Shown: one piece after another, positions 1 to 64,000 of the stretch
How positions within the stretch are numbered: the first letter of the stretch is position 1
How the letters are laid out: every line of letters starts with the position of its first letter
Source: a virus
Reading direction: 5' to 3' (one strand)
IMG/VR virus record: IMGVR_UViG_3300010885_015027
Coordinates: 1-64,000 of that record
DNA length: 64,000 nucleotides
The notes under the pieces: model-generated
What the model saw: only the letters and a program-made list of their open reading frames with translations
The model's database searches: none
What the model was told of the DNA's origin: nothing
Translations under genes and position numbers: made by a program

Positions 1-351
1 AATAACATTAGTTATTCCAGATTGAATGATCCCTCTGGCACAATCTACACAAGGAAAATGAGAAACATACATTGTACAACCAGATATACATGTACCCATT
101 CTTGCGGCATTGTAGATAGCATTTCTTTCTGCATGTTCTGCCCAATAATATTTTTCTGGTCTTTCCCATTTGTGAGGATCTGATTCGTCGACTCCTCTAG
201 GAAAACCATTAAATCCTGTAGATCTAATTTCGTGTTCTTTCCCAACAATTATTGCCGAAGTCTTCGTCTTATCTTTCGATTTAATTGCAATAACATCAAG
301 TAGCTCTACAAAATATTTGTCCCAGGGCATAATACGCAAATCAATTCCCAT
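1..351 (-). CDS. cd: dCMP deaminase (C-terminus cut by window edge)
   Basis: Zinc-dependent deoxycytidylate deaminase, converting dCMP to dUMP for thymidylate synthesis. Translating the minus strand from ATG at 351 gives 117 residues open to the window edge. The zinc-site motif HAERN is at residues 73-77 and the PCVDC cysteine pair at 101 and 104, as in T4 Cd and cellular dCMP deaminases. The family normally runs to about 150-190 residues, so the C-terminus is missing. The product complements the dUTPase further along the window. Identification is strong; only the length is unknown. Confidence 0.93.
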   Translation of the reverse strand, partial: MGIDLRIMPWDKYFVELLDVIAIKSKDKTKTSAIIVGKEHEIRSTGFNGFPRGVDESDPHKWERPEKYYWAEHAERNAIYNAARMGTCISGCTMYVSHFPCVDCARGIIQSGITNVI

Positions 352-373
352 TATACAGGTTTACCTTTTCCTT

Positions 374-763
374 TTAGAAGTGAGTAATTAGAAGAGATTC
401 GATTCTCGAGAAAGGAATATTATGCCTCATAGGATCTTGCGTATGAGTAACATAATGTTGAGCAATATCTTCACACATTCTCTTTGATCCTACTGGATTT
501 AATGAATGGACCATGCAGATTTTACTTGGCCATTTATTATTCTCTTTCATCCAAAGGACAAAATCATAACCAGTTTTGTTAGGAGAATGATAATCAGGGT
601 CCATGTTGGCCTGATAATGATCTTCGGCCAAATCATGGTCCAGCCATGCTTCCTCGATATCATTTTCTTGCATTATAATAACAGCTTCTTCGTAAGACTT
701 GGCGATCTTCCAATCGCCAATAAACGGACAAGGTCTAACATCGTCAAGCCAAAGTTTTTTCAT
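374..763 (-). CDS. cREC (receiver-like) domain protein
   Basis: A 129-residue protein opening with MKKLWLDDVRP, the signature of the cyclic-phosphate-processing receiver-like (cREC) domain, with a later WLDHDL segment holding further acidic residues. I chose ATG 763 over an ATG nine codons upstream because the family starts right at the K-L-W-L-D-D strand. These proteins are common in phages; their role is not established, and nucleotide-metabolism or RNA-repair links are only suggested by domain context in other genomes. It lies just upstream of the dCMP deaminase on the same strand and the two may be co-transcribed. Confidence 0.75.
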   Translation of the reverse strand: MKKLWLDDVRPCPFIGDWKIAKSYEEAVIIMQENDIEEAWLDHDLAEDHYQANMDPDYHSPNKTGYDFVLWMKENNKWPSKICMVHSLNPVGSKRMCEDIAQHYVTHTQDPMRHNIPFSRIESLLITHF

Positions 764-797
764 ATATTTTCCAAAATTATTAAATACCAAGAGAATT

Positions 798-882
798 TGG
801 GGCTGAAAGATGGACTCAAACCATCGAGGGATTTCTCCGCCACATTACAAGTGTGGTCCAATCGTCGCTATGGGATTCCAGC
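798..882 (-). tRNA. tRNA with UGU anticodon (Thr) and long variable arm
   Basis: Minus-strand cloverleaf with acceptor stem GCTGGAA/TTTCAGC (one G-U pair), anticodon stem CCACA/TGTGG, loop CTTGTAA (anticodon TGT, reading ACA threonine codons), T-arm GATGG-TTTGAGT-CCATC and an encoded CCA (798-800). The D-arm is weak. The variable region is about 14 nt and can form its own GGA-GAAA-TCC hairpin, a class II feature expected of Tyr, Ser or Leu tRNAs, not Thr. The position before CCA is C, also unusual. The fold is convincing; the charging identity is not settled. Confidence 0.75.
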
Positions 883-887
883 TTATG

Positions 888-1046
888 TTATTTCTTCTTT
901 CGTTTGCAATAGCAATCGCATAAACACTTCTTGACGCAAGGACACTTATCCGCACAACACTTATGTGTTTTACAATATTGTGGAATATCTGCAGTATTAG
1001 AGAATAATAAACCGCAAGAAATAATAAAACTAACAACAAAAAACAT
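888..1046 (-). CDS. Cys-rich small protein with hydrophobic N-terminus
   Basis: A 52-residue ORF not resembling any family I know. Residues 2-16 are hydrophobic and end near an I-I-S-C lipobox-like site, so export or lipidation is possible. The rest carries nine or ten cysteines in a dense C-CC-C-C-C-C-C-C pattern ending in a basic KRKKK tail. AGGATAAATT lies just upstream of ATG 1046 and serves as a ribosome site. It sits between two tRNA genes on the same strand. Metal binding or a disulfide-knotted effector are possibilities; this is inference from composition only. Confidence 0.55.
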   Translation of the reverse strand: MFFVVSFIISCGLLFSNTADIPQYCKTHKCCADKCPCVKKCLCDCYCKRKKK

Positions 1047-1146
1047 AATTTATCCTTTAATATTTTTGGGAATTTTTATAGTCTTTCAGTTTCTGAAACT
1101 TACTCTGGGTGACTAGTGCCGGAAGCCCATCTCGTTATTCAATATT

Positions 1147-1223
1147 TGGTCGGGGCAAGAGGATTCGAACCTCTGGCCCTCTGCTCCCAAAGCAGATGCG
1201 CTACCAGGCTGCGCTATGCCCCG
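1147..1223 (-). tRNA. tRNA-Pro (UGG)
   Basis: Canonical 77-nt cloverleaf on the minus strand. Acceptor stem is CGGGGCA/TGCCCCG, D-arm GCGC/GCGC, anticodon arm TCTGC-TTTGGGA-GCAGA with anticodon TGG, T-arm AGAGG-TTCGAAT-CCTCT, and the CCA end is encoded. A C1 start on the acceptor stem is typical of bacterial tRNA-Pro. A TATAAATA box reads toward it at 1246-1239. Confidence 0.97.
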
Positions 1224-1256
1224 ACGTCCTCATATCATTATTTATATCCTGTAACT

Positions 1257-2570
1257 TTAAATCTTTTCACCACAATCAAATCCACGCCAACGTAGGAATC
1301 GTGGGAATCGTAGAGAATAAGTTCCATCTTGGTTTTGTGTAATAGTATCTGCTCTAACTTCGGCGATCTGTCCGATCACAGAATCCTTGGTAGACCAGAT
1401 GGCCGCACGGTCTTCATCAGAGAAACCTGTTCCCACATTTACACTAATCGATTTTCCGGATTCAGTTCCTTCACAAACAATAGCACCAAGAGATCCAAGA
1501 TTTTTACCAGTACCTTCTTCAATACCAACCACTTCCAAAGAAAGATCCAAATATGGTTTCAATTTTAACCAAGAAGAAGATCGCTTGCACTCATAAGGCG
1601 CAGCTGGATCTTTAATCATTAATCCTTCATATCCACCTTCGATCGCTTTCTCATTCATTTCGCGAAAGATCTCACGACCAGTTACTGTAGATAAATTAAC
1701 CAAACGATTAGTGAGAATCTTTACATTCGGAAGCGATTCCTGGAACTCTTCAAACCAAATTTCGAGTGACTTAGAACGGATCTCTTGTGAGATCCCACAA
1801 TATCCTGCCAAGAAATCTTGCATTGGAATCATATCAAATATATGAAGAACAGCATCATCAGTCTGAACATTTTCTTTTCTATTGAGTTGTTTCATTAGAT
1901 CTTGAAAATTAGCAGACATCACTTCGCCATCAAACACCCAAGGATCTGAGAGGGATTTGGCAACATCAATAAAGCTTTCACGGATTTTAGGAAAGTTTTC
2001 CATCTCTTTTCCATTCCTGGAAAACTGAGTTACACGCCCATCAGGAAAGACAAATGTCAAAACACGAGCACCATCCAATTTTACTTCAAGAAACTTCTCA
2101 CCAATCATCTTGGTCTGTTGATCAGTGGAATCTTGAGCAAGCTGACAAGAGAAAGTCGGAATAATAAATTTATCCGAAGCTGATAAATTCTTCACAACTT
2201 TATTGACGGTCTTCTCAGAAACACCACAACGAAGATCCTTCATGAGAATCAGACGATACCAATTATTCCACTCATCTTGAGTGGCAAGATTCATGAGACG
2301 TGTAATCTCATCTTTGGCTGTGTTACCTGTAATCTTGCGATTAACTAGTTTGTTTAAAAGTTCGGTGAAGTCAACCCATGGAAGACCTGGGCCAGAATCA
2401 GTTTTTTCCGGAATCTGGCGGACACCAAAAGTCATGAAACTATCAAGAGCATACTTGATACCATAAAATAGGATAGTGTTATCATTGCGAATCTCACGCT
2501 CCAGAATGGCTTCCTTGCCAAGACGGGATCTATCAGCTTGCAATGCACGAATAACTTTAGACGGAATCAT
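1257..2570 (-). CDS. 30: ATP-dependent DNA ligase (T4 gp30-like)
   Basis: Joins Okazaki fragments and nicks in phage DNA. The 437-residue protein has the adenylation motif I K-L-D-G in the segment EVKLDGARVL (about residue 145), the FSRNGK motif III region, a WVFDGEV segment, EGLMIKD motif IV and SWLKLKP motif V. Length is close to the 487 residues of T4 gp30. ATG 2570 overlaps the stop of the upstream small gene, implying translational coupling. Its 3-prime end is 34 nt from tRNA-Pro on the same strand. Confidence 0.95.
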   Translation of the reverse strand: MIPSKVIRALQADRSRLGKEAILEREIRNDNTILFYGIKYALDSFMTFGVRQIPEKTDSGPGLPWVDFTELLNKLVNRKITGNTAKDEITRLMNLATQDEWNNWYRLILMKDLRCGVSEKTVNKVVKNLSASDKFIIPTFSCQLAQDSTDQQTKMIGEKFLEVKLDGARVLTFVFPDGRVTQFSRNGKEMENFPKIRESFIDVAKSLSDPWVFDGEVMSANFQDLMKQLNRKENVQTDDAVLHIFDMIPMQDFLAGYCGISQEIRSKSLEIWFEEFQESLPNVKILTNRLVNLSTVTGREIFREMNEKAIEGGYEGLMIKDPAAPYECKRSSSWLKLKPYLDLSLEVVGIEEGTGKNLGSLGAIVCEGTESGKSISVNVGTGFSDEDRAAIWSTKDSVIGQIAEVRADTITQNQDGTYSLRFPRFLRWRGFDCGEKI

Positions 2571-2767
2571 TAATAGATCTCCATAATTTCACAAAAACGA
2601 GCAACGATGACTTTACTGTCAAGATCTTCTAAATCGAAGATAGGCGAACCCAAACTATCAACACGAATATTTTTGACTTTCACAATACATTCAAATAGTT
2701 TAGAATAAACTAGTTGATTGATTACAATCTCTTTTGTTGGTTTTCGAAACTCAAGGTCGCTAAACAT
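2570..2767 (-). CDS. Small hypothetical protein upstream of ligase
   Basis: A 65-residue protein I do not recognise, mixed alpha/beta in composition and without obvious motifs. Its start overlaps the stop of the small membrane ORF upstream and its stop overlaps the ligase start, so the three form one translationally coupled operon led by the promoter near 2850-2880. The tight ATGA-type overlaps support that it is expressed. Confidence 0.7.
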   Translation of the reverse strand: MFSDLEFRKPTKEIVINQLVYSKLFECIVKVKNIRVDSLGSPIFDLEDLDSKVIVARFCEIMEIY

Positions 2768-2847
2768 TAGAGCACCGTCGTCGAAAAAATGATAATCAAC
2801 ATCAAAGCGATTAGGGAGAGCAAATCTTTAAAGTTATCCATATTCAT
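2767..2847 (-). CDS. Predicted 26-residue single-span membrane peptide
   Basis: ATG 2847 opens a 26-codon ORF (MNMDNFKDLLSLIALMLIII then FSTTVL) that is mostly one hydrophobic helix. It starts 2 nt after a consensus -10 box (TATAAT) with a TTGACT -35 at 17-bp spacing, and its stop overlaps the next ATG. If the first ATG falls upstream of the transcription start, the in-frame ATG at 2841 would be used instead. Function unknown. Confidence 0.55.
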   Translation of the reverse strand: MNMDNFKDLLSLIALMLIIIFSTTVL

Positions 2848-2906
2848 ATTATACCGTTTCCATAGTGAAAAGTCAAGGAAATTGAAAATTTATCTTCCCT
2901 TTGTTT

Positions 2907-3134
2907 TCAACGATTTACAAATGTTTTCATATCGGTACATTCCGTGTACCCAGACATATATTCTTCCACTTCTGCAAATGAGAAGACTAGTGTTTCCAGT
3001 CCGAGGTACGTTCCTTCCGGCTGTCTCCGCCACCGTGGTTTTGGTTTACGATTATAATAAGCATCGGCGGATCCACAATCGTAAAGACTACCGTTCTGGT
3101 CACGATCGAATTGGATAGATTTTTTCTTTTCCAT
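2907..3134 (-). CDS. Conserved phage hypothetical (KSIQFDRDQNGSLYD family)
   Basis: A 75-residue protein beginning MEKKKSIQFDRDQNGSLYD with a later PRW-RRQPEGTYLG segment and a C-terminal EEYMSGY. I recognise this D-G-S-x-Y-D...A-Y-Y pattern from small hypothetical proteins of T4-like and related phages, but no function is known. It has its own promoter (TTGCTA, 17 bp, TATAAT) with the ATG about 6 nt after the -10, so the mRNA is probably leaderless. Confidence 0.75.
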   Translation of the reverse strand: MEKKKSIQFDRDQNGSLYDCGSADAYYNRKPKPRWRRQPEGTYLGLETLVFSFAEVEEYMSGYTECTDMKTFVNR

Positions 3135-3183
3135 ACATCAATTATACCTTATTGGAACCCCCATAGCAAGGAGGCCTCGAAAG

Positions 3184-3240
3184 AATATCTCCTTTGTTTT
3201 CAACAGTATTCTGCAAGTGACTGATTCAGAAGGAGATATA
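3184..3240. repeat. Hairpin repeat R1
   Basis: About 57 bp, with ends atatctcctt and aaggagatat pairing as a hairpin and an inner segment shared with ten other copies in this window. It lies between the beta-helix gene (ends 3243) and the promoter of the 3134 gene and probably works as a terminator. Confidence 0.8.
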
Positions 3241-3242
3241 GA

Positions 3243-3620
3243 TTAATTAATAATTTCGTTCCCAGAGACCCGAGCGTACCCATAGACCTCTGCGTTCCCA
3301 GAGACCCGAGCGTACCCAGAGACCTCGGCGTCCCCAGCGACCACTGCGTCCCCAGCGACCACTGCGTTCCCATAGATCCAGGCGTTCCCAGAGACCATTG
3401 CGTTCCCAGAGACCATTGCGTTCCCATAGACCTCTGCGTTCCCAGAGACCTCTGCGTTCTCAGAGACCACAGCGTTCTCAGAGACCACTGCTTCAGGACC
3501 AACGTAGGCAGTCTCAGCGACACTAGCAGTATTCTCGACCCAGCCTCCTCCATTAGAATGAGGGTGCCACGTCTCAAGAGTAGCGTCAGGAAAAGCAGAT
3601 TTTAAATCTTCAAATGTCAT
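3243..3620 (-). CDS. Left-handed beta-helix (hexapeptide repeat) protein 1
   Basis: A 125-residue protein with a conserved head (MTFEDLKSAFPDATLETW, then GGGWVENTASVAETAYVGP) followed by about 13 hexapeptides of the form V-S/Y-G-N-A-x. That periodicity predicts a left-handed parallel beta-helix, as in YdcK-like and bactofilin-like hexapeptide proteins. No catalytic residues are evident. Five more relatives lie in this window. ATG 3620 is 8 nt after TATAAT, so the transcript is probably leaderless. Function unknown; a structural or adhesive role is a guess. Confidence 0.85.
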   Translation of the reverse strand: MTFEDLKSAFPDATLETWHPHSNGGGWVENTASVAETAYVGPEAVVSENAVVSENAEVSGNAEVYGNAMVSGNAMVSGNAWIYGNAVVAGDAVVAGDAEVSGYARVSGNAEVYGYARVSGNEIIN

Positions 3621-3628
3621 ATAGAACC

Positions 3629-3657
3629 ATTATACCTTATTGGAACATCGATGTCAA
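3629..3657 (-). promoter_or_regulatory. Early promoter for beta-helix gene 1
   Basis: TTGACA (3657-3652) and TATAAT (3634-3629) with exactly 17 bp between them, followed by GGTTCTATATG. The -10 is preceded by the AAGG found at most early promoters here. The start codon is too close to the -10 for a ribosome site. Confidence 0.85.
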
Positions 3658-3674
3658 GTGAGAATATTATTCTC

Positions 3675-5894
3675 TCAAACAATTAAGTCAATAAATTTTG
3701 ATATCATAGTATTAACTCGTTTCTGTGTGGAGGCCGATTTACAGAAAGTCTCTGCGACAGAAAGAGTTTTTTCTTTTGAATTGTGCGGTTTCGGTTTTTT
3801 GAACATCTCAGTAGAACATATAAATGTAGTATCGAATGATTCTTTATCCACTCGTTCAATCACAATATATTTAGAGTTAAAAGCTTCATGTGTTTTCTTT
3901 CGAAGATAACCGGAATATCGCATATTCTGTATTTCTTCACTAGTGAGGCCCATTTCGGTCAAATATTTTTTCCTTTGATCTTCTGTGATTTCGTACAATA
4001 AATCAGATGTAATTAGAAAATTGATTACTGTGACATCTTTCATTCTAGTCTTAATAATTTTCAAGAAATCCTCAGAAGTGCATCCACTATTATATTCTGA
4101 AAAATAATGATTCAGTTTCGTTTTGGGATCGTGGATAACAATTTTAGATCTATATGAAGGATAGGGATAGCCGTAAGTTTTGGCGTTTTTATATATAACA
4201 GATTTAGCTGGACCTTGGCCGTCGGTGAAATAAACAACATTCACTATTTTCGCAGCACAATCTTCTCTAAATTTTGCCACTAGTGAATCTAGACAGAGAT
4301 GTGTTTCTGATAGGGGAGTTCCTCCTAAACCATACATGTGATTACCTATATGATTCATGAAAATATCAACCATACATTTAAAATTGCTTTCCGACATTCT
4401 AGAACTTAGTAATTCTAATAATCGAAATTTGTCAGTAGTCTCAAAGGTATATTCATTTTTTCCGATATGTGTGTCGAACACGACTTCACAATCTTGTGCA
4501 TCGTACTCGTATTGACGAACTGAATCAAAGAACCCATATAAAACATAAGGAATACCGATCTGTTTACAAAAAAGAATTAATTCTAATGCCTTTGTTTTTG
4601 CTGCACGAAGATATGCAGACATTGAACTAGAAAAATCCATAATGAAAATCAACCCATGGTTTTTTCCATTCGGGCGAACTTCAAAAGTTTTGAATATTTG
4701 ATCGTTATATTTGTAGGAATACAACTTGTTCATATCTAAACTGCCAGTTCTGAACATCATCGTTTTATTATGTTGATCAGCTTTCTTTCGCATTTGGAAT
4801 AGCTGTTTGTGTAAAGAGATGTTATTCTTATGTTCAGTATAGAACGAGGATAACGAGTTGCCAGTCTTACCAAATATTTCGTCTAATTCGGAATCTTCTT
4901 TTATTTCTTTATTTTCTTGACTAGTAGAAAAGATTCTATCAAAATCTTTTTTAATAGATTCAAACGGATAGATAATAGTCCCCAATATGGGTGTAGGCAT
5001 ATCAACATACAAAATTTTACCGACAGATGTATTGACACGATCTGATAGAGAGTTATCTAGATCTCGGAGAGTTTGCGATTTCGATGGAGTGTTTGTAGAT
5101 TCTGTTACAGTTGATGATTCTTTTTGAGTATCGTCATCTACTTTTCTAGAAGTTCTAGCAGAACCGCTCTCAGTGTCTCCAGAATCGTCAGTCGATTCTT
5201 CGGTGGATTCTTCGGTGGATTCTTCGGTGGATTCGTCAGTCGATTCTTCGGTCGATTCTTCGGTCGATTCTTCGTCAGTCGAATCTTCGGTGGATTCTTC
5301 TCCCGATTCCTCTTTCTGAGAAGAGTTATTGCGTTTTCGGTTTTCGTGAAGTTCCGAATCGAAGATTTCAATTGCAATATCAATCACTTCTTTAAAATTA
5401 ACTACAGATTCAATCTTTCGAATATAAGTCTCTTCTCGTTCACTCAGAGACAAAGAAAAGATTCCATTAAATTTGAAATAGACATTCAACCTGTCAATTA
5501 ACGACAGATTCTTGACATCATCTATTACCATTATCTTATTTTCGAGAATCTGTTTATAACCGTGAAAGAAGATTTTCTTCATTCCAGGATAACGTTGTTT
5601 CACAAGAGATTCGATTCTAGCATCTTCGATAATATTAAGATAATCACGAAAAACATCATTCGGTTCTCTCAATTTAAGAGCAGCAATCCATTCGTCAGAA
5701 TTGGTATAGAGAGCGTGGCCGATCTCATGACCAATTAATAATTCAACAATAATATCAGAAAGATTCTCCCAAGTTGGGATAACGAGTACTCGCTTTTGGG
5801 TATCGAAATAAGCAGTCTTCTCAGGCTGCTGGATAACTGTAATGTCTTCGGCAGACATCAATTTCGCGAGATTTTCTTGTACAGTTGTTATCAT
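3675..5894 (-). CDS. CobT-like protein: HEIGH metallopeptidase motif plus vWA domain
   Basis: A 739-residue protein. The N-terminus carries GHEIGHALYT (about residue 54), a zinc-metallopeptidase-type HExxH motif. A low-complexity acidic stretch of EEST repeats (about 200-250) follows. The C-terminal half is a von Willebrand A domain with MIDAS signature D-F-S-S-S-M (about 425). This resembles CobT-type partners of MoxR/CobS ATPases, and a CobS-like ATPase is encoded at 7559. In cobaltochelatases such pairs remodel a metal-insertion complex; in T4-like phages the target is unknown. ATG follows TATAAT by 7 nt. Confidence 0.85.
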   Translation of the reverse strand: MITTVQENLAKLMSAEDITVIQQPEKTAYFDTQKRVLVIPTWENLSDIIVELLIGHEIGHALYTNSDEWIAALKLREPNDVFRDYLNIIEDARIESLVKQRYPGMKKIFFHGYKQILENKIMVIDDVKNLSLIDRLNVYFKFNGIFSLSLSEREETYIRKIESVVNFKEVIDIAIEIFDSELHENRKRNNSSQKEESGEESTEDSTDEESTEESTEESTDESTEESTEESTEESTDDSGDTESGSARTSRKVDDDTQKESSTVTESTNTPSKSQTLRDLDNSLSDRVNTSVGKILYVDMPTPILGTIIYPFESIKKDFDRIFSTSQENKEIKEDSELDEIFGKTGNSLSSFYTEHKNNISLHKQLFQMRKKADQHNKTMMFRTGSLDMNKLYSYKYNDQIFKTFEVRPNGKNHGLIFIMDFSSSMSAYLRAAKTKALELILFCKQIGIPYVLYGFFDSVRQYEYDAQDCEVVFDTHIGKNEYTFETTDKFRLLELLSSRMSESNFKCMVDIFMNHIGNHMYGLGGTPLSETHLCLDSLVAKFREDCAAKIVNVVYFTDGQGPAKSVIYKNAKTYGYPYPSYRSKIVIHDPKTKLNHYFSEYNSGCTSEDFLKIIKTRMKDVTVINFLITSDLLYEITEDQRKKYLTEMGLTSEEIQNMRYSGYLRKKTHEAFNSKYIVIERVDKESFDTTFICSTEMFKKPKPHNSKEKTLSVAETFCKSASTQKRVNTMISKFIDLIV

Positions 5895-5950
5895 ATAGAA
5901 CTATTATACCTTTTCCATCCAGGAATAGCAAGGATTTTTTTTGAAAAATA

Positions 5951-6436
5951 TCAACCGATAATTTCGTCCCCAAAGACCCGAGCTTTCCCAGAGATCGTTG
6001 CGTTCCCAGAGACCACTGCGTCCCCATAGACCACTGCGTCCCCATAGACCTCAGCGTCCCCATAGACCACTGCGTCCCCATAGACCTGAGCGTACCCAGA
6101 GACCTGAGCGTTCCCAGAGACCATTACGTTCCCAGAGACCTGAGCGTCCCCATAGACCTCAGCGTTCCCAGAGACCACTGCGTTCCCAGAGACCCGAGAT
6201 CTCCCATAGACCACTGCGTTCCCAGAGACCACTGCGTTCCCAGAGACCCGAGAGTTCCCAGAGACCATTGCGTTCTCAAAGACCCGAGCGTACCCGAAGA
6301 CCAATGCGTCAGGACCAACGTAGGCAGTCTCAGCGACGGTAGCAGTATTCTCGACCCAGCCTTCTCCGTTAGGATGGACGTGCCAAGTGTCTAGGGTAGC
6401 GTCAGGAAAATCGGATTTTAAATCTTCGAACTTCAT
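5951..6436 (-). CDS. Left-handed beta-helix protein 2
   Basis: A 161-residue relative of the 3243 product with the same head (MKFEDLKSDFPDATLDTW) and about 19 hexapeptide repeats, including SRVSG variants. I start at ATG 6436, not the earlier in-frame ATG, because the family begins at M-x-F-E-D-L-K and because a TATAAT-type -10 lies just upstream, inside the longer reading frame. It is transcribed away from the 6797 gene, with an R-element island between them. Confidence 0.85.
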   Translation of the reverse strand: MKFEDLKSDFPDATLDTWHVHPNGEGWVENTATVAETAYVGPDALVFGYARVFENAMVSGNSRVSGNAVVSGNAVVYGRSRVSGNAVVSGNAEVYGDAQVSGNVMVSGNAQVSGYAQVYGDAVVYGDAEVYGDAVVYGDAVVSGNATISGKARVFGDEIIG

Positions 6437-6486
6437 ATAGAACCAGTATACCTTATTGGAACACACAAAGCAAGGAATTTTCAAAC

Positions 6487-6543
6487 TATATCTCCTTTGT
6501 TTTCAACAGTATTCTGCAAGTGACTGATTCAGAAGGAGATATT
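6487..6543. repeat. Hairpin repeat R2
   Basis: Copy of the R hairpin: tatatctcc...ggagatatt arms with the CAACAGTATTCTGCAAG centre identical to R1. It bounds the left side of candidate RNA element A1. Confidence 0.8.
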
Positions 6544-6685
6544 CTTTCTTGAAATCCTTGAAGATTCCATCTCTATACCCACCTGTGTTATTGCCCTCAT
6601 GGATCGTCCCAGGGACGCACACAAGCGATCTCTGGATTCAGATGATCCACTAGTATACCTGTGTTCTTCTAGTGATCTTGCGAAA
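6544..6685 (-). ncRNA. Candidate structured RNA element A1
   Basis: Fills the gap between R2 and R3, between two divergent promoters. Read on the minus strand it matches the element at 57539-57684: a core of about 70 nt is nearly identical. The core holds a CGTCCC-T-GGGACG hairpin and an outer helix in which TCATCTG here replaces CCACCTG there opposite CAGGTGG, keeping pairing through G-U. No credible ORF crosses it. The RNA assignment is inference. Confidence 0.4.
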
Positions 6686-6746
6686 GAATATCTCCCTTTG
6701 TTTTCAGTAGTTTACCGCAAGTCATTGAAAACAAAGGGAGATATAG
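6686..6746. repeat. Hairpin repeat R3 (near-perfect inverted repeat)
   Basis: The arms ATATCTCCCTTTGTTTTCA and TGAAAACAAAGGGAGATAT are perfectly complementary over 19 bp, the most regular copy of the R family. It separates element A1 from the promoter of the 6797 gene. Confidence 0.85.
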
Positions 6747-6759
6747 TTTCGAGGCTTCC

Positions 6760-6788
6760 TTGCTATTCCCGGCTGGAACAGCTATAAT
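6760..6788 (+). promoter_or_regulatory. Early promoter for the 6797 gene
   Basis: TTGCTA, 17 bp, TATAAT, then GGTTCTATATG. TTGCTA sits inside the CCTTGCTAT tail that follows many R repeats. The ATG is only 8 nt past the -10. Confidence 0.8.
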
Positions 6789-6796
6789 GGTTCTAT

Positions 6797-6961
6797 ATGA
6801 TGATTACCTTTATTAAGAGCAAAACCAAAGATCAGAAACGTATCGTTCTTTTTCAGATCGGGAATTACCAATACGAAATCTGGAGCCAGACCTCTGGAAC
6901 TGTTCGTAAACTTATGGATACTTCTCATGAAGACGCTCTGGTCATTTTCAATGCACTATAA
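6797..6961 (+). CDS. Small hypothetical protein (54 aa)
   Basis: ORF of 54 codons (MMITFIKSKTKDQKRIVLFQ to the end ALVIFNAL) directly behind a strong promoter. It looks like a small beta-hairpin fold (alternating polar and hydrophobic residues around IGNYQYEIW) and is unrelated to neighbours. Two adjacent ATGs are in frame. Expression is likely because of the promoter and codon usage; function unknown. Confidence 0.6.
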   Translation: MMITFIKSKTKDQKRIVLFQIGNYQYEIWSQTSGTVRKLMDTSHEDALVIFNAL

Positions 6962-7017
6962 AGTGATTTTCGGTTCGTCCTTGACACAATAGAAATTTTA
7001 AGGTATATGGGTTCTAT

Positions 7018-7452
7018 ATGACATTCAATGAGTTAAAAACGGCTTTTCCTGGCGCCACCACTGAGCGATGGAGAAAACACTCCTTAGGAGGAGGCTGGGT
7101 CGAGATTACTGCCCGTGTCGCTGAGTCTGCCTATGTTGGTCGTGATGCTATTGTATCTGGGAACGCTCGGGTCACTGCGAACGCAACGATCTCTGGGAAC
7201 GCTCGGGTCTCTGGGAAAGCTTGGGTCGCTGGTAACAGTGCGGTCTCTGGTAACGCAGAGGTCTATGGCAACGCCCAGGTCTTTGGGACCGCAGTGGTCT
7301 CCGGAGACGCTGAGGTCTATGGGGACGCTCAGGTATTTGAGACCGCTCAGGTCGGTGAGGACGCTCGGGTCTTCGGTTATTCCCAGGTTTCTGGGAGATC
7401 TCTGGTCTTTGGAGACACGGTAGTCTGGAACGAAATTATTATTAATCGTTGA
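7018..7452 (+). CDS. Left-handed beta-helix protein 3
   Basis: A 144-residue family member: head MTFNELKTAFPGATTERW, GGGWVEITARVAESAYVG, then about 17 hexapeptides (V-S-G-N-A-R type), ending GDTVVWNEIIINR. Its promoter (TTGACA around 6980 and a weaker GGTATAT -10) is poorer than those of its paralogs. ATG follows the TTCTAT segment as in the others. Function unknown. Confidence 0.85.
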   Translation: MTFNELKTAFPGATTERWRKHSLGGGWVEITARVAESAYVGRDAIVSGNARVTANATISGNARVSGKAWVAGNSAVSGNAEVYGNAQVFGTAVVSGDAEVYGDAQVFETAQVGEDARVFGYSQVSGRSLVFGDTVVWNEIIINR

Positions 7453-7469
7453 TATTCTTTTAAAAAGAC

Positions 7470-7498
7470 TTGACATCCTTGACTTTCTAAGCTACAAT
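7470..7498 (+). promoter_or_regulatory. Strong promoter with conserved downstream box, copy 1
   Basis: TTGACA (7470-7475), 17 bp, TACAAT (7493-7498). The spacer contains a second TTGACT, and the 18 nt after the -10 (AGGTATGTACCAGTTTTAA) recur behind two other promoters in this window. It drives the CobS-like gene, leaving a leader of about 55 nt. The shared downstream box may be an operator or a leader element. Confidence 0.8.
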
Positions 7499-7558
7499 AG
7501 GTATGTACCAGTTTTAAGTGATAGTATTAAATAATTTGTTAAGGGAAATTTCTACATT

Positions 7559-8737
7559 ATGAAATCTTTTATTGAAGCTGTAAAAATTGAGTTTCCAGAT
7601 AAGCAAGTCTTCACCAGACCAGAATTATCTGCTGTTGCTGAGAAATATTCTCTACGAAAATCGTTTACAGAGTTTATGACAAACGATTCGAATAAGATTC
7701 GTCGTGGCCTCTATAAAATAGAGTCAAATGTAGAATTATCCGAATCAATAGTTAACCTGGTTAAATTTAAACCAGCAGAAAAAATCCGAATCCCACAGTC
7801 TCCTCTCTTAGAGAAGAAAACTGAAAATATCGAAAGCATTAATTTGATTCCAGAAAAGGATCCAGAATTTGTTCCTTTCGGTGATTTCAAGCTACTTAAA
7901 AAAGTAGTTTCGTCGAAGACTTTCTTTCCGATCTATATTTCTGGTGAATCTGGAAACGGTAAAACAAAGATGGTTTATGAAGTTTGTGCTCAATCTAAGA
8001 GGGAATTAATCAGAGCCAATATCACCGAATCTACTGATGAAGATGATCTGATTGGTGGATATCGTCTGATTAATGGTGAAACGATTTGGCAAGATGGACC
8101 TGCCGTAGAAGCAATGAATCGTGGGGCGATTCTTCTTTTAGACGAAATTAATTTGGCTTCTCCTAAGATTATGTGTCTACAGCCAATTCTTGAAGGTAAT
8201 CCCATTTATATTAAAAAGACCAATGTGCTTGTGCATCCGGTACAGGGTTTCAATATTATTGCAACTGCAAATACAAAAGGAAAGTCTTCCGATGATGGTC
8301 GATATATTGGTTCTAATACTCTTAATGAAGCTCTGCTAGACAGATTTGCAATTAATATTGAACACGAATATCCTTCTAAAGATATTGAAATTAAGATTCT
8401 TACAAATATTCTAGACACACATTCTTCTAAAACGGATAACAATATTGAATATGTAGAAAAATTAGTTGAATGGGCCAAGACTATCCGGGACACTTTTGAC
8501 GCTGGTGGAGTCGAAGAAATTATTACCACTCGTAGATTGATTCATATTCTTCGGTTCTTTCTTATTATTGGTGGTAATCGGGTTCGTGCTATTCGTTATG
8601 GAATTTCACGGTTCGACCAAATTACCAAGAAATCTTTCTTATCGCTTTATCAGAAATTAGACGCCAGCGTAGAAGTAGACACCGAGAACTTTAAAAGTTC
8701 TGAGATTGTGTGGGAAGAAATTCAAGGTGCTCAATAA
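7559..8737 (+). CDS. cobS: CobS/MoxR-type AAA+ ATPase
   Basis: A 392-residue AAA+ protein. Residues 1-60 are a separate N-terminal region; Walker A G-E-S-G-N-G-K-T lies near residue 137, Walker B ILLLDEIN near 195, and an ATANTKG sensor 1 near 238. MoxR-family ATPases act with a vWA-domain partner; the 3675-5894 product is the likely one although encoded on the other strand. CobS-like ATPases are widespread in T4-like marine and alphaproteobacterial phages, with no proven target. Confidence 0.88.
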   Translation: MKSFIEAVKIEFPDKQVFTRPELSAVAEKYSLRKSFTEFMTNDSNKIRRGLYKIESNVELSESIVNLVKFKPAEKIRIPQSPLLEKKTENIESINLIPEKDPEFVPFGDFKLLKKVVSSKTFFPIYISGESGNGKTKMVYEVCAQSKRELIRANITESTDEDDLIGGYRLINGETIWQDGPAVEAMNRGAILLLDEINLASPKIMCLQPILEGNPIYIKKTNVLVHPVQGFNIIATANTKGKSSDDGRYIGSNTLNEALLDRFAINIEHEYPSKDIEIKILTNILDTHSSKTDNNIEYVEKLVEWAKTIRDTFDAGGVEEIITTRRLIHILRFFLIIGGNRVRAIRYGISRFDQITKKSFLSLYQKLDASVEVDTENFKSSEIVWEEIQGAQ

Positions 8738-8769
8738 TATGCTACTGTCCCATCAGGGACAAACTTTTT

Positions 8770-8777
8770 TATAAATA
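8770..8777 (+). promoter_or_regulatory. T4-type late promoter
   Basis: Perfect TATAAATA box 20 nt upstream of the zinc-ribbon gene start, matching the gp55-dependent late consensus. Confidence 0.6.
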
Positions 8778-8796
8778 ATGACTGAGGGAATTGCTA

Positions 8797-9078
8797 ATGC
8801 CATTGTATGATTACCACTGTACTAGAGATGATTGTCAACACTCTTTCGAAAAGAACGTTAAGATGGATGACTGTGATATTCCTTCTACCCAACCTTGCCC
8901 AGAATGTTCTTCTATTACAATAGTAAAAACAGTTACATCTGCTTATTTTGGTGATCCTGTACGTTTGGGTATCACCAAAGCACCAGCGGATTTCCAAAAA
9001 TATGTTTTAGGTAGAATTAAAGAAGCACACCCACTGGGTAATGTCGAACGAACTAGGTCTATTGTAAGAGAAATTTAA
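8797..9078 (+). CDS. FmdB-type zinc-ribbon protein
   Basis: A 93-residue protein starting MPLYDYHC with a second PCPEC knuckle, the four-cysteine zinc ribbon of the FmdB/putative regulatory protein family. I chose ATG 8797, behind GAGGG, over the upstream TTG. The C-terminal half (PADFQKYVLGRIKEAHP) is phage-specific. Role unknown; zinc binding is a confident prediction. Confidence 0.8.
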   Translation: MPLYDYHCTRDDCQHSFEKNVKMDDCDIPSTQPCPECSSITIVKTVTSAYFGDPVRLGITKAPADFQKYVLGRIKEAHPLGNVERTRSIVREI

Positions 9079-9114
9079 ATCTGTGATATTCTTTATTATG
9101 AATAAAGGATACTA

Positions 9115-9858
9115 ATGTCAAGAAAACCAAAAACATTCAAAAATAATCTAGAACCAACTATAGATAATTCTTTCTCATTAAAAAGAATTACCCCAATGAC
9201 TGATGCACAACAAGATGCATTTAATGCGTTTGAAGAGCATTATAATTTAGTTCTTTGTGGTTCGGCTGGTACTGGTAAAACTTTTATATCATTATATTTG
9301 GCTCTATCTGAATTAATGAGAAGAGATCGATCTTCAAAAGATGATCCAAAAAAGATTATGATTGTTAGATCAACAGTTTCTTCTAGAGATGTTGGATTTC
9401 TGCCAGGGACCTTGAAAGAAAAGATGTCAGTATATGAAGATCCTTATCGTGGAATCTTTGCAGAATTATTTGGTAGAGGAGATGCATTTGAAATATTGAA
9501 AACAAAAGGTATCGTTGAATTTTGTTCTACTTCTTTCTTGCGTGGAACAACTATTAATGACTCTTATATTATCCTAGACGAATTCCAGAATTGTTCATCT
9601 CAGGAATTAGAAACAGTTATAACAAGAGTCGGAAAAAATTCGAAAATATTTTTCTGCGGTGATTGGTCACAGAATGATCTCATTCGCTCTAAATGGGATG
9701 TTTCAGGTTTACCAGTTTTCATGAAGATTATAGAAAAGATGCAAGAATTCGATATTATTGAATTCGGAATTGAAGATATCGTGCGTTCAGGAATAGTTAA
9801 ATCTTTCATTATCGCAAAGGCGGAAGTGGAAGACGAGATGTCATCTAATAATAAATAG
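9115..9858 (+). CDS. phoH: PhoH-like ATPase
   Basis: A 247-residue P-loop protein: TDAQQDAFNAF leads into the Walker A segment CGSAGTGKTF (about residue 50), with Walker B IILDEFQN near 155 and FCGDWSQ near 182. PhoH family proteins are ATPases with probable RNA helicase or RNA-processing activity and are frequent in T4-like and marine phages. AGGATACTA precedes the ATG as a ribosome site. Confidence 0.9.
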   Translation: MSRKPKTFKNNLEPTIDNSFSLKRITPMTDAQQDAFNAFEEHYNLVLCGSAGTGKTFISLYLALSELMRRDRSSKDDPKKIMIVRSTVSSRDVGFLPGTLKEKMSVYEDPYRGIFAELFGRGDAFEILKTKGIVEFCSTSFLRGTTINDSYIILDEFQNCSSQELETVITRVGKNSKIFFCGDWSQNDLIRSKWDVSGLPVFMKIIEKMQEFDIIEFGIEDIVRSGIVKSFIIAKAEVEDEMSSNNK

Positions 9859-9876
9859 GTTATATTTACATAAAAC

Positions 9877-10563
9877 GTGAAGATTTTTAAACATAATAAA
9901 ATAGATCTACCTGTATTACAAACCCAAGAGGGCAACGGGAGAAGATATTATATTACCCCTGAAGGTAAGTATTATCCTTCCATCACAACTCTCTTGGGTC
10001 AAGGTTCTAAAGAATCATTAGAAAATTGGAAGAAATCCATCGGGGAAGGAGCTGCCAAAGTAATATCTGATTACGCATGTTCTCTTGGTGAAAATCTACA
10101 TTATGTAGTTGAAAAATATCTAGATAACGATCCGAATTATTTACAGACCGCCACATCACACTCCAAATATATATTCATAGCTCTTCAAGAAACTCTTGAT
10201 AGAATCGACAATATCTACACACAAGAAGCTACTTTATATTCAGATACACTCGGTCTGGCTGGCAGAACTGATTGTATTGCAGAATTCGACGGTGTCCCGT
10301 CTGTTATTGACTTCAAAACATCAAGAAAAGAAAAGAAACAAGAATGGATTACTAATTATTTTGTACAAGGAACTGCTTATTCTTTGATGTTTGAAGAGAT
10401 GACTGGGATTAAAATTCGCCAAATTGTAATCCTTATGGGTACACATGATTCCCAACCTTTAATTTTCACGGTTGACAGAAAGAATTATGTGTCAGAATTG
10501 ACAAAAATTATGGGCAAATATCTTGGAGATTTGAAATATTATGACGTACAAAGAAATTCATGA
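9877..10563 (+). CDS. PD-(D/E)XK family nuclease (RecB-like)
   Basis: A 228-residue protein. The motifs are G-x-N-L-H (about residue 66), GLAGRTDCIAEFDG (about 126), VIDFKTSRK (about 145) and the helix QGTAYSLMFEE (about 164), which together make the RecB-type PD-(D/E)XK active site. The start codon is GTG at 9877. It overlaps uvsY by 23 bp, suggesting a role in recombination or end processing. Confidence 0.85.
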   Translation: MKIFKHNKIDLPVLQTQEGNGRRYYITPEGKYYPSITTLLGQGSKESLENWKKSIGEGAAKVISDYACSLGENLHYVVEKYLDNDPNYLQTATSHSKYIFIALQETLDRIDNIYTQEATLYSDTLGLAGRTDCIAEFDGVPSVIDFKTSRKEKKQEWITNYFVQGTAYSLMFEEMTGIKIRQIVILMGTHDSQPLIFTVDRKNYVSELTKIMGKYLGDLKYYDVQRNS

Positions 10564-10972
10564 TTTAGCCCAAGTGGAATTGAAAATAGATAGATTTGCA
10601 TTAGGTGAAGAAGCAACACGAACTCCTAATATCTTAATGAAATTCTTGGACATCTATCGTACAGAAAAAATAATTCTGCATAAGATGAATAGAAAATGCG
10701 ACGAATTAAAGAAAGACAAGTGGGAATACTACGCCGGAAAATCATCAGATGAAGTTTATCTTGAGAAACCTTTTGATATAAAAGTGCTCCGACAAGATCT
10801 TGACATGTATCTTGCTGCTGATCCAGAATTATCCGAATTAATTTATAATATACAAACACAAAAAGAGAAGATATTTTATTTAGAGAAAATCCTTAGAGGA
10901 ATTGAACAACGAGAATTTTCTATTAAAAATGCGATAACAATGATTCGTTTTGATGCGGGTGAAGTCACTTAA
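10541..10972 (+). CDS. uvsY: UvsY recombination mediator
   Basis: A 143-residue helical protein with the UvsY pattern: an N-terminal helix, a KWEYYAGK motif (YYSG in T4) near residue 62, and a C-terminal IKNAITMIRFDAGE matching the end of T4 UvsY. It loads UvsX recombinase onto gp32-coated ssDNA; both partners are encoded in this window. It overlaps the nuclease gene upstream and ends just before a late promoter. Confidence 0.88.
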   Translation: MTYKEIHDLAQVELKIDRFALGEEATRTPNILMKFLDIYRTEKIILHKMNRKCDELKKDKWEYYAGKSSDEVYLEKPFDIKVLRQDLDMYLAADPELSELIYNIQTQKEKIFYLEKILRGIEQREFSIKNAITMIRFDAGEVT

Positions 10973-10986
10973 TAAAACTGTGTAAA

Positions 10987-10994
10987 TATAAATA
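10987..10994 (+). promoter_or_regulatory. T4-type late promoter of GIY-YIG gene 1
   Basis: Perfect TATAAATA, followed at 11000-11019 by a 9-bp hairpin (GAGGGAATG-GT-CATTCCCTC), itself inside a CTAGTG/CACTAG pair. Late promoters next to leader hairpins are the arrangement used by T4 homing endonuclease genes to restrict translation to late times. Confidence 0.65.
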
Positions 10995-11046
10995 CTAGTG
11001 AGGGAATGGTCATTCCCTCTAATCACACACTAGGAAAATATTTTAC

Positions 11047-11637
11047 ATGTCTGAATTTTATGTCTATGCATATTTGCGAGAAGATGGCTCCCCATATTAT
11101 ATCGGGAAAGGACGAGGTAACAGAGCCTGGAGGAAGTCGGGAAGACAAGTTCCTCCACCTACAGATTCTTCTAGAATAGTTATTGTCAAAGAGACACTTA
11201 CAGAAACAGAAGCCTTCTCTGAAGAAATGCGACTCATCCAATTGCACGGTCGAAAAGATAATGGAACAGGAATTCTGAGAAATCTGACAGATGGTGGAGA
11301 AGGAACTTCTGGATGCAAACGTTCTCAAGAAACCAGAGACAAACAATCTGTAGCTATGTCTGGTGAAAATAATCCTATGTTCGGAAAGTTTGGAGAAAAT
11401 CATCCTAATTATGGAAGGACTGGTATAAGTCATCCTATGTTTGGACAGCACCACACTCCAGAAGCCAGAGACAAAATGTCTGCAGCTGCGTCTGGTGAAA
11501 ATAATCCTATGTTTGGAAGGACAGGTGAAAACAGTCCCAGGTTTAGACAGAAACTATCTCCAGATTCAATAGCCAAAATGATTGCAACCATGAAGAGAAA
11601 TAAAGAAGCTAAGGATCTCACACAGCATCATTTATAA
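11047..11637 (+). CDS. GIY-YIG homing endonuclease 1 (NUMOD3)
   Basis: A 196-residue protein. The GIY-YIG nuclease core is degenerate at the first element ([19 protein letters not shown], residues 4-22), with the R-x-x-x-R-x-W helix and the NLTDGGEG element. It is followed by at least four NUMOD3 DNA-binding repeats of the SGENNPMFG type. Such freestanding endonucleases spread by cutting a neighbouring locus; here that is evidently uvsW, whose 5-prime end is duplicated just downstream. The 12-kb paralog is closely similar in sequence. Confidence 0.9.
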
Positions 11638-11640
11638 ATA
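11633..11640 (+). promoter_or_regulatory. Late promoter copy upstream of the uvsW fragment
   Basis: TATAAATA identical to the one in front of intact uvsW (12451-12458). It overlaps the stop codon of the endonuclease gene. Confidence 0.6.
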
Positions 11641-11645
11641 TGTAA

Positions 11646-11735
11646 ATGAATGTGACGCTGAAAAATTTTAATGAAACCCATGTAATTGTTGAAGCAGAAC
11701 AAGGAATTATCCAGGAGCTGTACGAACTCCTCTGA
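11646..11735 (+). pseudogene. Duplicated 5-prime fragment of uvsW
   Basis: The first 13 codons (MNVTLKNFNETHV) and the promoter upstream are nearly identical to intact uvsW at 12464. The frame then diverges (IVEAEQGIIQELYELL against IIDTEPGVLQELYELL) and ends at a TGA after 29 residues. It lies between two homing endonuclease genes and is best explained as target sequence left or co-converted when one endonuclease unit inserted. A short peptide could still be made from the late promoter. Confidence 0.85.
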
Positions 11736-11777
11736 GAACAAAATATAACTTATTTTGAAAGTCAAGATCTAGTTTTG

Positions 11778-11785
11778 TATAAATA
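11778..11785 (+). promoter_or_regulatory. T4-type late promoter of GIY-YIG gene 2
   Basis: Perfect TATAAATA, followed by a 10-bp hairpin, GAGAGGAGAA (11792-11801) with TTCTCCTCTC (11816-11825), in the leader of the second endonuclease gene. Confidence 0.65.
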
Positions 11786-11855
11786 ATAGTCGAGAGGAGA
11801 ATAGTCTTAGAAACTTTCTCCTCTCTAAACACACAAACTACGGAGAGTAGCTTAT

Positions 11856-12455
11856 ATGTCTAAAACTATTTATACAAAAGATCCGAACAGATTCTATGTC
11901 TATGCTTTTCTAAGAGAAGATGGTTCCCCTTATTATATCGGAAAAGGTACGGGTGCCAGAGCCTGGATCAAGAGACGAAGGTCTTCTCCACCTGCTGACG
12001 TGTCTAGAATATCTATTCTCTTTGAAAATCTGACAGAAACAGAAGCCTTCGATGAAGAAATGAGACTAATAAATTTCTATGGTAGAAAAGACCTAGGAAC
12101 AGGAATCCTGAGAAATCTGACAGATGGCGGAGAAGGAGCTTCTGGCTGCATACGATCTCAAGACGCTCGAGACAAAATGTCTGAAGCACAGTCTGGAGAA
12201 AATCATCCTATGTTTGGAAAGCGCCATACTCAAGACGCCAGAGACAAAATGTCTGCAGCACTGTCTGGAGAAAATCATCCTATGTTTGGAAAGCGCCATA
12301 CTCAAGACGCCAGAGACAAAATGTCTGCATCACGGTCTGGAGAAAAGAATCCTATGTATGGAAAGCGTCGATCTCCAGAAACACTAGCCAAAATGCGTGA
12401 AACCATCAAGAGAAATAAAGAAGCTAGGATTCTCAACGAATTAGAAGTTTTATAA
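11856..12455 (+). CDS. GIY-YIG homing endonuclease 2 (NUMOD3)
   Basis: A 199-residue paralog of the 11047 product: [19 protein letters not shown] core, NLTDGGEG, and three near-identical tandem repeats of SGENHPMFGKRHTQDARDKM (differing in the last copy). Its TAA stop is part of the uvsW late promoter, so the gene is fitted exactly against uvsW. ATG 11856 has GGAGAG upstream. Confidence 0.9.
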   Translation: MSKTIYTKDPNRFYVYAFLREDGSPYYIGKGTGARAWIKRRRSSPPADVSRISILFENLTETEAFDEEMRLINFYGRKDLGTGILRNLTDGGEGASGCIRSQDARDKMSEAQSGENHPMFGKRHTQDARDKMSAALSGENHPMFGKRHTQDARDKMSASRSGEKNPMYGKRRSPETLAKMRETIKRNKEARILNELEVL

Positions 12456-12458
12456 ATA
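12451..12458 (+). promoter_or_regulatory. uvsW: Late promoter of uvsW
   Basis: TATAAATA ends only 5 nt before the uvsW ATG at 12464, so a late transcript would be nearly leaderless. T4 uvsW is also a late gene. Confidence 0.65.
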
Positions 12459-12463
12459 TTTGA

Positions 12464-13936
12464 ATGAATGTGACGCTGAAAAATTTTAATGAAACCCATG
12501 TAATCATAGACACCGAGCCAGGCGTTCTGCAAGAGTTGTACGAACTCTTGTCTTTCGAAGTTAAAGGCGCAAAATTCATGCCTATCTACAAGAAGAGGCT
12601 ATGGGATGGATACGCAAGATTATTGAATATCCGAAACAAAACAGTTGGTAAGGGTCTTGCGTATCACATTAAGTCTTATTGCGAAGACAATGGATATATT
12701 TTCAACCAGGAATTCAGCGACGATGGATTCTCTGAAGAGATAGCAGATGCATTTATTAAATCGAATAAGATTCATTCTGCCGATGGTTTCGAGATCGAAT
12801 TGCGTGATTATCAAATAGATTCTATAAAACATGGAATCCGTAACAACAGATCTATTACTGTCTCGGTTACAGGTTCTGGTAAATCTGCCATAATCGCTTC
12901 TCTAATTCGTTTCTATCACGAAAATACAGAAGGAAAGTGTCTTCTTATTTGTCCAACGACTAGTCTTGTTGAACAATTATATTCTGATATAGGTGAATAT
13001 TTCCCAGACTGGGATCACTCCACTAAAATTACTAGAATCTATTCTGGTATGGAAAGAGAAGACAAAAGAATTATCATAAGCACTTGGCAAAGTTTATATG
13101 ATAAACCGACTTCTTATTTTGATGACATCGAAGTTCTCCTTGGCGATGAGTGCCATTTATATTCTGCCAAAGAAGTTTCAAAGTTATTTGAAAAATGCGT
13201 TAATGCTATTTACAGACACGGTTTCACAGGAACATTATCTGGTGAGAAGATTCATCAATTACAGTTAGAAGGAATATTTGGTAAATCAAGAATTCTTACA
13301 ACAACTTCAGAGTTAATCAAAAAATCTCAATTATCGGATTTTAAGATTAATGCTCTTGTCCTTTCTTATTCTGATGCTTCCAGGAAAGCTTCCAAAGATA
13401 TCACATATGAAGAAGAAGTGAAATTTCTTATTGGTAATGACAAGAGGAATCGGTTCATTGCCAAATTAGCTGCAAGTACGAAAGGAAATACTCTCGTGTT
13501 ATTCTCTAGAGTAGAAACTCATGGAGAACTTATCTATAACCTTATTCAGAAGTATACTGATAGACCAGTTTATTTCGTTTATGGTGGAACTGATGTGGAT
13601 ATTCGAGAAGATGTAAGAAAACAAATTAATGATATTAACGATGGAATTATCGTAGCTTCTTCACAGATATTCTCTACAGGAATTAATATTCCTTCACTTC
13701 AGAATATCATATTCACACATCCTTCGAAATCTAAAATAAGAGTTCTACAATCAATCGGAAGAGTGCTTAGATTATCTGCGAACAAAGTCGGACCAGCAAT
13801 TCTGTTCGATATCGTTGACGATCTACAATTTAGGAATAAGAAGAATTTCTCCATGAAACACTTTCTGGAGAGGGCCAAGATTTATGTGCAAGAGAATTTC
13901 AATTACAAAATAATTAATGTAGATTTGGAGAAATAA
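12464..13936 (+). CDS. uvsW: UvsW DNA/RNA helicase
   Basis: A 490-residue superfamily 2 helicase. An N-terminal substrate-recognition region (residues 1-110) precedes LRDYQ, Walker A VTGSGKSA (about 138), the DECH box in LLGDECHLYS (about 228), the GFTGTL motif III region and the C-terminal motif VI segment IGRVLRLS (about 425). Length and layout match T4 UvsW, which unwinds R-loops and regresses stalled forks to shift replication from origin- to recombination-dependent mode. Confidence 0.95.
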   Translation: MNVTLKNFNETHVIIDTEPGVLQELYELLSFEVKGAKFMPIYKKRLWDGYARLLNIRNKTVGKGLAYHIKSYCEDNGYIFNQEFSDDGFSEEIADAFIKSNKIHSADGFEIELRDYQIDSIKHGIRNNRSITVSVTGSGKSAIIASLIRFYHENTEGKCLLICPTTSLVEQLYSDIGEYFPDWDHSTKITRIYSGMEREDKRIIISTWQSLYDKPTSYFDDIEVLLGDECHLYSAKEVSKLFEKCVNAIYRHGFTGTLSGEKIHQLQLEGIFGKSRILTTTSELIKKSQLSDFKINALVLSYSDASRKASKDITYEEEVKFLIGNDKRNRFIAKLAASTKGNTLVLFSRVETHGELIYNLIQKYTDRPVYFVYGGTDVDIREDVRKQINDINDGIIVASSQIFSTGINIPSLQNIIFTHPSKSKIRVLQSIGRVLRLSANKVGPAILFDIVDDLQFRNKKNFSMKHFLERAKIYVQENFNYKIINVDLEK

Positions 13937-13938
13937 AT

Positions 13939-14145
13939 ATGGAAATAATCAAAATGCCAAAAGCGTCATATGAAAGAATCATTCCGACTTCACTAGAAGG
14001 AGCGATGACAGAATTAGACAGACGAATTATGATTACTGCGAGAGAAAATCTTGGGCAAGTTCAGGCTCGTGTCATCTTCAGAGAATTGCTGCAAGATTTC
14101 ATGCAAGGACTAGAATCCAAGTCCTCGTATATAATTCGTCCGTAA
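13939..14145 (+). CDS. Small hypothetical protein after uvsW
   Basis: A 68-residue helical protein (MEIIKMPKASYERIIPTSLE..., with a QVQARVIFRELLQDFM helix), starting 2 nt after the uvsW stop with no room for a separate promoter. Not recognised. A promoter on the opposite strand at 14181-14209 would transcribe antisense through it. Confidence 0.7.
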   Translation: MEIIKMPKASYERIIPTSLEGAMTELDRRIMITARENLGQVQARVIFRELLQDFMQGLESKSSYIIRP

Positions 14146-14180
14146 CAGTAATATCTATTACTTAAAACTGGTACATACCT

Positions 14181-14209
14181 ATTGTAGCTTAGAAAGTCAA
14201 GGTAGTCAA
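14181..14209 (-). promoter_or_regulatory. Antisense promoter with conserved downstream box, copy 2
   Basis: On the minus strand TTGACT (14209-14204), 17 bp, TACAAT (14186-14181), then the same AGGTATGTACCAGTTTTAA box as at 7499. It points into the end of the uvsW operon, and no minus-strand gene follows for many kilobases, so it should make an antisense RNA. Confidence 0.65.
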
Positions 14210-14242
14210 ATTCTTTTATTTGTTATCTCTTAAACACAGAAT

Positions 14243-14271
14243 TTGACTATTCGTGAAATATATTGTATAAT
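14243..14271 (+). promoter_or_regulatory. Early promoter for gene 33
   Basis: TTGACT, 17 bp, TATAAT, then AGTTCTATATG. Back to back with the antisense promoter about 35 nt upstream. The ATG at 14280 is 8 nt after the -10. Confidence 0.8.
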
Positions 14272-14279
14272 AGTTCTAT

Positions 14280-14567
14280 ATGATGTTAATAAATATTTCG
14301 ATGACTGACGAGAACGAGCTATTACCAAGCATAGAAGATATTCTCATTAAACCTGAAGATCTTTTGCGTGATATCAAAGCTCTAGTTTTGAATAATAGAA
14401 TGAATTATTTGGAAGCTGTTGTTTATTATTGTCAGAAGAATAATTATGATATTGAAGCTGTTGCAAAGACGATTCCACAATCACTCAGAACTCTAGTAGA
14501 GGACTCTGCAAAGAAGCTGAAATTATTCAAGAAAATCCATAATAATAGCAAATCGTTACCAATCTAG
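14280..14567 (+). CDS. 33: Late transcription co-activator gp33-like
   Basis: A 95-residue protein. Its central segment RMNYLEAVVYYCQKNNYDIE, followed by AVAKTIPQSLRTLVEDSAKKL, lines up with T4 gp33 (MSYLEA... FAKFIPSG... IEKIQSEA). gp33 bridges RNA polymerase to the sliding clamp at gp55-dependent late promoters. The gene order 33-59-32 is exactly that of T4, which supports the call despite low identity. Confidence 0.82.
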   Translation: MMLINISMTDENELLPSIEDILIKPEDLLRDIKALVLNNRMNYLEAVVYYCQKNNYDIEAVAKTIPQSLRTLVEDSAKKLKLFKKIHNNSKSLPI

Positions 14568-14573
14568 ATATCC

Positions 14574-15206
14574 ATGGATATGATCGAAACATTTTCTGGA
14601 TACGATGCATACGTTACTTATCTTGCATTTAAGTTGCATTTTTCGAGTAACACATACGATTTTTTTAAATTTAATGGAAAAACAAAAGCTAATCCATCAT
14701 CATTTAATTCTAGAAAAGACAAATATCATTTTGAAAAGATAGCTGCTAAAATATCTAGAGAATCATTTATTGAGAGGATGTTAATCGAATATCTAGAAAA
14801 CTCCAATTTTTGGATTAAGGATATCTTAACAGCAGATAACAAAGCAAGACATCTCGTTTGGAGGGGATATGTGGAAAGTTTTCCATATTCTTTCCGCTCA
14901 GAATTAGGTAAGATAAAAGAATATTGTCTTCTAAACGAAATAAGTTATGCAGAACTGTTTAAGACAAAGGGAATAACTCACCCTCTAATTTTCAAGATGT
15001 ATATTAGAAAAACGATTCGTCTTGAAACATTTATTTGCATAGATAGTTTGATTAAGATTTCGGATAAGATGTCTTCTCCAGATTCTCCTCGTGATCCTGT
15101 TTGGGATGAAGTTCAAACACTCATGTCTCATTATTTTTCTTTCGTGCAAAAATTTCTACCAGAAAGAAATATACTTAAGAAAATATTTTTAGAAATTTTC
15201 AATTGA
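14574..15206 (+). CDS. 59: Helicase loader gp59
   Basis: A 210-residue, largely helical basic protein. Motifs SGYDAYVTYLAFKLHF, then SFNSRKDKYHFEKIAAK, then LETFICIDSLIKISDK correspond to T4 gp59 (RRDKYFFQKLSEK and SFETFILLDSFLNIIDK). It displaces gp32 and loads gp41 helicase at forks and D-loops. It lies between genes 33 and 32 as in T4. Confidence 0.88.
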   Translation: MDMIETFSGYDAYVTYLAFKLHFSSNTYDFFKFNGKTKANPSSFNSRKDKYHFEKIAAKISRESFIERMLIEYLENSNFWIKDILTADNKARHLVWRGYVESFPYSFRSELGKIKEYCLLNEISYAELFKTKGITHPLIFKMYIRKTIRLETFICIDSLIKISDKMSSPDSPRDPVWDEVQTLMSHYFSFVQKFLPERNILKKIFLEIFN

Positions 15207-15247
15207 CATAATAATGAAAATAGGTTATAATAAAATTGAGGTGAAAT

Positions 15248-15559
15248 ATGGATGAAGATGAAGTAATTAATTTTGATCCTGAGGAAGAGGATGCTCCTGA
15301 AGATGAAGAATTCGACAGTGTATTTGACATAGAAGATTTTAATGATGAATCAATTGAAGTTTTAATTGATAATGTTTCTGAATCTATTAATACTCTTGAA
15401 AGTATTATGTTGAACATGTATTATTCGTATCATAGATTGAAAGAAGAAACTGATGAACACATAAATAATTTAGTAACAGAAAATGAGAATTATTGTGAAA
15501 CAATTACCAAGCTCTATCAACAATTAGCAACTATTAGCAACCAAGAAAAAGAGGAATAA
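15248..15559 (+). CDS. Acidic coiled-coil hypothetical protein
   Basis: A 103-residue, very acidic protein (about a third Asp/Glu) with a C-terminal helical stretch from about residue 45. It has a promoter of its own (TTGACA around 15204 and TATAAT around 15229) and a ribosome site GAGGTGAA before the ATG. Placed between genes 59 and 32; it could be a DNA-mimic or a partner of the replication proteins, but nothing proves this. Confidence 0.75.
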   Translation: MDEDEVINFDPEEEDAPEDEEFDSVFDIEDFNDESIEVLIDNVSESINTLESIMLNMYYSYHRLKEETDEHINNLVTENENYCETITKLYQQLATISNQEKEE

Positions 15560-15563
15560 TTAA

Positions 15564-16460
15564 ATGAATTTCGCAGATCTAAAGAAGAAGACAAAGAATA
15601 ATCTAGATAATCTAGTAGCCGAATTAGAAAAGATGTCTACAGGTACTAACAAGTATCAAGACAATCGATTTTGGTCGGTTCCGATGGACGAAAAGACAGG
15701 AAATGGCACTGCTCTAATCCGATTACTTCCGGCGGGACGAAACGATAAATTGCCTTGGGTTTCAGTTTATTCGCATGCATTCCAAGGACCTGGTGGTTGG
15801 TATATTGAGAATTCTTTAACCACAATTGGTAAGCAAGATCCGATTGGTGAGACCAACCAAGAACTTTGGGCCACTGGTATCGAAGCGAATAAAGAAATCG
15901 TTCGCAAGCGTAAACGAAAGCAACAATATATTTCTAACATTTATGTGATTTCGGATCCTAAGAATCCACAGAATGAAGGAAAGGTGATGTTGTTTAAGTA
16001 TGGCAAGAAGATCTTTGAGAAGATTCAAGAATCAATGAAGCCTGTTTTTGAAGGTGACACTGCGATTGATCCTTTTGATTTTTGGCAAGGAGCTAACTTC
16101 CGTCTAAAGATTAAGAAAGTTGAGGGATATCCGAATTACGATAATTCTTCTTTTGAAGCACAAACTGCTTTATTCGATGGTAATGATGAGAAGCTAGAGA
16201 AGGTTTGGGATTCTCTATACACTTTGGGTGAATTTACAGATCCTAAGAATTTCAAGTCTTATGAAGAATTAAAGGTTCGTCTTGATAAGGTTCTTGGATC
16301 TAAGCCTGCCGCTAAGAAGATTGAAGAACCATTACCTTCTAAACCTGCACCGAAGATGGATACCAAGAAAGTAGTCGAAGATGATACTCCTTGGAAGTCT
16401 GACGAAGATGAAGGTGAAGATGATTCACTAGAATTCTTTAGGAAGCTTGCAGAAGAATAA
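15564..16460 (+). CDS. 32: ssDNA-binding protein gp32
   Basis: A 298-residue protein coating replication ssDNA. The N-terminal LAST-like basic segment (LKKKTKNNL), the OB-fold core (YQDNRFWSVP, GNGTALIRLLP, then SDPKNPQNEGKVMLFKYGKKIFEKI) and an acidic C-terminal tail that docks gp59, UvsY and polymerase are all present. The His-Cys3 zinc finger of T4 gp32 is absent: the corresponding ENSLTTIGKQDPIGETNQ region has no cysteine. It is followed by a strong terminator. Confidence 0.93.
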   Translation: MNFADLKKKTKNNLDNLVAELEKMSTGTNKYQDNRFWSVPMDEKTGNGTALIRLLPAGRNDKLPWVSVYSHAFQGPGGWYIENSLTTIGKQDPIGETNQELWATGIEANKEIVRKRKRKQQYISNIYVISDPKNPQNEGKVMLFKYGKKIFEKIQESMKPVFEGDTAIDPFDFWQGANFRLKIKKVEGYPNYDNSSFEAQTALFDGNDEKLEKVWDSLYTLGEFTDPKNFKSYEELKVRLDKVLGSKPAAKKIEEPLPSKPAPKMDTKKVVEDDTPWKSDEDEGEDDSLEFFRKLAEE

Positions 16461-16467
16461 CTAATAA

Positions 16468-16513
16468 GATTCCCTTCAGAAGATATGTTCACTTTTGAAG
16501 GGAATCCTCTTTT
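16468..16513 (+). terminator. Terminator after gene 32
   Basis: Eleven-base-pair stem GATTCCCTTCA/TGAAGGGAATC with a 17-nt loop, followed by CTCTTTT. Confidence 0.8.
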
Positions 16514-16524
16514 GGAAATAACTT

Positions 16525-16710
16525 ATGAATTGTGCAAAAGCCAAACTGATTCTCAAAGAATCAACTAATTATTCAGACAAAGAACTTGCATGTTGTGAAC
16601 CCTGTCACGAAGATGCTGAAGAAGGTTGTAATGATAATCTAGATAACGGAACGGAACCATGTTGCAATTTGATCGCATTACTGGTTAATTCAGGACTACT
16701 GGATCCATAG
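16525..16710 (+). CDS. Small Cys-rich hypothetical protein
   Basis: A 61-residue acidic protein with eight cysteines, including two CC pairs and one C-x-x-C-style arrangement (ACCEPCHEDAEEGC, EPCCNL). It begins behind GGAAATAACTT after the gene 32 terminator. The cysteine pattern suggests metal or cluster binding. Not recognised; it could be expressed by readthrough from gene 32. Confidence 0.5.
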   Translation: MNCAKAKLILKESTNYSDKELACCEPCHEDAEEGCNDNLDNGTEPCCNLIALLVNSGLLDP

Positions 16711-16803
16711 AGGCCTCTGAAGAGTAACAACGAATAAAATATAGGTCTTTTATTTTCAGTAAAAATTGATTTGAGTGTTCCAAATAAGGTATAATGATTC
16801 TAT

Positions 16804-17247
16804 ATGACATTTGAAGATTTAAAAACTGCTTTTCCTGACGCTACTCTTGATACATGGCACGTTCATCCTAGAGGAGGAGGTTGGGTCGAGAATACTGCTA
16901 CCGTCGCTGAGACTGCCGACGTTGGTCCTGACGCATTGGTCTATGGGAACGCAGTGGTCTCTGGGAACGCTGAGGTCTCTGGGAGATCTCGGGTCTTTGG
17001 GTACGCTTGGATCGATGGTGACGCTACGATCACCGAGGACGCTCAGATCTATGGTGACGCTACGATCGCCGGGTTCGCTCAGGTCTACGGCGACGCTTGG
17101 GTCTACGGCGGCGCTCGGGTATTTGGGAGATCTCAGATCTCTGGGAGATCTCGGGTCTTCGGATCCGCTCGGATATCTGGGAGATCTCTGGTCTTTGGAG
17201 ACACGGTAGTCTCTGGGGACCAAATTATTGGTGAAGTGGCCAATTAA
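16804..17247 (+). CDS. Left-handed beta-helix protein 4
   Basis: A 147-residue family member with head MTFEDLKTAFPDATLDTW, GGGWVENTATVAETADVGP and about 17 hexapeptides. It is richer in S-G-R-S-R and D-A-x-I variants than its paralogs. ATG 16804 sits 8 nt after a GGTATAAT -10 and is probably leaderless. R4 follows its stop by about 14 nt. Function unknown. Confidence 0.85.
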   Translation: MTFEDLKTAFPDATLDTWHVHPRGGGWVENTATVAETADVGPDALVYGNAVVSGNAEVSGRSRVFGYAWIDGDATITEDAQIYGDATIAGFAQVYGDAWVYGGARVFGRSQISGRSRVFGSARISGRSLVFGDTVVSGDQIIGEVAN

Positions 17248-17260
17248 ATTTGATTTGAAC

Positions 17261-17318
17261 TATATCTCCTTCTGAATCAGTCACTTGCAGAATACTGTTG
17301 AAAACAAAGGAAATATTC
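17261..17318. repeat. Hairpin repeat R4
   Basis: R copy in the opposite orientation to R1 (tatatctccttctgaatcag first). Left border of element B1 and probable terminator of beta-helix gene 4. Confidence 0.8.
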
Positions 17319-17471
17319 TTTCAAGATCACTGTGTGCCACTGTGTGGGACGATTTCTGGACATCCAGCGGACCCTGGGTACTCCAAAGCCAACCGATTCG
17401 TTGCAGCTCATCTGGAGGATCGTATGAGGATCGATACTGATGATCATCCGCTTGATTGGTGTTGGGAAAAC
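17319..17471 (+). ncRNA. Candidate structured RNA element B1
   Basis: Non-coding stretch between R4 and R5. It shares a block of about 100 nt with the element at 36185-36323: GGACGATTT, then ACCCT-GG, then CTCCAAAGCC, an invariant ACCGATTCGTTGCAGCTCAT and TGGAGGATCGT. CTCCA and TGGAG can pair around the invariant segment. Flanks differ between copies, which argues for selection on the core. RNA nature is inference. Confidence 0.4.
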
Positions 17472-17528
17472 TATATCTCCTTCTGAATCAGTCACTTGCA
17501 GAATACTGTTGAAAACAAAGGAGATATT
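17472..17528. repeat. Hairpin repeat R5
   Basis: R copy almost identical to R4, followed by the TTTCGAGGCCTCCTTGCTAT tail that supplies the -35 of the next promoter. Confidence 0.8.
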
Positions 17529-17542
17529 CTTTCGAGGCCTCC

Positions 17543-17571
17543 TTGCTATATGGGTTCCAATAAGGTATAAT
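17543..17571 (+). promoter_or_regulatory. Early promoter for the 17578 gene
   Basis: TTGCTA, 17 bp, TATAAT, then GGTTCTATG. Part of the R-tail-promoter module. Confidence 0.85.
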
Positions 17572-17577
17572 GGTTCT

Positions 17578-18135
17578 ATGGCTATTTTGAATACCACCTC
17601 GTCTCTTGAATATGTTCCGCTTGGCGCTGTCAACCTCCGGGATATTTCTGACAAATATCGTCAATCGGATTTCCCTGAAAACTGGAAATTATACATCTAC
17701 GAGACGCACAATGGTCTCTGCTTGCACGATTACGAACGTAATTATTATGACGATTCAGACTTCATGATGACAGTCTGGAATCTTGAAAAGAATGAACCGG
17801 AAGATATCTGCTTCGCTACGACTCGTGGTTGGTCATATCCTTCTTATGGTTCCAAACCTGACGCAACTCCTGAGATTCAGGAAAAGTATGCTGCTTGGAA
17901 GGAAGTCAAGCGGATCGAGGCTCGGATCGAGGCTCTGGCTGCTGCCGAAGCCAAAGAGGCTGTTACCCCACGGAAAGGCAAGACGATCCGTGTCGTTCGT
18001 GGTCGCAAGGTTCCGATCGGAACTGTCGGTGTGGTGTTCTGGGTCGGATCGAATCGCTTTGGTGTCGCCGTCGGAATCAAAGACGAGACTGGTACAGCGA
18101 TGTTTACTTCTATCAAAAATGTTGAGGTTGTTTAA
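17578..18135 (+). CDS. Hypothetical protein with C-terminal KOW-like segment
   Basis: A 185-residue protein. I start at ATG 17578 because the promoter -10 lies inside the longer upstream reading frame. Residues 1-110 are acidic and aromatic-rich, followed by a charged helix (EVKRIEARIEALAAAEAKEA). The end, GKTIRVVRGRKVPIGTVGVV, resembles a KOW/SH3-like barrel motif. Codon usage is more GC-rich than in neighbours. Function unknown. Confidence 0.75.
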   Translation: MAILNTTSSLEYVPLGAVNLRDISDKYRQSDFPENWKLYIYETHNGLCLHDYERNYYDDSDFMMTVWNLEKNEPEDICFATTRGWSYPSYGSKPDATPEIQEKYAAWKEVKRIEARIEALAAAEAKEAVTPRKGKTIRVVRGRKVPIGTVGVVFWVGSNRFGVAVGIKDETGTAMFTSIKNVEVV

Positions 18136-18144
18136 GGAAATAAT

Positions 18145-18750
18145 ATGGCTTCTATTCTAACAGATAATTCTAAGAAAAGCAATAAGCTGATTAACGAAGC
18201 TCTGTCTCCGTATATCGCAAAGGTCGAAAATATCGACAGAAATTCTCCAGATTATGAGAAATTTAAAAACTATCGTATCACCCAGATTGAGAATGGTATT
18301 TTAGATATTGGATCTCTTGCAGAAGTTTGTATGGAATCGCAGAACCCCGAAACACTGAAACGAGTTAAGGGTGCTCAGAACGGTTGGGATTTTGAAGATA
18401 ACAGTGATGCTAAGACGAGCTCATTCGGTAGATACGACCATATGGTCGGCCATTTAGTATACGACCGTTATGAATGTAGCATTGTAAAGAAAAACAAAAC
18501 AGGACTATTGAGGTGTATTATTGGAAACCCATTTAATGATACAGTCGTTTTCTTTCTGATTCCACATTCTGTGTATAGTCAGTTTAAACACAACAGCTTC
18601 AAAATCCGTTATAATCCATCTAAAAATGCTTATGGTAAATTTGAAGAATATCGTGTCGACACCTTTGAAGAATTATGTTCTGATTATGTTGCTCCGGTTT
18701 CTCGATATCAACAACACTCTCGGCCAGTTATTAATTGGAGCTTGACTTAA
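18145..18750 (+). CDS. Hypothetical protein (201 aa)
   Basis: Starts 9 nt after the previous stop with GGAAATA upstream, so probably co-transcribed. An N-terminal helical region is followed by an alpha/beta part containing DNSDAKTSSFGRYDHMVGHL, where a D-x-K pattern and a later strand-rich segment are compatible with a nuclease-like fold. The resemblance is too weak to assign. Confidence 0.65.
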   Translation: MASILTDNSKKSNKLINEALSPYIAKVENIDRNSPDYEKFKNYRITQIENGILDIGSLAEVCMESQNPETLKRVKGAQNGWDFEDNSDAKTSSFGRYDHMVGHLVYDRYECSIVKKNKTGLLRCIIGNPFNDTVVFFLIPHSVYSQFKHNSFKIRYNPSKNAYGKFEEYRVDTFEELCSDYVAPVSRYQQHSRPVINWSLT

Positions 18751-18776
18751 TTTAGACAATACGGTATACTATTAAT

Positions 18777-19745
18777 ATGAATGTGAATAAAGATGTTTCG
18801 CCACTATATTCTCAGATGAAAGCGTATATTACAATTGGACTTCCTGCGTCTGGTAAGTCGACTTGGGCAAAAGAATTCTGTGACACTAACTCGATTACTC
18901 GAGTTAATAACGACGAAATTCGCAATCATCTATATCTACAACAAGGCCATAGAAATTGGTCTCGAAAATTAGAGTCGGTCGTTCATTCAACCCGAGAAAT
19001 CATGATCGCCGATCTTGCTATTACTTGTGCTGATGTGGTGATTGATAATACACATCTGAATCCAAAAACACTGAATGAAACGATCTCCTTCTGTGAGAGT
19101 GTGGGTTATAGTGTCGAATTAATTGATTTTAGACATGTTTCTCTTGAGGAATGTCTTAGACGTGATGCCTTGCGTGAAGGACACACTCAGGTTGGCGAGA
19201 AAGTTATTCTTGATATGTTCAATAAATTTTTGAAGACCCCAGCAGATCGTGATCTACCAGCTTGGGTTCCATCAAATCTTCCAGATTGTATTATCGTGGA
19301 TATCGACGGAACTCTTGCGAAGATGAAAGATCGTGGGCCGTACGAAGAGGCTAAGGTCTATCAAGACGATGTCCGGAAACATGTTTTGTTCACGATTCTA
19401 TCTATGATGAATTCGAATCCAGAATTGAAAGTATTTGTCTTTTCTGGAAGATCCGAGAAAGCTGTAAGCCCAACAGTAAAATGGCTCAATGATAAGTGCG
19501 GACTTGGTGTTGTAAATCATAAGAATTCCGATTTTATCTTTGATAATGAAATCGAATTGCATATGCGCAAAGAAGGCGACCGTCGTCGGGATTCTATTAT
19601 CAAAAAAGAACTGTTTGACTTATATGTGAAAGAACGGTATAATATACTTGCGGTCTTTGACGATAGGCCACAAGTGATTCGCGAATGTTGGAAAGCACTC
19701 AATCTTCCCATTTTCATGTGTGGGATGATAGATGTTGAATTTTAA
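18777..19745 (+). CDS. pseT: Polynucleotide kinase/phosphatase PseT
   Basis: A 322-residue bifunctional end-healing enzyme. N-terminal kinase: GLPASGKSTWAKEF (Walker A, about residue 22) with NDEIR. C-terminal 3-prime phosphatase: IIVDIDGTLAKMKDRGPYE (acylphosphatase motif D-x-D-G-T, about residue 180) and FDDRPQVI near the end. With RnlA in this window it forms the T4-type pathway repairing tRNAs cut by host anticodon nucleases. The ATG lies 8 nt after TATACT. Confidence 0.95.
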   Translation: MNVNKDVSPLYSQMKAYITIGLPASGKSTWAKEFCDTNSITRVNNDEIRNHLYLQQGHRNWSRKLESVVHSTREIMIADLAITCADVVIDNTHLNPKTLNETISFCESVGYSVELIDFRHVSLEECLRRDALREGHTQVGEKVILDMFNKFLKTPADRDLPAWVPSNLPDCIIVDIDGTLAKMKDRGPYEEAKVYQDDVRKHVLFTILSMMNSNPELKVFVFSGRSEKAVSPTVKWLNDKCGLGVVNHKNSDFIFDNEIELHMRKEGDRRRDSIIKKELFDLYVKERYNILAVFDDRPQVIRECWKALNLPIFMCGMIDVEF

Positions 19746-19767
19746 TTAAAATGAGGATAACTAATAA

Positions 19768-19992
19768 ATGACAAAGATGACACTAAATGAAATGACGCAG
19801 AAAGAACGAGTATTGCATATTCTAACTCGCCAAAATCGACAGAATACTCTGACTGTCCGTCAAGCAAGGAAGGACCATAATATTGCTAATGTTCGAGCAG
19901 TAGTTTCTAGTTTGCGACGGGATGGTTTCGAAATCCAAACCCGATTTAAGACTAATCGAGATGGTGCCGTAGAATTATTCTACGCACTATAA
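19768..19992 (+). CDS. Winged-helix/HTH protein
   Basis: A 74-residue protein whose QKERVLHILTRQN...LTVRQARKDHNIANVRAVVSSLRRDGFEI pattern is a small winged-helix DNA-binding domain of the type seen in many tailed phages. Probable transcriptional regulator or DNA-organising protein. Good ribosome site GAGGATAAC. A TATAAATA box overlaps its stop codon. Confidence 0.75.
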   Translation: MTKMTLNEMTQKERVLHILTRQNRQNTLTVRQARKDHNIANVRAVVSSLRRDGFEIQTRFKTNRDGAVELFYAL

Positions 19993-20002
19993 ATAAAAAC
20001 TG

Positions 20003-20025
20003 ATGGGGCGAAAGCCCCATTTTTA
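20003..20025 (+). terminator. Intrinsic terminator
   Basis: ATGGGGC-GAAA-GCCCCAT tetraloop hairpin followed by TTTTT. Confidence 0.9.
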
Positions 20026-20039
20026 CATTAAATTAATAT

Positions 20040-20447
20040 ATGCTATTGAAAACCATAATGAATTCCAAAATTTCAGATACAATGATTAATCAGATCATTC
20101 TAGATCCGAAAGGAATCGCGATGATGATGAATATTTCATTTTTAATCAATATCTTCATGTTCGTTGTTTCGATTTTATCAGTATCATATCTGTGTGTTGT
20201 CCGCCCGGAAAATCCTCTTTTCTATTTCTTGCCGGCATTTCTAGTTGTTTTCTATTTCAAAACAATCTTCGCATACAGAGAATATTTCGTGGTATTCATT
20301 GATGCATTTAATTTGCAATATGATATCTTAAAAAAGATTTCTACTATGAGTGATGAAGAACAAGAATCGTTTTTCTTTGGAATAGATAAAGATATAAAGA
20401 ACAAATTTCTTTCGTATAAAAAGGAGACTTCTGATGAAGAAAACTGA
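20040..20447 (+). CDS. Predicted inner-membrane protein
   Basis: A 135-residue protein with two adjacent hydrophobic spans (about residues 30-52 and 60-80) separated by a short loop, and a soluble C-terminal tail of about 50 residues. A second in-frame ATG at 20058 is an alternative start. It overlaps the next gene by 14 bp. Function unknown. Confidence 0.7.
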   Translation: MLLKTIMNSKISDTMINQIILDPKGIAMMMNISFLINIFMFVVSILSVSYLCVVRPENPLFYFLPAFLVVFYFKTIFAYREYFVVFIDAFNLQYDILKKISTMSDEEQESFFFGIDKDIKNKFLSYKKETSDEEN

Positions 20448-20709
20448 TTTAAAACTTCTCATCGAGAATCAGAGAAAGATTGTAGTCTCATTAGAGTATT
20501 ACTTCCTAGCATCTGGTTATCTTCCTTCTAAAGACGAACCTCTACAACATCATTTACATAATCTCTGGGCGATAACAGAATTAATTGGCGAATCTTTCGA
20601 TTTAGATTTAATCAGTTTACCAGAAATTATTAAAGAAGGGCAACTCCAGAATGGTATAAATAATATGCATCGGATGGGAAAACATGATGACAAAAATACA
20701 ATTAACTGA
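20434..20709 (+). CDS. Hypothetical helical protein (91 aa)
   Basis: Soluble, helix-rich, 91 residues, with AAAAGGAGAC supplying the ribosome site inside the preceding gene. Overlaps both neighbours, consistent with a coupled operon from 20040 to 22301. Not recognised. Confidence 0.7.
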   Translation: MKKTDLKLLIENQRKIVVSLEYYFLASGYLPSKDEPLQHHLHNLWAITELIGESFDLDLISLPEIIKEGQLQNGINNMHRMGKHDDKNTIN

Positions 20710-20974
20710 TTGCGCAAAATTCAAGGATACTAATGTCTTTTGCATCCTGGTCTTTGGTGACACAACTTCTGTTTTGACAAAGACACTTTTTACATTGATG
20801 ACTTCTTTCGAAGTTCCAGTTCGTGTTATCGATACTGAAGAAAATCTTCTTACATATTCTGAATTCAGAATTAGAACCACACCTTCCGTCCACATTTATA
20901 AGAATTCTGAAATTGTTGGTAATTTTTCTCTTCCTATAGATATTGAAGGAGTGAAACAATGTTTGAAAACTTAA
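20684..20974 (+). CDS. Thioredoxin-fold protein without CxxC
   Basis: A 96-residue protein with the thioredoxin layout: a core strand FCILVFGD, a helix, and the cis-proline turn TTPSVHIYKNSEIVG. The active-site position reads TTSVLT where C-x-x-C would be, so it is not redox-active. Compare the genuine thioredoxin at 25824. It may be a protein-interaction derivative. Confidence 0.65.
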   Translation: MMTKIQLTDCAKFKDTNVFCILVFGDTTSVLTKTLFTLMTSFEVPVRVIDTEENLLTYSEFRIRTTPSVHIYKNSEIVGNFSLPIDIEGVKQCLKT

Positions 20975-21669
20975 ACAAGATCTCGGTAATATTAAAGAAT
21001 TTAAGTATTGTCGCATTCTTTTGCGCTAGTATCTTCTTATTGGTGAAAATTTCTGCCACAGTCAACACTGTTGAAAATGAATTCTTACAAACTAATAATA
21101 TGATTCGAACGGAAATTCCCATACTCCGTGAAGAATTGATGCAGACTGCAAATAATACCATTACTAAGATTGATAAACGTATCTACTCAGTAGAGAAAGC
21201 TCTATTTTCAAGAATCGATGTTATCGAAAATAAAACTTTTAAATCTATCGATCGATTACAATCGAATATAGATAATTTAACAGAAGAATCTATCGCTCTG
21301 TCAAAAGATTACAGAACTATTCCTGTAAGTCTTAATACATTTATGACACCCATTAATTCTAAGATGTCTTGTAAATTTAATGATTCGTGTTGGCCTAATC
21401 TATTCACTGATGTGTTAATAGATACAAGGAATACAGCAAGAACTGCTTCCAGTTCTTTTATTTTGTTTAACAGAGAAATTCCTAAGATTACTTCTGACAT
21501 CAATAAATTATCCACATCGTTTTCAGTTGGACTTCCAACTATTATAGACAATACATCAAAAGTCACAGACAACATTAACAGACTAACGAAACCAAAATGG
21601 TACGATCGTCTCATCGGCGCAGGTGTGAACGGATCCATGATATGGTTCAATATCAATCGCGCAAAATAA
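20959..21669 (+). CDS. Membrane-anchored coiled-coil protein
   Basis: A 236-residue protein with one hydrophobic span (about residues 15-33) followed by a long polar helical region rich in I/L heptads (VNTVENEFLQ... SVEKALFSRIDVIENKTFKSIDRLQSNIDNL). Topology suggests a periplasmic coiled coil. Overlaps the previous gene by 16 bp. A lysis or membrane role is possible given downstream genes. Confidence 0.7.
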   Translation: MFENLNKISVILKNLSIVAFFCASIFLLVKISATVNTVENEFLQTNNMIRTEIPILREELMQTANNTITKIDKRIYSVEKALFSRIDVIENKTFKSIDRLQSNIDNLTEESIALSKDYRTIPVSLNTFMTPINSKMSCKFNDSCWPNLFTDVLIDTRNTARTASSSFILFNREIPKITSDINKLSTSFSVGLPTIIDNTSKVTDNINRLTKPKWYDRLIGAGVNGSMIWFNINRAK

Positions 21670-21670
21670 A

Positions 21671-21678
21671 TATAAATA
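21671..21678 (+). promoter_or_regulatory. T4-type late promoter
   Basis: Perfect TATAAATA, followed by ACAGGAGATATT as ribosome site for the 21701 gene. Confidence 0.65.
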
Positions 21679-21700
21679 TTAACAGGAGATATTTAAAAAT

Positions 21701-22069
21701 ATGAAATGGATAAAGAATGTATTCAATTCTGCAAGCAGTTTTTTTGGAAAGCTTTTCGATACCGATTCGGACGGATTTCTAGTTCTAATCGAAAAGATTT
21801 CGCCACTCGTGAATAAAGCGTATCCAATTGTGAAGAAGATTGCAGCACTGACCCCAAATAAAACAGATGATGCTATTCTAGCTGCATATGAATCAATGGG
21901 ATTTATTGGTGTATTTGAAGCAGGATCAGACAAGAGTCTGGCTCTTCGCGATCTAGCTAAGAAGGCACTCACTGCTGCGCATCCCGATCCAGTTGCTGAT
22001 TATTTAGCACATGCTGCTATTGAATTAGCTTATTCCAAATTTAAAGAAACTTCGAAAAAGAATGAATAA
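21701..22069 (+). CDS. Amphipathic hypothetical protein (122 aa)
   Basis: Begins with an amphipathic helix (MKWIKNVFNSASSFFGKLF), then LVLIEKISPLVNKAYPIVKKIAALTPNKTDDAILAA, and ends with a helical domain. This looks like phage late proteins of unknown role found near small membrane genes. It has a late promoter and overlaps the next membrane gene by 8 bp; a holin-associated role is a guess. Confidence 0.65.
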   Translation: MKWIKNVFNSASSFFGKLFDTDSDGFLVLIEKISPLVNKAYPIVKKIAALTPNKTDDAILAAYESMGFIGVFEAGSDKSLALRDLAKKALTAAHPDPVADYLAHAAIELAYSKFKETSKKNE

Positions 22070-22301
22070 TTGGACTAAATTTCTGCGGTCCATAGAAAGT
22101 GAAGGAGGATCTGTATTAATATTGATCCTCCTGATCATTATCTTTGCTGCATTTGTGAAATTAGGATTCAAGGATGTAGAGTCGCAGCTGTATTTTATTC
22201 TAGGTGCACTTGTTGGAATGTTGAAATCGCGAGGAATGCATGCAGCGGATAAAGATCCCAAAGAACCAATCATTGATCCTGATTCTTCCAAGAAACCTTA
22301 G
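22062..22301 (+). CDS. Small membrane protein, possible holin
   Basis: A 79-residue protein with a first hydrophobic helix (about residues 17-36) and a weaker second one (YFILGALVGML, about 46-57), and a polar tail. Size and topology suit a holin, but the endolysin is 5 kb away, so this rests on topology only. Confidence 0.6.
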   Translation: MNNWTKFLRSIESEGGSVLILILLIIIFAAFVKLGFKDVESQLYFILGALVGMLKSRGMHAADKDPKEPIIDPDSSKKP

Positions 22302-22378
22302 TTAAATTTCCATCCAAAATTCGATATTGACTTTTTTTGTTGGAATACGGTATAATAGATGTGTAGGGAGAATTAATT

Positions 22379-22882
22379 ATGAGTGCATTGCAATATTATA
22401 AAATATACGATGATGTCGTTGATCCGAATTATGCGACAGAATCATCTGCTTGTTTTGATATCAGGTCTTATCTGAAAAATGGTAATAGGGTCCGATGTTA
22501 CACTCCATCAAACAGAGAAATTTCGGTCGCAGTTACGGAGAATGCAGTCACGATCAAGCCAGGTGACAGAATGTTGATTCCAACAGGTCTAATCTTCGAT
22601 ATTCCGAAGGATTATTCTGTTAGGATTCATATTCGCTCTTCCGTGGCATTAAAACAAGGTTTATTTCTTGCCAATTCAGAAGGAATAGTTGATTCTGATT
22701 ATTTCCATGAAACATTTGTAATCTTAGCGAATAAGAGTAATAATACAGTTTCGATTAAAGATGGTGAGAGAATTGCGCAAGGTGAACTTGTTAAGATAGA
22801 GTCATCCCTGTTAACTCGAACTTTAGTGAAACCAGAACAGTCAACCGACAGAGTCGGTGGAATTGGTTCTACAGGTAAATAA
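22379..22882 (+). CDS. dut: dUTPase (trimeric type)
   Basis: Hydrolyses dUTP to dUMP and PPi, keeping uracil out of phage DNA and supplying thymidylate precursor. The 167-residue sequence has motif 1 ACFDIRSYL, motif 2 HIRSSVALK, motif 3 GIVDSDYFHET, motif 4 DGERIAQGEL and the C-terminal glycine-rich motif 5 RVGGIGSTGK. GGAGAATTAATT is the ribosome site. Two codons separate it from GMP reductase. Confidence 0.95.
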   Translation: MSALQYYKIYDDVVDPNYATESSACFDIRSYLKNGNRVRCYTPSNREISVAVTENAVTIKPGDRMLIPTGLIFDIPKDYSVRIHIRSSVALKQGLFLANSEGIVDSDYFHETFVILANKSNNTVSIKDGERIAQGELVKIESSLLTRTLVKPEQSTDRVGGIGSTGK

Positions 22883-22884
22883 TA

Positions 22885-23886
22885 ATGATTTTAAATCGTG
22901 ATGAATGTTTAGATTTTGATGATGTTATGATCGAACCCAAGATTACTCAGATCTCTTCAAGATCTGAAGTGGATCTTGAATATGTCTATGTTAGACCTTA
23001 TGATGATAAAAAGATTTCCTGGAAAGGAATCCCTATCATTACGGCAAATATGGATAAAATTGGGACACTTAAAGTTTCACGAGTCTTATCAGAATATAAG
23101 ATTTTGACTTTTTTACATAAATATCACACTGTAGATGATTTGAGAGGAAATGATTATGATTCTGAATATATTGGCATTTCTGCTGGGATTTCTCCTAGTG
23201 AATTTGAGAATGTTACACAAATATTAGCTTACAATCCAAACATTAAATTTATTTGTTTAGATGTTGCTAATGGATATATGTCTACCTTCCATGAAGTAGT
23301 TAAGAAGTATGCAATCAGCTTTCCGGATGTCTTCATAGTTGCAGGTAATGTTGTCGAACATTACGGTTCCGAAGCTCTGAAGCGATCAGGTGCAGACTTA
23401 ATTAAATGTGGTATTGGATCTGGTGCTGTGTGCACAACAAGAGCAAAAACTGGAGTCGGTTTACCACAGTTTTCTTGTATCGAAAAATGCACCAAACATA
23501 TGGGCAGTTATCCATTCCGCATGGATATTATTTCTGATGGTGGTTGCAAGACACCGGGAGATATCGCGAAAGCTTTCGGAGCTGGAGCTAAGTTTGTTAT
23601 GATCGGTGGAATGCTTGCCGGACATGATGAAACTGGAACTGAATTTTATGGTATGTCTTCTGATGAAGCAATGAAGGCATATTCCGATGGGCCGAGTTCG
23701 TATAGAACATCAGAAGGAAAGAGAGTTAATATAGAATCAAAAGGACCTCTTGTAAATACAATTAAAGATATTCTCGGTGGTCTCAGATCTGCTCTTTCGT
23801 ATACAAATTCCAAAACTATGGCAGATTTCATTGGAAAACAGACATTTAATGTAGTTCGACGACAGATGAATAATTTATTTGATTAA
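22885..23886 (+). CDS. guaC: GMP reductase / IMPDH-family enzyme
   Basis: A 333-residue (beta/alpha)8 enzyme without CBS domains. The catalytic loop GIGSGAVCTTRAKTGVGLPQ (about residue 175) holds the active-site Cys, and ISDGGCKTPGDIAKAFGAGAKFVMIGG binds phosphate. Length and lack of CBS favour GMP reductase (GMP to IMP) over IMP dehydrogenase. It would redirect guanine nucleotides during infection and lies directly after dUTPase in a nucleotide-metabolism pair. Confidence 0.88.
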   Translation: MILNRDECLDFDDVMIEPKITQISSRSEVDLEYVYVRPYDDKKISWKGIPIITANMDKIGTLKVSRVLSEYKILTFLHKYHTVDDLRGNDYDSEYIGISAGISPSEFENVTQILAYNPNIKFICLDVANGYMSTFHEVVKKYAISFPDVFIVAGNVVEHYGSEALKRSGADLIKCGIGSGAVCTTRAKTGVGLPQFSCIEKCTKHMGSYPFRMDIISDGGCKTPGDIAKAFGAGAKFVMIGGMLAGHDETGTEFYGMSSDEAMKAYSDGPSSYRTSEGKRVNIESKGPLVNTIKDILGGLRSALSYTNSKTMADFIGKQTFNVVRRQMNNLFD

Positions 23887-23888
23887 TT

Positions 23889-24287
23889 ATGAAAAAGATC
23901 TTCAATGACTTAGTATCATGGGCTTTTAACGAATACGATATTGAAGTTCAGATTGACTCCACATATTATGAGTTTGCACAAACGAAAGAAGAAGATAGAA
24001 TTGTAAATGGTATTGCAGGTGCCGATGGTTATATTACTCTCTATGTAGATCGAAAAAACATAGAGGCCTCTTGGGACAAATTAACTTCTATGTTAATACA
24101 CGAAATAGGTCATGTTATTCTATTTCAAGAAGATAAATGTTGGCATACAGAAAAACAAGCTTGGATTTGTGGAATACAAACAGTTCCAAAGAAATTTCAC
24201 CCGAAAGATCTGGGCATCCATTGTCAGGAATGTCTGGAAACTTACAATTATGTCCGATTTGGTTGGATTTCTAAGGCAATACTTTGA
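23889..24287 (+). CDS. HEIGH-motif metallopeptidase-like protein 1
   Basis: A 132-residue protein with LIHEIGHVILFQED (about residue 79), the HExxH zinc motif, and a downstream HTEKQAW element probably supplying a third ligand. It is a compact ImmA/IrrE- or SprT-like minimal metallopeptidase. A paralog with the same plan (HEMGH...HTEQDAW) is at 37475. Substrate unknown. Confidence 0.72.
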   Translation: MKKIFNDLVSWAFNEYDIEVQIDSTYYEFAQTKEEDRIVNGIAGADGYITLYVDRKNIEASWDKLTSMLIHEIGHVILFQEDKCWHTEKQAWICGIQTVPKKFHPKDLGIHCQECLETYNYVRFGWISKAIL

Positions 24288-24299
24288 ATATCTGTATTT

Positions 24300-24307
24300 T
24301 ATAAATA
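24300..24307 (+). promoter_or_regulatory. T4-type late promoter of structural gene
   Basis: TATAAATA 49 nt upstream of the structural protein start, in line with late expression of virion genes. Confidence 0.7.
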
Positions 24308-24355
24308 GATATATATCCTACAATTATAGCTATAGGGATCAAGGAGAAATATCAC

Positions 24356-25087
24356 ATGCCACTATGGGGAAATAAAGAAGTAAAATTTCTATCAGGAACA
24401 TCAGTTAACACAATCGGTGCAACAGGTGTAACTTTAATCGGCTCAACAGGCGCATTATTTTTATCAGAAGTCAGATCTGGAGATCTATTCGTACAAGGGC
24501 CAACTTCGCAGAAAGCTGAAGTCCTTACTGTAAATTCTAATTTTTCTATTACATTGGCCAGTGCAATATATCTAGCAGCCGGTTCAACTGGATTTTTCGT
24601 TTCTGAGATGCCAAAATATCTTTCTGAAACAGAAAAGAAGACACAAACATTCGGTGTAGATACAAAAGAAATGGGCGCAACTGGACCCACAGGTACCAAA
24701 ATCAATCCAGGTCCAGGACATGCTGGATGGGTTAAAGTTGTTCAACAATCAGGATATGTTTCATCAGTTTCGTTAAACACAACTGGTGCTACTGGATATA
24801 ATCCAGCTGTTCTTCCAAATGTTAGTTTTTCTGGAACAGGTGGTGCTTCTGGTGTTGCTGTTGTTTCTTCTGCTGGGGCTGTTACATCGGTTACAGTAAC
24901 AAATGCTGGTTCTTACACAACTACTGCGCCAACTGTTACAATCGGTTCTACCGGGGCAACTGGTGTAGTCGGAACAGTTATCATGGGTGGAAGATTTAAT
25001 CGTAAGATTCATGAAACTTTAGTTGCTTTGCGTGTTCCTGCGGCGACAATGGGTGACGCTGAAGATACGATCTTCCCAGACGCATAA
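24356..25087 (+). CDS. Virion structural protein with glycine-rich GATG repeats
   Basis: A 243-residue protein. The start MPLWGNKEVKFLSGT, a central EMPKYLSETE, PGHAGWVKV and a C-terminal HETLVALR...FPDA match a structural protein family of T4-like marine phages beginning M-A-L-W-G-N. Between these lies an insertion of collagen-like G-A-T-G triplets and serine/valine-rich beta strands (residues 125-220). Late promoter upstream and terminator downstream make it a single-gene late unit. Confidence 0.75.
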   Translation: MPLWGNKEVKFLSGTSVNTIGATGVTLIGSTGALFLSEVRSGDLFVQGPTSQKAEVLTVNSNFSITLASAIYLAAGSTGFFVSEMPKYLSETEKKTQTFGVDTKEMGATGPTGTKINPGPGHAGWVKVVQQSGYVSSVSLNTTGATGYNPAVLPNVSFSGTGGASGVAVVSSAGAVTSVTVTNAGSYTTTAPTVTIGSTGATGVVGTVIMGGRFNRKIHETLVALRVPAATMGDAEDTIFPDA

Positions 25088-25096
25088 TTGATAACC

Positions 25097-25124
25097 AAGG
25101 GGAACTTCACGGTTCCCCTTTTAT
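25097..25124 (+). terminator. Intrinsic terminator
   Basis: AAGGGGAAC-TTCACG-GTTCCCCTT stem of 9 bp followed by TTATT. Confidence 0.9.
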
Positions 25125-25135
25125 TAGGATAATTT

Positions 25136-25231
25136 ATGATTGAAATATGTAAAATTCTATTTATGTTGATAATTGTTTGGATTGTAGCATACGTTCTTGA
25201 TTTAATTGGAAAACGAACGAATCTATTTTAA
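25136..25231 (+). CDS. Predicted 31-residue membrane peptide
   Basis: ATG 25136 behind TTAGGATAATTT opens a 31-residue ORF, largely one hydrophobic helix (ILFMLIIVWIVAYVLDLI) with a basic C-terminal GKRTNLF. It sits alone between two transcription units. Coding status rests on the ribosome site and the coherent transmembrane composition. Confidence 0.5.
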   Translation: MIEICKILFMLIIVWIVAYVLDLIGKRTNLF

Positions 25232-25323
25232 ATGCTTGCTAATTTATTGTAAATAAGGTATAATAAATATATGTGGAATGCCTAATTGGATTCCATAATA
25301 TAACTCGCTTTAAATAGGAGACA

Positions 25324-25770
25324 ATGATGACAATCAGACGAATTAACTTAGATAATTTAGACGCAACACTTCCACCACCCCTCTTTTCTTATAATGATGT
25401 AACTTCCTTCTGGACTCAGGAAGCCAAATTAAATGGTTCATTTCCACCATATAATCTTTCAAAGAATTCAGATTCAACAGCCTTCAATCTTAAATTAGCG
25501 ATTGCCGGATTCGGTCCAGAAGACATTTCTGTATCCGTTGAAGATAATCATCTAATTATCAAAGGGGATGCTGAGACTCTGACTCTTGATACAGGCAATA
25601 CTTATGTTCATAAGGGAATTGCTGAGAGATCGTTTACAAGATCTTTCACATTAGGGGATTATGTTGAGGTGAAAGATGTATCTTATAAAAATGGTATTCT
25701 AGATGTCTATATGGAACTAGTCTTACCAGAACATAAGAAACCGAAACAGTTTCAAATTACAAATAAGTAA
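25324..25770 (+). CDS. hsp20: HSP20 small heat-shock protein
   Basis: A 148-residue alpha-crystallin-type chaperone. The domain includes FNLKLAIAGFGPEDISVSVE, LIIKGDA, the RSFTRSFTLGDYVEVKDVSYKNGILDVYM core with the G-I-L motif, and a C-terminal extension ending KPKQFQIT. HSP20 genes are common in T4-like cyanophages and relatives. Ribosome site TAGGAGACA. A promoter (TATAAT about 25260) lies 60 nt upstream. Confidence 0.92.
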   Translation: MMTIRRINLDNLDATLPPPLFSYNDVTSFWTQEAKLNGSFPPYNLSKNSDSTAFNLKLAIAGFGPEDISVSVEDNHLIIKGDAETLTLDTGNTYVHKGIAERSFTRSFTLGDYVEVKDVSYKNGILDVYMELVLPEHKKPKQFQITNK

Positions 25771-25800
25771 AAAAATGGGGAACTCCGGTTCCCCAAAATT
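25771..25800 (+). terminator. Intrinsic terminator after hsp20
   Basis: GGGGAAC-TCCG-GTTCCCC hairpin, A-rich upstream and AAAATTAAT downstream. Confidence 0.75.
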
Positions 25801-25823
25801 AATCTATAACAGGTATTGAATAC

Positions 25824-26090
25824 ATGAAAATTTTGAAATTTGGCGCCGAATGGTGTGCCGCTTGTAAAGCTCTAGAACCCATTATTACTGATTTAATCAC
25901 TCAAAATTTGGATCATGAATTTATTTCAATCGATGTTGATGATCCTGACTCTTCGGAAATAACACAACAATATAAGATTAAATCGATTCCAACAACCATT
26001 TTTGCGAATCGTCGTGACGAAGAATTGTTCAGATTTACTGGTGTAAAGAAGAAGAATCAGATCCAGGAATATATTGACGAGCTGTCGTAA
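25824..26090 (+). CDS. trx: Thioredoxin
   Basis: An 88-residue mini-thioredoxin with redox motif WCAAC (about residues 10-14) in FGAEWCAACKALEP and cis-proline in IPTTIFANR. May reduce phage ribonucleotide reductase or act as a processivity or redox factor. Its stop abuts another ATG. Confidence 0.9.
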   Translation: MKILKFGAEWCAACKALEPIITDLITQNLDHEFISIDVDDPDSSEITQQYKIKSIPTTIFANRRDEELFRFTGVKKKNQIQEYIDELS

Positions 26091-26146
26091 ATGACTGACA
26101 AGGAAAAAAAATATACAAATATGAAGAACTTCTACATACGATACAA

Positions 26147-26317
26147 ATGTATGCAGAAGTAAATATGGATAACGAGAAATTATCTAATATTATAAGTAAT
26201 ATTTGTAGATGGTCGTACGTTCACAGAATAGGCAACGGCGAATTAAGTGAGGAACAGCAAAATGATTACATTAGAAAAGCTTTCGACAAATTACTCGAAA
26301 TTAAAAGAAAAAATTGA
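26147..26317 (+). CDS. Small hypothetical protein (56 aa)
   Basis: ORF MYAEVNMDNEKLSNIISNIC, then RWSYVHRIGNGELSEEQQND, ending AFDKLLEIKRKN. The polar/hydrophobic pattern is protein-like, and the RIGNGELSEEQQ turn looks conserved in style with small phage proteins. It overlaps the next gene. A 23-codon ORF at 26091-26162 in another frame, beginning next to the thioredoxin stop, could be a coupling leader. Confidence 0.5.
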   Translation: MYAEVNMDNEKLSNIISNICRWSYVHRIGNGELSEEQQNDYIRKAFDKLLEIKRKN

Positions 26318-26885
26318 AGACATTATTTTAGATGTTATTGCTGAGTACAAGAACATAGCTGACTGGTGTGCATACAGGACTGTGCGAAAATATCACATTG
26401 TTGATACGAAATTGAAACCTGGTTATCATGAATCTGATACACTTATCATGCACTCAGTTTTTTCGATTCTAGTAGATTTTGTAGAGATGCAAAAAGCTTG
26501 GATGCATGTAATCTGTGATGATGATTTATATTGCAAATTATCATGGTTTGAAAGAAAATTTCGATATCAAAATTTCCGTTCTGCCCAATATGGTATTGCT
26601 TATCTAAACTGGGAAATAACCGAAACTAATGCAAGACAATCGGAAGCTGCACAAGAAATCTTAGATCTATACACTTGGTGGACAGTAACACGTCCACAAA
26701 GAGTAGATCCTGCCGTCTTATGTGGTTATAATGATGTGTTTACTGATAGTCTAACATCTGCAGAGAGGTTAACTAAATTATCACCAATACTTAGAAATAT
26801 GAACAAGATTGAAGATAAGTATGAAAAGGAAGACGAGAAGATGATGATTCGTCTGATTAAAGTGAGGATATCACTGTGGACGTAA
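26262..26885 (+). CDS. Hypothetical helical protein (207 aa)
   Basis: Starts at ATG 26262 (MITLEKLSTNYSKLKEKIED); an in-frame GTG 15 nt upstream is less likely. A Trp/Tyr-rich helical protein with KAWMHVICDDDLYCKLSWFERKF and YLNWEITETNARQSEAAQEILDLYTWW. I recall similar hypothetical proteins in T4-like phages but no function. Confidence 0.75.
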   Translation: MITLEKLSTNYSKLKEKIEDIILDVIAEYKNIADWCAYRTVRKYHIVDTKLKPGYHESDTLIMHSVFSILVDFVEMQKAWMHVICDDDLYCKLSWFERKFRYQNFRSAQYGIAYLNWEITETNARQSEAAQEILDLYTWWTVTRPQRVDPAVLCGYNDVFTDSLTSAERLTKLSPILRNMNKIEDKYEKEDEKMMIRLIKVRISLWT

Positions 26886-27130
26886 CTAATTTAGAAGAAT
26901 CCATTTATGAGAGACCGCTGTCTGTAAGCGGAGATCTATTAGTTGGGACAACATATTTAAAGGTCAACAATAATTCCCATTGTGAATGGGCCAGATTAAA
27001 GGATGATTTCAAAACCTTGATCATTAATCCTGATAATATGTCTTCAGATATTAATATAATTATTCAGATCAGAGAAAAAGAATATTCGATTACCCGAGAA
27101 CAAATTAAGTCCCTTGTGGATAAAATATGA
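26876..27130 (+). CDS. Small hypothetical protein (84 aa)
   Basis: Begins with GTG overlapping the previous stop, GAGGATATCACT upstream as ribosome site, and its stop overlaps the endolysin ATG. Strand-rich (SGDLLVGTTYLKVNNNSHCEW). Its position suggests a link to the endolysin, but no motif supports one. Confidence 0.7.
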   Translation: MDVTNLEESIYERPLSVSGDLLVGTTYLKVNNNSHCEWARLKDDFKTLIINPDNMSSDINIIIQIREKEYSITREQIKSLVDKI

Positions 27131-27747
27131 CAAAAGAATTAATGGATCCAATTTTAAAAGCTTTCGTTACTTGCGGAATAGATAATATCTATCTACAGAA
27201 AGCTATCCTTGCTAATATAGAAAAAGAGTGTGGAGGAATTCCTTCTGCGGAAAATCTAAATTATTCTAAAACTTCTAATACAAGAATTAGATCTATTTTT
27301 GGTTCCAGAGTTGCGTCTTTTTCTGAAGAAGAACTTAATAATGTAAAGAAAACACCAGAATCATTTGCAGAAGTTGTTTATGGTGCCAAGACTACTGTTG
27401 GACGATCGATGGGTAATCTGGAACCTGGTGATGGATGGAAATATCGTGGGAGAGGATATATCCAATTAACTGGAAAGGCTAATTATTCATCAAATGGAAA
27501 AGCTAATGGTTTCGATTTAATCAATAATCCAGATATTCTGGTTAATGATAGAATATCTTCTGCTATTGTTTCTGTTAACTTTGTTAAGCGAGGATTGGCT
27601 AAAGTAATCACTTTTGATTCACAAGAATCAGCTAATCGAGCTGTCACACAAGTAATCGGTGGACGAGGATTAAATCTCGATTCGGGGTACGGCGCAGAAT
27701 TGCTCGCAAAAGTAGACAAGTTTGCGACAGATATAAACTTTTCATGA
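27127..27747 (+). CDS. Endolysin, GH19 chitinase/lysozyme type
   Basis: A 206-residue peptidoglycan hydrolase. NIEKECGGIPSAENLNY holds the catalytic glutamate (about residue 35), followed by FAEVVYGA and the GH19 landmark GWKYRGRGYIQLTGKANY (about 102). No signal peptide, so a holin is needed. GH19 endolysins cleave the glycan of Gram-negative peptidoglycan at lysis. Confidence 0.9.
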   Translation: MTKELMDPILKAFVTCGIDNIYLQKAILANIEKECGGIPSAENLNYSKTSNTRIRSIFGSRVASFSEEELNNVKKTPESFAEVVYGAKTTVGRSMGNLEPGDGWKYRGRGYIQLTGKANYSSNGKANGFDLINNPDILVNDRISSAIVSVNFVKRGLAKVITFDSQESANRAVTQVIGGRGLNLDSGYGAELLAKVDKFATDINFS

Positions 27748-28493
27748 AATATTGCGTCAATGCGTTGATTATGTCAGATCTGCATTTGGGTACACATGCA
27801 TGCAATGCAGATCTGATTATTTCTGTACTTAAATATTTTGATGCCAAGATTATAATCTTAAATGGCGACGTCATAGATTTCTGGCAACTTAGTAACACAA
27901 GATCATGGAAAAAAGAACATAATGATATCTTAAGGATACTATTTAAAATAGCCAGAGATGGAAAAACCATAATATATTGTACTGGTAATCATGACGAAAT
28001 CTTAAGAGATTTCAGTCCATTTTCTTTAGACAATATTCACGTTGTTGATCGATATGAATATATTTCAGAAGTCAATAGAATACTGATCGTGCATGGTGAC
28101 GCATTCGATTTTGTTATCAAATCTAATAAATGGTTGGCCAAAATTGGATCCATTGCATACGATTTTCTGATTATTGTTAATAGATATTTCAATAAGTTTA
28201 GAAAAGCCATTGGATTAGATTATTGGTCTCTTTCAAAATATCTCAAAACAGAAACCAAAAAGAGAATTGGGATCCTACATCAATTCGATAAATTAGTTGT
28301 GGCTTATGCAAAAGAAGAAGGTTTCGATAAGGTATGTGTTGGCCACATACACATACCAGAATCCAGGATGATCGAAGGTGTGCAATACATAAACACTGGA
28401 GATATGTGTGAAACAGGTTCGTTTTTAATTGAAACACTTGACGGTCGCTTGCAATTGATAACGGATTTCGAACAGTTTAAACGTAAATTGTAA
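27744..28493 (+). CDS. LpxH-like calcineurin phosphoesterase
   Basis: A 249-residue dinuclear metallophosphatase with all motifs: MSDLHLGTH, NGDVIDFW, TGNHDE, a HGDAFD element and GHIHIPE. This set, with Arg-rich helices between, is typical of UDP-2,3-diacylglucosamine diphosphatase (LpxH/YbbF) relatives acting in lipid A synthesis. A phage copy might alter host LPS or hydrolyse another nucleotide diphosphate. It overlaps the endolysin gene by 4 bp. Confidence 0.78.
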   Translation: MKYCVNALIMSDLHLGTHACNADLIISVLKYFDAKIIILNGDVIDFWQLSNTRSWKKEHNDILRILFKIARDGKTIIYCTGNHDEILRDFSPFSLDNIHVVDRYEYISEVNRILIVHGDAFDFVIKSNKWLAKIGSIAYDFLIIVNRYFNKFRKAIGLDYWSLSKYLKTETKKRIGILHQFDKLVVAYAKEEGFDKVCVGHIHIPESRMIEGVQYINTGDMCETGSFLIETLDGRLQLITDFEQFKRKL

Positions 28494-28532
28494 GAGTTGC
28501 TTTTTTTGTTACGATAAGGTATAATAGTTACT

Positions 28533-31049
28533 ATGGATAAAATTTATACGAATATTCAGTCCTGGGGAAATACGCTGTATGTTCGATATCTTGAGAATGG
28601 TAAAAAATCACAAGAACGGATAACCGATTTTCATCCTCGTGTCTGGATTCCTGCGTCGACAGTATCAACGCAGACGGATTATAAGAATCTACAAGATTAT
28701 CCTGTAATCGAGTTTGATGCAGGGAATATTAAAGAAACTCGTGATTTCATCGAACGAAACAGGGGTGTAGGAAATTTTGCTGTGTATGGCAATATACAAC
28801 CTCAATATCAGTGGATTTCACAAAATTGTACTGGGTCTATTCCTTGGAAGACATCAGATATTGTAGTTGCTTATATCGATATTGAATGTACTTGTGAGAA
28901 TGGGTTTCCTTCTATCTCTGATGCGGCTGAAGAGATTAATGCCATCACTATTAAGTTCTCTAATCTAGAAAAAAAGATCGTTCTTGGCTTTGATCATTTT
29001 TCTGGTGAGATTGACAATGCAATCTATATTCCTTGTGAGACAGAAGAAATTCTTCTAGATAAATTCTTGAAGGTTTGGAAATCTAATTATCCCGATATTG
29101 TTTCCGGATGGCACGTTAAATTCTTCGATATTCCTTATCTAATTAATAGAATTAGCCGTGTATTTGGTGAATCGAAAACAAAATGTATTTCTCCTTGGAA
29201 TATTCTTCGTGAAGAAACCATCGAGATAATGGGTAAGAAAGTTCAGACATATGATATGTTTGGTATCGCAATTCTAGATTATTTAGATCTATACAAGAAA
29301 TTCACTTATTCTGCGCAAGAGAGTTACAAATTAGATTACATTGCTTCTGTTGAATTGGGTGAGAAGAAGCTAGATTATTCGGAACACGGTTCTCTTCATC
29401 TCCTGTATAAAGAAGATTATAATAAATTCATCCAATACAATGCGAAAGACGTAGATCTTGTTGTCTCGCTCGAGAATAAGATGAAATTAATTGAATTAGC
29501 CATGACAATGGCTTATGATGCTAAAGTTAATTTCGATGATGTTTTCTCTCAGGTAAGAATGTGGGATGTGATTATCTATAATCATCTCTTATCAAAAGGA
29601 TACGTTATCCCTGATAGGCAGGAATCTAGAAAGGAAGAAATTGAAGGAGCTTATGTAAAAGAACCGAAACCTGGATTCTATAACTGGGTCGTGTCATTCG
29701 ATTTACAATCTCTATATCCCCATTTAATCATGGGTGGTAATTTCTCTCCTGATACTATCGTAGATAAAATTATTCCTGGTGTATCTGTTGATCGCTTATT
29801 GACAAAATCTGTAGATCTCACTAATCTGACAGAAAACAATTATTCTATGTCGGCCACTGGCCAGTTATATACACGTGATAAATATGGCTTCCTTGCCGAG
29901 CTTATGTCATGGATGTTCGAACAACGAAAAATCTATAAAACTAAGATGATTCAAGCAGAGAAAGATCTGGAAGAAGCAAAGAAGACTGGCCAGGATACAT
30001 CACAAATTATTAATGATATTTCTAAGTATAAGAATCTTCAGATGGCCAAGAAGATTGCGTTGAATTCAGCTTATGGAGCAATTTGCAATCGCTACTGTAG
30101 ATATTCTGATAAAAGAATAGCAGAATCGATTACTATTACTGGTCAACTAGCTATCCGTTGGATTTCAAATAGATTAAATGAGTATTTACAGAATCTATTG
30201 AAAACTAGAAAGGATTATGTGATAGCTGCTGATACAGACTCGTGTATTTTAAATCTTGAAGATGTTGTTACTAAATTCTTCCCAAATAAAACAAAAGAAC
30301 AGATTATTGATCTGATTGATGAGACTTGTCAAGTTAAATTGCAAAAAGTAATTAATGATTCATACGAAGATCTAGCAGTTTATTTAAATTCATATTCACA
30401 AAAAATGATTATGAAAAGAGAAGCTATCGCCGATCGTGGTATCTGGACTGCAAAGAAGAGATATATCTTATCTGTATATGATTCTGAAGGAGTTAGATAT
30501 ACAGAACCGAAATTAAAGATTATGGGTATTGAAGCGATTAAATCATCAACTCCCAAATTTTGTCGAGATAAGATTAAAGAAGCAATTAAGATTATCATGA
30601 CTGGTAATCAAAAAGATTTACATAATTATATGGATAAAATCAAGGAGATGTTTTTAACACTTCCTCCCGAAGATATCGCATTTCCTAGAGGAGTTAATAA
30701 TCTATCAACATACTCTTCTAATATTTCAATATACACAAAAGGAACTCCAATTCATGTAAGAGGGTCGCTTCTATTCAATAATCTATTGAAGAAAAATGAT
30801 CTACTTAAATCTTATACACAAATTCATGAAGGTGAGAAGATTAAGTTTTTGTATCTGAAAGAACCGAATCCTATTCGTGAGAATGTTATTTCTTTTAATT
30901 CAATTTTACCACATGAGTTTGGATTACACAAATACATAGATTATAATCTTCAATTTCAGAAAACTTTCGTAGAACCAATTTCTACAATTTTAGAAGCTAT
31001 TTCTTGGTCATCGGAAACGAAATCTACTCTAGATTCCTTCTTTGACTAA
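28533..31049 (+). CDS. 43: DNA polymerase gp43 (family B)
   Basis: An 838-residue replicative polymerase with 3-prime exonuclease. Exo I VVAYIDIECTCENG (about 112), Exo II region SGWHVKFFDIPYL, Exo III-like YNAKDVDLV; polymerase motif A SFDLQSLYPHLIM (about 390), motif B KIALNSAYGAICNR (about 508), motif C AADTDSCIL (about 565). Somewhat shorter than T4 gp43 (898). The ATG is 9 nt after TATAAT, making a near-leaderless transcript. Confidence 0.97.
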   Translation: MDKIYTNIQSWGNTLYVRYLENGKKSQERITDFHPRVWIPASTVSTQTDYKNLQDYPVIEFDAGNIKETRDFIERNRGVGNFAVYGNIQPQYQWISQNCTGSIPWKTSDIVVAYIDIECTCENGFPSISDAAEEINAITIKFSNLEKKIVLGFDHFSGEIDNAIYIPCETEEILLDKFLKVWKSNYPDIVSGWHVKFFDIPYLINRISRVFGESKTKCISPWNILREETIEIMGKKVQTYDMFGIAILDYLDLYKKFTYSAQESYKLDYIASVELGEKKLDYSEHGSLHLLYKEDYNKFIQYNAKDVDLVVSLENKMKLIELAMTMAYDAKVNFDDVFSQVRMWDVIIYNHLLSKGYVIPDRQESRKEEIEGAYVKEPKPGFYNWVVSFDLQSLYPHLIMGGNFSPDTIVDKIIPGVSVDRLLTKSVDLTNLTENNYSMSATGQLYTRDKYGFLAELMSWMFEQRKIYKTKMIQAEKDLEEAKKTGQDTSQIINDISKYKNLQMAKKIALNSAYGAICNRYCRYSDKRIAESITITGQLAIRWISNRLNEYLQNLLKTRKDYVIAADTDSCILNLEDVVTKFFPNKTKEQIIDLIDETCQVKLQKVINDSYEDLAVYLNSYSQKMIMKREAIADRGIWTAKKRYILSVYDSEGVRYTEPKLKIMGIEAIKSSTPKFCRDKIKEAIKIIMTGNQKDLHNYMDKIKEMFLTLPPEDIAFPRGVNNLSTYSSNISIYTKGTPIHVRGSLLFNNLLKKNDLLKSYTQIHEGEKIKFLYLKEPNPIRENVISFNSILPHEFGLHKYIDYNLQFQKTFVEPISTILEAISWSSETKSTLDSFFD

Positions 31050-31099
31050 ATATTATAAACAGGTAGCTCCTGTATCAAACAGCAAAAGGTAAACAACAA

Positions 31100-32134
31100 A
31101 TGAATAAACTATTAGACAAGCTTCAGAAAGCTGGTTCGATTAAAAATGCAGAGATTCTTTCTGAATCTTCTTTCTTTAATGTGAAAGATTGCATTAGTAC
31201 CGAACTACCGATTCTCAATATTGCATTTTCCGGAGAAATTGGTGGTGGATTAATTCCTGGGTTAACTGTGATTGCAGGACAATCTAAATCATACAAAACC
31301 CTATTATCTCTGTATTGTATGAAAGCTTATTTCGATAAGTACAAAGATTCAGTTGCGCTTCTTTATGATTCAGAATTTGGCATTACTCCTGAATATCTTA
31401 CTATGAATGGGATTGACGCTTCTAGAATTATTCATATTCCAATCGAACATATCGAACAACTTAAATTTGATATTGTAAAGAGATTAAATGAAATTGTACG
31501 TGGTGATAAAGTATTCATCATGATCGATTCAATCGGATCGCTTTCTTCTAAAAAAGAAGTAGACGATGCCACTGATGAGAAGTCAGTAGCCGATATGACT
31601 CGTGCTAAATCTATCAGATCATTACTAAGAATTATTACACCACATCTTACGATGAAAGATATTCCGTGTCTTGCAGTGAATCACGTCTACCAGACAATGG
31701 AAATGTACAGTAAAGCAATTGTGGGTGGTGGTACTGCTGTTACATATTCCGCAAATCAAATCTTTATCGTCACAAGATCACAAGAAAAAGATGGAACTGA
31801 CTTAGTTGGTTACAACTTCACAATCAACATCGAAAAATCTAGATTCGTTAAAGAAAAGAGTAAATTAACATTCAATGTAAAATTTGATGATGGGATCAAC
31901 AAATACTCTGGCTTAATGGATATTGCTCTAGAATCAGGACATGTCATTAAACCGAAAGTTGGTTGGTATCAGAAACTAGGGGAAGAGAAGAATTATAGAT
32001 TAGATAAAACTAACACTGCAGAATTTTGGAATCCTTTATTGGAAGATAGCTCGTTTAAAGATTTCGTTATCTATAAATTCAAACTAACTAGTAAAATTTT
32101 AGTTGAGGAAGAAGAATTTGTGGTAGAAGATTAG
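31100..32134 (+). CDS. uvsX: UvsX RecA-like recombinase
   Basis: A 344-residue strand-exchange ATPase. Walker A-like GQSKSYKTLL (about residue 60, a divergent P-loop shared with T4 UvsX), Walker B VFIMIDSIGSLSS (about 138), and the L2-region segment VGGGTAVTYSANQIF. Works with UvsY, gp32 and gp46/47, all present. It follows the polymerase gene by 50 nt. Confidence 0.95.
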   Translation: MNKLLDKLQKAGSIKNAEILSESSFFNVKDCISTELPILNIAFSGEIGGGLIPGLTVIAGQSKSYKTLLSLYCMKAYFDKYKDSVALLYDSEFGITPEYLTMNGIDASRIIHIPIEHIEQLKFDIVKRLNEIVRGDKVFIMIDSIGSLSSKKEVDDATDEKSVADMTRAKSIRSLLRIITPHLTMKDIPCLAVNHVYQTMEMYSKAIVGGGTAVTYSANQIFIVTRSQEKDGTDLVGYNFTINIEKSRFVKEKSKLTFNVKFDDGINKYSGLMDIALESGHVIKPKVGWYQKLGEEKNYRLDKTNTAEFWNPLLEDSSFKDFVIYKFKLTSKILVEEEEFVVED

Positions 32135-32145
32135 AGGTAACTTGA

Positions 32146-32493
32146 ATGGCCAAGAAAAAAAGCATTAATGAAGAAAAGAATAAATCTTCGGATAACATTA
32201 AAGTAACATTTTTAATCACCGATCAGAAAAACGAACAATCAGATAAAATAGTATTTAAAATTGATGATGGCCCCTTTTCTGGATGTATTGTCAATATACA
32301 AGATTTTAAATTTTCAGATGAGAATTCTACAATAATGTTGTTTAATTATAATCTCGTTCATATTCCAGATGGAATCACGATTAACGATAAAAAAATCCAA
32401 AGCTTTATCAAGAAAGCTGTTGGAAATATATTACGGCATGCTGTAAGAAACAATTTTGAAGAAACATCAAATTGCGTTTATGTTGAAGAATAA
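32146..32493 (+). CDS. Hypothetical protein (115 aa) between uvsX and gene 41
   Basis: Basic, Lys-rich N-terminus (MAKKKSINEEKNK) then a beta-rich domain (NIKVTFLITDQ... VFKIDDGPFSGCIVNIQDFKF). Ribosome site AGAGGTAACTTG. In T4 relatives this slot between uvsX and 41 holds a small accessory gene (gene 40-like), but I see no sequence basis for calling it that. Confidence 0.75.
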   Translation: MAKKKSINEEKNKSSDNIKVTFLITDQKNEQSDKIVFKIDDGPFSGCIVNIQDFKFSDENSTIMLFNYNLVHIPDGITINDKKIQSFIKKAVGNILRHAVRNNFEETSNCVYVEE

Positions 32494-32531
32494 ATTTTGA
32501 CTATTACAATGAATTAAGGTATAATATATAT

Positions 32532-33935
32532 ATGAATGTTGAACACCTGGTTTTAAAAAATCTATTACATAATGAAGAATTTGTACGATCTGTATTGCCA
32601 TTCATAAAACAAGAATATTTTTCTGATTCTAATGATCGGGCAATATTTAATTTTATCAAAACATTCGTTAATGAATACAATAAACAAGCTACTCCAGAAG
32701 CCATTAAAATTTTGGCTTCTGAATCCAAAAAGATTAGGATTGAAGATGCAGAAGTAATCTCTAATTTATTGGATTCTTGGCATACTTCTGAATCCACAGA
32801 ATTAGCTTTCTTGATTAATCAGACAGAAATCTTTTGTAAAGATAAAGCTCTGCATAATGCGATCTTAGATTCTATCAAAATCATCACTGATGTTAAAGAC
32901 ACTAGAGAAAAAGGATCAATTCCTGAGATCTTAAAAGAAGCACTTGCTATTACTTTTGATCCTTCAGTTGGCCATGATTTAGTTTGTGATGCTGAAACGA
33001 GATACGATTTCTATCATAAGAAAGAAGAAAGAATTCGTTTTGATATTCAGAATTTAAATTATATTACCGGAGGAGGAATCCCTCGTAAAACACTTAACAT
33101 TATTGTAGCTGGTGTGAATGTTGGAAAATCACTTGCAATGTGTCATATGGCTTCTGCTAATATGATTAATGGCAAGAATGTGTTGTATATTACATGTGAA
33201 ATGGCTGAAGAAAGAATTGCTGAAAGAATCGATGCCAATCTTCTAGATCTTTCGTTAGATACTTTGCGACAAGTAACAAAGAAACAATTTATGTCATTGA
33301 TTGACAATCTAAAGAATAGAACTACTGGTAAATTGGTTATCAAGGAATACCCTACTGGTTCTGCGAACGTATCGCATTTTAGATATCTTCTACATGAACT
33401 TGCCATTAAGAAGAATTTTATCCCAGATATTATCTATATTGATTATTTGAATATCTGTTCTTCGTCAAGAATTAAAAATAACGGACTAGCTAATTCTTAT
33501 ACATTAGTTAAATCTATTGCTGAAGAAGTTCGTGGATTAGCTGTTGAGGCGAATCTACCAATTGTTACAGCAACACAATTTACAAGATCTGGCGCTTCTG
33601 ATTCTGATGCTGATATGTCTGATATTGCAGAAAGTTTCGGAGTTGCCGCCACTGCCGATTTAGCAATTGCTCTGATTAATACTGAAGAATTAGAAACTCT
33701 TGGTCAATTAATGATTAAACAATTGAAGAATAGATATAATGATGTGACCAAGAATAAGAAATTCTTAGTTGGGATTGACAGAAGCAAGATGAGGCTTTTT
33801 GATATTGGGGATATTCAAATTGATGATAGTGATAGCGGTTTACATGATCCTTATAAAGATCATTCGTATGGTAAAACGCAGAGCTCTTCAGGTGGGTCTT
33901 CTTATAAGAAGAATTTTGACGGGTTTAAATTCTGA
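32532..33935 (+). CDS. 41: Replicative helicase gp41 (DnaB-like)
   Basis: A 467-residue hexameric 5-prime to 3-prime helicase. N-terminal helical domain, then YITGGGIPRKTLNIIVAGVNVGKSLA (Walker A, about residue 200), ITCEMAEERIAERI, Walker B DIIYIDYLNIC (about 303), and the ATQFTRSG motif. A disordered Ser/Gly tail follows. Promoter TTGACT-TATAAT directly upstream leaves a very short leader. Confidence 0.96.
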   Translation: MNVEHLVLKNLLHNEEFVRSVLPFIKQEYFSDSNDRAIFNFIKTFVNEYNKQATPEAIKILASESKKIRIEDAEVISNLLDSWHTSESTELAFLINQTEIFCKDKALHNAILDSIKIITDVKDTREKGSIPEILKEALAITFDPSVGHDLVCDAETRYDFYHKKEERIRFDIQNLNYITGGGIPRKTLNIIVAGVNVGKSLAMCHMASANMINGKNVLYITCEMAEERIAERIDANLLDLSLDTLRQVTKKQFMSLIDNLKNRTTGKLVIKEYPTGSANVSHFRYLLHELAIKKNFIPDIIYIDYLNICSSSRIKNNGLANSYTLVKSIAEEVRGLAVEANLPIVTATQFTRSGASDSDADMSDIAESFGVAATADLAIALINTEELETLGQLMIKQLKNRYNDVTKNKKFLVGIDRSKMRLFDIGDIQIDDSDSGLHDPYKDHSYGKTQSSSGGSSYKKNFDGFKF

Positions 33936-33944
33936 TAAAATGAA

Positions 33945-33964
33945 AGGGAACCTTACGGTTCCCT
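33945..33964. terminator. Bidirectional terminator between gene 41 and rnlA
   Basis: AGGGAACC-TTAC-GGTTCCCT 8-bp hairpin at the convergent junction; it overlaps the last codons of rnlA. Confidence 0.75.
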
Positions 33965-35089
33965 GTAATTTAAACGTTCTACGAGAATATCTAAAACTTT
34001 TTCCGGTTGCATAATAGACAACCAATCTACTGCCGTATTAATCTTTCCAGATCTTCTCATATAGAAATATGAGTGTATTTGTAGATTGAAAGTTTTCTGA
34101 ACAAAAAGAGCGAATTCTTTCTGAGTCTTATCAAGCCACTTTTCTTCTACGATATCAGAATCCCATTCAGCATCCAGGAGTTCCGCAGTCCTATCCAAAT
34201 ATATTTTAATATCATCGAATCTAATTTTAAGATCAGGAAAATAAGCAAATAATTCAGAATCTTCCCCAGTACGGATTAGCTCAATAATCCGGATATCATT
34301 GAGACAATTCTTAGAGTGATGAATTAAAACATATTTCTCAGATTTAACTTTGATCCGATTAAAGTTCTTATCAACAAGAACAAATCCTTCTTGTTGCGAA
34401 GGATCCAATTCTTTCGCCGCAATCAAGATCTCTTCGATGGTTGTCATGGGAAATGACCGGACAACATCAAAACACTCACGATATAAATTAACTGGAAACT
34501 CGACACCAGTTTCGTTATCACGAACACCGATAAGAGTTAATTTTCCATTATTGGATAACTGGGAGGTAACGATGCGATTATATTTTGATGTTAATTCGAA
34601 TAGATAAGTGTTCCTAGGATCCAGATTTGCAGTTGCGGAATAAGCCTGCTTATGGAAAGTTTCCCAGAATAGCTCGGCGAAAGTGAATGGATGATCTCCC
34701 ACAGTTCCATTGGCAGCAGGAGATCCTTTGGTGGCAACATTCCACTTACCAACATAATGATACAAGATCATTAATGATCCATCAATCTTCTCCTGCGCAA
34801 CAAATGCGGACCAATCAAACGTGCCGCCATCAATGACGTCCTCACCCCAATTAAAGAAACGATCAAATGGGCGAGAGATTACTTTCCAGTCATTAGCACG
34901 ATCAAGAATGATTCCACGAGATTCCCGAACCATCGGATGATCTTTAATTTTCGAAGAACTAATTTGATCATATGTGAATTGGTATAGATCTGGATAATCA
35001 TTATGTTGTTTTGAGAAGATACCATATTCCGATGATAACTTCAACCGATCACCGTGATTATCTAACAGAAATTTCTGCAGTGTTAACAT
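33953..35089 (-). CDS. rnlA: RNA ligase 1 (RnlA)
   Basis: A 378-residue ATP-dependent RNA ligase. Upstream RSRGIILDRANDWKVISRPFDRFFNWGE is the family hallmark. Motif I EKIDGS (about 107), motif III-like RNTYLFELTSKYNRIV, motif IV EGFVLVD and motif V IKVKSEKYV follow. It matches T4 RnlA (374 residues) and completes tRNA repair with PseT. Confidence 0.95.
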   Translation of the reverse strand: MLTLQKFLLDNHGDRLKLSSEYGIFSKQHNDYPDLYQFTYDQISSSKIKDHPMVRESRGIILDRANDWKVISRPFDRFFNWGEDVIDGGTFDWSAFVAQEKIDGSLMILYHYVGKWNVATKGSPAANGTVGDHPFTFAELFWETFHKQAYSATANLDPRNTYLFELTSKYNRIVTSQLSNNGKLTLIGVRDNETGVEFPVNLYRECFDVVRSFPMTTIEEILIAAKELDPSQQEGFVLVDKNFNRIKVKSEKYVLIHHSKNCLNDIRIIELIRTGEDSELFAYFPDLKIRFDDIKIYLDRTAELLDAEWDSDIVEEKWLDKTQKEFALFVQKTFNLQIHSYFYMRRSGKINTAVDWLSIMQPEKVLDILVERLNYREP

Positions 35090-35118
35090 ATTAATGTCCT
35101 AAAATTTTATTTAGTTTG

Positions 35119-35397
35119 TCAAAACATATCTACGAAAATTGTATTCTTATTATTTCTCATTTCTTCGACCCAGGTCAAAAATTCATAGATTGCGGATTGA
35201 TTGTAATACCGATTTTCTGATCCGAAACGTACTGCGAGACTTTCCATTTCATCTACACATTGTTGAATCGGATCTGGTGAATTGATAATGCGTGAGGAGG
35301 TAGCCCAATTAAATTGAGGAATCGGAGCTTCTTCGATCATTTCTCCGAAGATAAGATCATTATCTGTCTGCGTGAAAAACTTAACATTCATGCTCAT
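35119..35397 (-). CDS. Small hypothetical protein (92 aa)
   Basis: Acidic, helical C-terminal half (VDEMESLAVRFGSENRYYNQ, then YEFLTWVEEMRNNK). Same strand and close spacing as rnlA and the 35408 gene, so probably one unit. Not recognised. Confidence 0.65.
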   Translation of the reverse strand: MSMNVKFFTQTDNDLIFGEMIEEAPIPQFNWATSSRIINSPDPIQQCVDEMESLAVRFGSENRYYNQSAIYEFLTWVEEMRNNKNTIFVDMF

Positions 35398-35407
35398 AAT
35401 AGTAGTT

Positions 35408-35689
35408 CTAGAAAAGGCAACCGTTGAGTTCCCATTGATCTAATGTTTCTTCGATTTCAGAATCAGAATCAGAGTCGTCGTAATAAATTCCAAATAGATC
35501 ATCTGGAAGATCTAAATCGATTAACTCGTTTTCGTGTTGATCACGATAATGTCTAGCCCAACGTTGCAGTCGGCGACATTCAAAACGCATAAAGAAATCG
35601 CCTCCGTCATATTTCTTGATCAATAGTACATTTACTGCATCGTCAATCGCCATCAAAAAAAGTTCACGATGATTTGTTGGATATTTCAT
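35408..35689 (-). CDS. Small hypothetical protein (93 aa)
   Basis: A 93-residue protein with a basic aromatic middle (FFMRFECRRLQRWARHYRDQHE) and a very acidic end (YYDDSDSDSEIEETLDQWE). Two in-frame AT-rich genes flank it at about 10-60 nt. Not recognised. Confidence 0.65.
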   Translation of the reverse strand: MKYPTNHRELFLMAIDDAVNVLLIKKYDGGDFFMRFECRRLQRWARHYRDQHENELIDLDLPDDLFGIYYDDSDSDSEIEETLDQWELNGCLF

Positions 35690-35750
35690 ATTAAAAATTT
35701 AGATCCTCTAGTTAATTCTTCTAGACAAAACACATGTTCAAATCGAATAT

Positions 35751-36077
35751 TTAACATTCAAATATAGCTTCAAGAAAATCGTCAGCAAGGGCAAGATCCG
35801 GATACTTCTCAATTAACATCATTTTAATATCATAGTCGCCAGCGGAAAATTCATTCAGATCTTCAATACTGAGAAGAGCTAATGTCTTTTCAATTTTCTC
35901 AATCTGATCAAGATCGAACGATCTAGAAACTTCACGATTCTCCGCATCAGACCAAACCTTATAGGACTTCTTGACAGTTTGGGACTTCGTTTGACGGAGG
36001 TCTTCATCCGCACGAAGAAAATTAATCGCAGCGAGAAGAACGGGGCAATTCATTTTAGTGATAATAATCTTTTCCAT
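35751..36077 (-). CDS. Hypothetical protein (108 aa)
   Basis: Start set at ATG 36077 (MEKIIITKMNCPVLLAAINF), 8 nt after a TACAAT -10 that belongs to the recurrent GGAACA/AAGG promoter type; the longer frame reads through that promoter. Helical and acidic at the C-terminus. Divergent from the 36431 gene across the R6-B2-R7 island. Confidence 0.7.
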   Translation of the reverse strand: MEKIIITKMNCPVLLAAINFLRADEDLRQTKSQTVKKSYKVWSDAENREVSRSFDLDQIEKIEKTLALLSIEDLNEFSAGDYDIKMMLIEKYPDLALADDFLEAIFEC

Positions 36078-36125
36078 AGAACCATTGTACCTTATTGGAA
36101 CACCCAAAGCAAGGGAATCTCGAAA

Positions 36126-36184
36126 CTATATTCTATTTAGTTTCAATCACTTGCACCAAGTCGTTGAAAACAAAGGAGATATAG
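36126..36184. repeat. Hairpin repeat R6 (diverged)
   Basis: R copy with a substituted left arm (actatattctatttagtttcaa) still pairing partly with ttgaaaacaaaggagatatagt. Left border of element B2. Confidence 0.7.
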
Positions 36185-36323
36185 TTTTGTGATCTCTGTG
36201 GACGATTTATTGCGATCCAACGTACCCTAGGACCTCCAAAGCCCACCGATTCGTTGCAGCTCATCTGGAGGATCGTGAGAGGATCGTGAGAACGATCAAG
36301 ACCAAATTAACCAAGAATAAACT
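36185..36323 (+). ncRNA. Candidate structured RNA element B2
   Basis: Second copy of element B. It shares with B1 the invariant ACCGATTCGTTGCAGCTCAT, the CTCCA/TGGAG pair and tandem GGATCGT units. The upstream helix differs (GCGATCC opposite GGATCGT). It lies between divergent promoters, flanked by R6 and R7, with no ORF. Confidence 0.4.
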
Positions 36324-36380
36324 GTATCTCCTTCTGAATCAGTCACTTGCAAGGAGTCACTGAAAACAAAGGAGATATTC
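36324..36380. repeat. Hairpin repeat R7
   Basis: R copy oriented like R4/R5, followed by the GAGGCCTCCTTGCTAT tail and promoter of the 36431 gene. Confidence 0.8.
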
Positions 36381-36393
36381 TTTCGAGGCCTCC

Positions 36394-36422
36394 TTGCTAT
36401 TGATGTTCCACTAAGGTATAAT
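36394..36422 (+). promoter_or_regulatory. Early promoter for the 36431 gene
   Basis: TTGCTA, 17 bp, TATAAT, then GGTTCTATATG; same module as at 17543 and 58717. Confidence 0.85.
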
Positions 36423-36430
36423 GGTTCTAT

Positions 36431-37183
36431 ATGAAAAAGTTAACTGCTGACGAATATCGCCAACTTTCTCGTGGTCAGATTCAAGAGCGTGAGGATTCGT
36501 TCGATCGATGCGACACCGATGGATTTCTCTCTCAATGGGCTTCGGGTATCAATTCAAATCTGAATCTGAGATTAGCCGAATTGGCTGAAGCTGGATGGGT
36601 TTCTGAATTTCCTGGTCTTTTCGACATCAAAACTGGTGAGCGTGTTCAAGCAAAGATTATCTATGTCAAAGATCGGTTCTCTTATAATGGTGCTCTGAAG
36701 TCACTTTGGGCGATTATCGATCCCAAAACTGAAAAGTTCACTGGCGTCTTTCTTCCTGAAGGCGAAAATTCTCGAAAGCAGAAGAAACTAGGATTCTTTC
36801 AGAAGAAAGAAATCGCCCCTGCTTATGCCAAAATCGACGGCGTTGGTCGTGGTCTTTCCGGTTCGGTTTGGATTTCTGTGTATCGCACAGATGGTGGTTA
36901 TCCCAAGGAGATGCGATCGGCGGTCACGACACGTGAAGAAGTTGTTGAATATATCATCCAGAATAAAACGGATAATCTTGAGTTGATTTCAACCTCGAAT
37001 AAAGTTTCTTCCAACGGAAAGGACTATATTCAGATATCCTTCAAAAATGGAAATTGTGGGATTTTGCTCGATGTTTATGGGCCGAAGTTTATTCTTGGTA
37101 AACAAACCATCGATCGTTCTGCTCGACCCACATTTAATTCTATCGATGATACTCTTGAGTATATTAATCGGACCCGTGAATAG
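36431..37183 (+). CDS. Hypothetical protein (250 aa)
   Basis: MKKLTADEYRQLSRGQIQER then a domain with FPGLFDIKTGERVQAKIIYVKDRFSYNGALKSLWAI and KIDGVGRGLSGSVWISVYRT. Reminiscent of uncharacterised proteins of large phages. The ATG follows the promoter by 8 nt (leaderless). GC content is higher than neighbours, as with other genes attached to R elements. Confidence 0.75.
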   Translation: MKKLTADEYRQLSRGQIQEREDSFDRCDTDGFLSQWASGINSNLNLRLAELAEAGWVSEFPGLFDIKTGERVQAKIIYVKDRFSYNGALKSLWAIIDPKTEKFTGVFLPEGENSRKQKKLGFFQKKEIAPAYAKIDGVGRGLSGSVWISVYRTDGGYPKEMRSAVTTREEVVEYIIQNKTDNLELISTSNKVSSNGKDYIQISFKNGNCGILLDVYGPKFILGKQTIDRSARPTFNSIDDTLEYINRTRE

Positions 37184-37214
37184 TCTTGCTTGATTAAACG
37201 AAAATGGAGTTATT

Positions 37215-37466
37215 ATGTCTAATCTTAGTATCCCATACAGAATAATTAGATGGGCGATTTTTCGCCTGGAAATTTTATTACATCACACACCAGAAGATCG
37301 TGCTCTTGTAGAAGTTAGGGCAAATATCCAAGACAGAAAAGGGTGTGTCGACACACACCGTGCTGTAGTGAGTAATCTATTCGGAGAGTATTCTCAAGAA
37401 CTGAGAGATATTAATACACTCATACGATTTCAAGAGTTTAAGAACAAGAGAAAAGATGGCCTGTAA
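37215..37466 (+). CDS. Small hypothetical protein (83 aa)
   Basis: Basic, helical protein (SIPYRIIRWAIFRLEILLHH... QELRDINTLIRFQEFKNKRK). AATGGAGTTATT provides a ribosome site. Not recognised. It is followed after 8 nt by the metallopeptidase. Confidence 0.7.
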   Translation: MSNLSIPYRIIRWAIFRLEILLHHTPEDRALVEVRANIQDRKGCVDTHRAVVSNLFGEYSQELRDINTLIRFQEFKNKRKDGL

Positions 37467-37474
37467 CAAAGATC

Positions 37475-37912
37475 ATGATTACAACCGACCAGGGAATCAA
37501 CAATCTAGAAATTCTGATGGATTTCATCCAACAAACTCTGTCCACAGAAATAAATTTTTTCCCATTCGGTGAGGATAATAACGAATTTCCTGTAGACGCT
37601 TGTGTGTTTCTGTGTGAAGGTTCACATGTTATTGACATTTATGTTGATGATATATCCTCTAATCTTGAGGCTATAATATCTTGTCTAATACATGAGATGG
37701 GTCATATTCTGTGTTATGAACAAGTTGGAAATAATCACACTGAACAGGACGCTTGGGACGCCGCAGTACTGGGTCTTCCGAAAGAATTAATCCCAGAAAC
37801 ATTCGAAGGAATTAAGGAATATTCTCTTTCAGAATATGATGAAATAGAAGAGGATAGTAATCGACATCCCAATTTATTCAATATTTTATATAATTTCCTG
37901 AATTATAAATAA
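37475..37912 (+). CDS. HEIGH-type metallopeptidase-like protein 2
   Basis: A 145-residue paralog of the 23889 product with LIHEMGHILCYEQ (about residue 72) and a downstream HTEQDAWDAAVLGLP. The acidic C-terminal tail is its own. Both proteins share an N-terminal strand pattern before the zinc helix. Substrate unknown. The last codons overlap the late promoter of the tmRNA gene. Confidence 0.72.
   Translation: MITTDQGINNLEILMDFIQQTLSTEINFFPFGEDNNEFPVDACVFLCEGSHVIDIYVDDISSNLEAIISCLIHEMGHILCYEQVGNNHTEQDAWDAAVLGLPKELIPETFEGIKEYSLSEYDEIEEDSNRHPNLFNILYNFLNYK
37904..37911 (+). promoter_or_regulatory. Late promoter of the tmRNA gene
   Basis: Perfect TATAAATA embedded in the metallopeptidase stop region. 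A late transcript would begin near 37918, just before the acceptor piece. Confidence 0.7.
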
Positions 37913-37917
37913 TATTT

Positions 37918-38186
37918 GTTGAGTGATGATCTAGACTGAAAGCTTCTTGGACGGGAGTTCGACTCTCCCCTCATCCACCAAAAGTACATTCGATACGAGA
38001 GTGTATTTTTGATGGGTGAGCAATTGGTTTCGACAGGATGAACTAGGAACAGGGAATTCAACCAGTAGACGACTACTGTAACAAGCGTAAACTATAACTG
38101 TCAATACAAATGTAATGGCAATGAGTGCCGCAGCTTAGGCTGTAACACTCGGGGGAATTATCCCTTGCAACAGAAAATAATTGAAA
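37918..38186 (+). ncRNA. ssrA: Circularly permuted (two-piece) tmRNA
   Basis: The acceptor piece comes first: T-arm GGGAG-TTCGACT-CTCCC (37953-37969), acceptor strand CTCATCC (37970-37976), A and CCA ending at 37980. A 33-nt intervening segment follows, then the coding piece starting GGGTGAG (38014-38020) and the tmRNA hallmark GGTTTCGACAGG. GGGTGAG/CTCATCC pairs fully with a G-U at the third position, the alanine identity element. The likely tag frame is 38103-38138, NTNVMAMSAAA then TAG, with the stop in a CAGC/GCTG hairpin. The permuted gene rescues stalled ribosomes after processing into two RNAs. Exact mature ends are estimates. Confidence 0.9.
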
Positions 38187-38216
38187 AATGGAGGGACCCA
38201 AATCCCTCCATTTTCA
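38187..38216 (+). terminator. Terminator of the tmRNA gene
   Basis: TGGAGGGA-CCCAAA-TCCCTCCA 8-bp hairpin followed by TTTTC. Confidence 0.9.
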
Positions 38217-38297
38217 CATTTGAAATACAAGACTGATTATAGTAGCAATTTAAAGCTAAATATATGTGTTCTTATGTAATTTAAAGAGACGTGAACC

Positions 38298-39410
38298 ATG
38301 AAACCCACCCCACTAATATTAATCGCACATAAAGATTCAAAAGTACACCACCCAAATGCTTGTCATATTGGTTTAGGTGTAACAGCCAATAACACAGCCA
38401 ATTTCTTAAACAAATATAACATTCCAGCGATAGCAGTATCTGTAATTGATGGATATGATCTTAGGGATGGATTGATAGATAATAGATGGGGAAACGTGAC
38501 ACATGTTGTTATGTGTGCGCCATTTTTTGATACACAATTCTTACATAATTTATGTTTAAAATTTCCAGATATAAGATTTACAATAACATATCACTCTAAT
38601 GCTGGATTTCTTGGTGTTGATCAATGGGCAATGGGTGTTATCGGGGAACAGATAACAGAACAATCATTATGCTCAAATTTTAATGTTTCCGTTAACAGTA
38701 AGAAATTCGCTAATGTCTTGAATAAGATATACGACACTCAACCTATAAATGTATTGCCCAATTTGTATACATTAAATTCAAATACCATTTATCCTGTTAA
38801 GAAGAAGTGGACGAATAGAAAGATTCTTAAGATTGGTACTTTTTGTGCAATCAGATCTCTTAAAAATATTCCAACAGCAGCATTTGCGGCCGCAATATTA
38901 TGTAAGAAATATGGAATTACAGTAGAATTTTGTATTATGAAAGGAAGAGAAGAAGACATATTAGCAGAAAAGATTGTCAACGGAATAGAGAGATTATTTT
39001 CTCATATTCCTAATCTAAGATTGGTACAATACGGGTGGCGTGAATGGAATGCATTTAGGGATGAAGTTGTGTCTGAGATGGATATTCTAATTCAGACTTC
39101 TTTCACAGAAAGTTTTAATATTGTGACAGCTGATGGTATTTATTGTGGTATTCCTTCTGTTGTTGGTGAAGCTATTGATTGGATTCCAAATTATTGGAAA
39201 GCAAATGTTGATGATGCAGCTGATGTTGCGAGAGTAGCAGAAAAATTAATGTTTACTGATTCTACATCAGACGACGGGTATGCGAAATTAGTCGATCATA
39301 ATAATGAAGCATTAGAATTATGGAAGGCTTGGATTACACCTCCTCACCCAGAAAAGAAGAATTGTTATATTAAGAAATTCTTTGGAAAGCTTAAAAATAT
39401 ATTTTCATGA
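38298..39410 (+). CDS. GT-B glycosyltransferase
   Basis: A 370-residue protein with two Rossmann-like halves. The C-terminal ETWo-like segment TESFNIVTADGIYCGIPSVVGEAIDW holds the E-x7-E type sugar-nucleotide site of group 1 (GT4) glycosyltransferases. It could modify phage DNA, a virion protein or the host surface; T4 glucosylates DNA, but this is not an obvious Agt or Bgt homologue. It lies between the tmRNA and the ClpA-like gene. Confidence 0.8.
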   Translation: MKPTPLILIAHKDSKVHHPNACHIGLGVTANNTANFLNKYNIPAIAVSVIDGYDLRDGLIDNRWGNVTHVVMCAPFFDTQFLHNLCLKFPDIRFTITYHSNAGFLGVDQWAMGVIGEQITEQSLCSNFNVSVNSKKFANVLNKIYDTQPINVLPNLYTLNSNTIYPVKKKWTNRKILKIGTFCAIRSLKNIPTAAFAAAILCKKYGITVEFCIMKGREEDILAEKIVNGIERLFSHIPNLRLVQYGWREWNAFRDEVVSEMDILIQTSFTESFNIVTADGIYCGIPSVVGEAIDWIPNYWKANVDDAADVARVAEKLMFTDSTSDDGYAKLVDHNNEALELWKAWITPPHPEKKNCYIKKFFGKLKNIFS

Positions 39411-39498
39411 ATCATCCATTGTCCAGAAGACTTACTAAGAATTATATACAGAAGTTCTGATTAGAAGAGCATTACTCTTAGCAACAGAAAATAATTGA

Positions 39499-39525
39499 TG
39501 GTGTCGCTTCGGTGACACCATTCAC
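39499..39525 (+). terminator. Intrinsic terminator after glycosyltransferase
   Basis: TGGTGTCGC-TTCG-GTGACACCA stem of 9 bp with a stable TTCG loop. It is preceded by GCAACAGAAAATAATTGA, the same 18 nt that precede the tmRNA terminator. Confidence 0.75.
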
Positions 39526-39563
39526 GCATTAATACAATAAATAAATTTAGGAGGAATAATTAC

Positions 39564-40583
39564 ATGATCCTAAATTCTAAAAATCTTTCCGGAAAAGCAA
39601 AAGAACTGCAAGATCGCTTGAATTCTGTTGTTGTAGGTCAAGAAGAAGCTGTTAAAGAATTAGCAATTACTACACAAAAATTCTTCCATGGTCTATCTGA
39701 TCCTAAGAAACCAATTACATCATTATTCTTTGCGGGAAAAACTGGTTGCGGTAAAACCAAAGTTGCAGAAGAATTGGCAAAGTTTTTTGGTATAACTAAA
39801 TTCATGAAAGTTAATTGTGGTGAATTCCAACAATCTCATGAGATCGCCAAATTGATAGGTTCTCCTCCTGGTTATATTGGACACTCAGAAACTAAAGCTT
39901 TCTTCAATAAGAAAGATGTAGAAGGACATTCACCAAATATAATATTATTTGATGAAGTCGAAAAGGCTACAGATTCTCTGTTCCATTTACTCCTCTCTAT
40001 CTTAGATAAGGGTGAGATTAAATTAGGAAATAATGATGTAGTAGATTTTAAAAATTGTTTTATTATCTTCACTTCAAATATTGGTGTAGAAGAAACAAAA
40101 AATAGATCTAAGAGAATAGGTTTCTTAGATAATAAGATTGGTGAAGGTGAAGAAGACCTCCTATTGAATAAATCTATGAAATCTAAATTTCGTCCAGAAT
40201 TTATCAATAGAATCGATTCTACCATACGTTTTAACACTCTATCAAAAGATCATATGAAGAAAATTCTTGAGTTAGAATTATCCAAAATTCAATATAGAAT
40301 TATGTCTTCTAAAATTATTAAAAAGAAGATCTATTTTGTTATGAATGCAGAAACGAAAAACTGGATAATCGATGAAGGATTTTCAGAAGAATTTGGTGCT
40401 AGAAATCTTAAGAGGATTATATCTAAGGCAATAGAAATACCTCTCTCATGTGTCCTCGGAGACGGACAACTTGAATCGGGAGATGTTATTGAGATTAAAA
40501 AAATAGAAGGTGAAGAAGACCTTGTCTTCGAGAAAGCTCTGTTCAAGCGTTCCAATAATAAAATTCTATCATTAGAATACTAA
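39564..40583 (+). CDS. ClpA-like AAA+ unfoldase with ClpP-docking loop
   Basis: A 339-residue single-ring AAA+ protein equal to the D2 module of ClpA/ClpB. Walker A GKTGCGKT (58-65), pore loop GYIG (103-106), Walker B DEVEKA (130-135), sensor TSNIG and arginine finger RPEFINRID. A surface tripeptide I-G-F (185-187) sits where ClpA has its IGL loop for ClpP binding; ClpB lacks this. No N-terminal adaptor domain. Partner is probably the ClpP at 61037. Ribosome site AGGAGG. Confidence 0.88.
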   Translation: MILNSKNLSGKAKELQDRLNSVVVGQEEAVKELAITTQKFFHGLSDPKKPITSLFFAGKTGCGKTKVAEELAKFFGITKFMKVNCGEFQQSHEIAKLIGSPPGYIGHSETKAFFNKKDVEGHSPNIILFDEVEKATDSLFHLLLSILDKGEIKLGNNDVVDFKNCFIIFTSNIGVEETKNRSKRIGFLDNKIGEGEEDLLLNKSMKSKFRPEFINRIDSTIRFNTLSKDHMKKILELELSKIQYRIMSSKIIKKKIYFVMNAETKNWIIDEGFSEEFGARNLKRIISKAIEIPLSCVLGDGQLESGDVIEIKKIEGEEDLVFEKALFKRSNNKILSLEY

Positions 40584-42298
40584 TCCACAGTTATTTTTGT
40601 GAAACCAGCGACTTTCGTGAATCTCAATATTCTGTCAAACTTATCTGTTATGTCCATTTTATGAGAAATAACGAAAGTGTTGGTTTCATCTTTACTAGAT
40701 GTCAAGATTTTCAAGAATTCGTCTATTCCCAATGAATCCAGTGATGAATCAAGAATCTCATCCAGGAGCAACAGATTAGTATTTGCTGCATTCTTCATCT
40801 TAGAAATTTCTCTCCAAGTAAACAGGATTGCAAGATCAATTCTCAGCTTCTCCCCTTCAGAAAATGAATGATACGTGAACGATTCCTTAGTTTTATTCTT
40901 AATCACTTCATCGAAATTTTCATCTAATGTGAAACTAACATAGAATTCCATTAATTGTAGATACTTGTTGATAATCTTATTCATTACAGGAAGATAATGG
41001 CGAATAATCTTAGTCTTGATTCCATCATCTTTCAATAGAATTGAAGCTATGGACTGTAGATGTTGTTTAGACAAACAAACATTGCGCTCTTCAGTTAGAT
41101 TATCTAGTTCCTTCTTGATTAGAGAAGAATCTTCTTGAATCTTTCGCAAATCTTCTTGTTTCTTATTATGAAGATCTTTTATTTGCTTTGATAATTTTTT
41201 AATATATGCGTTGATAGAAGTCGTCTCGAATTCTTTCTGGGCAATTTCAATTTTTCTTGTTTTAACAACTTCTAGACTTTCATTAATAACATCTATTTCC
41301 CTAGAGATAATAGACATTTCAGTAGTACAAGAATCTAATGTTTTGGTATACTTTAATAGATCTGTATTATGATTCTGAAGACTTTCTTGTTTAAAAGATT
41401 CTGGGATAGATTGTGTACACGTTGGACAATTATCATTAAGGTTAAAGAACCGAATCTCTTTATTCAAGTTCTTCATCTTTTCTTTAAATGTTGCCGAGTA
41501 TTGTGATAATTGTGATATCTTCTCAGTAAGTTTAGATAATTTAGAATCATTAATAATGATCTCTTGTATCTGATTCTGTAGGTCTTTAATCGATTCTTCT
41601 TTTGAAGATAATTGTAAGGTATTCCGTTGTATTTCTTTTTCGATTTCTAAGATTTGATTATCTAGATTTGACGAAGAATCTGTTAACAGATTCGTGTGAA
41701 TCTTAATCTTCTCTTTTGTGAGATCTAAACGATATGATGCGTGTGTCAGATCTTCTTTTGTTTTCGATATCTTTGACTTGAGAATAACATTCATCTTAGA
41801 GAAAATATCAATGTCCAAAAGATTCTCTACAATATTCCTTCTGTCGAATGGTGATAACTTCATGAACGGCATGTAAGTTGAACTTCCAATAACAATAATT
41901 TGTGTGAATGTTTTGTAATTCATCTTCAAGATATTTGTTTCAAGGAACTCTTGATAGTCTTTAGACATAGCATCTTGATTTAATAATTTCTTATTCTCAA
42001 AGATCTCAAAGATATTCGGTTTCATACCACGTCTGACTAGATATGAATCCGAATTGATTGTGAAAGTAATCTCAATTAAAAGATCAGAATTATTAGTTGA
42101 GTTAATGAGCTGCGGTTTATTAATTTTTCTGAACGGTTTACCATAGAGAACAAATGTCAGGGCATCAAGGATAGAACTTTTACCTTCCCCATTTTTTCCA
42201 ATGCAGATATTAGTTTTAGAAGAATTCAAAACAACTTCGTTGAATGTATTACCAGTAGATAAGATATTCTTGTATTTAATTTTTTCAAAGACGATCAT
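40580..42298 (-). CDS. 46: Recombination nuclease subunit gp46 (SbcC/Rad50-like)
   Basis: A 572-residue SMC-like ATPase. Walker A IGKNGEGKSSILDAL (about 35), long coiled coil, a zinc hook CPTC (about 295), ABC signature FSEGEKLRIDLA and Walker B LLLLDEILDSSLD near the C-terminus. With gp47 it resects DNA ends for recombination-dependent replication. Its start overlaps the stop of gene 47. Confidence 0.96.
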   Translation of the reverse strand: MIVFEKIKYKNILSTGNTFNEVVLNSSKTNICIGKNGEGKSSILDALTFVLYGKPFRKINKPQLINSTNNSDLLIEITFTINSDSYLVRRGMKPNIFEIFENKKLLNQDAMSKDYQEFLETNILKMNYKTFTQIIVIGSSTYMPFMKLSPFDRRNIVENLLDIDIFSKMNVILKSKISKTKEDLTHASYRLDLTKEKIKIHTNLLTDSSSNLDNQILEIEKEIQRNTLQLSSKEESIKDLQNQIQEIIINDSKLSKLTEKISQLSQYSATFKEKMKNLNKEIRFFNLNDNCPTCTQSIPESFKQESLQNHNTDLLKYTKTLDSCTTEMSIISREIDVINESLEVVKTRKIEIAQKEFETTSINAYIKKLSKQIKDLHNKKQEDLRKIQEDSSLIKKELDNLTEERNVCLSKQHLQSIASILLKDDGIKTKIIRHYLPVMNKIINKYLQLMEFYVSFTLDENFDEVIKNKTKESFTYHSFSEGEKLRIDLAILFTWREISKMKNAANTNLLLLDEILDSSLDSLGIDEFLKILTSSKDETNTFVISHKMDITDKFDRILRFTKVAGFTKITVD

Positions 42299-43353
42299 GA
42301 TTTAACAGCCTCGATATATAGATCTGATAAGAGTATCTCTAGCTCTTTAATTTTATCTTCATCTGGAATCAAATCTGTGTAATCAGATATAGAATTCTTC
42401 AATAGAGTTAATGTATCTTCAGATAAATCTGCAACTTCTTCAGAAGATTCAATTTCTAGATATTGTTCTGCATAGATAACTGATTGTGGATTAGATTCTG
42501 TTAATCTATCACAATATCTATCGAAAAATAATGGATTCGTTTTCGATTTAATCAAGACTTTTACGAATGTCTTTTCATATGACTTATAGCGAGTATCAGA
42601 GTACAGAACATCTTGAAGCTTCTGCGCAGAAGAATCATCATAATATAATTTATAGAATAATTTATAAGGGTTCTCAATAAAAGTCAACTCAGTTGTTTCT
42701 GTATCTAAGATATGAAATCCTTTCACATCATCAACATCATTGAACATTAAATCCCAAGGACACCCTAGATAATAGATATTAGAAGAATTGTTTTTTGCAT
42801 GAAAGTGACCAGATAAGACTAGATCATAATTATAGAAGATATCTGAAGAGAGACCATGATCGCAGACAGCTCCCTTGAACATGGTGTATCCTTTAACTTC
42901 AAGATGACCAAGAAGGATATTTGCTTTCGATTTAGATATCGTCTCTAGAACTTCTTTCTGTCTATCTTCTGTAATCCATGGAACATAGATTAGATTATCT
43001 TCTTCATAAACATCGTCGAAAATTCGAATATTGTCATAATCACTTAATAGAAGATCAGGGGAATTAATGTCATTTGTATTCTTGAAATAAGTATCATGAT
43101 TGCCTATGATAATATCCATAGTCGCAACTTCTGCAATTCTATCGAAGAATGAAGACCTGGCCCAAGTCAAGGTGTTGAAGTTTACGAATTTCCTGCGATC
43201 AAACGTGTCACCAAGATGGATAATCTTGTCAATTCCTTTTTGTTTCAATGTTGGAAAGAAAATATTATCTAAGAAGCGATCGAAATATTCGTAGAACAGA
43301 GGCGAATCATTTTTAATACCAAAATGTGTGTCCGTGATCAAAGCTACTAACAT
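42295..43353 (-). CDS. 47: Recombination nuclease subunit gp47 (SbcD/Mre11-like)
   Basis: A 352-residue metallo-nuclease with TDTHFGIKN (about 7), HLGDTFDRR (about 46), IIGNHDTYF (about 83), LLGHLEVKG and SGHFHAKN motifs. It forms the complex with gp46. The start is one base after the stop of gene 55; T4 has the same 55-47-46 neighbourhood. Confidence 0.96.
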   Translation of the reverse strand: MLVALITDTHFGIKNDSPLFYEYFDRFLDNIFFPTLKQKGIDKIIHLGDTFDRRKFVNFNTLTWARSSFFDRIAEVATMDIIIGNHDTYFKNTNDINSPDLLLSDYDNIRIFDDVYEEDNLIYVPWITEDRQKEVLETISKSKANILLGHLEVKGYTMFKGAVCDHGLSSDIFYNYDLVLSGHFHAKNNSSNIYYLGCPWDLMFNDVDDVKGFHILDTETTELTFIENPYKLFYKLYYDDSSAQKLQDVLYSDTRYKSYEKTFVKVLIKSKTNPLFFDRYCDRLTESNPQSVIYAEQYLEIESSEEVADLSEDTLTLLKNSISDYTDLIPDEDKIKELEILLSDLYIEAVKS

Positions 43354-43890
43354 TTATTCCATGAACTCCTCTAACTTTGTTAGATTCTGAATCACTTCTT
43401 TGATTTTCTTTCTTCTTAATTGCCTTTCTTCATATTTCTGGATAATATGATGAGTATTCTCATTTAAAACTGATTTATTGAGATTAACGAATTTCTTTGA
43501 TTCCATCTTATGATCTGTGAACAGAGGAGAAGCTTCTAAAGACTTAAATTTAACGTATGTCTCAGTGGACTCCTGTTCAATTCTTCGTAAGAAGGCATAC
43601 CAAATAATCTTAGAGAAATATCCGAATGGATTCTTTGAAAGCTTCTCATTAAAGTTATGAAGATAAAGAAGGCAATTCTGAATTGCGTCACCTATCATAT
43701 CTTCTTTAAAAGTGTATCCAGAAAAATTCGGTCTCTTTGCAATATTCTCTGTTATCTTAAGAAGACACTCACCAATGTATTCAGGAACTCGTGGTTTTGG
43801 TGATTCTGATCTTAGAGCTTCAGCAATTTCAATTTTATAAGATATAAGTGCTTCTAAAAATTCTATATTATTTACATAATCTCGTGACAT
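43354..43890 (-). CDS. 55: Late sigma factor gp55
   Basis: A 178-residue divergent sigma-70-type protein recognising TATAAATA late promoters. Core region 2 segment DMIGDAIQNCLLYLHNFNEKLSKNPFGYFSKIIWYAFLRRIEQ matches T4 gp55, and the C-terminus ends in a hydrophobic/acidic clamp-binding-like tail (TKLEEFME). ATG 43890 is preferred over an ATG 18 nt upstream because GGAG lies 8 nt before it. Confidence 0.92.
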   Translation of the reverse strand: MSRDYVNNIEFLEALISYKIEIAEALRSESPKPRVPEYIGECLLKITENIAKRPNFSGYTFKEDMIGDAIQNCLLYLHNFNEKLSKNPFGYFSKIIWYAFLRRIEQESTETYVKFKSLEASPLFTDHKMESKKFVNLNKSVLNENTHHIIQKYEERQLRRKKIKEVIQNLTKLEEFME

Positions 43891-43916
43891 TATATGATTC
43901 TCCAGCACATACAGTA

Positions 43917-43924
43917 TATTTATA
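43917..43924 (-). promoter_or_regulatory. T4-type late promoter upstream of gene 55
   Basis: TATAAATA on the minus strand, about 27 nt before the gp55 start; would allow gp55 to sustain its own synthesis. Confidence 0.6.
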
Positions 43925-43972
43925 TTATAGCTGTTTTACGCAAAAATGTCAAGATCGTGTTTTCATATTTCT

Positions 43973-44491
43973 CTACACCGCAATGTTATTTTTGAATATA
44001 ATGTATTTACTATTATCTCTGATAGATGTCTTGTCAAATTGTCCGCTTTTACCATCTATATAGAAACCACTAGGATCGAGTATCTCATTTCTCAAGATCT
44101 CCACCCAACTGTGTGGAATTAATTTGAATTCATTCTCTAATCCATTATCTTGAACCCATAGCTTAATTGATTCCACGGAATCAGGATCGAACCCAGAATC
44201 TATCATTTTTCTTCTGTCAGAATTAGTTAATGCGTCTGGGGTATATTCTGGCGAGTCAGATAGAAACCAACCATTTTGTTTAAATCCATTCTTATCAATA
44301 TATCCAGTTTTGACTATCTCATTATTCATCTTCTTTCTATAGAGAAATTCGGAAAGATCTTTACTGGCTATTCCACAACCACCTCGTATAAAATAATCCT
44401 TGAGATAATCCTCATGCTCATTCCAAAAATCAATTAGATTCTTATTAAATGCAGTATTTTCTTTGAGGAATTGTTTGAAAGATTTAGGCAT
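43973..44491 (-). CDS. Putative internal-head protein with Cys-His-Asp (transglutaminase-like) arrangement
   Basis: A 172-residue protein opening MPKSFKQFLKEN, the capsid-targeting-like peptide shared by its neighbours, with an L-x-E prohead-protease-type site. The rest shows GGCGIASKDLSEFLYR (Cys about 39), PHSWVEI (His about 130) and LDPSGFY (Asp about 142). That order and spacing recall transglutaminase/cysteine-protease-like folds. If right, an enzyme may be packaged in the head and injected. The assignment is tentative. Confidence 0.6.
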   Translation of the reverse strand: MPKSFKQFLKENTAFNKNLIDFWNEHEDYLKDYFIRGGCGIASKDLSEFLYRKKMNNEIVKTGYIDKNGFKQNGWFLSDSPEYTPDALTNSDRRKMIDSGFDPDSVESIKLWVQDNGLENEFKLIPHSWVEILRNEILDPSGFYIDGKSGQFDKTSIRDNSKYIIFKNNIAV

Positions 44492-44499
44492 ATAAATAT

Positions 44500-44871
44500 T
44501 CAGTTTTTCACAAAAGTAGAAAAGAGATTAATCAATAGTGTTAAGAAAGATAAGCCACCGATGATCATCCACTTAGATTTTTCTAATTCAGTTATTCGTG
44601 TTTCAATTGTCGTCTTTTCGGATTGCATCTTAATTTTTACTTCATCAATTTCTTCCCAAACATATCTAAAATTCGTTTCCGAATCTGTGATTTTTTGTTG
44701 ATGTTGTGATGTGATTAATGTGATATTGTTTATAAGTTCTTGGATCTTATCGTTTGTGGTGTCTAATTTATCGACTAATTTCTGAAATTGTTGAATATCT
44801 TTCTTTATTAATTCAACTTGAACTTTAATTTCTTGGATATCTTTTTCCATTTGTTCTAGACCTATATTCAT
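44500..44871 (-). CDS. Tail-anchored coiled-coil membrane protein
   Basis: A 123-residue protein (start MNIGLEQMEKDIQ at 44871; the longer frame overlaps the 44879 gene). A long heptad coiled coil is followed by a single C-terminal transmembrane helix (WMIIGGLSFLTLLINLF) and a short tail, as in haemolysin XhlA-type phage proteins. Possible lysis or membrane association; function unproven. Confidence 0.75.
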   Translation of the reverse strand: MNIGLEQMEKDIQEIKVQVELIKKDIQQFQKLVDKLDTTNDKIQELINNITLITSQHQQKITDSETNFRYVWEEIDEVKIKMQSEKTTIETRITELEKSKWMIIGGLSFLTLLINLFSTFVKN

Positions 44872-44878
44872 TATACAC

Positions 44879-45877
44879 CTACTTCGAAAATGCAAGTTTT
44901 CTTTTGAAGATTTTAAATGTTAGAGGTTTTGCGTAAGTGGCAATATTTGCTGTTGAATTCGCAGGGATATCTTCTGTTCGTACTGTCTTCTGATATTTTT
45001 CAATATCTTTTAACAGTTTTTCTATACTATCACCATTTCTAATTAATTTATATTTAATATCTTTCTTATCTGATTTTCCCAAAAGATCATAGTTGAAATA
45101 TTTAACATCATCTAATGATATAGAGTGGTTGAAAATTTTGTATATATCTAGAGACTTTGTCCTAATATAATTCTTAATATTGTCTACACCTTTCACAATT
45201 AAATCTTTATCAGTTAATGTAGTACATTGAATATTTAGCACTGCATGACCGTCTAATGAAAATTTTATATAGCCATCATCATAAGCTGCAAATTTCCCTC
45301 CACTTGTTTTTGAATATTTGTTATAGAGGGAATCATGATTATACCACTCACCATATGCTATTCTCATAGTTTCATCTGGGAGCAACAAAGCACCGTTCGG
45401 TTTAATCCATCCCCAAAATTTATACCAATCACTCATTTCAAATCGTTCTCTAAGTGGTTCGACTTCTTCATGAGACAGAATTAGATTAAAATTTGGTGGG
45501 AACAACAGAGGTAGGATATTTTCATTTGCTTCGGCATTATATGAAATTGTTATGTGTGGTTTGTAAGTATCATAGTCATAAGAAGCACCAGCATCTAATG
45601 CTGATTTATGTATTTCTTCTAATTCGTCTGAAGTCACTTCTAGAACTAAAGCACGACCATAAGTTGCAATAGAAAACTCTTTATAATCTAATATAATATT
45701 AGTCTTGTTTGATGGTAATATTTCTCGTTTAGGATCAACTTTGGAATAAGTAGTTGTTATGTGTAAATCTTTTGTATCTATCGGTTCGATAATTTCAGAA
45801 TCAATTATCCATTCAGCCACCATCTCTGCCGATGCCTGAGTTAATTTGAAACTGCCATAAACGCCTTCTAGTATCAT
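44879..45877 (-). CDS. acb1: Acb1-like anti-CBASS 2H phosphoesterase fused to a GWI domain
   Basis: A 332-residue protein. Residues 1-150 form a 2H phosphoesterase with H39-x-T41 (DLHITTTYSK) and H108-x-T110 (SYDYDTYKPHITISY), the same framing residues as T4 Acb1, which degrades cyclic oligonucleotides to defeat CBASS. From about 155 a second domain begins (SDWYKFWGWIKPNGALLLPD). The W-G-W-I-x-P-x-G pattern recurs twice in the 50742-54707 protein. T4 Acb1 lacks such an extension. No targeting peptide at the N-terminus. Confidence 0.78.
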   Translation of the reverse strand: MILEGVYGSFKLTQASAEMVAEWIIDSEIIEPIDTKDLHITTTYSKVDPKREILPSNKTNIILDYKEFSIATYGRALVLEVTSDELEEIHKSALDAGASYDYDTYKPHITISYNAEANENILPLLFPPNFNLILSHEEVEPLRERFEMSDWYKFWGWIKPNGALLLPDETMRIAYGEWYNHDSLYNKYSKTSGGKFAAYDDGYIKFSLDGHAVLNIQCTTLTDKDLIVKGVDNIKNYIRTKSLDIYKIFNHSISLDDVKYFNYDLLGKSDKKDIKYKLIRNGDSIEKLLKDIEKYQKTVRTEDIPANSTANIATYAKPLTFKIFKRKLAFSK

Positions 45878-46263
45878 TACATTTCCTTTAATTTTTCTAA
45901 TAAATTGTTATCTATCGATATTGATGATGGTGTTATTGTTCTACCATTTATTCCTATTATTTCATGTGGCATCAATGATAGATATAATAATATAGTTGCT
46001 AATGCATTCCACGAAGAATCGGAAAATTCGGTGAATAGAATCTTGGAAGTCGCTTCTCCAGGAAAAACATTATGGATGCATATTATATGATTTATCAGAA
46101 TACGAATATTAATTTTCTTGTTATTTAAGTATTTATATAACAGTGTCTTTAGGTATTTGATTCTAAGATAATCTTCTTCGAATTCTAAAAACGAAGCGCA
46201 GCCAGGATTTCGGTAAACACTGGCTGCGTATAATTTAACATTATCTTTTGTAAGATTGATCAT
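45877..46263 (-). CDS. Conserved T4-like phage hypothetical
   Basis: A 128-residue protein: YAASVYRNPGCASFLEFEEDYLRIKYLKTLLYKYL then RILINHIICIHNVFPGEATSKILF and a C-terminal YLSLMPHEI. I recognise this arrangement (FEED-x-x-RIKY...LNHI...N-V-F) from a small protein conserved across T4-like marine phages near the head-internal genes. Function unknown. It overlaps the Acb1-like gene by one base. Confidence 0.8.
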   Translation of the reverse strand: MINLTKDNVKLYAASVYRNPGCASFLEFEEDYLRIKYLKTLLYKYLNNKKINIRILINHIICIHNVFPGEATSKILFTEFSDSSWNALATILLYLSLMPHEIIGINGRTITPSSISIDNNLLEKLKEM

Positions 46264-46294
46264 TATTAGAGACTAGGATTGTTAATGACTATCA

Positions 46295-47491
46295 TTACGA
46301 TTTCTCTAAAGATTTAAACATATCATCATATCTATCTTTATAATACGATGTTCGATTAATCATTTGTTCTCCTGCCGGAAATCTTGATTTGATGATTTCT
46401 GTAGCATAATAGAATGCAGCGAAACCATATTGTGCAATTATTGGTTCTGCTTCAGGAAAAGGTTCTTGTGATATATATTGAATATAAGTTATGATATAAG
46501 CAATGTCATTGGATTTAACTAGTTCTGATTCAACGGTCTTTCTATATTGCGCAGAGAGAAAATAAGGTTTAATAAAATTGATAATTCTTATTGATGGATC
46601 GGAGTGCTCGTCACTTAAGACATATACAATCAATCTGTCAATATTTGAAAGCATAAAATCGACACCATCTTTAAATACAATTCCATCTGGTAGCAATAGT
46701 TGATATGTAAGTATGTTTTCGATTCTTGTATCTACAGACATCGAATTCGTTAGTAAAAACTTTTGTAAAGTTTTATGTAATGAGATATCATCGTTATATT
46801 CTCGTTCAGTAATAGGGTTCCTTTGCCTTCGCATAATAAATTTGAGGAATAATCGATCAGGAGATGAATCTTTAATCGCTTTAATTTTGTCTATGAACGG
46901 TTTATAACTTCGAATAATATCATCAAATTTCAGTTTAGTTTGAATTCCAAATTCGTATTCTGTTATTTGTTTATCTTTCTTATCAAAAAAATTAAGTAAG
47001 TCGTCCATATCACCAGGGGAAGTTGGTATTGTTATTGCCCATTTTTCTTTCTTATCATTTAAACAAAAAATTAGATTAATACCACCAGAATAAAAATATT
47101 GATTAAAATAATCGTGTTCTCTTTTTGAGACACACCAGTCCGTCCCAGTTCCATGATAACAACTAGATTCTTTATCTAGAGGAATTATAATATTCCAACC
47201 AGCAGATCTTTGTTCGGGTGTTGTTATATCAATCGATTTACCAGAATCTTTTTTTACGGAAGATTTAGTAACTTCGACCTGTTTTTTATCCACAAATTCT
47301 TTAAAATTAGAGAATGGTTTCTTGGCCCAAAAATCAATATTCTTCTCTTCACCAGCTAATTTTTGTTTGTTAGAGAGTTCCTTGAACTTCTTAATATAAT
47401 CATCAACTTGAGCCTTGTCGATTCCAGAAGCAACGAATTTCAAGGCTGTTGTTTTGTAATCTTCATCGATAAAGGATTTAAATGATAGCAT
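46295..47491 (-). CDS. Putative internal-head protein, paralog A
   Basis: A 398-residue protein with the targeting-like start MLSFKSFIDED. Residues 1-80 are helical; about 95-165 hold TPEQRSAGWNIIIPLDKESSCYHGTGTDWCVSKREHDYFNQYFYSGG, a W-C...Y-F-x-x-Y-F module seen in phage proteins of unknown role. A helical C-terminal domain follows. The first 215 residues closely match the gene downstream on the map (47478-48671), so these arose by duplication. Confidence 0.75.
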   Translation of the reverse strand: MLSFKSFIDEDYKTTALKFVASGIDKAQVDDYIKKFKELSNKQKLAGEEKNIDFWAKKPFSNFKEFVDKKQVEVTKSSVKKDSGKSIDITTPEQRSAGWNIIIPLDKESSCYHGTGTDWCVSKREHDYFNQYFYSGGINLIFCLNDKKEKWAITIPTSPGDMDDLLNFFDKKDKQITEYEFGIQTKLKFDDIIRSYKPFIDKIKAIKDSSPDRLFLKFIMRRQRNPITEREYNDDISLHKTLQKFLLTNSMSVDTRIENILTYQLLLPDGIVFKDGVDFMLSNIDRLIVYVLSDEHSDPSIRIINFIKPYFLSAQYRKTVESELVKSNDIAYIITYIQYISQEPFPEAEPIIAQYGFAAFYYATEIIKSRFPAGEQMINRTSYYKDRYDDMFKSLEKS

Positions 47492-48671
47492 TGTATTTCT
47501 CCAAAATTTCGTTGCCAGTTACCCTAGTATTCCCCGAGACCTCAGTATTCCCCGAGACCAATGCGTTGCCAGAGACCCGAGCGTTCCCAGAGACTTTAGA
47601 GTTCCCAGAGACTTTAGAGTTCCCAGAGACTCGAGCGTACCCAAAGACCTGAGCGTACCCAAAGACCTGAGCGTCATCAAGGACTATAGTGTATCCAAAG
47701 ACCTTAGCCTTCCCAAAGACCTGAGATCTCCCAGCGACCCCAGCGGATCCAGAGACCTCTGCGTTCCCAGAGACCTCTGCGAGCCCATAGATCTCTGCGA
47801 ACCCAAATACCTGAGAACTCCCAGAGACCAATGAATTCCCAGAGACCCGAGGGTTCCCATAGACCTCAGCTTTCCCAGATACAATAGCGTAAGGACCAAC
47901 GTAAGCAGTATCAGAAACCTTAGCAGTATTCTCGACCCAGCCTCCTCCGTTGGGATGACGGTGCCAAGTCTCAAGAGTAGCGTCAGGAAACTTAGTTTTC
48001 AACTCTTCTAACTTCGCAAGATTTATCTTGTTAAATTTAAGCGTTTTAATTTTGTCTATGTACGGTTTATAACTTCTAAAAATATCAGCGAATTCCAGCT
48101 CAGTTTGTTTTTCGAATTCTAATTCTGATATTTGTTTATCATTAATATCATAAAAAATAATTGTTTTTTCGTTAGATTGTATTTCTATTGCCCATTTTTC
48201 TTTCTTTTTCTTGTCATTCAAACAAAAAATTAAATTAGAATTATACTCATAAAAATATTGATTAAAGTAATCATATTTTCTTTTAGCAACACACCAATCT
48301 GACATACAGTCTAAGTTTCCATAATAAACACTTGCTTTTTTATCTAGTGGAATTATAATATTCCAACCAGCAGATCTTTGTTCGGGTGTTGTTATATTAA
48401 ATGAAGTACCTTGATCTTTCTTCTCAACTTTCTTGTTCGCAACAACAGCAACTTCTTTTTCTTTTGTATCTACGAATTCTTCAAATTCAGAGAACGTCTT
48501 CTTAGCCCAAAAATCAATATTCTTCTCTTCACCAGCTAGTTTTTGTTTGTTAGAAAGTTCCTTGAACTTCTTAATATAATCATCAACTTGGCCTTTATCA
48601 ATACCAGAAGCAACGAATTTCAAGGCTGTTGTTTTATAATCTTCATCGATAAAGGATTTAAATGATAGCAT
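47478..48671 (-). CDS. Putative internal-head protein paralog B fused to a beta-helix domain
   Basis: A 397-residue chimera. Residues 1-215 copy paralog A, including MLSFKSFIDEDYKTTALKF and the W-C...Y-F module. At about residue 220 the sequence switches to LEELKTKFPDATLETW, GGGWVENTAKVSDTAYVGP and about 23 hexapeptides, i.e. a complete beta-helix family unit including its head. This replaces the helical C-terminus of paralog A. It overlaps the 46295 gene by 14 bp. Confidence 0.85.
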   Translation of the reverse strand: MLSFKSFIDEDYKTTALKFVASGIDKGQVDDYIKKFKELSNKQKLAGEEKNIDFWAKKTFSEFEEFVDTKEKEVAVVANKKVEKKDQGTSFNITTPEQRSAGWNIIIPLDKKASVYYGNLDCMSDWCVAKRKYDYFNQYFYEYNSNLIFCLNDKKKKEKWAIEIQSNEKTIIFYDINDKQISELEFEKQTELEFADIFRSYKPYIDKIKTLKFNKINLAKLEELKTKFPDATLETWHRHPNGGGWVENTAKVSDTAYVGPYAIVSGKAEVYGNPRVSGNSLVSGSSQVFGFAEIYGLAEVSGNAEVSGSAGVAGRSQVFGKAKVFGYTIVLDDAQVFGYAQVFGYARVSGNSKVSGNSKVSGNARVSGNALVSGNTEVSGNTRVTGNEILEKYNAII

Positions 48672-48706
48672 TATTGATTTTTCTCCATTTATATTTTCCG
48701 GACAGA

Positions 48707-50713
48707 TTAATACTGTGTAGTATCTGTTACTTCAATTGGATTAATCGAGTGAACAACATACATCGGCATTTCTAAAGCAACAATTTCTTGTACTTCTTCA
48801 ATCGATTCTGCATGAATAATAGAAGATAAAAATCTTCTGGTTGATGGTTTGAATAAGATTACATTGAATACTTTACCTGATTCGAATTCTTCATCAAGAC
48901 CTTCCATTTCGTCTTCCATCACATCAGGTTCTTCTTCGTTATCTTCTGCTCCCACTTCAAAATCAACATCAGTCAAAGCAACAGATTCTCCGTCTTCGAA
49001 ATAAACCATAATCTCAGCAGAAACAGTTACTCCAGTTTCTCCTTCTGAAATTGAAGTCTTCATAAACATATCGCCTTCTAATTTCTCTTCAACAGTTTCG
49101 TCTGCAGAAAATACTGATAAGACTGCATTTCCACCTTCGATAGAATCTAACGGAATATCACCATCAGTTAATTTGTCAAAACTTAATCCAATAGTTGAAA
49201 GAAGAGTTTTAATCTCAGTCTCGGCTTCTTCTAGAGTAGCAAATGGATTAGATGATAAGACTTCTAGACCATTAACAACATCAGTAATTGTACTAATTTC
49301 AGATAAATTTACCGACTCATTAAATTCTTTAAATGTTTTCATTTCTTCCTCATTTGCTATGGTTGTAATTCCATCCCAAGAATCGTAACCTTGTAACCAG
49401 GCTTCCTTGGTAAAATAATGGTTAGAATATTCTTCTGGAACTTCTCGTTTCATCTCTGTTTCAGCAGATTTTTTTCCGGCATAAGTAGCTTCTCGGATCG
49501 CTTTTGCCGCTGGTAACATTCCTTTCATTTCTTTCATGACATTGATTCTGATTCTATTGTATAGAGTAGGATCTTTCTTGATATAAGAGATTAATCTATC
49601 TAATAAATCAAATAAGAGATTTCTCAGATAAGGAACTGTTCCGGCTACTTTCTTATTGGTCAAGGCTTTCTTTGCTCTACTGTAGAGCTTCTGATCAACT
49701 AAACCTAGTTTCAAAAGCATATCCAACTTAACATCAATAATTTCGTCAGAAGTAGCTTTCTTTTTAGAATTCTTAGGAGCTTTTGCTTCTGAGATAATCG
49801 ATTCGGAAACCGATGTTACTGTGGCATTTTTAGAAACTAGTGATGCTAAATTTCTATTGTTAACAATACTATTCATTAAATCTAATAGAAAATCAATTAA
49901 TGCTCTTTGATCTAATTCGCCTGTTGCTTGATTTTCGTCCGAACCAGTTTTAATGTAATTAGTTAGGGTGTTCATAATTCTGGTTGTATCTGCAGGAGAA
50001 TTAGAAAACGGGACGATTAATCTAGGTCTAATAACAGATTTCAAAACTGCCAATTTCTTTTTGATCGTCGGATCAGTAACAGGTTCTTCGGTTTCTTCTG
50101 AATCTGAACTAACTGCTTTAGAGATTATCTCTGCTAGAGTTTCTAAATCATAAGCTTTATCATCAATTGCAACGGAAGTTTTATTGACAGATACTTTCAC
50201 AGATCCTGTTTCAGAATTCCAATCGATAGATAAGGTATCACCATCAACATCGATCTCTTTTCTGGTTAATTTTTTTGTATCTGCAGGAATAGCTTTAATT
50301 GCGGTGGAAACAGAATCTTGTGTTAACTCTTCTGAAATATAATCCTGAAGAATTGCTTCAACAGCACCACGCAAAGCTTCCGGATTAGTCGCAACACCTT
50401 TGATTTCTGTATCATTCACTTTAACAGAAGACTCATAACCATTCCAATTAATGATTATTTTATTGTCCTCTGTTCCGATTTCATAATCAGTTAACTTTTC
50501 AACATCTAATGGAATAGAATTTGTAATCTTTTCAATATCTGTGTCGGAAATTTGTTTTTTTGTGATTAACGAAGCTAGAATTAAATTCTTAGATAAAATA
50601 TCTATTGATTCAATTAAATGGTTATCTGCCACACCAAATACTTTAGATTCTTCAGTCAATAAAGACTTATTGTGGATATTGATTTCTTTTAAAATGTTCG
50701 AAAATGTTTGCAT
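48707..50713 (-). CDS. Large putative internal-head protein (668 aa)
   Basis: Begins MQTFSNILKEINIHNKSLLTEE, a variant of the targeting-like peptide with L-x-E sites. Residues 40-210 contain two related alpha/beta repeats (SIPLDVEKLTDYEIGTEDN, then AIPADTKKLTRKEIDVDGD). A lysine-rich helical region follows, then an acidic beta-rich C-terminal part. No enzymatic motif seen. Transcribed with the 50742 gene. Confidence 0.75.
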   Translation of the reverse strand: MQTFSNILKEINIHNKSLLTEESKVFGVADNHLIESIDILSKNLILASLITKKQISDTDIEKITNSIPLDVEKLTDYEIGTEDNKIIINWNGYESSVKVNDTEIKGVATNPEALRGAVEAILQDYISEELTQDSVSTAIKAIPADTKKLTRKEIDVDGDTLSIDWNSETGSVKVSVNKTSVAIDDKAYDLETLAEIISKAVSSDSEETEEPVTDPTIKKKLAVLKSVIRPRLIVPFSNSPADTTRIMNTLTNYIKTGSDENQATGELDQRALIDFLLDLMNSIVNNRNLASLVSKNATVTSVSESIISEAKAPKNSKKKATSDEIIDVKLDMLLKLGLVDQKLYSRAKKALTNKKVAGTVPYLRNLLFDLLDRLISYIKKDPTLYNRIRINVMKEMKGMLPAAKAIREATYAGKKSAETEMKREVPEEYSNHYFTKEAWLQGYDSWDGITTIANEEEMKTFKEFNESVNLSEISTITDVVNGLEVLSSNPFATLEEAETEIKTLLSTIGLSFDKLTDGDIPLDSIEGGNAVLSVFSADETVEEKLEGDMFMKTSISEGETGVTVSAEIMVYFEDGESVALTDVDFEVGAEDNEEEPDVMEDEMEGLDEEFESGKVFNVILFKPSTRRFLSSIIHAESIEEVQEIVALEMPMYVVHSINPIEVTDTTQY

Positions 50714-50741
50714 CGTGTTTCCTTTAATCTATTTATTAATT

Positions 50742-53700
50742 TTATACAGACAAAAGTCTAATATTCGTTATCTTACAACCACTGGCAAGTTTCTTGCCTT
50801 TATTGGAGAACACGAAACAGATTTTCTTACCGTCTTTCTTACTATAAGTTGTCGTCTCAGAAATAATTTTAATCGATTCTTCTAGTTTAGATCCAGGAGT
50901 TTTATTGAAAATCGATTCGTTAATTCCATATTCCTCAATATAAGGAGCAATTCTTTTCATAATATCGGCAGAAACATTAGGAACATCTTTTCCAAAAATT
51001 TTCAATAATTCTTGAGTTTCTGGAACATAATTTGCTAATTTTTTTGGAGAAAAACCATCTATATCTTTTACATTATCTAGACGATCCAAAGCTTTTATAT
51101 TCTTAACAGAAATTGGAGCAGCCTTCAAATTAGTAAAATATGTATCGTGATCAACTTTTACTTTATCAGGAGAGTCAGTATGTTCACTAAATGCCTTCGA
51201 TAATATCTTGACAGTTGTTGCAGTTTCTTTTCCAAATTCTTTGCTTAATGATTTAAATGTAATAGAAGCTGGTCCGTCTTCCATAACGTCATGCAATATT
51301 GCTGCTAAAAGAGTTGGTTCATCTGTGAAACCATAATTCATAGCAGTATCAAATACTTCCATTGGATGTATGATGTATTTCGATCCAGTTGATTTTCTGA
51401 ATTGCCCCTCGTGAGCCATATCAGCTAATTTATATGCAGCTTCAATTTTTGGATATAACTTAGGGAATTTCTGTTTTGCTCTTTCTAAAATCGTTTTGAT
51501 GGTAGAATCAACATCAGTTTTTTCACGAATACTGTCAGAAATAATTTTAATCGATTCTTGAATCGGATCTTCTGAATAATTGTAATAATCGAATATTGCT
51601 TCTGCATTATGAGTAGAAACTGAGACCTTATCTTGAATCCAAGCAGGTAGTTCAGTCTTATTCTGGATAATATCCAAAGTCTTCATAGATAAATCTGCAA
51701 TCTTTTTTAATTGTCCAGTGATCATCTCGATTTCGTAATCATCTTCTTCGTTCAAAAGCTTTCTCCTTGTAGCACTAAGTTTTAATATGAAAGCACCTGG
51801 ATCTGTTACTTCTATGCTTTCGTTGTTTCCAGATTTTCCACGCCATTCAAAAGAATATTCTACCGCAGAAAGATGTTTGTTGACTATGCTTCCAATCGCT
51901 TTTTGTAAATTAATATCATTTACGTTCCACTTGATAGTATTAAATCTTAATTCGTTGAATTGTTTATCTAGTAACCAACGGACCCAACCTTTCTTAGTAG
52001 CATCAGTTTCTGTCGGTTTTCTACCCAATGATGTATTAGGATTCATTTCTGCTATTCTTCTGAGTATAGAAGTATGAGTATTATCTAGTTCGTTTGGTCT
52101 TATGGATTCCCCTTGTGGTGTAATCCAACCCCCGTCTGTGTATCCGAACATATGCGCTTCTGCCAGATATTTTCTGGCTTTCTTTGCAAGATCAGCATCT
52201 GTGCTATACCATGTCTTTCCTTTTGTTAAGAAAGAATTTACTCTTGCAAAAGCCCAAGCTGATTGCGGTGCACCTGGTCTGTGGCCAGTTACCCATGCAG
52301 CCATTCCACGATTATAGACTTGTTTTAAGATAGAATAAGGAACACCGGAGGCTTTTGACTTCTTCTGCAAAGCAGTTATAGATCTTTTCTTTTCTTCATC
52401 TAACATAAGATTTCTGAACAGTTTTTTAATTGCAGAAGGCTCTTTAAGAGAATTTCTGAGACGTCTAAGAGAGTTGTCTATTTTTACTGTTTCTCTTCTA
52501 TTTTGTTTGTTATCTTTTGTTTTACTTCTCAAATCCCAAGTTATTTCTTCCGGAAGGCGTATATTCTCGCCAAAAACATCTTTTTTAGTTCCACGAACTA
52601 TACTGTTAATAATATTTTCCACGCCCATCACAATACGATCTTCACTATTCGGAAGATACCCATATATATCTAATTTTTTGGGGGTTTTAGATTCTATAAA
52701 AAATTTTAACCATCCAGCATTTAATGCTTGATATTCGTACAATTTTCCGGGGAGAATATTCGCATGCGAATATTCATCTTCTTTACTATCTTTTTGTTTT
52801 TTTGTCGGGAAAACTAAGTTTCCTTCTAGATCTATCCAACCCCAATATTCATAATATTTTCCCATCTCAAAAGATTCTTTTGTTACAAATTTTGCCCTGT
52901 ATTTCTTGTTATATTTAGATGGTCTAGTCGCTTTCGAATCACCAGGAACTTTATCTGCCTTTTTATATTCATCTTTTGTGAAAGGATAAGTTCCTAAGCC
53001 CTTCCAGAAAGAAGATCTTTTCTTAGAAGTTGATTTAGATAATTTTGCGAAATATTTCTTAGGTTCGGCATCTTCGTCCATATAGTTCTGAAGATAGCTC
53101 TTCACTAAATCAAAATACTTAATCTTCTTACCACCAACAGTTATCAATAAATCAGCAGGAATTCCTGCTGCATCTGAGAAGCTATCTTTATCGTCAGCTT
53201 TAACAGCAGATCGCAAATCTGATGCAGAAGATAATCTTTCTGTAGGTCTCAGAATAATATTTGAGAAGATATATCTCTTTCCATCTTTTAATTCTTTATC
53301 ATTATAATCTTTCAATAGTTGCAATACATATTGTTCATCAGTATAACAGATAAGTGTTATATCATCTTTCTTGTATTTTTCGTAAACATATGTTGCTAGA
53401 GTTAACCAAGTTTGTTCGAAAACAAAATGATCCTTGATGTTTGGATATAGAGTATTAATGACGATTTCTTTAACATCAGAAGGGAGCGGATCTTTTTTAC
53501 CTATCGTACTTTTATTTGTTCCAACATACCAAGCATCTAGATCGGAATCAGCAGCCATCTGTTTCCAAGCTGCAATATGACCCTTATGTGGAGGATTGAA
53601 TCTACCAAACATTACACCAACAGCGAAAGATCCTTCTAGATCTTCTGTTATGGATTCTGTTTTTGCAAAATTACCTTGCAAACCTGATATAATGAATTTT

Positions 53701-54707
53701 CCAGTTATTTTTAGGATCTCGCCATTCTCTCTTTTAATCATCAATCCTTCTTGATCGGATCCCTTTCCTAATTTGGATCCAACGGAATTCATGATGTATG
53801 TCCCAAGAGTAATTGTTGCGTAATACAGAATGTAATCCCTAATTTGATCTGGTGTTAAACCTGTCTTATCACCAGCATCTATCTCTTGATAGACTTTCTT
53901 AGTGAAGATAACTGCCCTATCATTTTTCTTTGGGATTTGATCTATGTCTAAAATCCAATTTTTAAGAGATTTGGATACACCATTCAGAGTCAAATTTGTA
54001 TCTAATGTTGGAGTAAAATTAAGATTTGCAGTCTTCTTAACTTCTGGATTACCTAACACAACAAAGTCGTCTTCGTTGTTCTTTTTCTTTAATAGAACTG
54101 TTAAGGCTTTTGCATATGCATTAATAACATCTACATTGTAAGGATAATCTGATATTTCTCTTTTCTTATTACCAGTTTTTTTAACAATTTCGTCTGAATA
54201 TTTAATGATTCTTAGACCATGTATGGCAATAAAATTCTTGATGTTATATGTTATCTGGTTGGATTTGCCATTTTCAACAAATTCTACATTTAAGATAAGA
54301 TTGGGATTCTTCGTCAAACCTAATTTATCTAAACTCTTCATAGTGGAATCTATTGTCGGATTCAATAAATTGAGAAGAATTGACGCACTCCTTTGTAGTT
54401 CAGGCCTCAGTCGACTTGCGTCTAAGTTATCGACAGTGATTCCTGTAAAATCTTCATCTGCTTGGGTTCCACGATCCAAAGCAAATTCATATTTTCCAGC
54501 GGCATTCTTTACTAATCTCACGGATAGATTTATTCCATCCAACTTCACCCAAGCAGATCCAGGTTTACCAGCAGAACCCTTTTCAATATATTTTTTGACT
54601 TCGTCGAATAAATTTAGAAATTCTCGGCCATTATTGGCGACATCAAATGGGTGGAGAACATGGCCTCCTGCACCACCTTCTGTTAAAAAAGATTTAAAAG
54701 ATATCAT
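50742..54707 (-). CDS. Multidomain protein: ligase-like, nucleotidylyltransferase, DUF5824-like, GWI and HD domains
   Basis: A 1321-residue protein starting MISFKSFLTEG (targeting-like peptide with L-T-E site). Residues 40-360 resemble a polynucleotide-ligase-type nucleotidyltransferase: WVKLDGINLSVRL (motif I, Lys about 55), EGLMIKRE and ILKITGK. About 370-520 is an NMN-adenylyltransferase-like domain with GRFNPPHKGH and RLSSASDLRSA. GWI modules lie near 640 and 870, the second after GVPYSILKQVYNRGMAAW (DUF5824-like). About 1100-1270 is a RelA/SpoT-type HD domain (AHEGQFRKS, YIIHPMEVF, AILHDVMED). It may be a packaged, protease-processed polyprotein. Confidence 0.82.
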   Translation of the reverse strand: MISFKSFLTEGGAGGHVLHPFDVANNGREFLNLFDEVKKYIEKGSAGKPGSAWVKLDGINLSVRLVKNAAGKYEFALDRGTQADEDFTGITVDNLDASRLRPELQRSASILLNLLNPTIDSTMKSLDKLGLTKNPNLILNVEFVENGKSNQITYNIKNFIAIHGLRIIKYSDEIVKKTGNKKREISDYPYNVDVINAYAKALTVLLKKKNNEDDFVVLGNPEVKKTANLNFTPTLDTNLTLNGVSKSLKNWILDIDQIPKKNDRAVIFTKKVYQEIDAGDKTGLTPDQIRDYILYYATITLGTYIMNSVGSKLGKGSDQEGLMIKRENGEILKITGKFIISGLQGNFAKTESITEDLEGSFAVGVMFGRFNPPHKGHIAAWKQMAADSDLDAWYVGTNKSTIGKKDPLPSDVKEIVINTLYPNIKDHFVFEQTWLTLATYVYEKYKKDDITLICYTDEQYVLQLLKDYNDKELKDGKRYIFSNIILRPTERLSSASDLRSAVKADDKDSFSDAAGIPADLLITVGGKKIKYFDLVKSYLQNYMDEDAEPKKYFAKLSKSTSKKRSSFWKGLGTYPFTKDEYKKADKVPGDSKATRPSKYNKKYRAKFVTKESFEMGKYYEYWGWIDLEGNLVFPTKKQKDSKEDEYSHANILPGKLYEYQALNAGWLKFFIESKTPKKLDIYGYLPNSEDRIVMGVENIINSIVRGTKKDVFGENIRLPEEITWDLRSKTKDNKQNRRETVKIDNSLRRLRNSLKEPSAIKKLFRNLMLDEEKKRSITALQKKSKASGVPYSILKQVYNRGMAAWVTGHRPGAPQSAWAFARVNSFLTKGKTWYSTDADLAKKARKYLAEAHMFGYTDGGWITPQGESIRPNELDNTHTSILRRIAEMNPNTSLGRKPTETDATKKGWVRWLLDKQFNELRFNTIKWNVNDINLQKAIGSIVNKHLSAVEYSFEWRGKSGNNESIEVTDPGAFILKLSATRRKLLNEEDDYEIEMITGQLKKIADLSMKTLDIIQNKTELPAWIQDKVSVSTHNAEAIFDYYNYSEDPIQESIKIISDSIREKTDVDSTIKTILERAKQKFPKLYPKIEAAYKLADMAHEGQFRKSTGSKYIIHPMEVFDTAMNYGFTDEPTLLAAILHDVMEDGPASITFKSLSKEFGKETATTVKILSKAFSEHTDSPDKVKVDHDTYFTNLKAAPISVKNIKALDRLDNVKDIDGFSPKKLANYVPETQELLKIFGKDVPNVSADIMKRIAPYIEEYGINESIFNKTPGSKLEESIKIISETTTYSKKDGKKICFVFSNKGKKLASGCKITNIRLLSV

Positions 54708-54712
54708 TACTT

Positions 54713-54862
54713 TTACTTTTTCACCAATGTAATCTTCAAAATATATTCAGATTCATCTTTTTTGGACTTGTCTATTCCTTGCTTGATCAATTTCTTGATC
54801 TCGTCCATATAATATTTGTATAGAGTTAAATCGTTTGATTTGGTTGCTAGATTGATTGTCAT
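54713..54862 (-). CDS. Small hypothetical protein (49 aa)
   Basis: ATG 54862 with GGAG 6 nt upstream opens a 49-residue basic helical ORF (MTINLATKSNDLTLYKYYMD, then EIKKLIKQGIDKSKKD, ending LKITLVKK) ending 6 nt before the 1321-residue gene. An AATAAATA late-promoter-like box lies upstream near 54885. Not recognised. Confidence 0.6.
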   Translation of the reverse strand: MTINLATKSNDLTLYKYYMDEIKKLIKQGIDKSKKDESEYILKITLVKK

Positions 54863-54889
54863 GATAATCTCCAAAAGTATTTATTAAAA

Positions 54890-54920
54890 CAGGAAATGGG
54901 GACCGAAGTCCCCAAATTTA
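54890..54920. terminator. Intrinsic terminator
   Basis: GGGGAC-CGAA-GTCCCC hairpin between two minus-strand units, serving the 54955 gene (TTCG loop on the minus strand, then ATTTCC). Confidence 0.7.
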
Positions 54921-54954
54921 AATTACATGCGTTAATGTCTATTTCACACGATCG

Positions 54955-55314
54955 TCAATCATTGTGAATATCATTTACAAAGTTATTTCTGATAAAAAGA
55001 TATTTTACATATTCCTCAAAATCCTGGATTGAATCAAAATCTTCTAAAGATAGAGTAATGCGAATACTTCGATTATGATTGTCATAGAAAACCATCTCAA
55101 ACGAAATTCGTATTTCTCCTACCAAAGTATTATATTTCGAAAAATCGTAAATATATGCATTAATGAAGTATTGTGTTATACCTTCAAGAGTTCTTACTCT
55201 TTTTTGAAAGAACTTATCACAATTCTTATAATCTAGAGAAGAAGAATCGTCAAATTCAAATTCTCGATAATTATTGCTGAGTAATTTAGTAATTGTGTTT
55301 TCCATGGTGTTCAT
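54955..55314 (-). CDS. Hypothetical protein (119 aa)
   Basis: A mixed alpha/beta protein (MENTITKLLSNNYREFEFDD ... GEIRISFEMVFYDNHNRSIRITLSLEDF). Its start overlaps the stop region of the phosphoesterase gene, implying coupling. Two in-frame ATGs (55314, 55305). Not recognised. Confidence 0.7.
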   Translation of the reverse strand: MNTMENTITKLLSNNYREFEFDDSSSLDYKNCDKFFQKRVRTLEGITQYFINAYIYDFSKYNTLVGEIRISFEMVFYDNHNRSIRITLSLEDFDSIQDFEEYVKYLFIRNNFVNDIHND

Positions 55315-55315
55315 A

Positions 55316-56083
55316 TTAAATTATTGTGAGGATTTGGGAGGAATTAAGATCAGGTGTTGATTTACAGTCTACTACATACCATGCATTCGTGTCAAGATGG
55401 ATCTTTAGATAATGATTCAGAGCGGTATCGATGTTAATGTTACGAGCGTGCATTTCAGTACCCATCCACAGCGGGACAGTATGTTGTGTATGTCCGACAA
55501 CCTGAAAAAGTCCTTCGATCAATTCTAGATTGGTCCAATCTATCCAAAGAAATCCACCGTGTTTCTGACGGCCACCACGATCCTGACCAGCATGAAGCAG
55601 CGGATGGTTCGAGTCGATGTCGACGTCTAGTGAATCAAAAAAATCTACTAGCGAATCGTGCTTGGTCGCATCAGTAAATACGGTAAAATGACTAGGATGA
55701 ATACCAGCATGAGAAAAGAGAACAGACTTTCCAGCAATCTTTTGTAATTCATAGAGTTTAATTTTTTTTCGAAATTCCTTTGAAAGATTCTTTTTGATAT
55801 ATTCGTGATTGTTACTAGAGTATCCAGAACAAAGATTATCTTTGTTTGTTGACAGATAATGGATATCATGATTGCCCATCAAGAAGGTATAGCGAGGATT
55901 ATCTGCATTCTCATTCAAGAAGGCGACGGTATATTTAAATTGATCTTGATGATAAAATGAATCAAAATAATCACCAAGAAAAATCACTTCTTCGGCAGTT
56001 TTGATATCTTCCCGGTCTAGAAGAATATCTAACTTAAAAATCTGTTGGTGGATATCTGGTATAACAATCTTATGAGTGGACAT
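55316..56083 (-). CDS. Calcineurin-like metallophosphoesterase
   Basis: A 255-residue protein phosphatase-like enzyme: VIPDIHQQ (about 8), FLGDYFDSF (about 36), LMGNHDIHYL (about 69), LFSHAGIHPSH (about 121) and a late VVGHTQHT. The GDYFDS and HAG motifs are those of PPP-type bacterial and phage phosphoesterases. Substrate unknown; candidates include phosphoproteins and 2-prime,3-prime-cyclic nucleotides. Confidence 0.85.
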   Translation of the reverse strand: MSTHKIVIPDIHQQIFKLDILLDREDIKTAEEVIFLGDYFDSFYHQDQFKYTVAFLNENADNPRYTFLMGNHDIHYLSTNKDNLCSGYSSNNHEYIKKNLSKEFRKKIKLYELQKIAGKSVLFSHAGIHPSHFTVFTDATKHDSLVDFFDSLDVDIDSNHPLLHAGQDRGGRQKHGGFLWIDWTNLELIEGLFQVVGHTQHTVPLWMGTEMHARNINIDTALNHYLKIHLDTNAWYVVDCKSTPDLNSSQILTII

Positions 56084-56089
56084 AATAAT

Positions 56090-56296
56090 TTATTCATGAA
56101 ATTCATCTATTTCCAATTGTTCTATTTCTAATAGTGTGAACAATTTAAAACTTTTACATTCTCTGCATCTTCCAACATATTGTTCTGCGAATTCTCTAGT
56201 AGAGAATGCCCCCAGATTGTAAGTGATCATTGTGTCATTATAATCATCCCAATCGATTTCTTGTCTGGTTTCTTTTACTAAGAAGATAGTAGTCAT
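56090..56296 (-). CDS. Small hypothetical protein (68 aa)
   Basis: Acidic protein (MTTIFLVKETRQEIDWDDYN ... FAEQYVGRCRECKSFKLFTL) with one C-x-x-C pair. Directly upstream of the phosphoesterase gene with 6 nt between. Not recognised. Confidence 0.65.
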   Translation of the reverse strand: MTTIFLVKETRQEIDWDDYNDTMITYNLGAFSTREFAEQYVGRCRECKSFKLFTLLEIEQLEIDEFHE

Positions 56297-56315
56297 AATT
56301 TTAAATTAATTTATA

Positions 56316-56450
56316 TAGAGGGAAACTACAAAGTGAACCATCCAATATTTCAGAATGGCAGCAGCTCATCTTGACTTGCTCTCGGTTCTGCTTTTCACCC
56401 TATTCTCTCTTTGTTTGGTTTCTGCCAGGCTGTTAATCCGTTTCCCTCTA
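56316..56450. ncRNA. Candidate structured RNA closed by an 11-bp stem
   Basis: A 135-nt gap between genes whose ends TAGAGGGAAAC and GTTTCCCTCTA are perfect inverted repeats. Inside, GGCAG/CTGCC, AGCAG/CTGCT and GTGAA/TTCAC segments can pair. No ORF or promoter motif explains it. Strand unknown; flanking genes run minus. A processed leader RNA or a regulatory RNA are equally possible. Confidence 0.4.
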
Positions 56451-56469
56451 CTATTTAATTATATACTAT

Positions 56470-56880
56470 TTACTTCCTGGTGTCAAGATCTATTTTAGGA
56501 GAAGTCTTCATAAAAATATCATGACAGATATCACAATTAGTTTTGATCCATGATCGACCGTCTTTCAACGTCCGAAGCTTGGCCCCATCAGCCCCACAAA
56601 CTTCGCAGACCGTCTCAGAAAGTTTTTCGTATCTGAAAACGATTTCATAGAGTTCATCATAACCAGTATATTCTTCATCTAACCACCTTAGATAGACTCG
56701 GAGTGTACCGAACTTTTCTTTGACTTGTGCAATCCCACCATCCCAACCAGCCTCAGATAATTCTTGAAATAATTTACGAAGGATTCCATCCCAACCTCTA
56801 TCACATTGGGCATATCTAAGATTTAAAAAATCCTCCACTGAACATGTATTTTTACCGCCACGTCGTTCGATTGACAACAT
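56470..56880 (-). CDS. Zinc-ribbon phage protein (conserved hypothetical)
   Basis: A 136-residue protein with QVKEKFGTLRVYLRW and a four-cysteine ribbon CEVCGADGAKLR...NCDICHD. This K-E-K-F-G-x-L-R-x-Y followed by C-x-x-C-G pattern is a widespread uncharacterised phage and prophage family. ATG 56880 is the second of two adjacent starts and overlaps the upstream stop. Confidence 0.78.
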   Translation of the reverse strand: MLSIERRGGKNTCSVEDFLNLRYAQCDRGWDGILRKLFQELSEAGWDGGIAQVKEKFGTLRVYLRWLDEEYTGYDELYEIVFRYEKLSETVCEVCGADGAKLRTLKDGRSWIKTNCDICHDIFMKTSPKIDLDTRK

Positions 56881-57155
56881 CATCGAAGACCTCCACCAGA
56901 TTCACGTTCATTTTCGCAAACTTTATAACGAGTCAACAGCGAGTATTTAATCAAAAAACAGATCCTTGAATTATCGGTATCTTTACCGAATTCGCCTAGA
57001 TAAGTGAATCCTTCATAATTACCAGTGTCATGAAGAATATTGCCCGCAATGCTGATATAGGCATTTCGTTCACAAACCGAGTGATCCGGGGAATTCTTCA
57101 AAAACCAATTCGTCTTTTCCAGAAGATCCGCCACTTCAAAAGTCTTTCGTGTCAT
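56880..57155 (-). CDS. Hypothetical protein (91 aa)
   Basis: MTRKTFEVADLLEKTNWFLK with a central YISIAGNILHDTGNYEGFTYLGEF, a motif I associate with small phage proteins of unknown function. Overlaps the zinc-ribbon gene. Starts shortly after a TATAAT-like -10, again with a minimal leader. Confidence 0.7.
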   Translation of the reverse strand: MTRKTFEVADLLEKTNWFLKNSPDHSVCERNAYISIAGNILHDTGNYEGFTYLGEFGKDTDNSRICFLIKYSLLTRYKVCENERESGGGLR

Positions 57156-57190
57156 ATAATTATTATATATCTTCCTATTCTAAATGTCAA

Positions 57191-57406
57191 CTACGAAGTG
57201 AAAGAAAATCTAACATTCATTGTCCGTCGATTCATCGCGATCAAATATATTTCATTATACATAGCAACGAAAGAAATATTCAGAGGCTGGTCGACGCAAG
57301 GATGCAATGCTCGATAATGTTCAAGAACTTGAATACCATTCATCTTTCCTTTTGGATTCAGGTCAAAGAATTCTTGGAGGTTGCTGATTCGTTGTTTAAT
57401 ACTCAT
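57191..57406 (-). CDS. Hypothetical protein (71 aa)
   Basis: MSIKQRISNLQEFFDLNPKG ... FVAMYNEIYLIAMNRRTMN. It is expressed from the conserved promoter at 57439-57467, the third with the GTATGTACCAGTTTTAA box. Not recognised. Confidence 0.7.
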   Translation of the reverse strand: MSIKQRISNLQEFFDLNPKGKMNGIQVLEHYRALHPCVDQPLNISFVAMYNEIYLIAMNRRTMNVRFSFTS

Positions 57407-57438
57407 ATAGACTATCCCTTTAAAACTGGTACATACCT

Positions 57439-57467
57439 ATTGTAGCGTGAGAAGTCAAGGATGTCAA
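57439..57467 (-). promoter_or_regulatory. Strong promoter with conserved downstream box, copy 3
   Basis: Minus strand TTGACA, 17 bp (again containing TTGACT), TACAAT, then AGGTATGTACCAGTTTTAA. Drives the 57191-57406 gene. Confidence 0.8.
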
Positions 57468-57479
57468 GTCTTTTTAAAA

Positions 57480-57538
57480 GAATATCTCCTTTGTTTTCAA
57501 CGACTTGGTGCAAGTGATTGATTCAGAACGAGATATTC
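57480..57538. repeat. Hairpin repeat R8
   Basis: R copy (gaatatctcc...gagatattc) with centre CAACGACTTGGTGCAAG. Left border of element A2. Confidence 0.8.
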
Positions 57539-57684
57539 TTTTTGAGATCGCTACAGAGATCTCGAGAGACCAGGTATACCTATGGACCACCTGAATCCAG
57601 AGATCGCTTGTGTGCGTCCCTGGGACGATCCATGCAGGCAATAACACAGGTGGGTATAGATGGAACCTCCATGGATTTCGAAAA
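57539..57684 (+). ncRNA. Candidate structured RNA element A2
   Basis: Matches element A1 (6544-6685, opposite strand). CTAT-GGA-CCACCTG pairs with CAGGTGG-GT-ATAG, enclosing a CGTCCC-T-GGGACG hairpin. The near-identical core includes GAATCCAGAGATCGCTTGTG and GGCAATAACACAGG. It lies between divergent promoters, flanked by R8 and R9. Confidence 0.42.
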
Positions 57685-57741
57685 GAATATCTCCTTTGTT
57701 TTCAACGGCTCCTTGCAAGTGATTGAAAACAAAGGAAATTT
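57685..57741. repeat. Hairpin repeat R9
   Basis: Inverted-repeat type R copy (tcctttgttttcaa...ttgaaaacaaagga), right border of element A2. Confidence 0.8.
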
Positions 57742-57791
57742 AAATTTAGAATTTCCTTGCTAAACTCCCCGCTCTATTATATAATGGATGT

Positions 57792-58025
57792 ATGGTTATC
57801 AAAGGAACAGTTCCTGAATGCGACATTACTGGGAAGAAGTATAATCCTCCCGTTTTTGGTGGTCACTGCGTTGTCGCTGGTGCGACTGGTCGTCACTGTG
57901 TTGTGATGCTTATTGGTCCGGAAGTGATTGAACGGGCGAACTTTAAAGTTCTCGACTTCGAAGAGACGATGGATTATCGGGAAGAGATTGCTGACAAGTT
58001 TGGTTGGGGAAACGTCGATTTCTAG
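57792..58025 (+). CDS. Small hypothetical protein (77 aa)
   Basis: MVIKGTVPECDITGKKYNPP with VFGGHCVVAGATGRHCVVML and an acidic C-terminal helix. GC-richer than average, like other R-associated genes. The ATG lies 6 nt after TATAAT. Function unknown. Confidence 0.7.
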   Translation: MVIKGTVPECDITGKKYNPPVFGGHCVVAGATGRHCVVMLIGPEVIERANFKVLDFEETMDYREEIADKFGWGNVDF

Positions 58026-58030
58026 GAAAA

Positions 58031-58090
58031 GAATATCTCCTTTGTTTTCAGTAGTTTAGTGCAAGTGATTGATTCAGAAGGAGATATTCT
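58031..58090. repeat. Hairpin repeat R10
   Basis: R copy followed by the TTTCGAGGCCTCCTTGCTAT tail and the promoter of beta-helix gene 6. Confidence 0.8.
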
Positions 58091-58102
58091 TTCGAGGCCT
58101 CC

Positions 58103-58131
58103 TTGCTATTCCTGGATGGATAAGGTATAAT
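58103..58131 (+). promoter_or_regulatory. Early promoter for beta-helix gene 6
   Basis: TTGCTA, 17 bp, TATAAT, then GGTTCTATATG. Confidence 0.85.
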
Positions 58132-58139
58132 GGTTCTAT

Positions 58140-58643
58140 ATGACATTCGAAGATTTGAAATCTACTTTTCCTGACGCTACTCTTGAGACGTGGCATGTTC
58201 ATACTAACGGAGGAGGCTGGGTTCAGAATACTGCTACGGTCACTGATAGTGCCTACGTTGGTCCTGACGCAGTGGTCTCTGGGAACGCTCAGGTCTCTGG
58301 GAACGCTCAGGTCTCTGGAGACGCTAAGGTTTTTGGGGACGCAGAGGTCTCTGAGAACGCATTGGTCTATGGGAAAGCAATGGTCTTTGAGAACGCATTG
58401 GTCTTTGAGAACGCTATGGTCTTTGAGAACGCTATGGTCTTTGAGAACGCAATGGTCTCTGGGAATGCTCGGGTCTTTGGGGACGCTGATGTCTGTGGGA
58501 ACGCAGTGGTTTATGGGAACGCAGTGGTTTATGGGAGATCTCGGGTCGCTGGGAACGCATTGGTCTCAGGATTCGCTCAGGTCTCTGGGAACGCAGTGGT
58601 CTCTGGGAGATCTCGTGTCTGTGGGAACGAAATTATTAATTGA
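58140..58643 (+). CDS. Left-handed beta-helix protein 6
   Basis: A 167-residue family member: MTFEDLKSTFPDATLETW, GGGWVQNTATVTDSAYVGP, then about 20 hexapeptides. A run of identical FENAMV repeats (58380-58460) shows recent repeat expansion. It is flanked by R10 and R11, so gene plus promoter forms a discrete cassette. Leaderless start. Function unknown. Confidence 0.85.
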   Translation: MTFEDLKSTFPDATLETWHVHTNGGGWVQNTATVTDSAYVGPDAVVSGNAQVSGNAQVSGDAKVFGDAEVSENALVYGKAMVFENALVFENAMVFENAMVFENAMVSGNARVFGDADVCGNAVVYGNAVVYGRSRVAGNALVSGFAQVSGNAVVSGRSRVCGNEIIN

Positions 58644-58644
58644 T

Positions 58645-58702
58645 CTATATCTCCTTTGTTTTCAACGGCTCCTTGCAAGTGACTGATTCAGAAGGAGATA
58701 TT
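58645..58702. repeat. Hairpin repeat R11
   Basis: R copy between beta-helix gene 6 and the promoter at 58717. Confidence 0.8.
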
Positions 58703-58716
58703 CTTTCGAGGCCTCC

Positions 58717-58745
58717 TTGCTATTGATGTTCCACTAAGGTATAAT
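58717..58745 (+). promoter_or_regulatory. Early promoter for the 58752 gene
   Basis: TTGCTA, 17 bp, TATAAT, then GGTTCTATG; nearly the same sequence as at 36394. Confidence 0.85.
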
Positions 58746-58751
58746 GGTTCT

Positions 58752-59012
58752 ATGAGTATGAATGACGTATTAATTCCCAAAACTTTCACGATGACTTCTG
58801 GTTTGGGCGGCGATCGTGACAATATGTTGAATTTTATCTGTTTCAACATCGATGGAGAGTTGGCAATGAGTTGGTATTCGGACGATGATGCGTTGTATAT
58901 CTTTCTCGATAAAGATGGTACGACTAGAATCGATGCTGTTAAAATTAAAAATGTGAAAAGTTCTATTGGGGCGATTCGATATTTCACCAAATATTTCAAA
59001 AATATTCTCTAG
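58752..59012 (+). CDS. Hypothetical protein (86 aa)
   Basis: MSMNDVLIPKTFTMTSGLGG then NMLNFICFNIDGELAMSWYSDDDALYIFL; strand-rich with an acidic DDD loop. Leaderless start after the R11 module. Not recognised. Confidence 0.7.
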   Translation: MSMNDVLIPKTFTMTSGLGGDRDNMLNFICFNIDGELAMSWYSDDDALYIFLDKDGTTRIDAVKIKNVKSSIGAIRYFTKYFKNIL

Positions 59013-59077
59013 TCAGTCAAAGATTGATTTGACTTATAAAATATTCACGATACAATCATAATTAGGAGAATGGATTT

Positions 59078-59209
59078 ATGTTGCTATTTAAGACCAAGAC
59101 GGTAGCTGTAGACGATCTCGCCGAGATTACTTTTCTTCTGGAGAGCGGATGGGATCTTGACGTCGAGAATTCTGATGAGACTGTAGTTTTGTTCTCACGG
59201 GAGATGTAA
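59078..59209 (+). CDS. Small hypothetical protein (43 aa)
   Basis: MLLFKTKTVAVDDLAEITFL, LESGWDLDVENSDETVVLFS, REM. A compact alpha/beta mini-protein. AGGAGAATGGATTT gives a ribosome site, and a promoter-like TTGACT/TACAAT pair lies near 59030-59055. Function unknown. Confidence 0.6.
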   Translation: MLLFKTKTVAVDDLAEITFLLESGWDLDVENSDETVVLFSREM

Positions 59210-59260
59210 TTCGGCTGAAATGTAGTTGACAAAATTTCCTGGATAGGCTATAATGACTAT

Positions 59261-59395
59261 ATGATGACTTTCAAAGATATGAAGATTATGGACAAGATGA
59301 AACCAGAACAATTGGATCGAGTGATCTGCGATGATATCGAAGAAGAATATTCTCAAGATCAATACGATGATTATTATTGGAAACCACCTCGCTAA
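59261..59395 (+). CDS. Small acidic hypothetical protein (44 aa)
   Basis: MMTFKDMKIMDKMKPEQLDR, VICDDIEEEYSQDQYDDYYW, KPPR. Promoter TTGACA (59226), 17 bp, TATAAT directly upstream, with the ATG 9 nt past the -10. The strong promoter supports expression. Confidence 0.6.
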   Translation: MMTFKDMKIMDKMKPEQLDRVICDDIEEEYSQDQYDDYYWKPPR

Positions 59396-59469
59396 CTGAT
59401 TTTTGGGTTCCAAATTGATTTTCTGAAAATGTATTTGACATTTACCTTGCGATAAGGTATAATAGTATT

Positions 59470-59889
59470 ATGAGTGATCTGAAAATAAACAGGATTTTCG
59501 ACATTTTACGAGAAGTGGCAATTGCCACTCCTAAAGTTGCTGGTGCCAGGGTATCGGCTGCTATTGTTATCAAAAACAAAATTATTTCTATTGGTGTAAA
59601 TTCTCTAAAATCGTCTCCCTTACAGGCAAAATATGCAGCTAATAAAAATTTATCTATTTTCCTTCATGCTGAAATTGCAGCAATTAAAAATGCGCTACGC
59701 AAATTGGATGTAGAAGACTTTTCTAAATCTTCTCTTTATATCTGTCGTATGAAAAAAGATATATACGATAATCGAATGATTCATGGACTTGCGAAACCTT
59801 GTCCTGGTTGCCGTCGAGCAATCGCAGAATTTAATATTAAGAGATCTTTCTATTCTCTAGATAATTATGGATGGGAGGAAGTGGCGTGA
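59470..59889 (+). CDS. Cytidine/deoxycytidylate deaminase-like protein
   Basis: A 139-residue zinc deaminase-fold protein with HAEIAAIKNAL (about residue 59) and PCPGCRRAIAEF (about 113), the CDA-superfamily zinc ligands. It is distinct from the dCMP deaminase at the left edge. Substrate could be a free nucleotide, a base in nucleic acid, or something else. Start follows TATAAT by 9 nt. It overlaps uvsE by 19 bp. Confidence 0.8.
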   Translation: MSDLKINRIFDILREVAIATPKVAGARVSAAIVIKNKIISIGVNSLKSSPLQAKYAANKNLSIFLHAEIAAIKNALRKLDVEDFSKSSLYICRMKKDIYDNRMIHGLAKPCPGCRRAIAEFNIKRSFYSLDNYGWEEVA

Positions 59890-60803
59890 TCTATCCTGGA
59901 TATTGTTGTATGAATCTGACTTTACAGAATTCTTTGTCCATCATGACTAATCGGACTATGCGACGAGCCACCCTCTTAGAGAAAGGTATCCGATACGCAT
60001 CTGATCTTATTGTTGAGAATGTTTCAGATCTTGTGAGAATTGTTGATTGGAACGGTCAAAATAATATTAAGAATTTCCGAATGTCTTCTAATATGTTTCC
60101 TTGGGCTTCCGAGTACAAACTAGAAGATCTCCCTAAATGGGATAAGATCAAAAATACTCTTCTAGAAATCGGATCTCTTGCGAAAGAATATGATATGCGA
60201 TTATCTTTCCATCCTGGTCCATTTGTGAAGCTAGCTTCTGCGAAAGAAACAGTTGTCCATAATTCCATCAAAGAATTAGAGATCCATGATTCCATTATGA
60301 ATCATATGGGTCTCCAAGCAAGTGATTTTTATCCTATCAATATACATGTAGGAATGTCCTATTCAGAAAAAGTCTCTGATAGATTTTGCGCAGCTTATCT
60401 TCGTTTATCTGATACTATGCAGAAGAGATTGGTTGTAGAAAATGATGACAAGCCAGCATCATATTCAATATCTGATCTATTTCTAGATATCCATTCGAAA
60501 ATTAATATTCCTGTTACGTTTGATTTTTTTCACCATTCCTTATATAATGGTCGTGACGATTGGAGATTAACTGAAGAAGAAGCTTTTTCTATGGCTGGTT
60601 CGACTTGGAAATCTATTCCTCTGTTTCATTATTCTGAATCGAAAGCCCTACACGAAAGTATTAACTGTAATCGTACTGCACATTCGGATTATATAAATAC
60701 ACTGCCTACAGATTATGGTGAAGATATCTATCTAGATATAGAAGCAAAAGCAAAAGAATTAGCTCTAATAAAGGTTTTACAGGAGAATATGCAATGCAAG
60801 TAA
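59871..60803 (+). CDS. uvsE: UV damage endonuclease (UvsE/UvdE)
   Basis: A 310-residue TIM-barrel endonuclease nicking 5-prime to UV photoproducts. YPGYCCMNLTL, NFRMSSNMFPWASEY, RLSFHPGPFVKLAS, INIHVG, VENDD and FDFFHH carry the metal-binding His/Glu/Asp set of the family. Lone UvdE genes are known in T4-like marine phages, alongside or instead of DenV. Confidence 0.93.
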   Translation: MGGSGVIYPGYCCMNLTLQNSLSIMTNRTMRRATLLEKGIRYASDLIVENVSDLVRIVDWNGQNNIKNFRMSSNMFPWASEYKLEDLPKWDKIKNTLLEIGSLAKEYDMRLSFHPGPFVKLASAKETVVHNSIKELEIHDSIMNHMGLQASDFYPINIHVGMSYSEKVSDRFCAAYLRLSDTMQKRLVVENDDKPASYSISDLFLDIHSKINIPVTFDFFHHSLYNGRDDWRLTEEEAFSMAGSTWKSIPLFHYSESKALHESINCNRTAHSDYINTLPTDYGEDIYLDIEAKAKELALIKVLQENMQCK

Positions 60804-60958
60804 CTTATTCTGATAATTATTTCTCGATCTACACGAAAGAGTCTCTTTCGGTCAGGATCAAGACTAACGAAACGACTTTTGACGAGATTCTATCATTATT
60901 CTTACCCACATCTCAAACTGAAGGGAAGAAGAAATCGAACAAGATTAGATTCTATTAA
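60794..60958 (+). CDS. Small hypothetical protein (54 aa)
   Basis: MQVTYSDNYFSIYTKESLSV, RIKTNETTFDEILSLFLPTS, then a Lys-rich KKKSNKIRFY tail. It overlaps the uvsE stop, with GGAG 9 nt upstream, so translation is probably coupled. Not recognised. Confidence 0.65.
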   Translation: MQVTYSDNYFSIYTKESLSVRIKTNETTFDEILSLFLPTSQTEGKKKSNKIRFY

Positions 60959-60986
60959 GATCTTCCGTCTTTAATCCACTTATTGC

Positions 60987-60994
60987 TATAAATA
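60987..60994 (+). promoter_or_regulatory. Late promoter of clpP
   Basis: Perfect TATAAATA about 42 nt before the ClpP start. The tmRNA gene also has a perfect late box. Confidence 0.7.
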
Positions 60995-61036
60995 TTTCTG
61001 TTAGAGTTCGAGTCCACAAATTAAATGAGGATACTA

Positions 61037-61615
61037 ATGGAAAATAATAATTCACAATCAGACATTCCTAAGATTTATATTTCATTTGAAGGTGCGGGAT
61101 ATTATTTACTTTCGGGTGAGATAGAAAACGAAAATACTTCTGATGCAATTAAATATATTGTAGAAAGAAATTTCAATTTTCGTGTTCTTAAAGAATCTAC
61201 TGAAATTCGAATGATGATTAATTCGATTGGCGGAGATCTGTGCTCCGGATTCGCTTTAATTGATGTGATGAAATCTTCTGAAATCGATATAGCAACTTTC
61301 GGTCTTGGAACAATTGCTTCTGCGGGACTCACGATTTTTATGGCAGGTAAGAAAGGAAAGAGATTTGTTACTCAGAATACATCTATTCTCTCACACCAAT
61401 TCTCCTGGGGATCGTATGGAAAAGAACATGAATTGTATGCAAGAAATAAGGAGTTTGAATTAACTACTAGCAGAATGCTTAATCATTATAAGAAGTGCAC
61501 AGGAATGAATGAAAAGAAGATCAGAGAAATTCTGCTTCCCCCGCATGATGTTTGGTTATCCGCAGAAGAAGCAGTAAAGTATGGAATTGCCGATAAGATC
61601 GTAGATTGGTACTAA
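61037..61615 (+). CDS. clpP: ClpP protease
   Basis: A 192-residue serine peptidase of the ClpP fold. Catalytic Ser95 in TIASAGLT, His120 in ILSHQFSWG and Asp171 in PPHDVWLSA; SIGGDLCSGFALID is the oligomerisation/oxyanion region. Start placed at ATG 61037 behind AGGATACTA, 12 nt inside the longest frame. Phage ClpP homologues elsewhere act on prohead scaffolds. Here a ClpA-like unfoldase with an IGF loop and a tmRNA suggest a Clp protease role instead. Confidence 0.9.
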   Translation: MENNNSQSDIPKIYISFEGAGYYLLSGEIENENTSDAIKYIVERNFNFRVLKESTEIRMMINSIGGDLCSGFALIDVMKSSEIDIATFGLGTIASAGLTIFMAGKKGKRFVTQNTSILSHQFSWGSYGKEHELYARNKEFELTTSRMLNHYKKCTGMNEKKIREILLPPHDVWLSAEEAVKYGIADKIVDWY

Positions 61616-61620
61616 AAGAC

Positions 61621-61650
61621 TGAGAAGCTCCCGGAGCTTCTCATCATACT
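61621..61650. terminator. Intrinsic terminator after clpP
   Basis: TGAGAAGCTC-CCG-GAGCTTCTCA perfect 10-bp stem at the convergent junction. Confidence 0.85.
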
Positions 61651-61673
61651 TATAGATTTAATCTAATCATAAT

Positions 61674-61772
61674 TTAAAGTGTAGTAATCGTCTTTTGGAG
61701 CAAATTTTGATGCGCCCAATTTGACGGTTTGTTTTTTAAAATCTTACCAATGAGGTAAGACACCATCTTCAT
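61674..61772 (-). CDS. Possible small ORF (32 aa) or remnant
   Basis: ATG 61772 overlaps the stop of the gene upstream and opens MKMVSYLIGKILKNKPSNWA..., 32 residues. In another frame the same DNA reads KQTVKLGASKFAPKDDYYTLNYD, which looks more protein-like but lacks a start, so this may be a decayed 3-prime end of the 61769 gene. Confidence 0.3.
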   Translation of the reverse strand: MKMVSYLIGKILKNKPSNWAHQNLLQKTITTL

Positions 61773-62245
61773 ATATTTTTAATACTATTCTGTTTTTTTC
61801 CGAAAGCGCCTCTGAAGCTGCTTGTTTTTAACCAGTTAAGAAAATCGTTCACCATCTGAAGATCTTGTTTGAATGGTGTACCATCTTTATATTTATCAAT
61901 AATCTTGGATCGATCCATCGCTCCACCTAGTCCACCGGCACCGACTGGCACGCCGTGAATGAAGTCAAAATAATCGTCATTAGACAGCTTGTTTTCAATA
62001 CGCTCCGCCGCAGCGCTAACCTTTTTATAATCAGAATATGATTTGTTCCGAGGAATACTCGATGGATGAGGTACATACCCTCCTGTCCTTTCGATCATGT
62101 CTTCAATACTTGAGTTACCATCGTCATCGTCATCTTCTTCTTTCATAACTTCTTCAACAATCGATCTGATATAAGCTTTGAGATCTGTATCGGTCGATTC
62201 TGTGATTACCTTGAGATAATCTTTTCTGAAATTTTCTAGGTTCAT
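61769..62245 (-). CDS. Putative head-targeted protein, MNLENFRKDYLKVITEST family 1
   Basis: A 158-residue member of a three-gene tandem family sharing MNLENFRKDYLKVITES, then TDTDLKAYIRSIVEEVM. The shared peptide ends in V-I-T-E, a match to the I/L-x-E cleavage rule of T4-type prohead protease. The middle is acidic (EEDDDDDGNS), the end helical (QMVNDFLNWLKTS). No enzymatic motif. Confidence 0.7.
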   Translation of the reverse strand: MNLENFRKDYLKVITESTDTDLKAYIRSIVEEVMKEEDDDDDGNSSIEDMIERTGGYVPHPSSIPRNKSYSDYKKVSAAAERIENKLSNDDYFDFIHGVPVGAGGLGGAMDRSKIIDKYKDGTPFKQDLQMVNDFLNWLKTSSFRGAFGKKQNSIKNI

Positions 62246-62254
62246 ATAGGATGC

Positions 62255-63121
62255 CTAAGTGTTGACTGCCCAATTCAAGAATTTGCTTGCGTCATCAAGA
62301 TTAGTAATTGATTTATAGTCGAAAAGTATTTGTTCCTGATCATCTTCATCGCCGTCAATGAAGTCATTATATTTTTCCTTAGATATCTTGTTACTAAGAG
62401 TCTTTAATGCAACTTCAATCTCGTCAAGATTGAAGTCCATCATTTCCTCCGACGATCCTCCAATCATGTCAAGAATGTTGACATCATTTGAGTCATAGCC
62501 TGTCACCTTTTCGAGAGCGGCTATAGTGAACGGGATCGGCCCTGGATAAGTATCTGCAAAAAGATCGCCATCATGTGCTTCAGTGAGTCTCGATCTCAAC
62601 TTAGATAAGACGGTCTCATCTTTAGGATTTTTTTCTAGAGCATTTTCCATTCTATCTAGATCGGATTCTTTCGCGGACATCTTTAGTGATAACTTGTTTT
62701 TTCCTGATAGTGTATTTACTGCTTTAAGAATAAAAGGATAATTTCCAGCACTAATAGTATGTTTCTCAGAAACATTATAATTTTTAGACTGTACTCCTTC
62801 TCCAAGTGTGTCTTTAGTGAGTTTTTTCAAGTTATCTAAGACTTTCTGTAGAGCATTTTCCATTCTATCTAGATCGGATTCTTTCGCGGACATATTTATT
62901 GATAACTTCTTTTTTCCTGATTGTGTATTTACTGCGTTAAGAATAAGAGGATAATTTCCAGCATGAATATTATGTTTCTTAGAAACATTATAATCTTTAG
63001 ACTTTACTCCTTCTGTAAGTGTGTCTTCTACGACTGATCTGACATATTTTCTAAGATTCGCATCAACTGTCGATTCTGTGATTACCTTGAGATAATCTTT
63101 TCTGAAATTTTCTAGGTTCAT
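62255..63121 (-). CDS. Putative head-targeted protein family 2 with internal duplication
   Basis: A 288-residue member with the same start. Residues about 38-165 are two copies of a segment (SKDYNVSKKHNIHAGNYPLI, then KKKLSINMSAKESDLDRMENAL; second copy SKNYNVSEKHTISAGNYPFI). The C-terminal part (SKEKYNDFIDGDEDDQEQIL ... SKFLNWAVN) aligns with the ends of its two neighbours. Confidence 0.72.
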   Translation of the reverse strand: MNLENFRKDYLKVITESTVDANLRKYVRSVVEDTLTEGVKSKDYNVSKKHNIHAGNYPLILNAVNTQSGKKKLSINMSAKESDLDRMENALQKVLDNLKKLTKDTLGEGVQSKNYNVSEKHTISAGNYPFILKAVNTLSGKNKLSLKMSAKESDLDRMENALEKNPKDETVLSKLRSRLTEAHDGDLFADTYPGPIPFTIAALEKVTGYDSNDVNILDMIGGSSEEMMDFNLDEIEVALKTLSNKISKEKYNDFIDGDEDDQEQILFDYKSITNLDDASKFLNWAVNT

Positions 63122-63250
63122 ATATACTCCTGTTATTTTTTATTTTTTTTAAACTTCACTATCAAAAACTATTTTATAAGTTTTTTGTTGGAAACCAGCT
63201 TTTTCTGCATCAACTGGTATTACTAGGATGCTTGTGTGATGTGAAATTGT

Positions 63251-63655
63251 CTAGTTATCCATTAAATAATTTAAGAAATCGTTTGCTAGGTTAAGATTGT
63301 CAATATTATTATATTTTGAAAGTAATTTTTTCTGGGCCTGATATTGCATGCCGCCAATGAATTCCTTATATTCATCCTTCATCTCTTTTTTAGCAGCTTT
63401 CAATGCGGCTTCAATCTTGACGAGATCATATTCCGTAGGAATCATAGAGACGTTAATAAATGCACCTGGCATCATAACATCGACAGCGGCAGCAGTTTCT
63501 TTACCTATCTTTGCGTATCCTGGTTTATCGGCCGCATGCATACGACCTTCTCTCATTACTTCTTCAACAATCGATCTGATATAAGCTTTGAGATCTGTAT
63601 CGGTCGATTCTGTGATTACCTTGAGATAATCTTTTCTGAAATTTTCTAGGTTCAT
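63251..63655 (-). CDS. Putative head-targeted protein family 3, amber-ended
   Basis: A 134-residue member with the same 17-residue start as its neighbours, then AKIGKETAAAVDVMMPGAFI and the shared C-terminal DEYKEFIGGMQYQAQKKLLS...NDFLNYLMDN. The stop is TAG, and the same frame continues for 33 sense codons (to 63149, TAA) with protein-like sequence, so readthrough or a recent nonsense change is possible. Confidence 0.72.
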   Translation of the reverse strand: MNLENFRKDYLKVITESTDTDLKAYIRSIVEEVMREGRMHAADKPGYAKIGKETAAAVDVMMPGAFINVSMIPTEYDLVKIEAALKAAKKEMKDEYKEFIGGMQYQAQKKLLSKYNNIDNLNLANDFLNYLMDN

Positions 63656-63679
63656 AAATTTTTATATTTTCTCCTATTC

Positions 63680-64000
63680 TTATTTAGGTATTTTCAGAAT
63701 TCTACCAGGAAAGAATCCTGGTGGACTGTCATTTGGAAGGCACCTGATAGTCACTAGAGTTATGGGATTATGGAACCAGCGGGTGCCGATAGCAGATTTA
63801 ACGAATGAGTTTTTTTGTTTTTGGGAACGATTAATATTATATTCTGCTATTTTTCGTTTAGTTTCTTCAGAATGCGATTTCCCTCTAAAATTTCCAGGAC
63901 CAGGTTTACCTTTCTTTGATTCAGAAATTTTCTTTCTCGCGTCTTCTGAGTGCGTTTTACCGTAGAAATGATTGTTGTCACCAGATTTCTTTTCAGACAT
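63680..64000 (-). CDS. Homing endonuclease C-terminal part with NUMOD3 repeats (cut by edge)
   Basis: At least 106 residues, probably the end of a longer GIY-YIG or HNH endonuclease entering from the right. Two NUMOD3-type repeats (GDNNHFYGKTHSEDARKKIS and GPGNFRGKSHSEETKRKIAE) precede a C-terminal KSAIGTRWFHNPITL segment. It differs in sequence from the two endonucleases at 11-12 kb. Confidence 0.7.
   Translation of the reverse strand: MSEKKSGDNNHFYGKTHSEDARKKISESKKGKPGPGNFRGKSHSEETKRKIAEYNINRSQKQKNSFVKSAIGTRWFHNPITLVTIRCLPNDSPPGFFPGRILKIPK

Follow-up and report, generated by a model that had tools for sequence, protein, structure and literature searches.

The window analysed here, a 64,000-nucleotide stretch forming part of a 76,732-base IMG/VR record, carries on its + strand (37904-38216) a permuted tmRNA gene in which the acceptor half lies upstream of the 5-prime half. 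The locus is a real permuted tmRNA gene kept by selection in a clade of T4-like phages. Given its anatomy, covariation, synteny and promoter motif, it very probably encodes a working two-piece tmRNA, for which the known tmRNA pathway would supply late transcription, processing, alanine charging, host-SmpB-dependent rescue and tagging with VNTNVMAMSAAA.

Identity, anatomy and predicted expression of the gene

A cmscan of positions 35000-41000 matched the full beta_tmRNA model (RF01850) at 37864-38216 with 102.5 bits (E 4.5e-31) and the tmRNA_permuted model (RF04321) at 37918-38138 with 94.1 bits (E 5.7e-18), above the respective Rfam gathering cut-offs of 84 and 47 bits, and ARAGORN called a permuted tmRNA at 37888-38229 with the tag VNTNVMAMSAAA. 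The circularly permuted tmRNA placed at 37904-38216 by a preliminary description is thus borne out, the covariance-model and ARAGORN checks that it had proposed both being strongly positive. The 7-bp acceptor stem with a G-U at pair 3 that it had drawn is confirmed, with 7/7 positions paired, G3-U70 among them, and with the discriminator A and CCA present; the T-stem is paired at 5/5 positions, and 33 bases separate the two halves. G3-U70 is the alanine identity pair of tRNA-Ala and tmRNA. For the tag, the frame and C-terminal part had been read correctly but one residue short: the true peptide has 12 residues, starting from GTC at 38100, and its extra first residue is supported by the relative L158, which reads ANTNVLVMSAAA in register. 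The segment 37912-38225 folds at -103 kcal/mol compared with -72.2 for shuffles (z -5.9), none of the 100 shuffles being as good.

Table 1. Features of the tmRNA locus and of the Clp genes in the window
Feature	Position	Strand	Basis
TATAAATA, T4-type late promoter, overlapping the end of the preceding gene	37904..37911	+	exact match; enrichment; spacing in L155 and L165
Acceptor half: stem strands, T-arm (37953-37969), CTCATCC (37970-37976), A, CCA (37978-37980)	37918..37980	+	sequence; cmscan; comparison with relatives
Segment between the halves, presumably excised; hairpin-forming	37981..38013	+	fold; length differs among relatives
5-prime half: GGGTGAG (38014-38020), D-loop analogue TTGGTTTCGACAGG (38024-38037), upstream stem	38014..38099	+	sequence; cmscan
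Tag frame VNTNVMAMSAAA and TAG stop	38100..38138	+	ARAGORN; homologous L158 tag ANTNVLVMSAAA
Pseudoknot: CGGGGG/CCCTTG (38150-38155/38162-38167), AATTAT/ATAATT (38156-38161/38177-38182)	38150..38182	+	base pairs preserved despite changed sequence in L155/L165 and L158
Hairpin TGGAGGGA-CCCAAA-TCCCTCCA, likely terminator; its U tract on + is short	38189..38210	+	terminator scan; better ones in L155 and L165
Single-ring (D2-only) ClpA-like AAA+ unfoldase with IGF tripeptide	39564..40583	+	ClpC/ClpA/ClpB D2 matches; IGF; synteny
ClpP-like peptidase; S99, H124 and D175 invariant	61025..61615	+	Pfam CLP_protease, 114.6 bits

The preliminary description had also bracketed the gene with a perfect late promoter and a strong terminator. 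The promoter motif TATAAATA is indeed exact and ends 6 bases ahead of the start of the tmRNA_permuted match; 17 copies occur in the window against 7.4 expected, with 0/100 shuffles containing as many. Its spacing to the RNA start is identical in the window, L155 and L165, and the exact motif was not found at the corresponding place in L164 and L158. The terminator stands in part: the hairpin is strong, but only 4 T directly follow it on the + strand and the terminator scan flags it on the - strand only. At the same position in L155 and L165, at least 6 T follow a hairpin that differs in sequence.

The window belongs to a T4-like phage. Its DNA polymerase is ~50% identical to cyanophage gp43, a late sigma factor (phrog_234) is encoded at 43354-43908, and the phage record also encodes a single-strand binding protein, DNA ligase, PhoH and, outside the window at 67206-67655, a gp21-type prohead protease (Peptidase_S77). 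Just before the tmRNA, a 145-aa ORF (37475-37912) has a metalloprotease-like HEMGH motif and no match in Pfam, PHROGs or NCBIfam. Dispersed repeats of ~40-300 bases, in both orientations and 70-100% alike, were seen at 36076-36430, 3125-3245, 6432-6800, 17258-17581, 57476-58143 and 58645-58754.

By analogy with the known pathway, we infer that host RNA polymerase with the phage's gp55-like sigma factor would transcribe the tmRNA late from TATAAATA, that host tRNA-processing enzymes would cut the precursor in two, one piece bearing the acceptor and the other the tag, and that the RNA would be charged with alanine via G3-U70. Host SmpB would load the charged tmRNA onto ribosomes stalled on broken mRNAs, which would be freed as the tag is added. 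Neither SmpB nor SspB was found in any phage record searched, two complete isolates (Phosso and BUCT-ZZ01) included, so that activity of the phage tmRNA would depend on host SmpB.

Conservation and covariation in relatives

Six IMG/VR relatives (L155, L158, L159, L160, L164 and L165), with helicase proteins 81-88% identical, carry a permuted tmRNA in the same genomic position, ahead of the gene for the ClpA-like protein, and represent three distinct tmRNA sequence types when the window is counted. A contig of another assembly (L037) is 100% identical to the window over 12.5 kb, tmRNA gene included. The tmRNA_permuted cut-off is exceeded in 6/6 relatives, all of which ARAGORN misses; since divergent phage tmRNAs escape this program, published counts are likely low.

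The acceptor stems of the three types read CTCATCC/GGGTGAG, CACCTCC/GGGGGTG and CAGGTCC/GGGCCTG, with pairs 4 to 6 differing on both sides among types and G3-U70 invariant, and helix b of the pseudoknot reads AATTAT/ATAATT, GAGATTT/AAATCTC and GCCGCC/GGCGGC. The tag frame is intact in all relatives. Such compensatory changes strongly indicate that selection has acted on the RNA in its phage setting. Changed sequence with preserved pairing at one locus in six relatives, together with the late promoter at the same spacing in two of them, supports a real gene under selection in a T4-like phage clade.

The best-scoring model is beta_tmRNA for the window and alpha_tmRNA for L158 and L165. A beta-type T-loop (TTCGACT) is combined in the window with the D-loop analogue TGGTTTCGACA, and an alpha-like T-loop (GGCAGA or GGCGGA) in L155 and L165 with CAGATTCGA or CAGTATCGA, the letters around them being nearly identical. 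The T-loop and the D-loop analogue switch jointly among relatives, as would be expected for contacting parts; alternatively, the type switch may stem from gene conversion with another tmRNA. Because relatives switch type at the same locus, the Rfam subtype is no guide to the host, and naming a host from the beta or alpha match was dropped.

Two further observations concern individual relatives. In L158 (16497-17563), and likewise in L160, a truncated acceptor-half copy and an intact permuted tmRNA whose T-arm differs flank an HNH-like ORF (16636-17295), which scores under the Pfam HNH cut-off (E 0.0015). The arrangement looks as though a homing-type gene had entered the tmRNA gene, bringing a replacement half. 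In L155 (7880-8190) and L165 (17130-17260), a shared non-coding-looking stretch (GGTGAAATCCGACATAG...GGATAAGGTCCACA) lies just upstream of the tmRNA; it is possibly an undescribed structured RNA, the L155 copy had no match in an Rfam search, and the stretch was not seen ahead of the window tmRNA.

Tag peptide, Clp genes and the fate of tagged proteins

The window tag ends in -MSAAA, with Ala-Ala preceding the stop, and a third tag type in the clade reads GNAKAMSMSA. The tags of L155 and L165 end in -MSA, which indicates that the tag end is loosely constrained; those of the window and L158 retain the Ala-Ala end, and the clade tags lack the usual Leu-Ala-Ala. Among 116 permuted tags read by ARAGORN in the loci fetched here, a set that includes the window's own phage three times, Ala is the first residue of 108 and LAA the ending of 92, making the window tag an outlier. 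Separately, ARAGORN reads tags of ~26-32 residues, compared with the usual 10-12, in the viral permuted tmRNAs of L008, L035, L089, L135 and L143.

The ClpA-like unfoldase (~340 residues) matches the second ring of ClpC, ClpA and ClpB and has the Walker A motif GKTGCGKT and the pore loop GYIG. Its IGF tripeptide, invariant in 6/6 unfoldase copies, stands at what we take, from knowledge of ClpA and ClpX, to be the ClpP-docking position. The unfoldase gene is directly downstream of the tmRNA in all relatives seen; in the window, a 370-aa ORF (38298-39410), for which profile searches returned no known family, separates the two. The ClpP gene lies ~21 kb from the tmRNA. At the sequence level, the parts of a phage ClpAP-type protease are present, the Ser-His-Asp of ClpP and the IGF of the unfoldase marking a putative pair. 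A role for this ClpP as prohead protease is unlikely, as the same record encodes the separate gp21-type enzyme. Beyond the clade, a tmRNA was found in 9/50 ClpP contigs and in 3/35 helicase-gene control contigs (Fisher p 0.34); a p of 0.037 in contigs up to 66 kb was not relied on, as the cut was chosen after seeing the data. With the wider association not significant, a functional link between tmRNA and Clp proteins, which we infer from gene order, would rest on unfoldase adjacency in one clade. ClpP genes also follow permuted tmRNAs on the same strand, ~0.8-3.6 kb downstream, in the other viral contigs L067, L079, L091 and L110/L140.

What would become of the tagged proteins can be read in more than one way. 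The explanation given above could be extended to a private tag-and-degrade route, in which the phage unfoldase and ClpP, not host ClpXP, would recognise the tag, and amino acids would be recycled or broken proteins cleared late in infection. Adjacency of the unfoldase gene in all relatives, the invariant IGF, the intact ClpP triad beside a separate prohead protease, and the -MSAAA and -MSA tag ends, set against LAA in 92/116 permuted tags, all point in this direction, as does the Sinorhizobium phage Phosso, which likewise has a permuted tmRNA, ClpP and a Clp ATPase. The distant position of ClpP and the non-significant tmRNA-ClpP association speak against it, and such a route seems quite unlikely. 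The same holds for the broader picture of a tag-and-destroy pathway that a T4-like phage would carry almost complete, built from a late two-piece tmRNA, a private tag, a neighbouring single-ring ClpA-like unfoldase and its own ClpP, with SmpB supplied by the host.

The same tags, lacking the usual Leu-Ala-Ala end, would also suit an interfering RNA that competes with host tmRNA and rescues ribosomes, its tag being poorly read by host proteases and sparing truncated proteins. A tag-less form of the DS6A phage tmRNA inhibits endogenous tmRNA in E. coli (PMC11915505). We nevertheless regard interference as unlikely, given that the tag frame is intact and that the window and L158 tags keep their Ala-Ala end. 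That the gene is a functionless passenger, or a decaying remnant captured from a host, is highly improbable; the invasion of the locus in L158 and L160 would fit such decay, but compensatory changes in three helices, with promoter and frame kept, largely refute it.

Relation to known systems and significance

The window tmRNA, which we read as a working two-piece RNA, is not the first of its kind in a phage, and the kind has already been published. Among 133 unique phage tmRNA structures, 53 were called two-piece in 2022, of which 50 belong to phages of marine or aquatic origin (PMC9004378), and 99 IMG/VR viral stretches were matched here by one strict permuted-tmRNA pattern; the earlier statement that phage tmRNAs are known holds, and the rarity it ascribed to two-piece forms is weakened. 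Elsewhere, 79 phage tmRNAs have been listed and RF04321 was made (PMC11915505), tmRNA and SmpB have been reported in huge phages (PMC7162821), and a Sinorhizobium jumbo phage has a tmRNA and six Clp ORFs (PMC11242549). A BLASTN search of the gene against named phages returned 22 weak matches, all confined to fragments of the T-arm.

As in the window, a T4-like phage carries a permuted tmRNA in the case of Methylophilales phage Melnitz and its marine relatives (PMC9004378). The Melnitz tmRNA, however, is preceded by an early promoter with a glutamine riboswitch and clusters with those of alphaproteobacteria, whereas that of the window has a late promoter motif, the beta model as best match and an unusual tag; Rfam found no riboswitch in positions 35000-41000 of the window. 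The betaproteobacterial permuted tmRNA (RF01850) matches over its full length and shares the TTCGA T-loop, the TGGTTTCGACA D-loop analogue and the pseudoknot, but most of the bacterial tags read here are of the form ANDExxALAA or AMAA, and the type is unstable in the window's clade. As in the window, tmRNA occurs alongside phage Clp proteins in the Sinorhizobium jumbo phages Phosso and AP-J-162 (PMC11242549) and in Synechococcus phage BUCT-ZZ01. Phosso and BUCT-ZZ01 have the closest ClpP among named phages (47-50% identical), and both carry a permuted tmRNA. The Phosso Clp ATPase is full length (open frame 795 aa), in contrast to the single-ring unfoldase of the window; no matching Clp ATPase was found in BUCT-ZZ01, whose tag ANDETFSMALAA is ordinary, unlike that of the window. 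In Phosso (L354:2097-2699), ~400 bases lie between the tmRNA halves compared with 33 in the window, and ARAGORN misses the gene.

Natural selection has kept a permuted tmRNA in this clade of phages, its helices showing compensatory changes, and simple acquisition of DNA from a host is disfavoured on that ground. Particular to this clade are the non-LAA tags, the ClpA-like unfoldase adjacent in relatives, and a phage ClpP besides the gp21-type protease, and a private tag-and-degrade route is possible there. The unfoldase neighbour, the phage ClpP and the odd tag raise the specific and testable question of whether phages steer the fate of rescued, tagged proteins.
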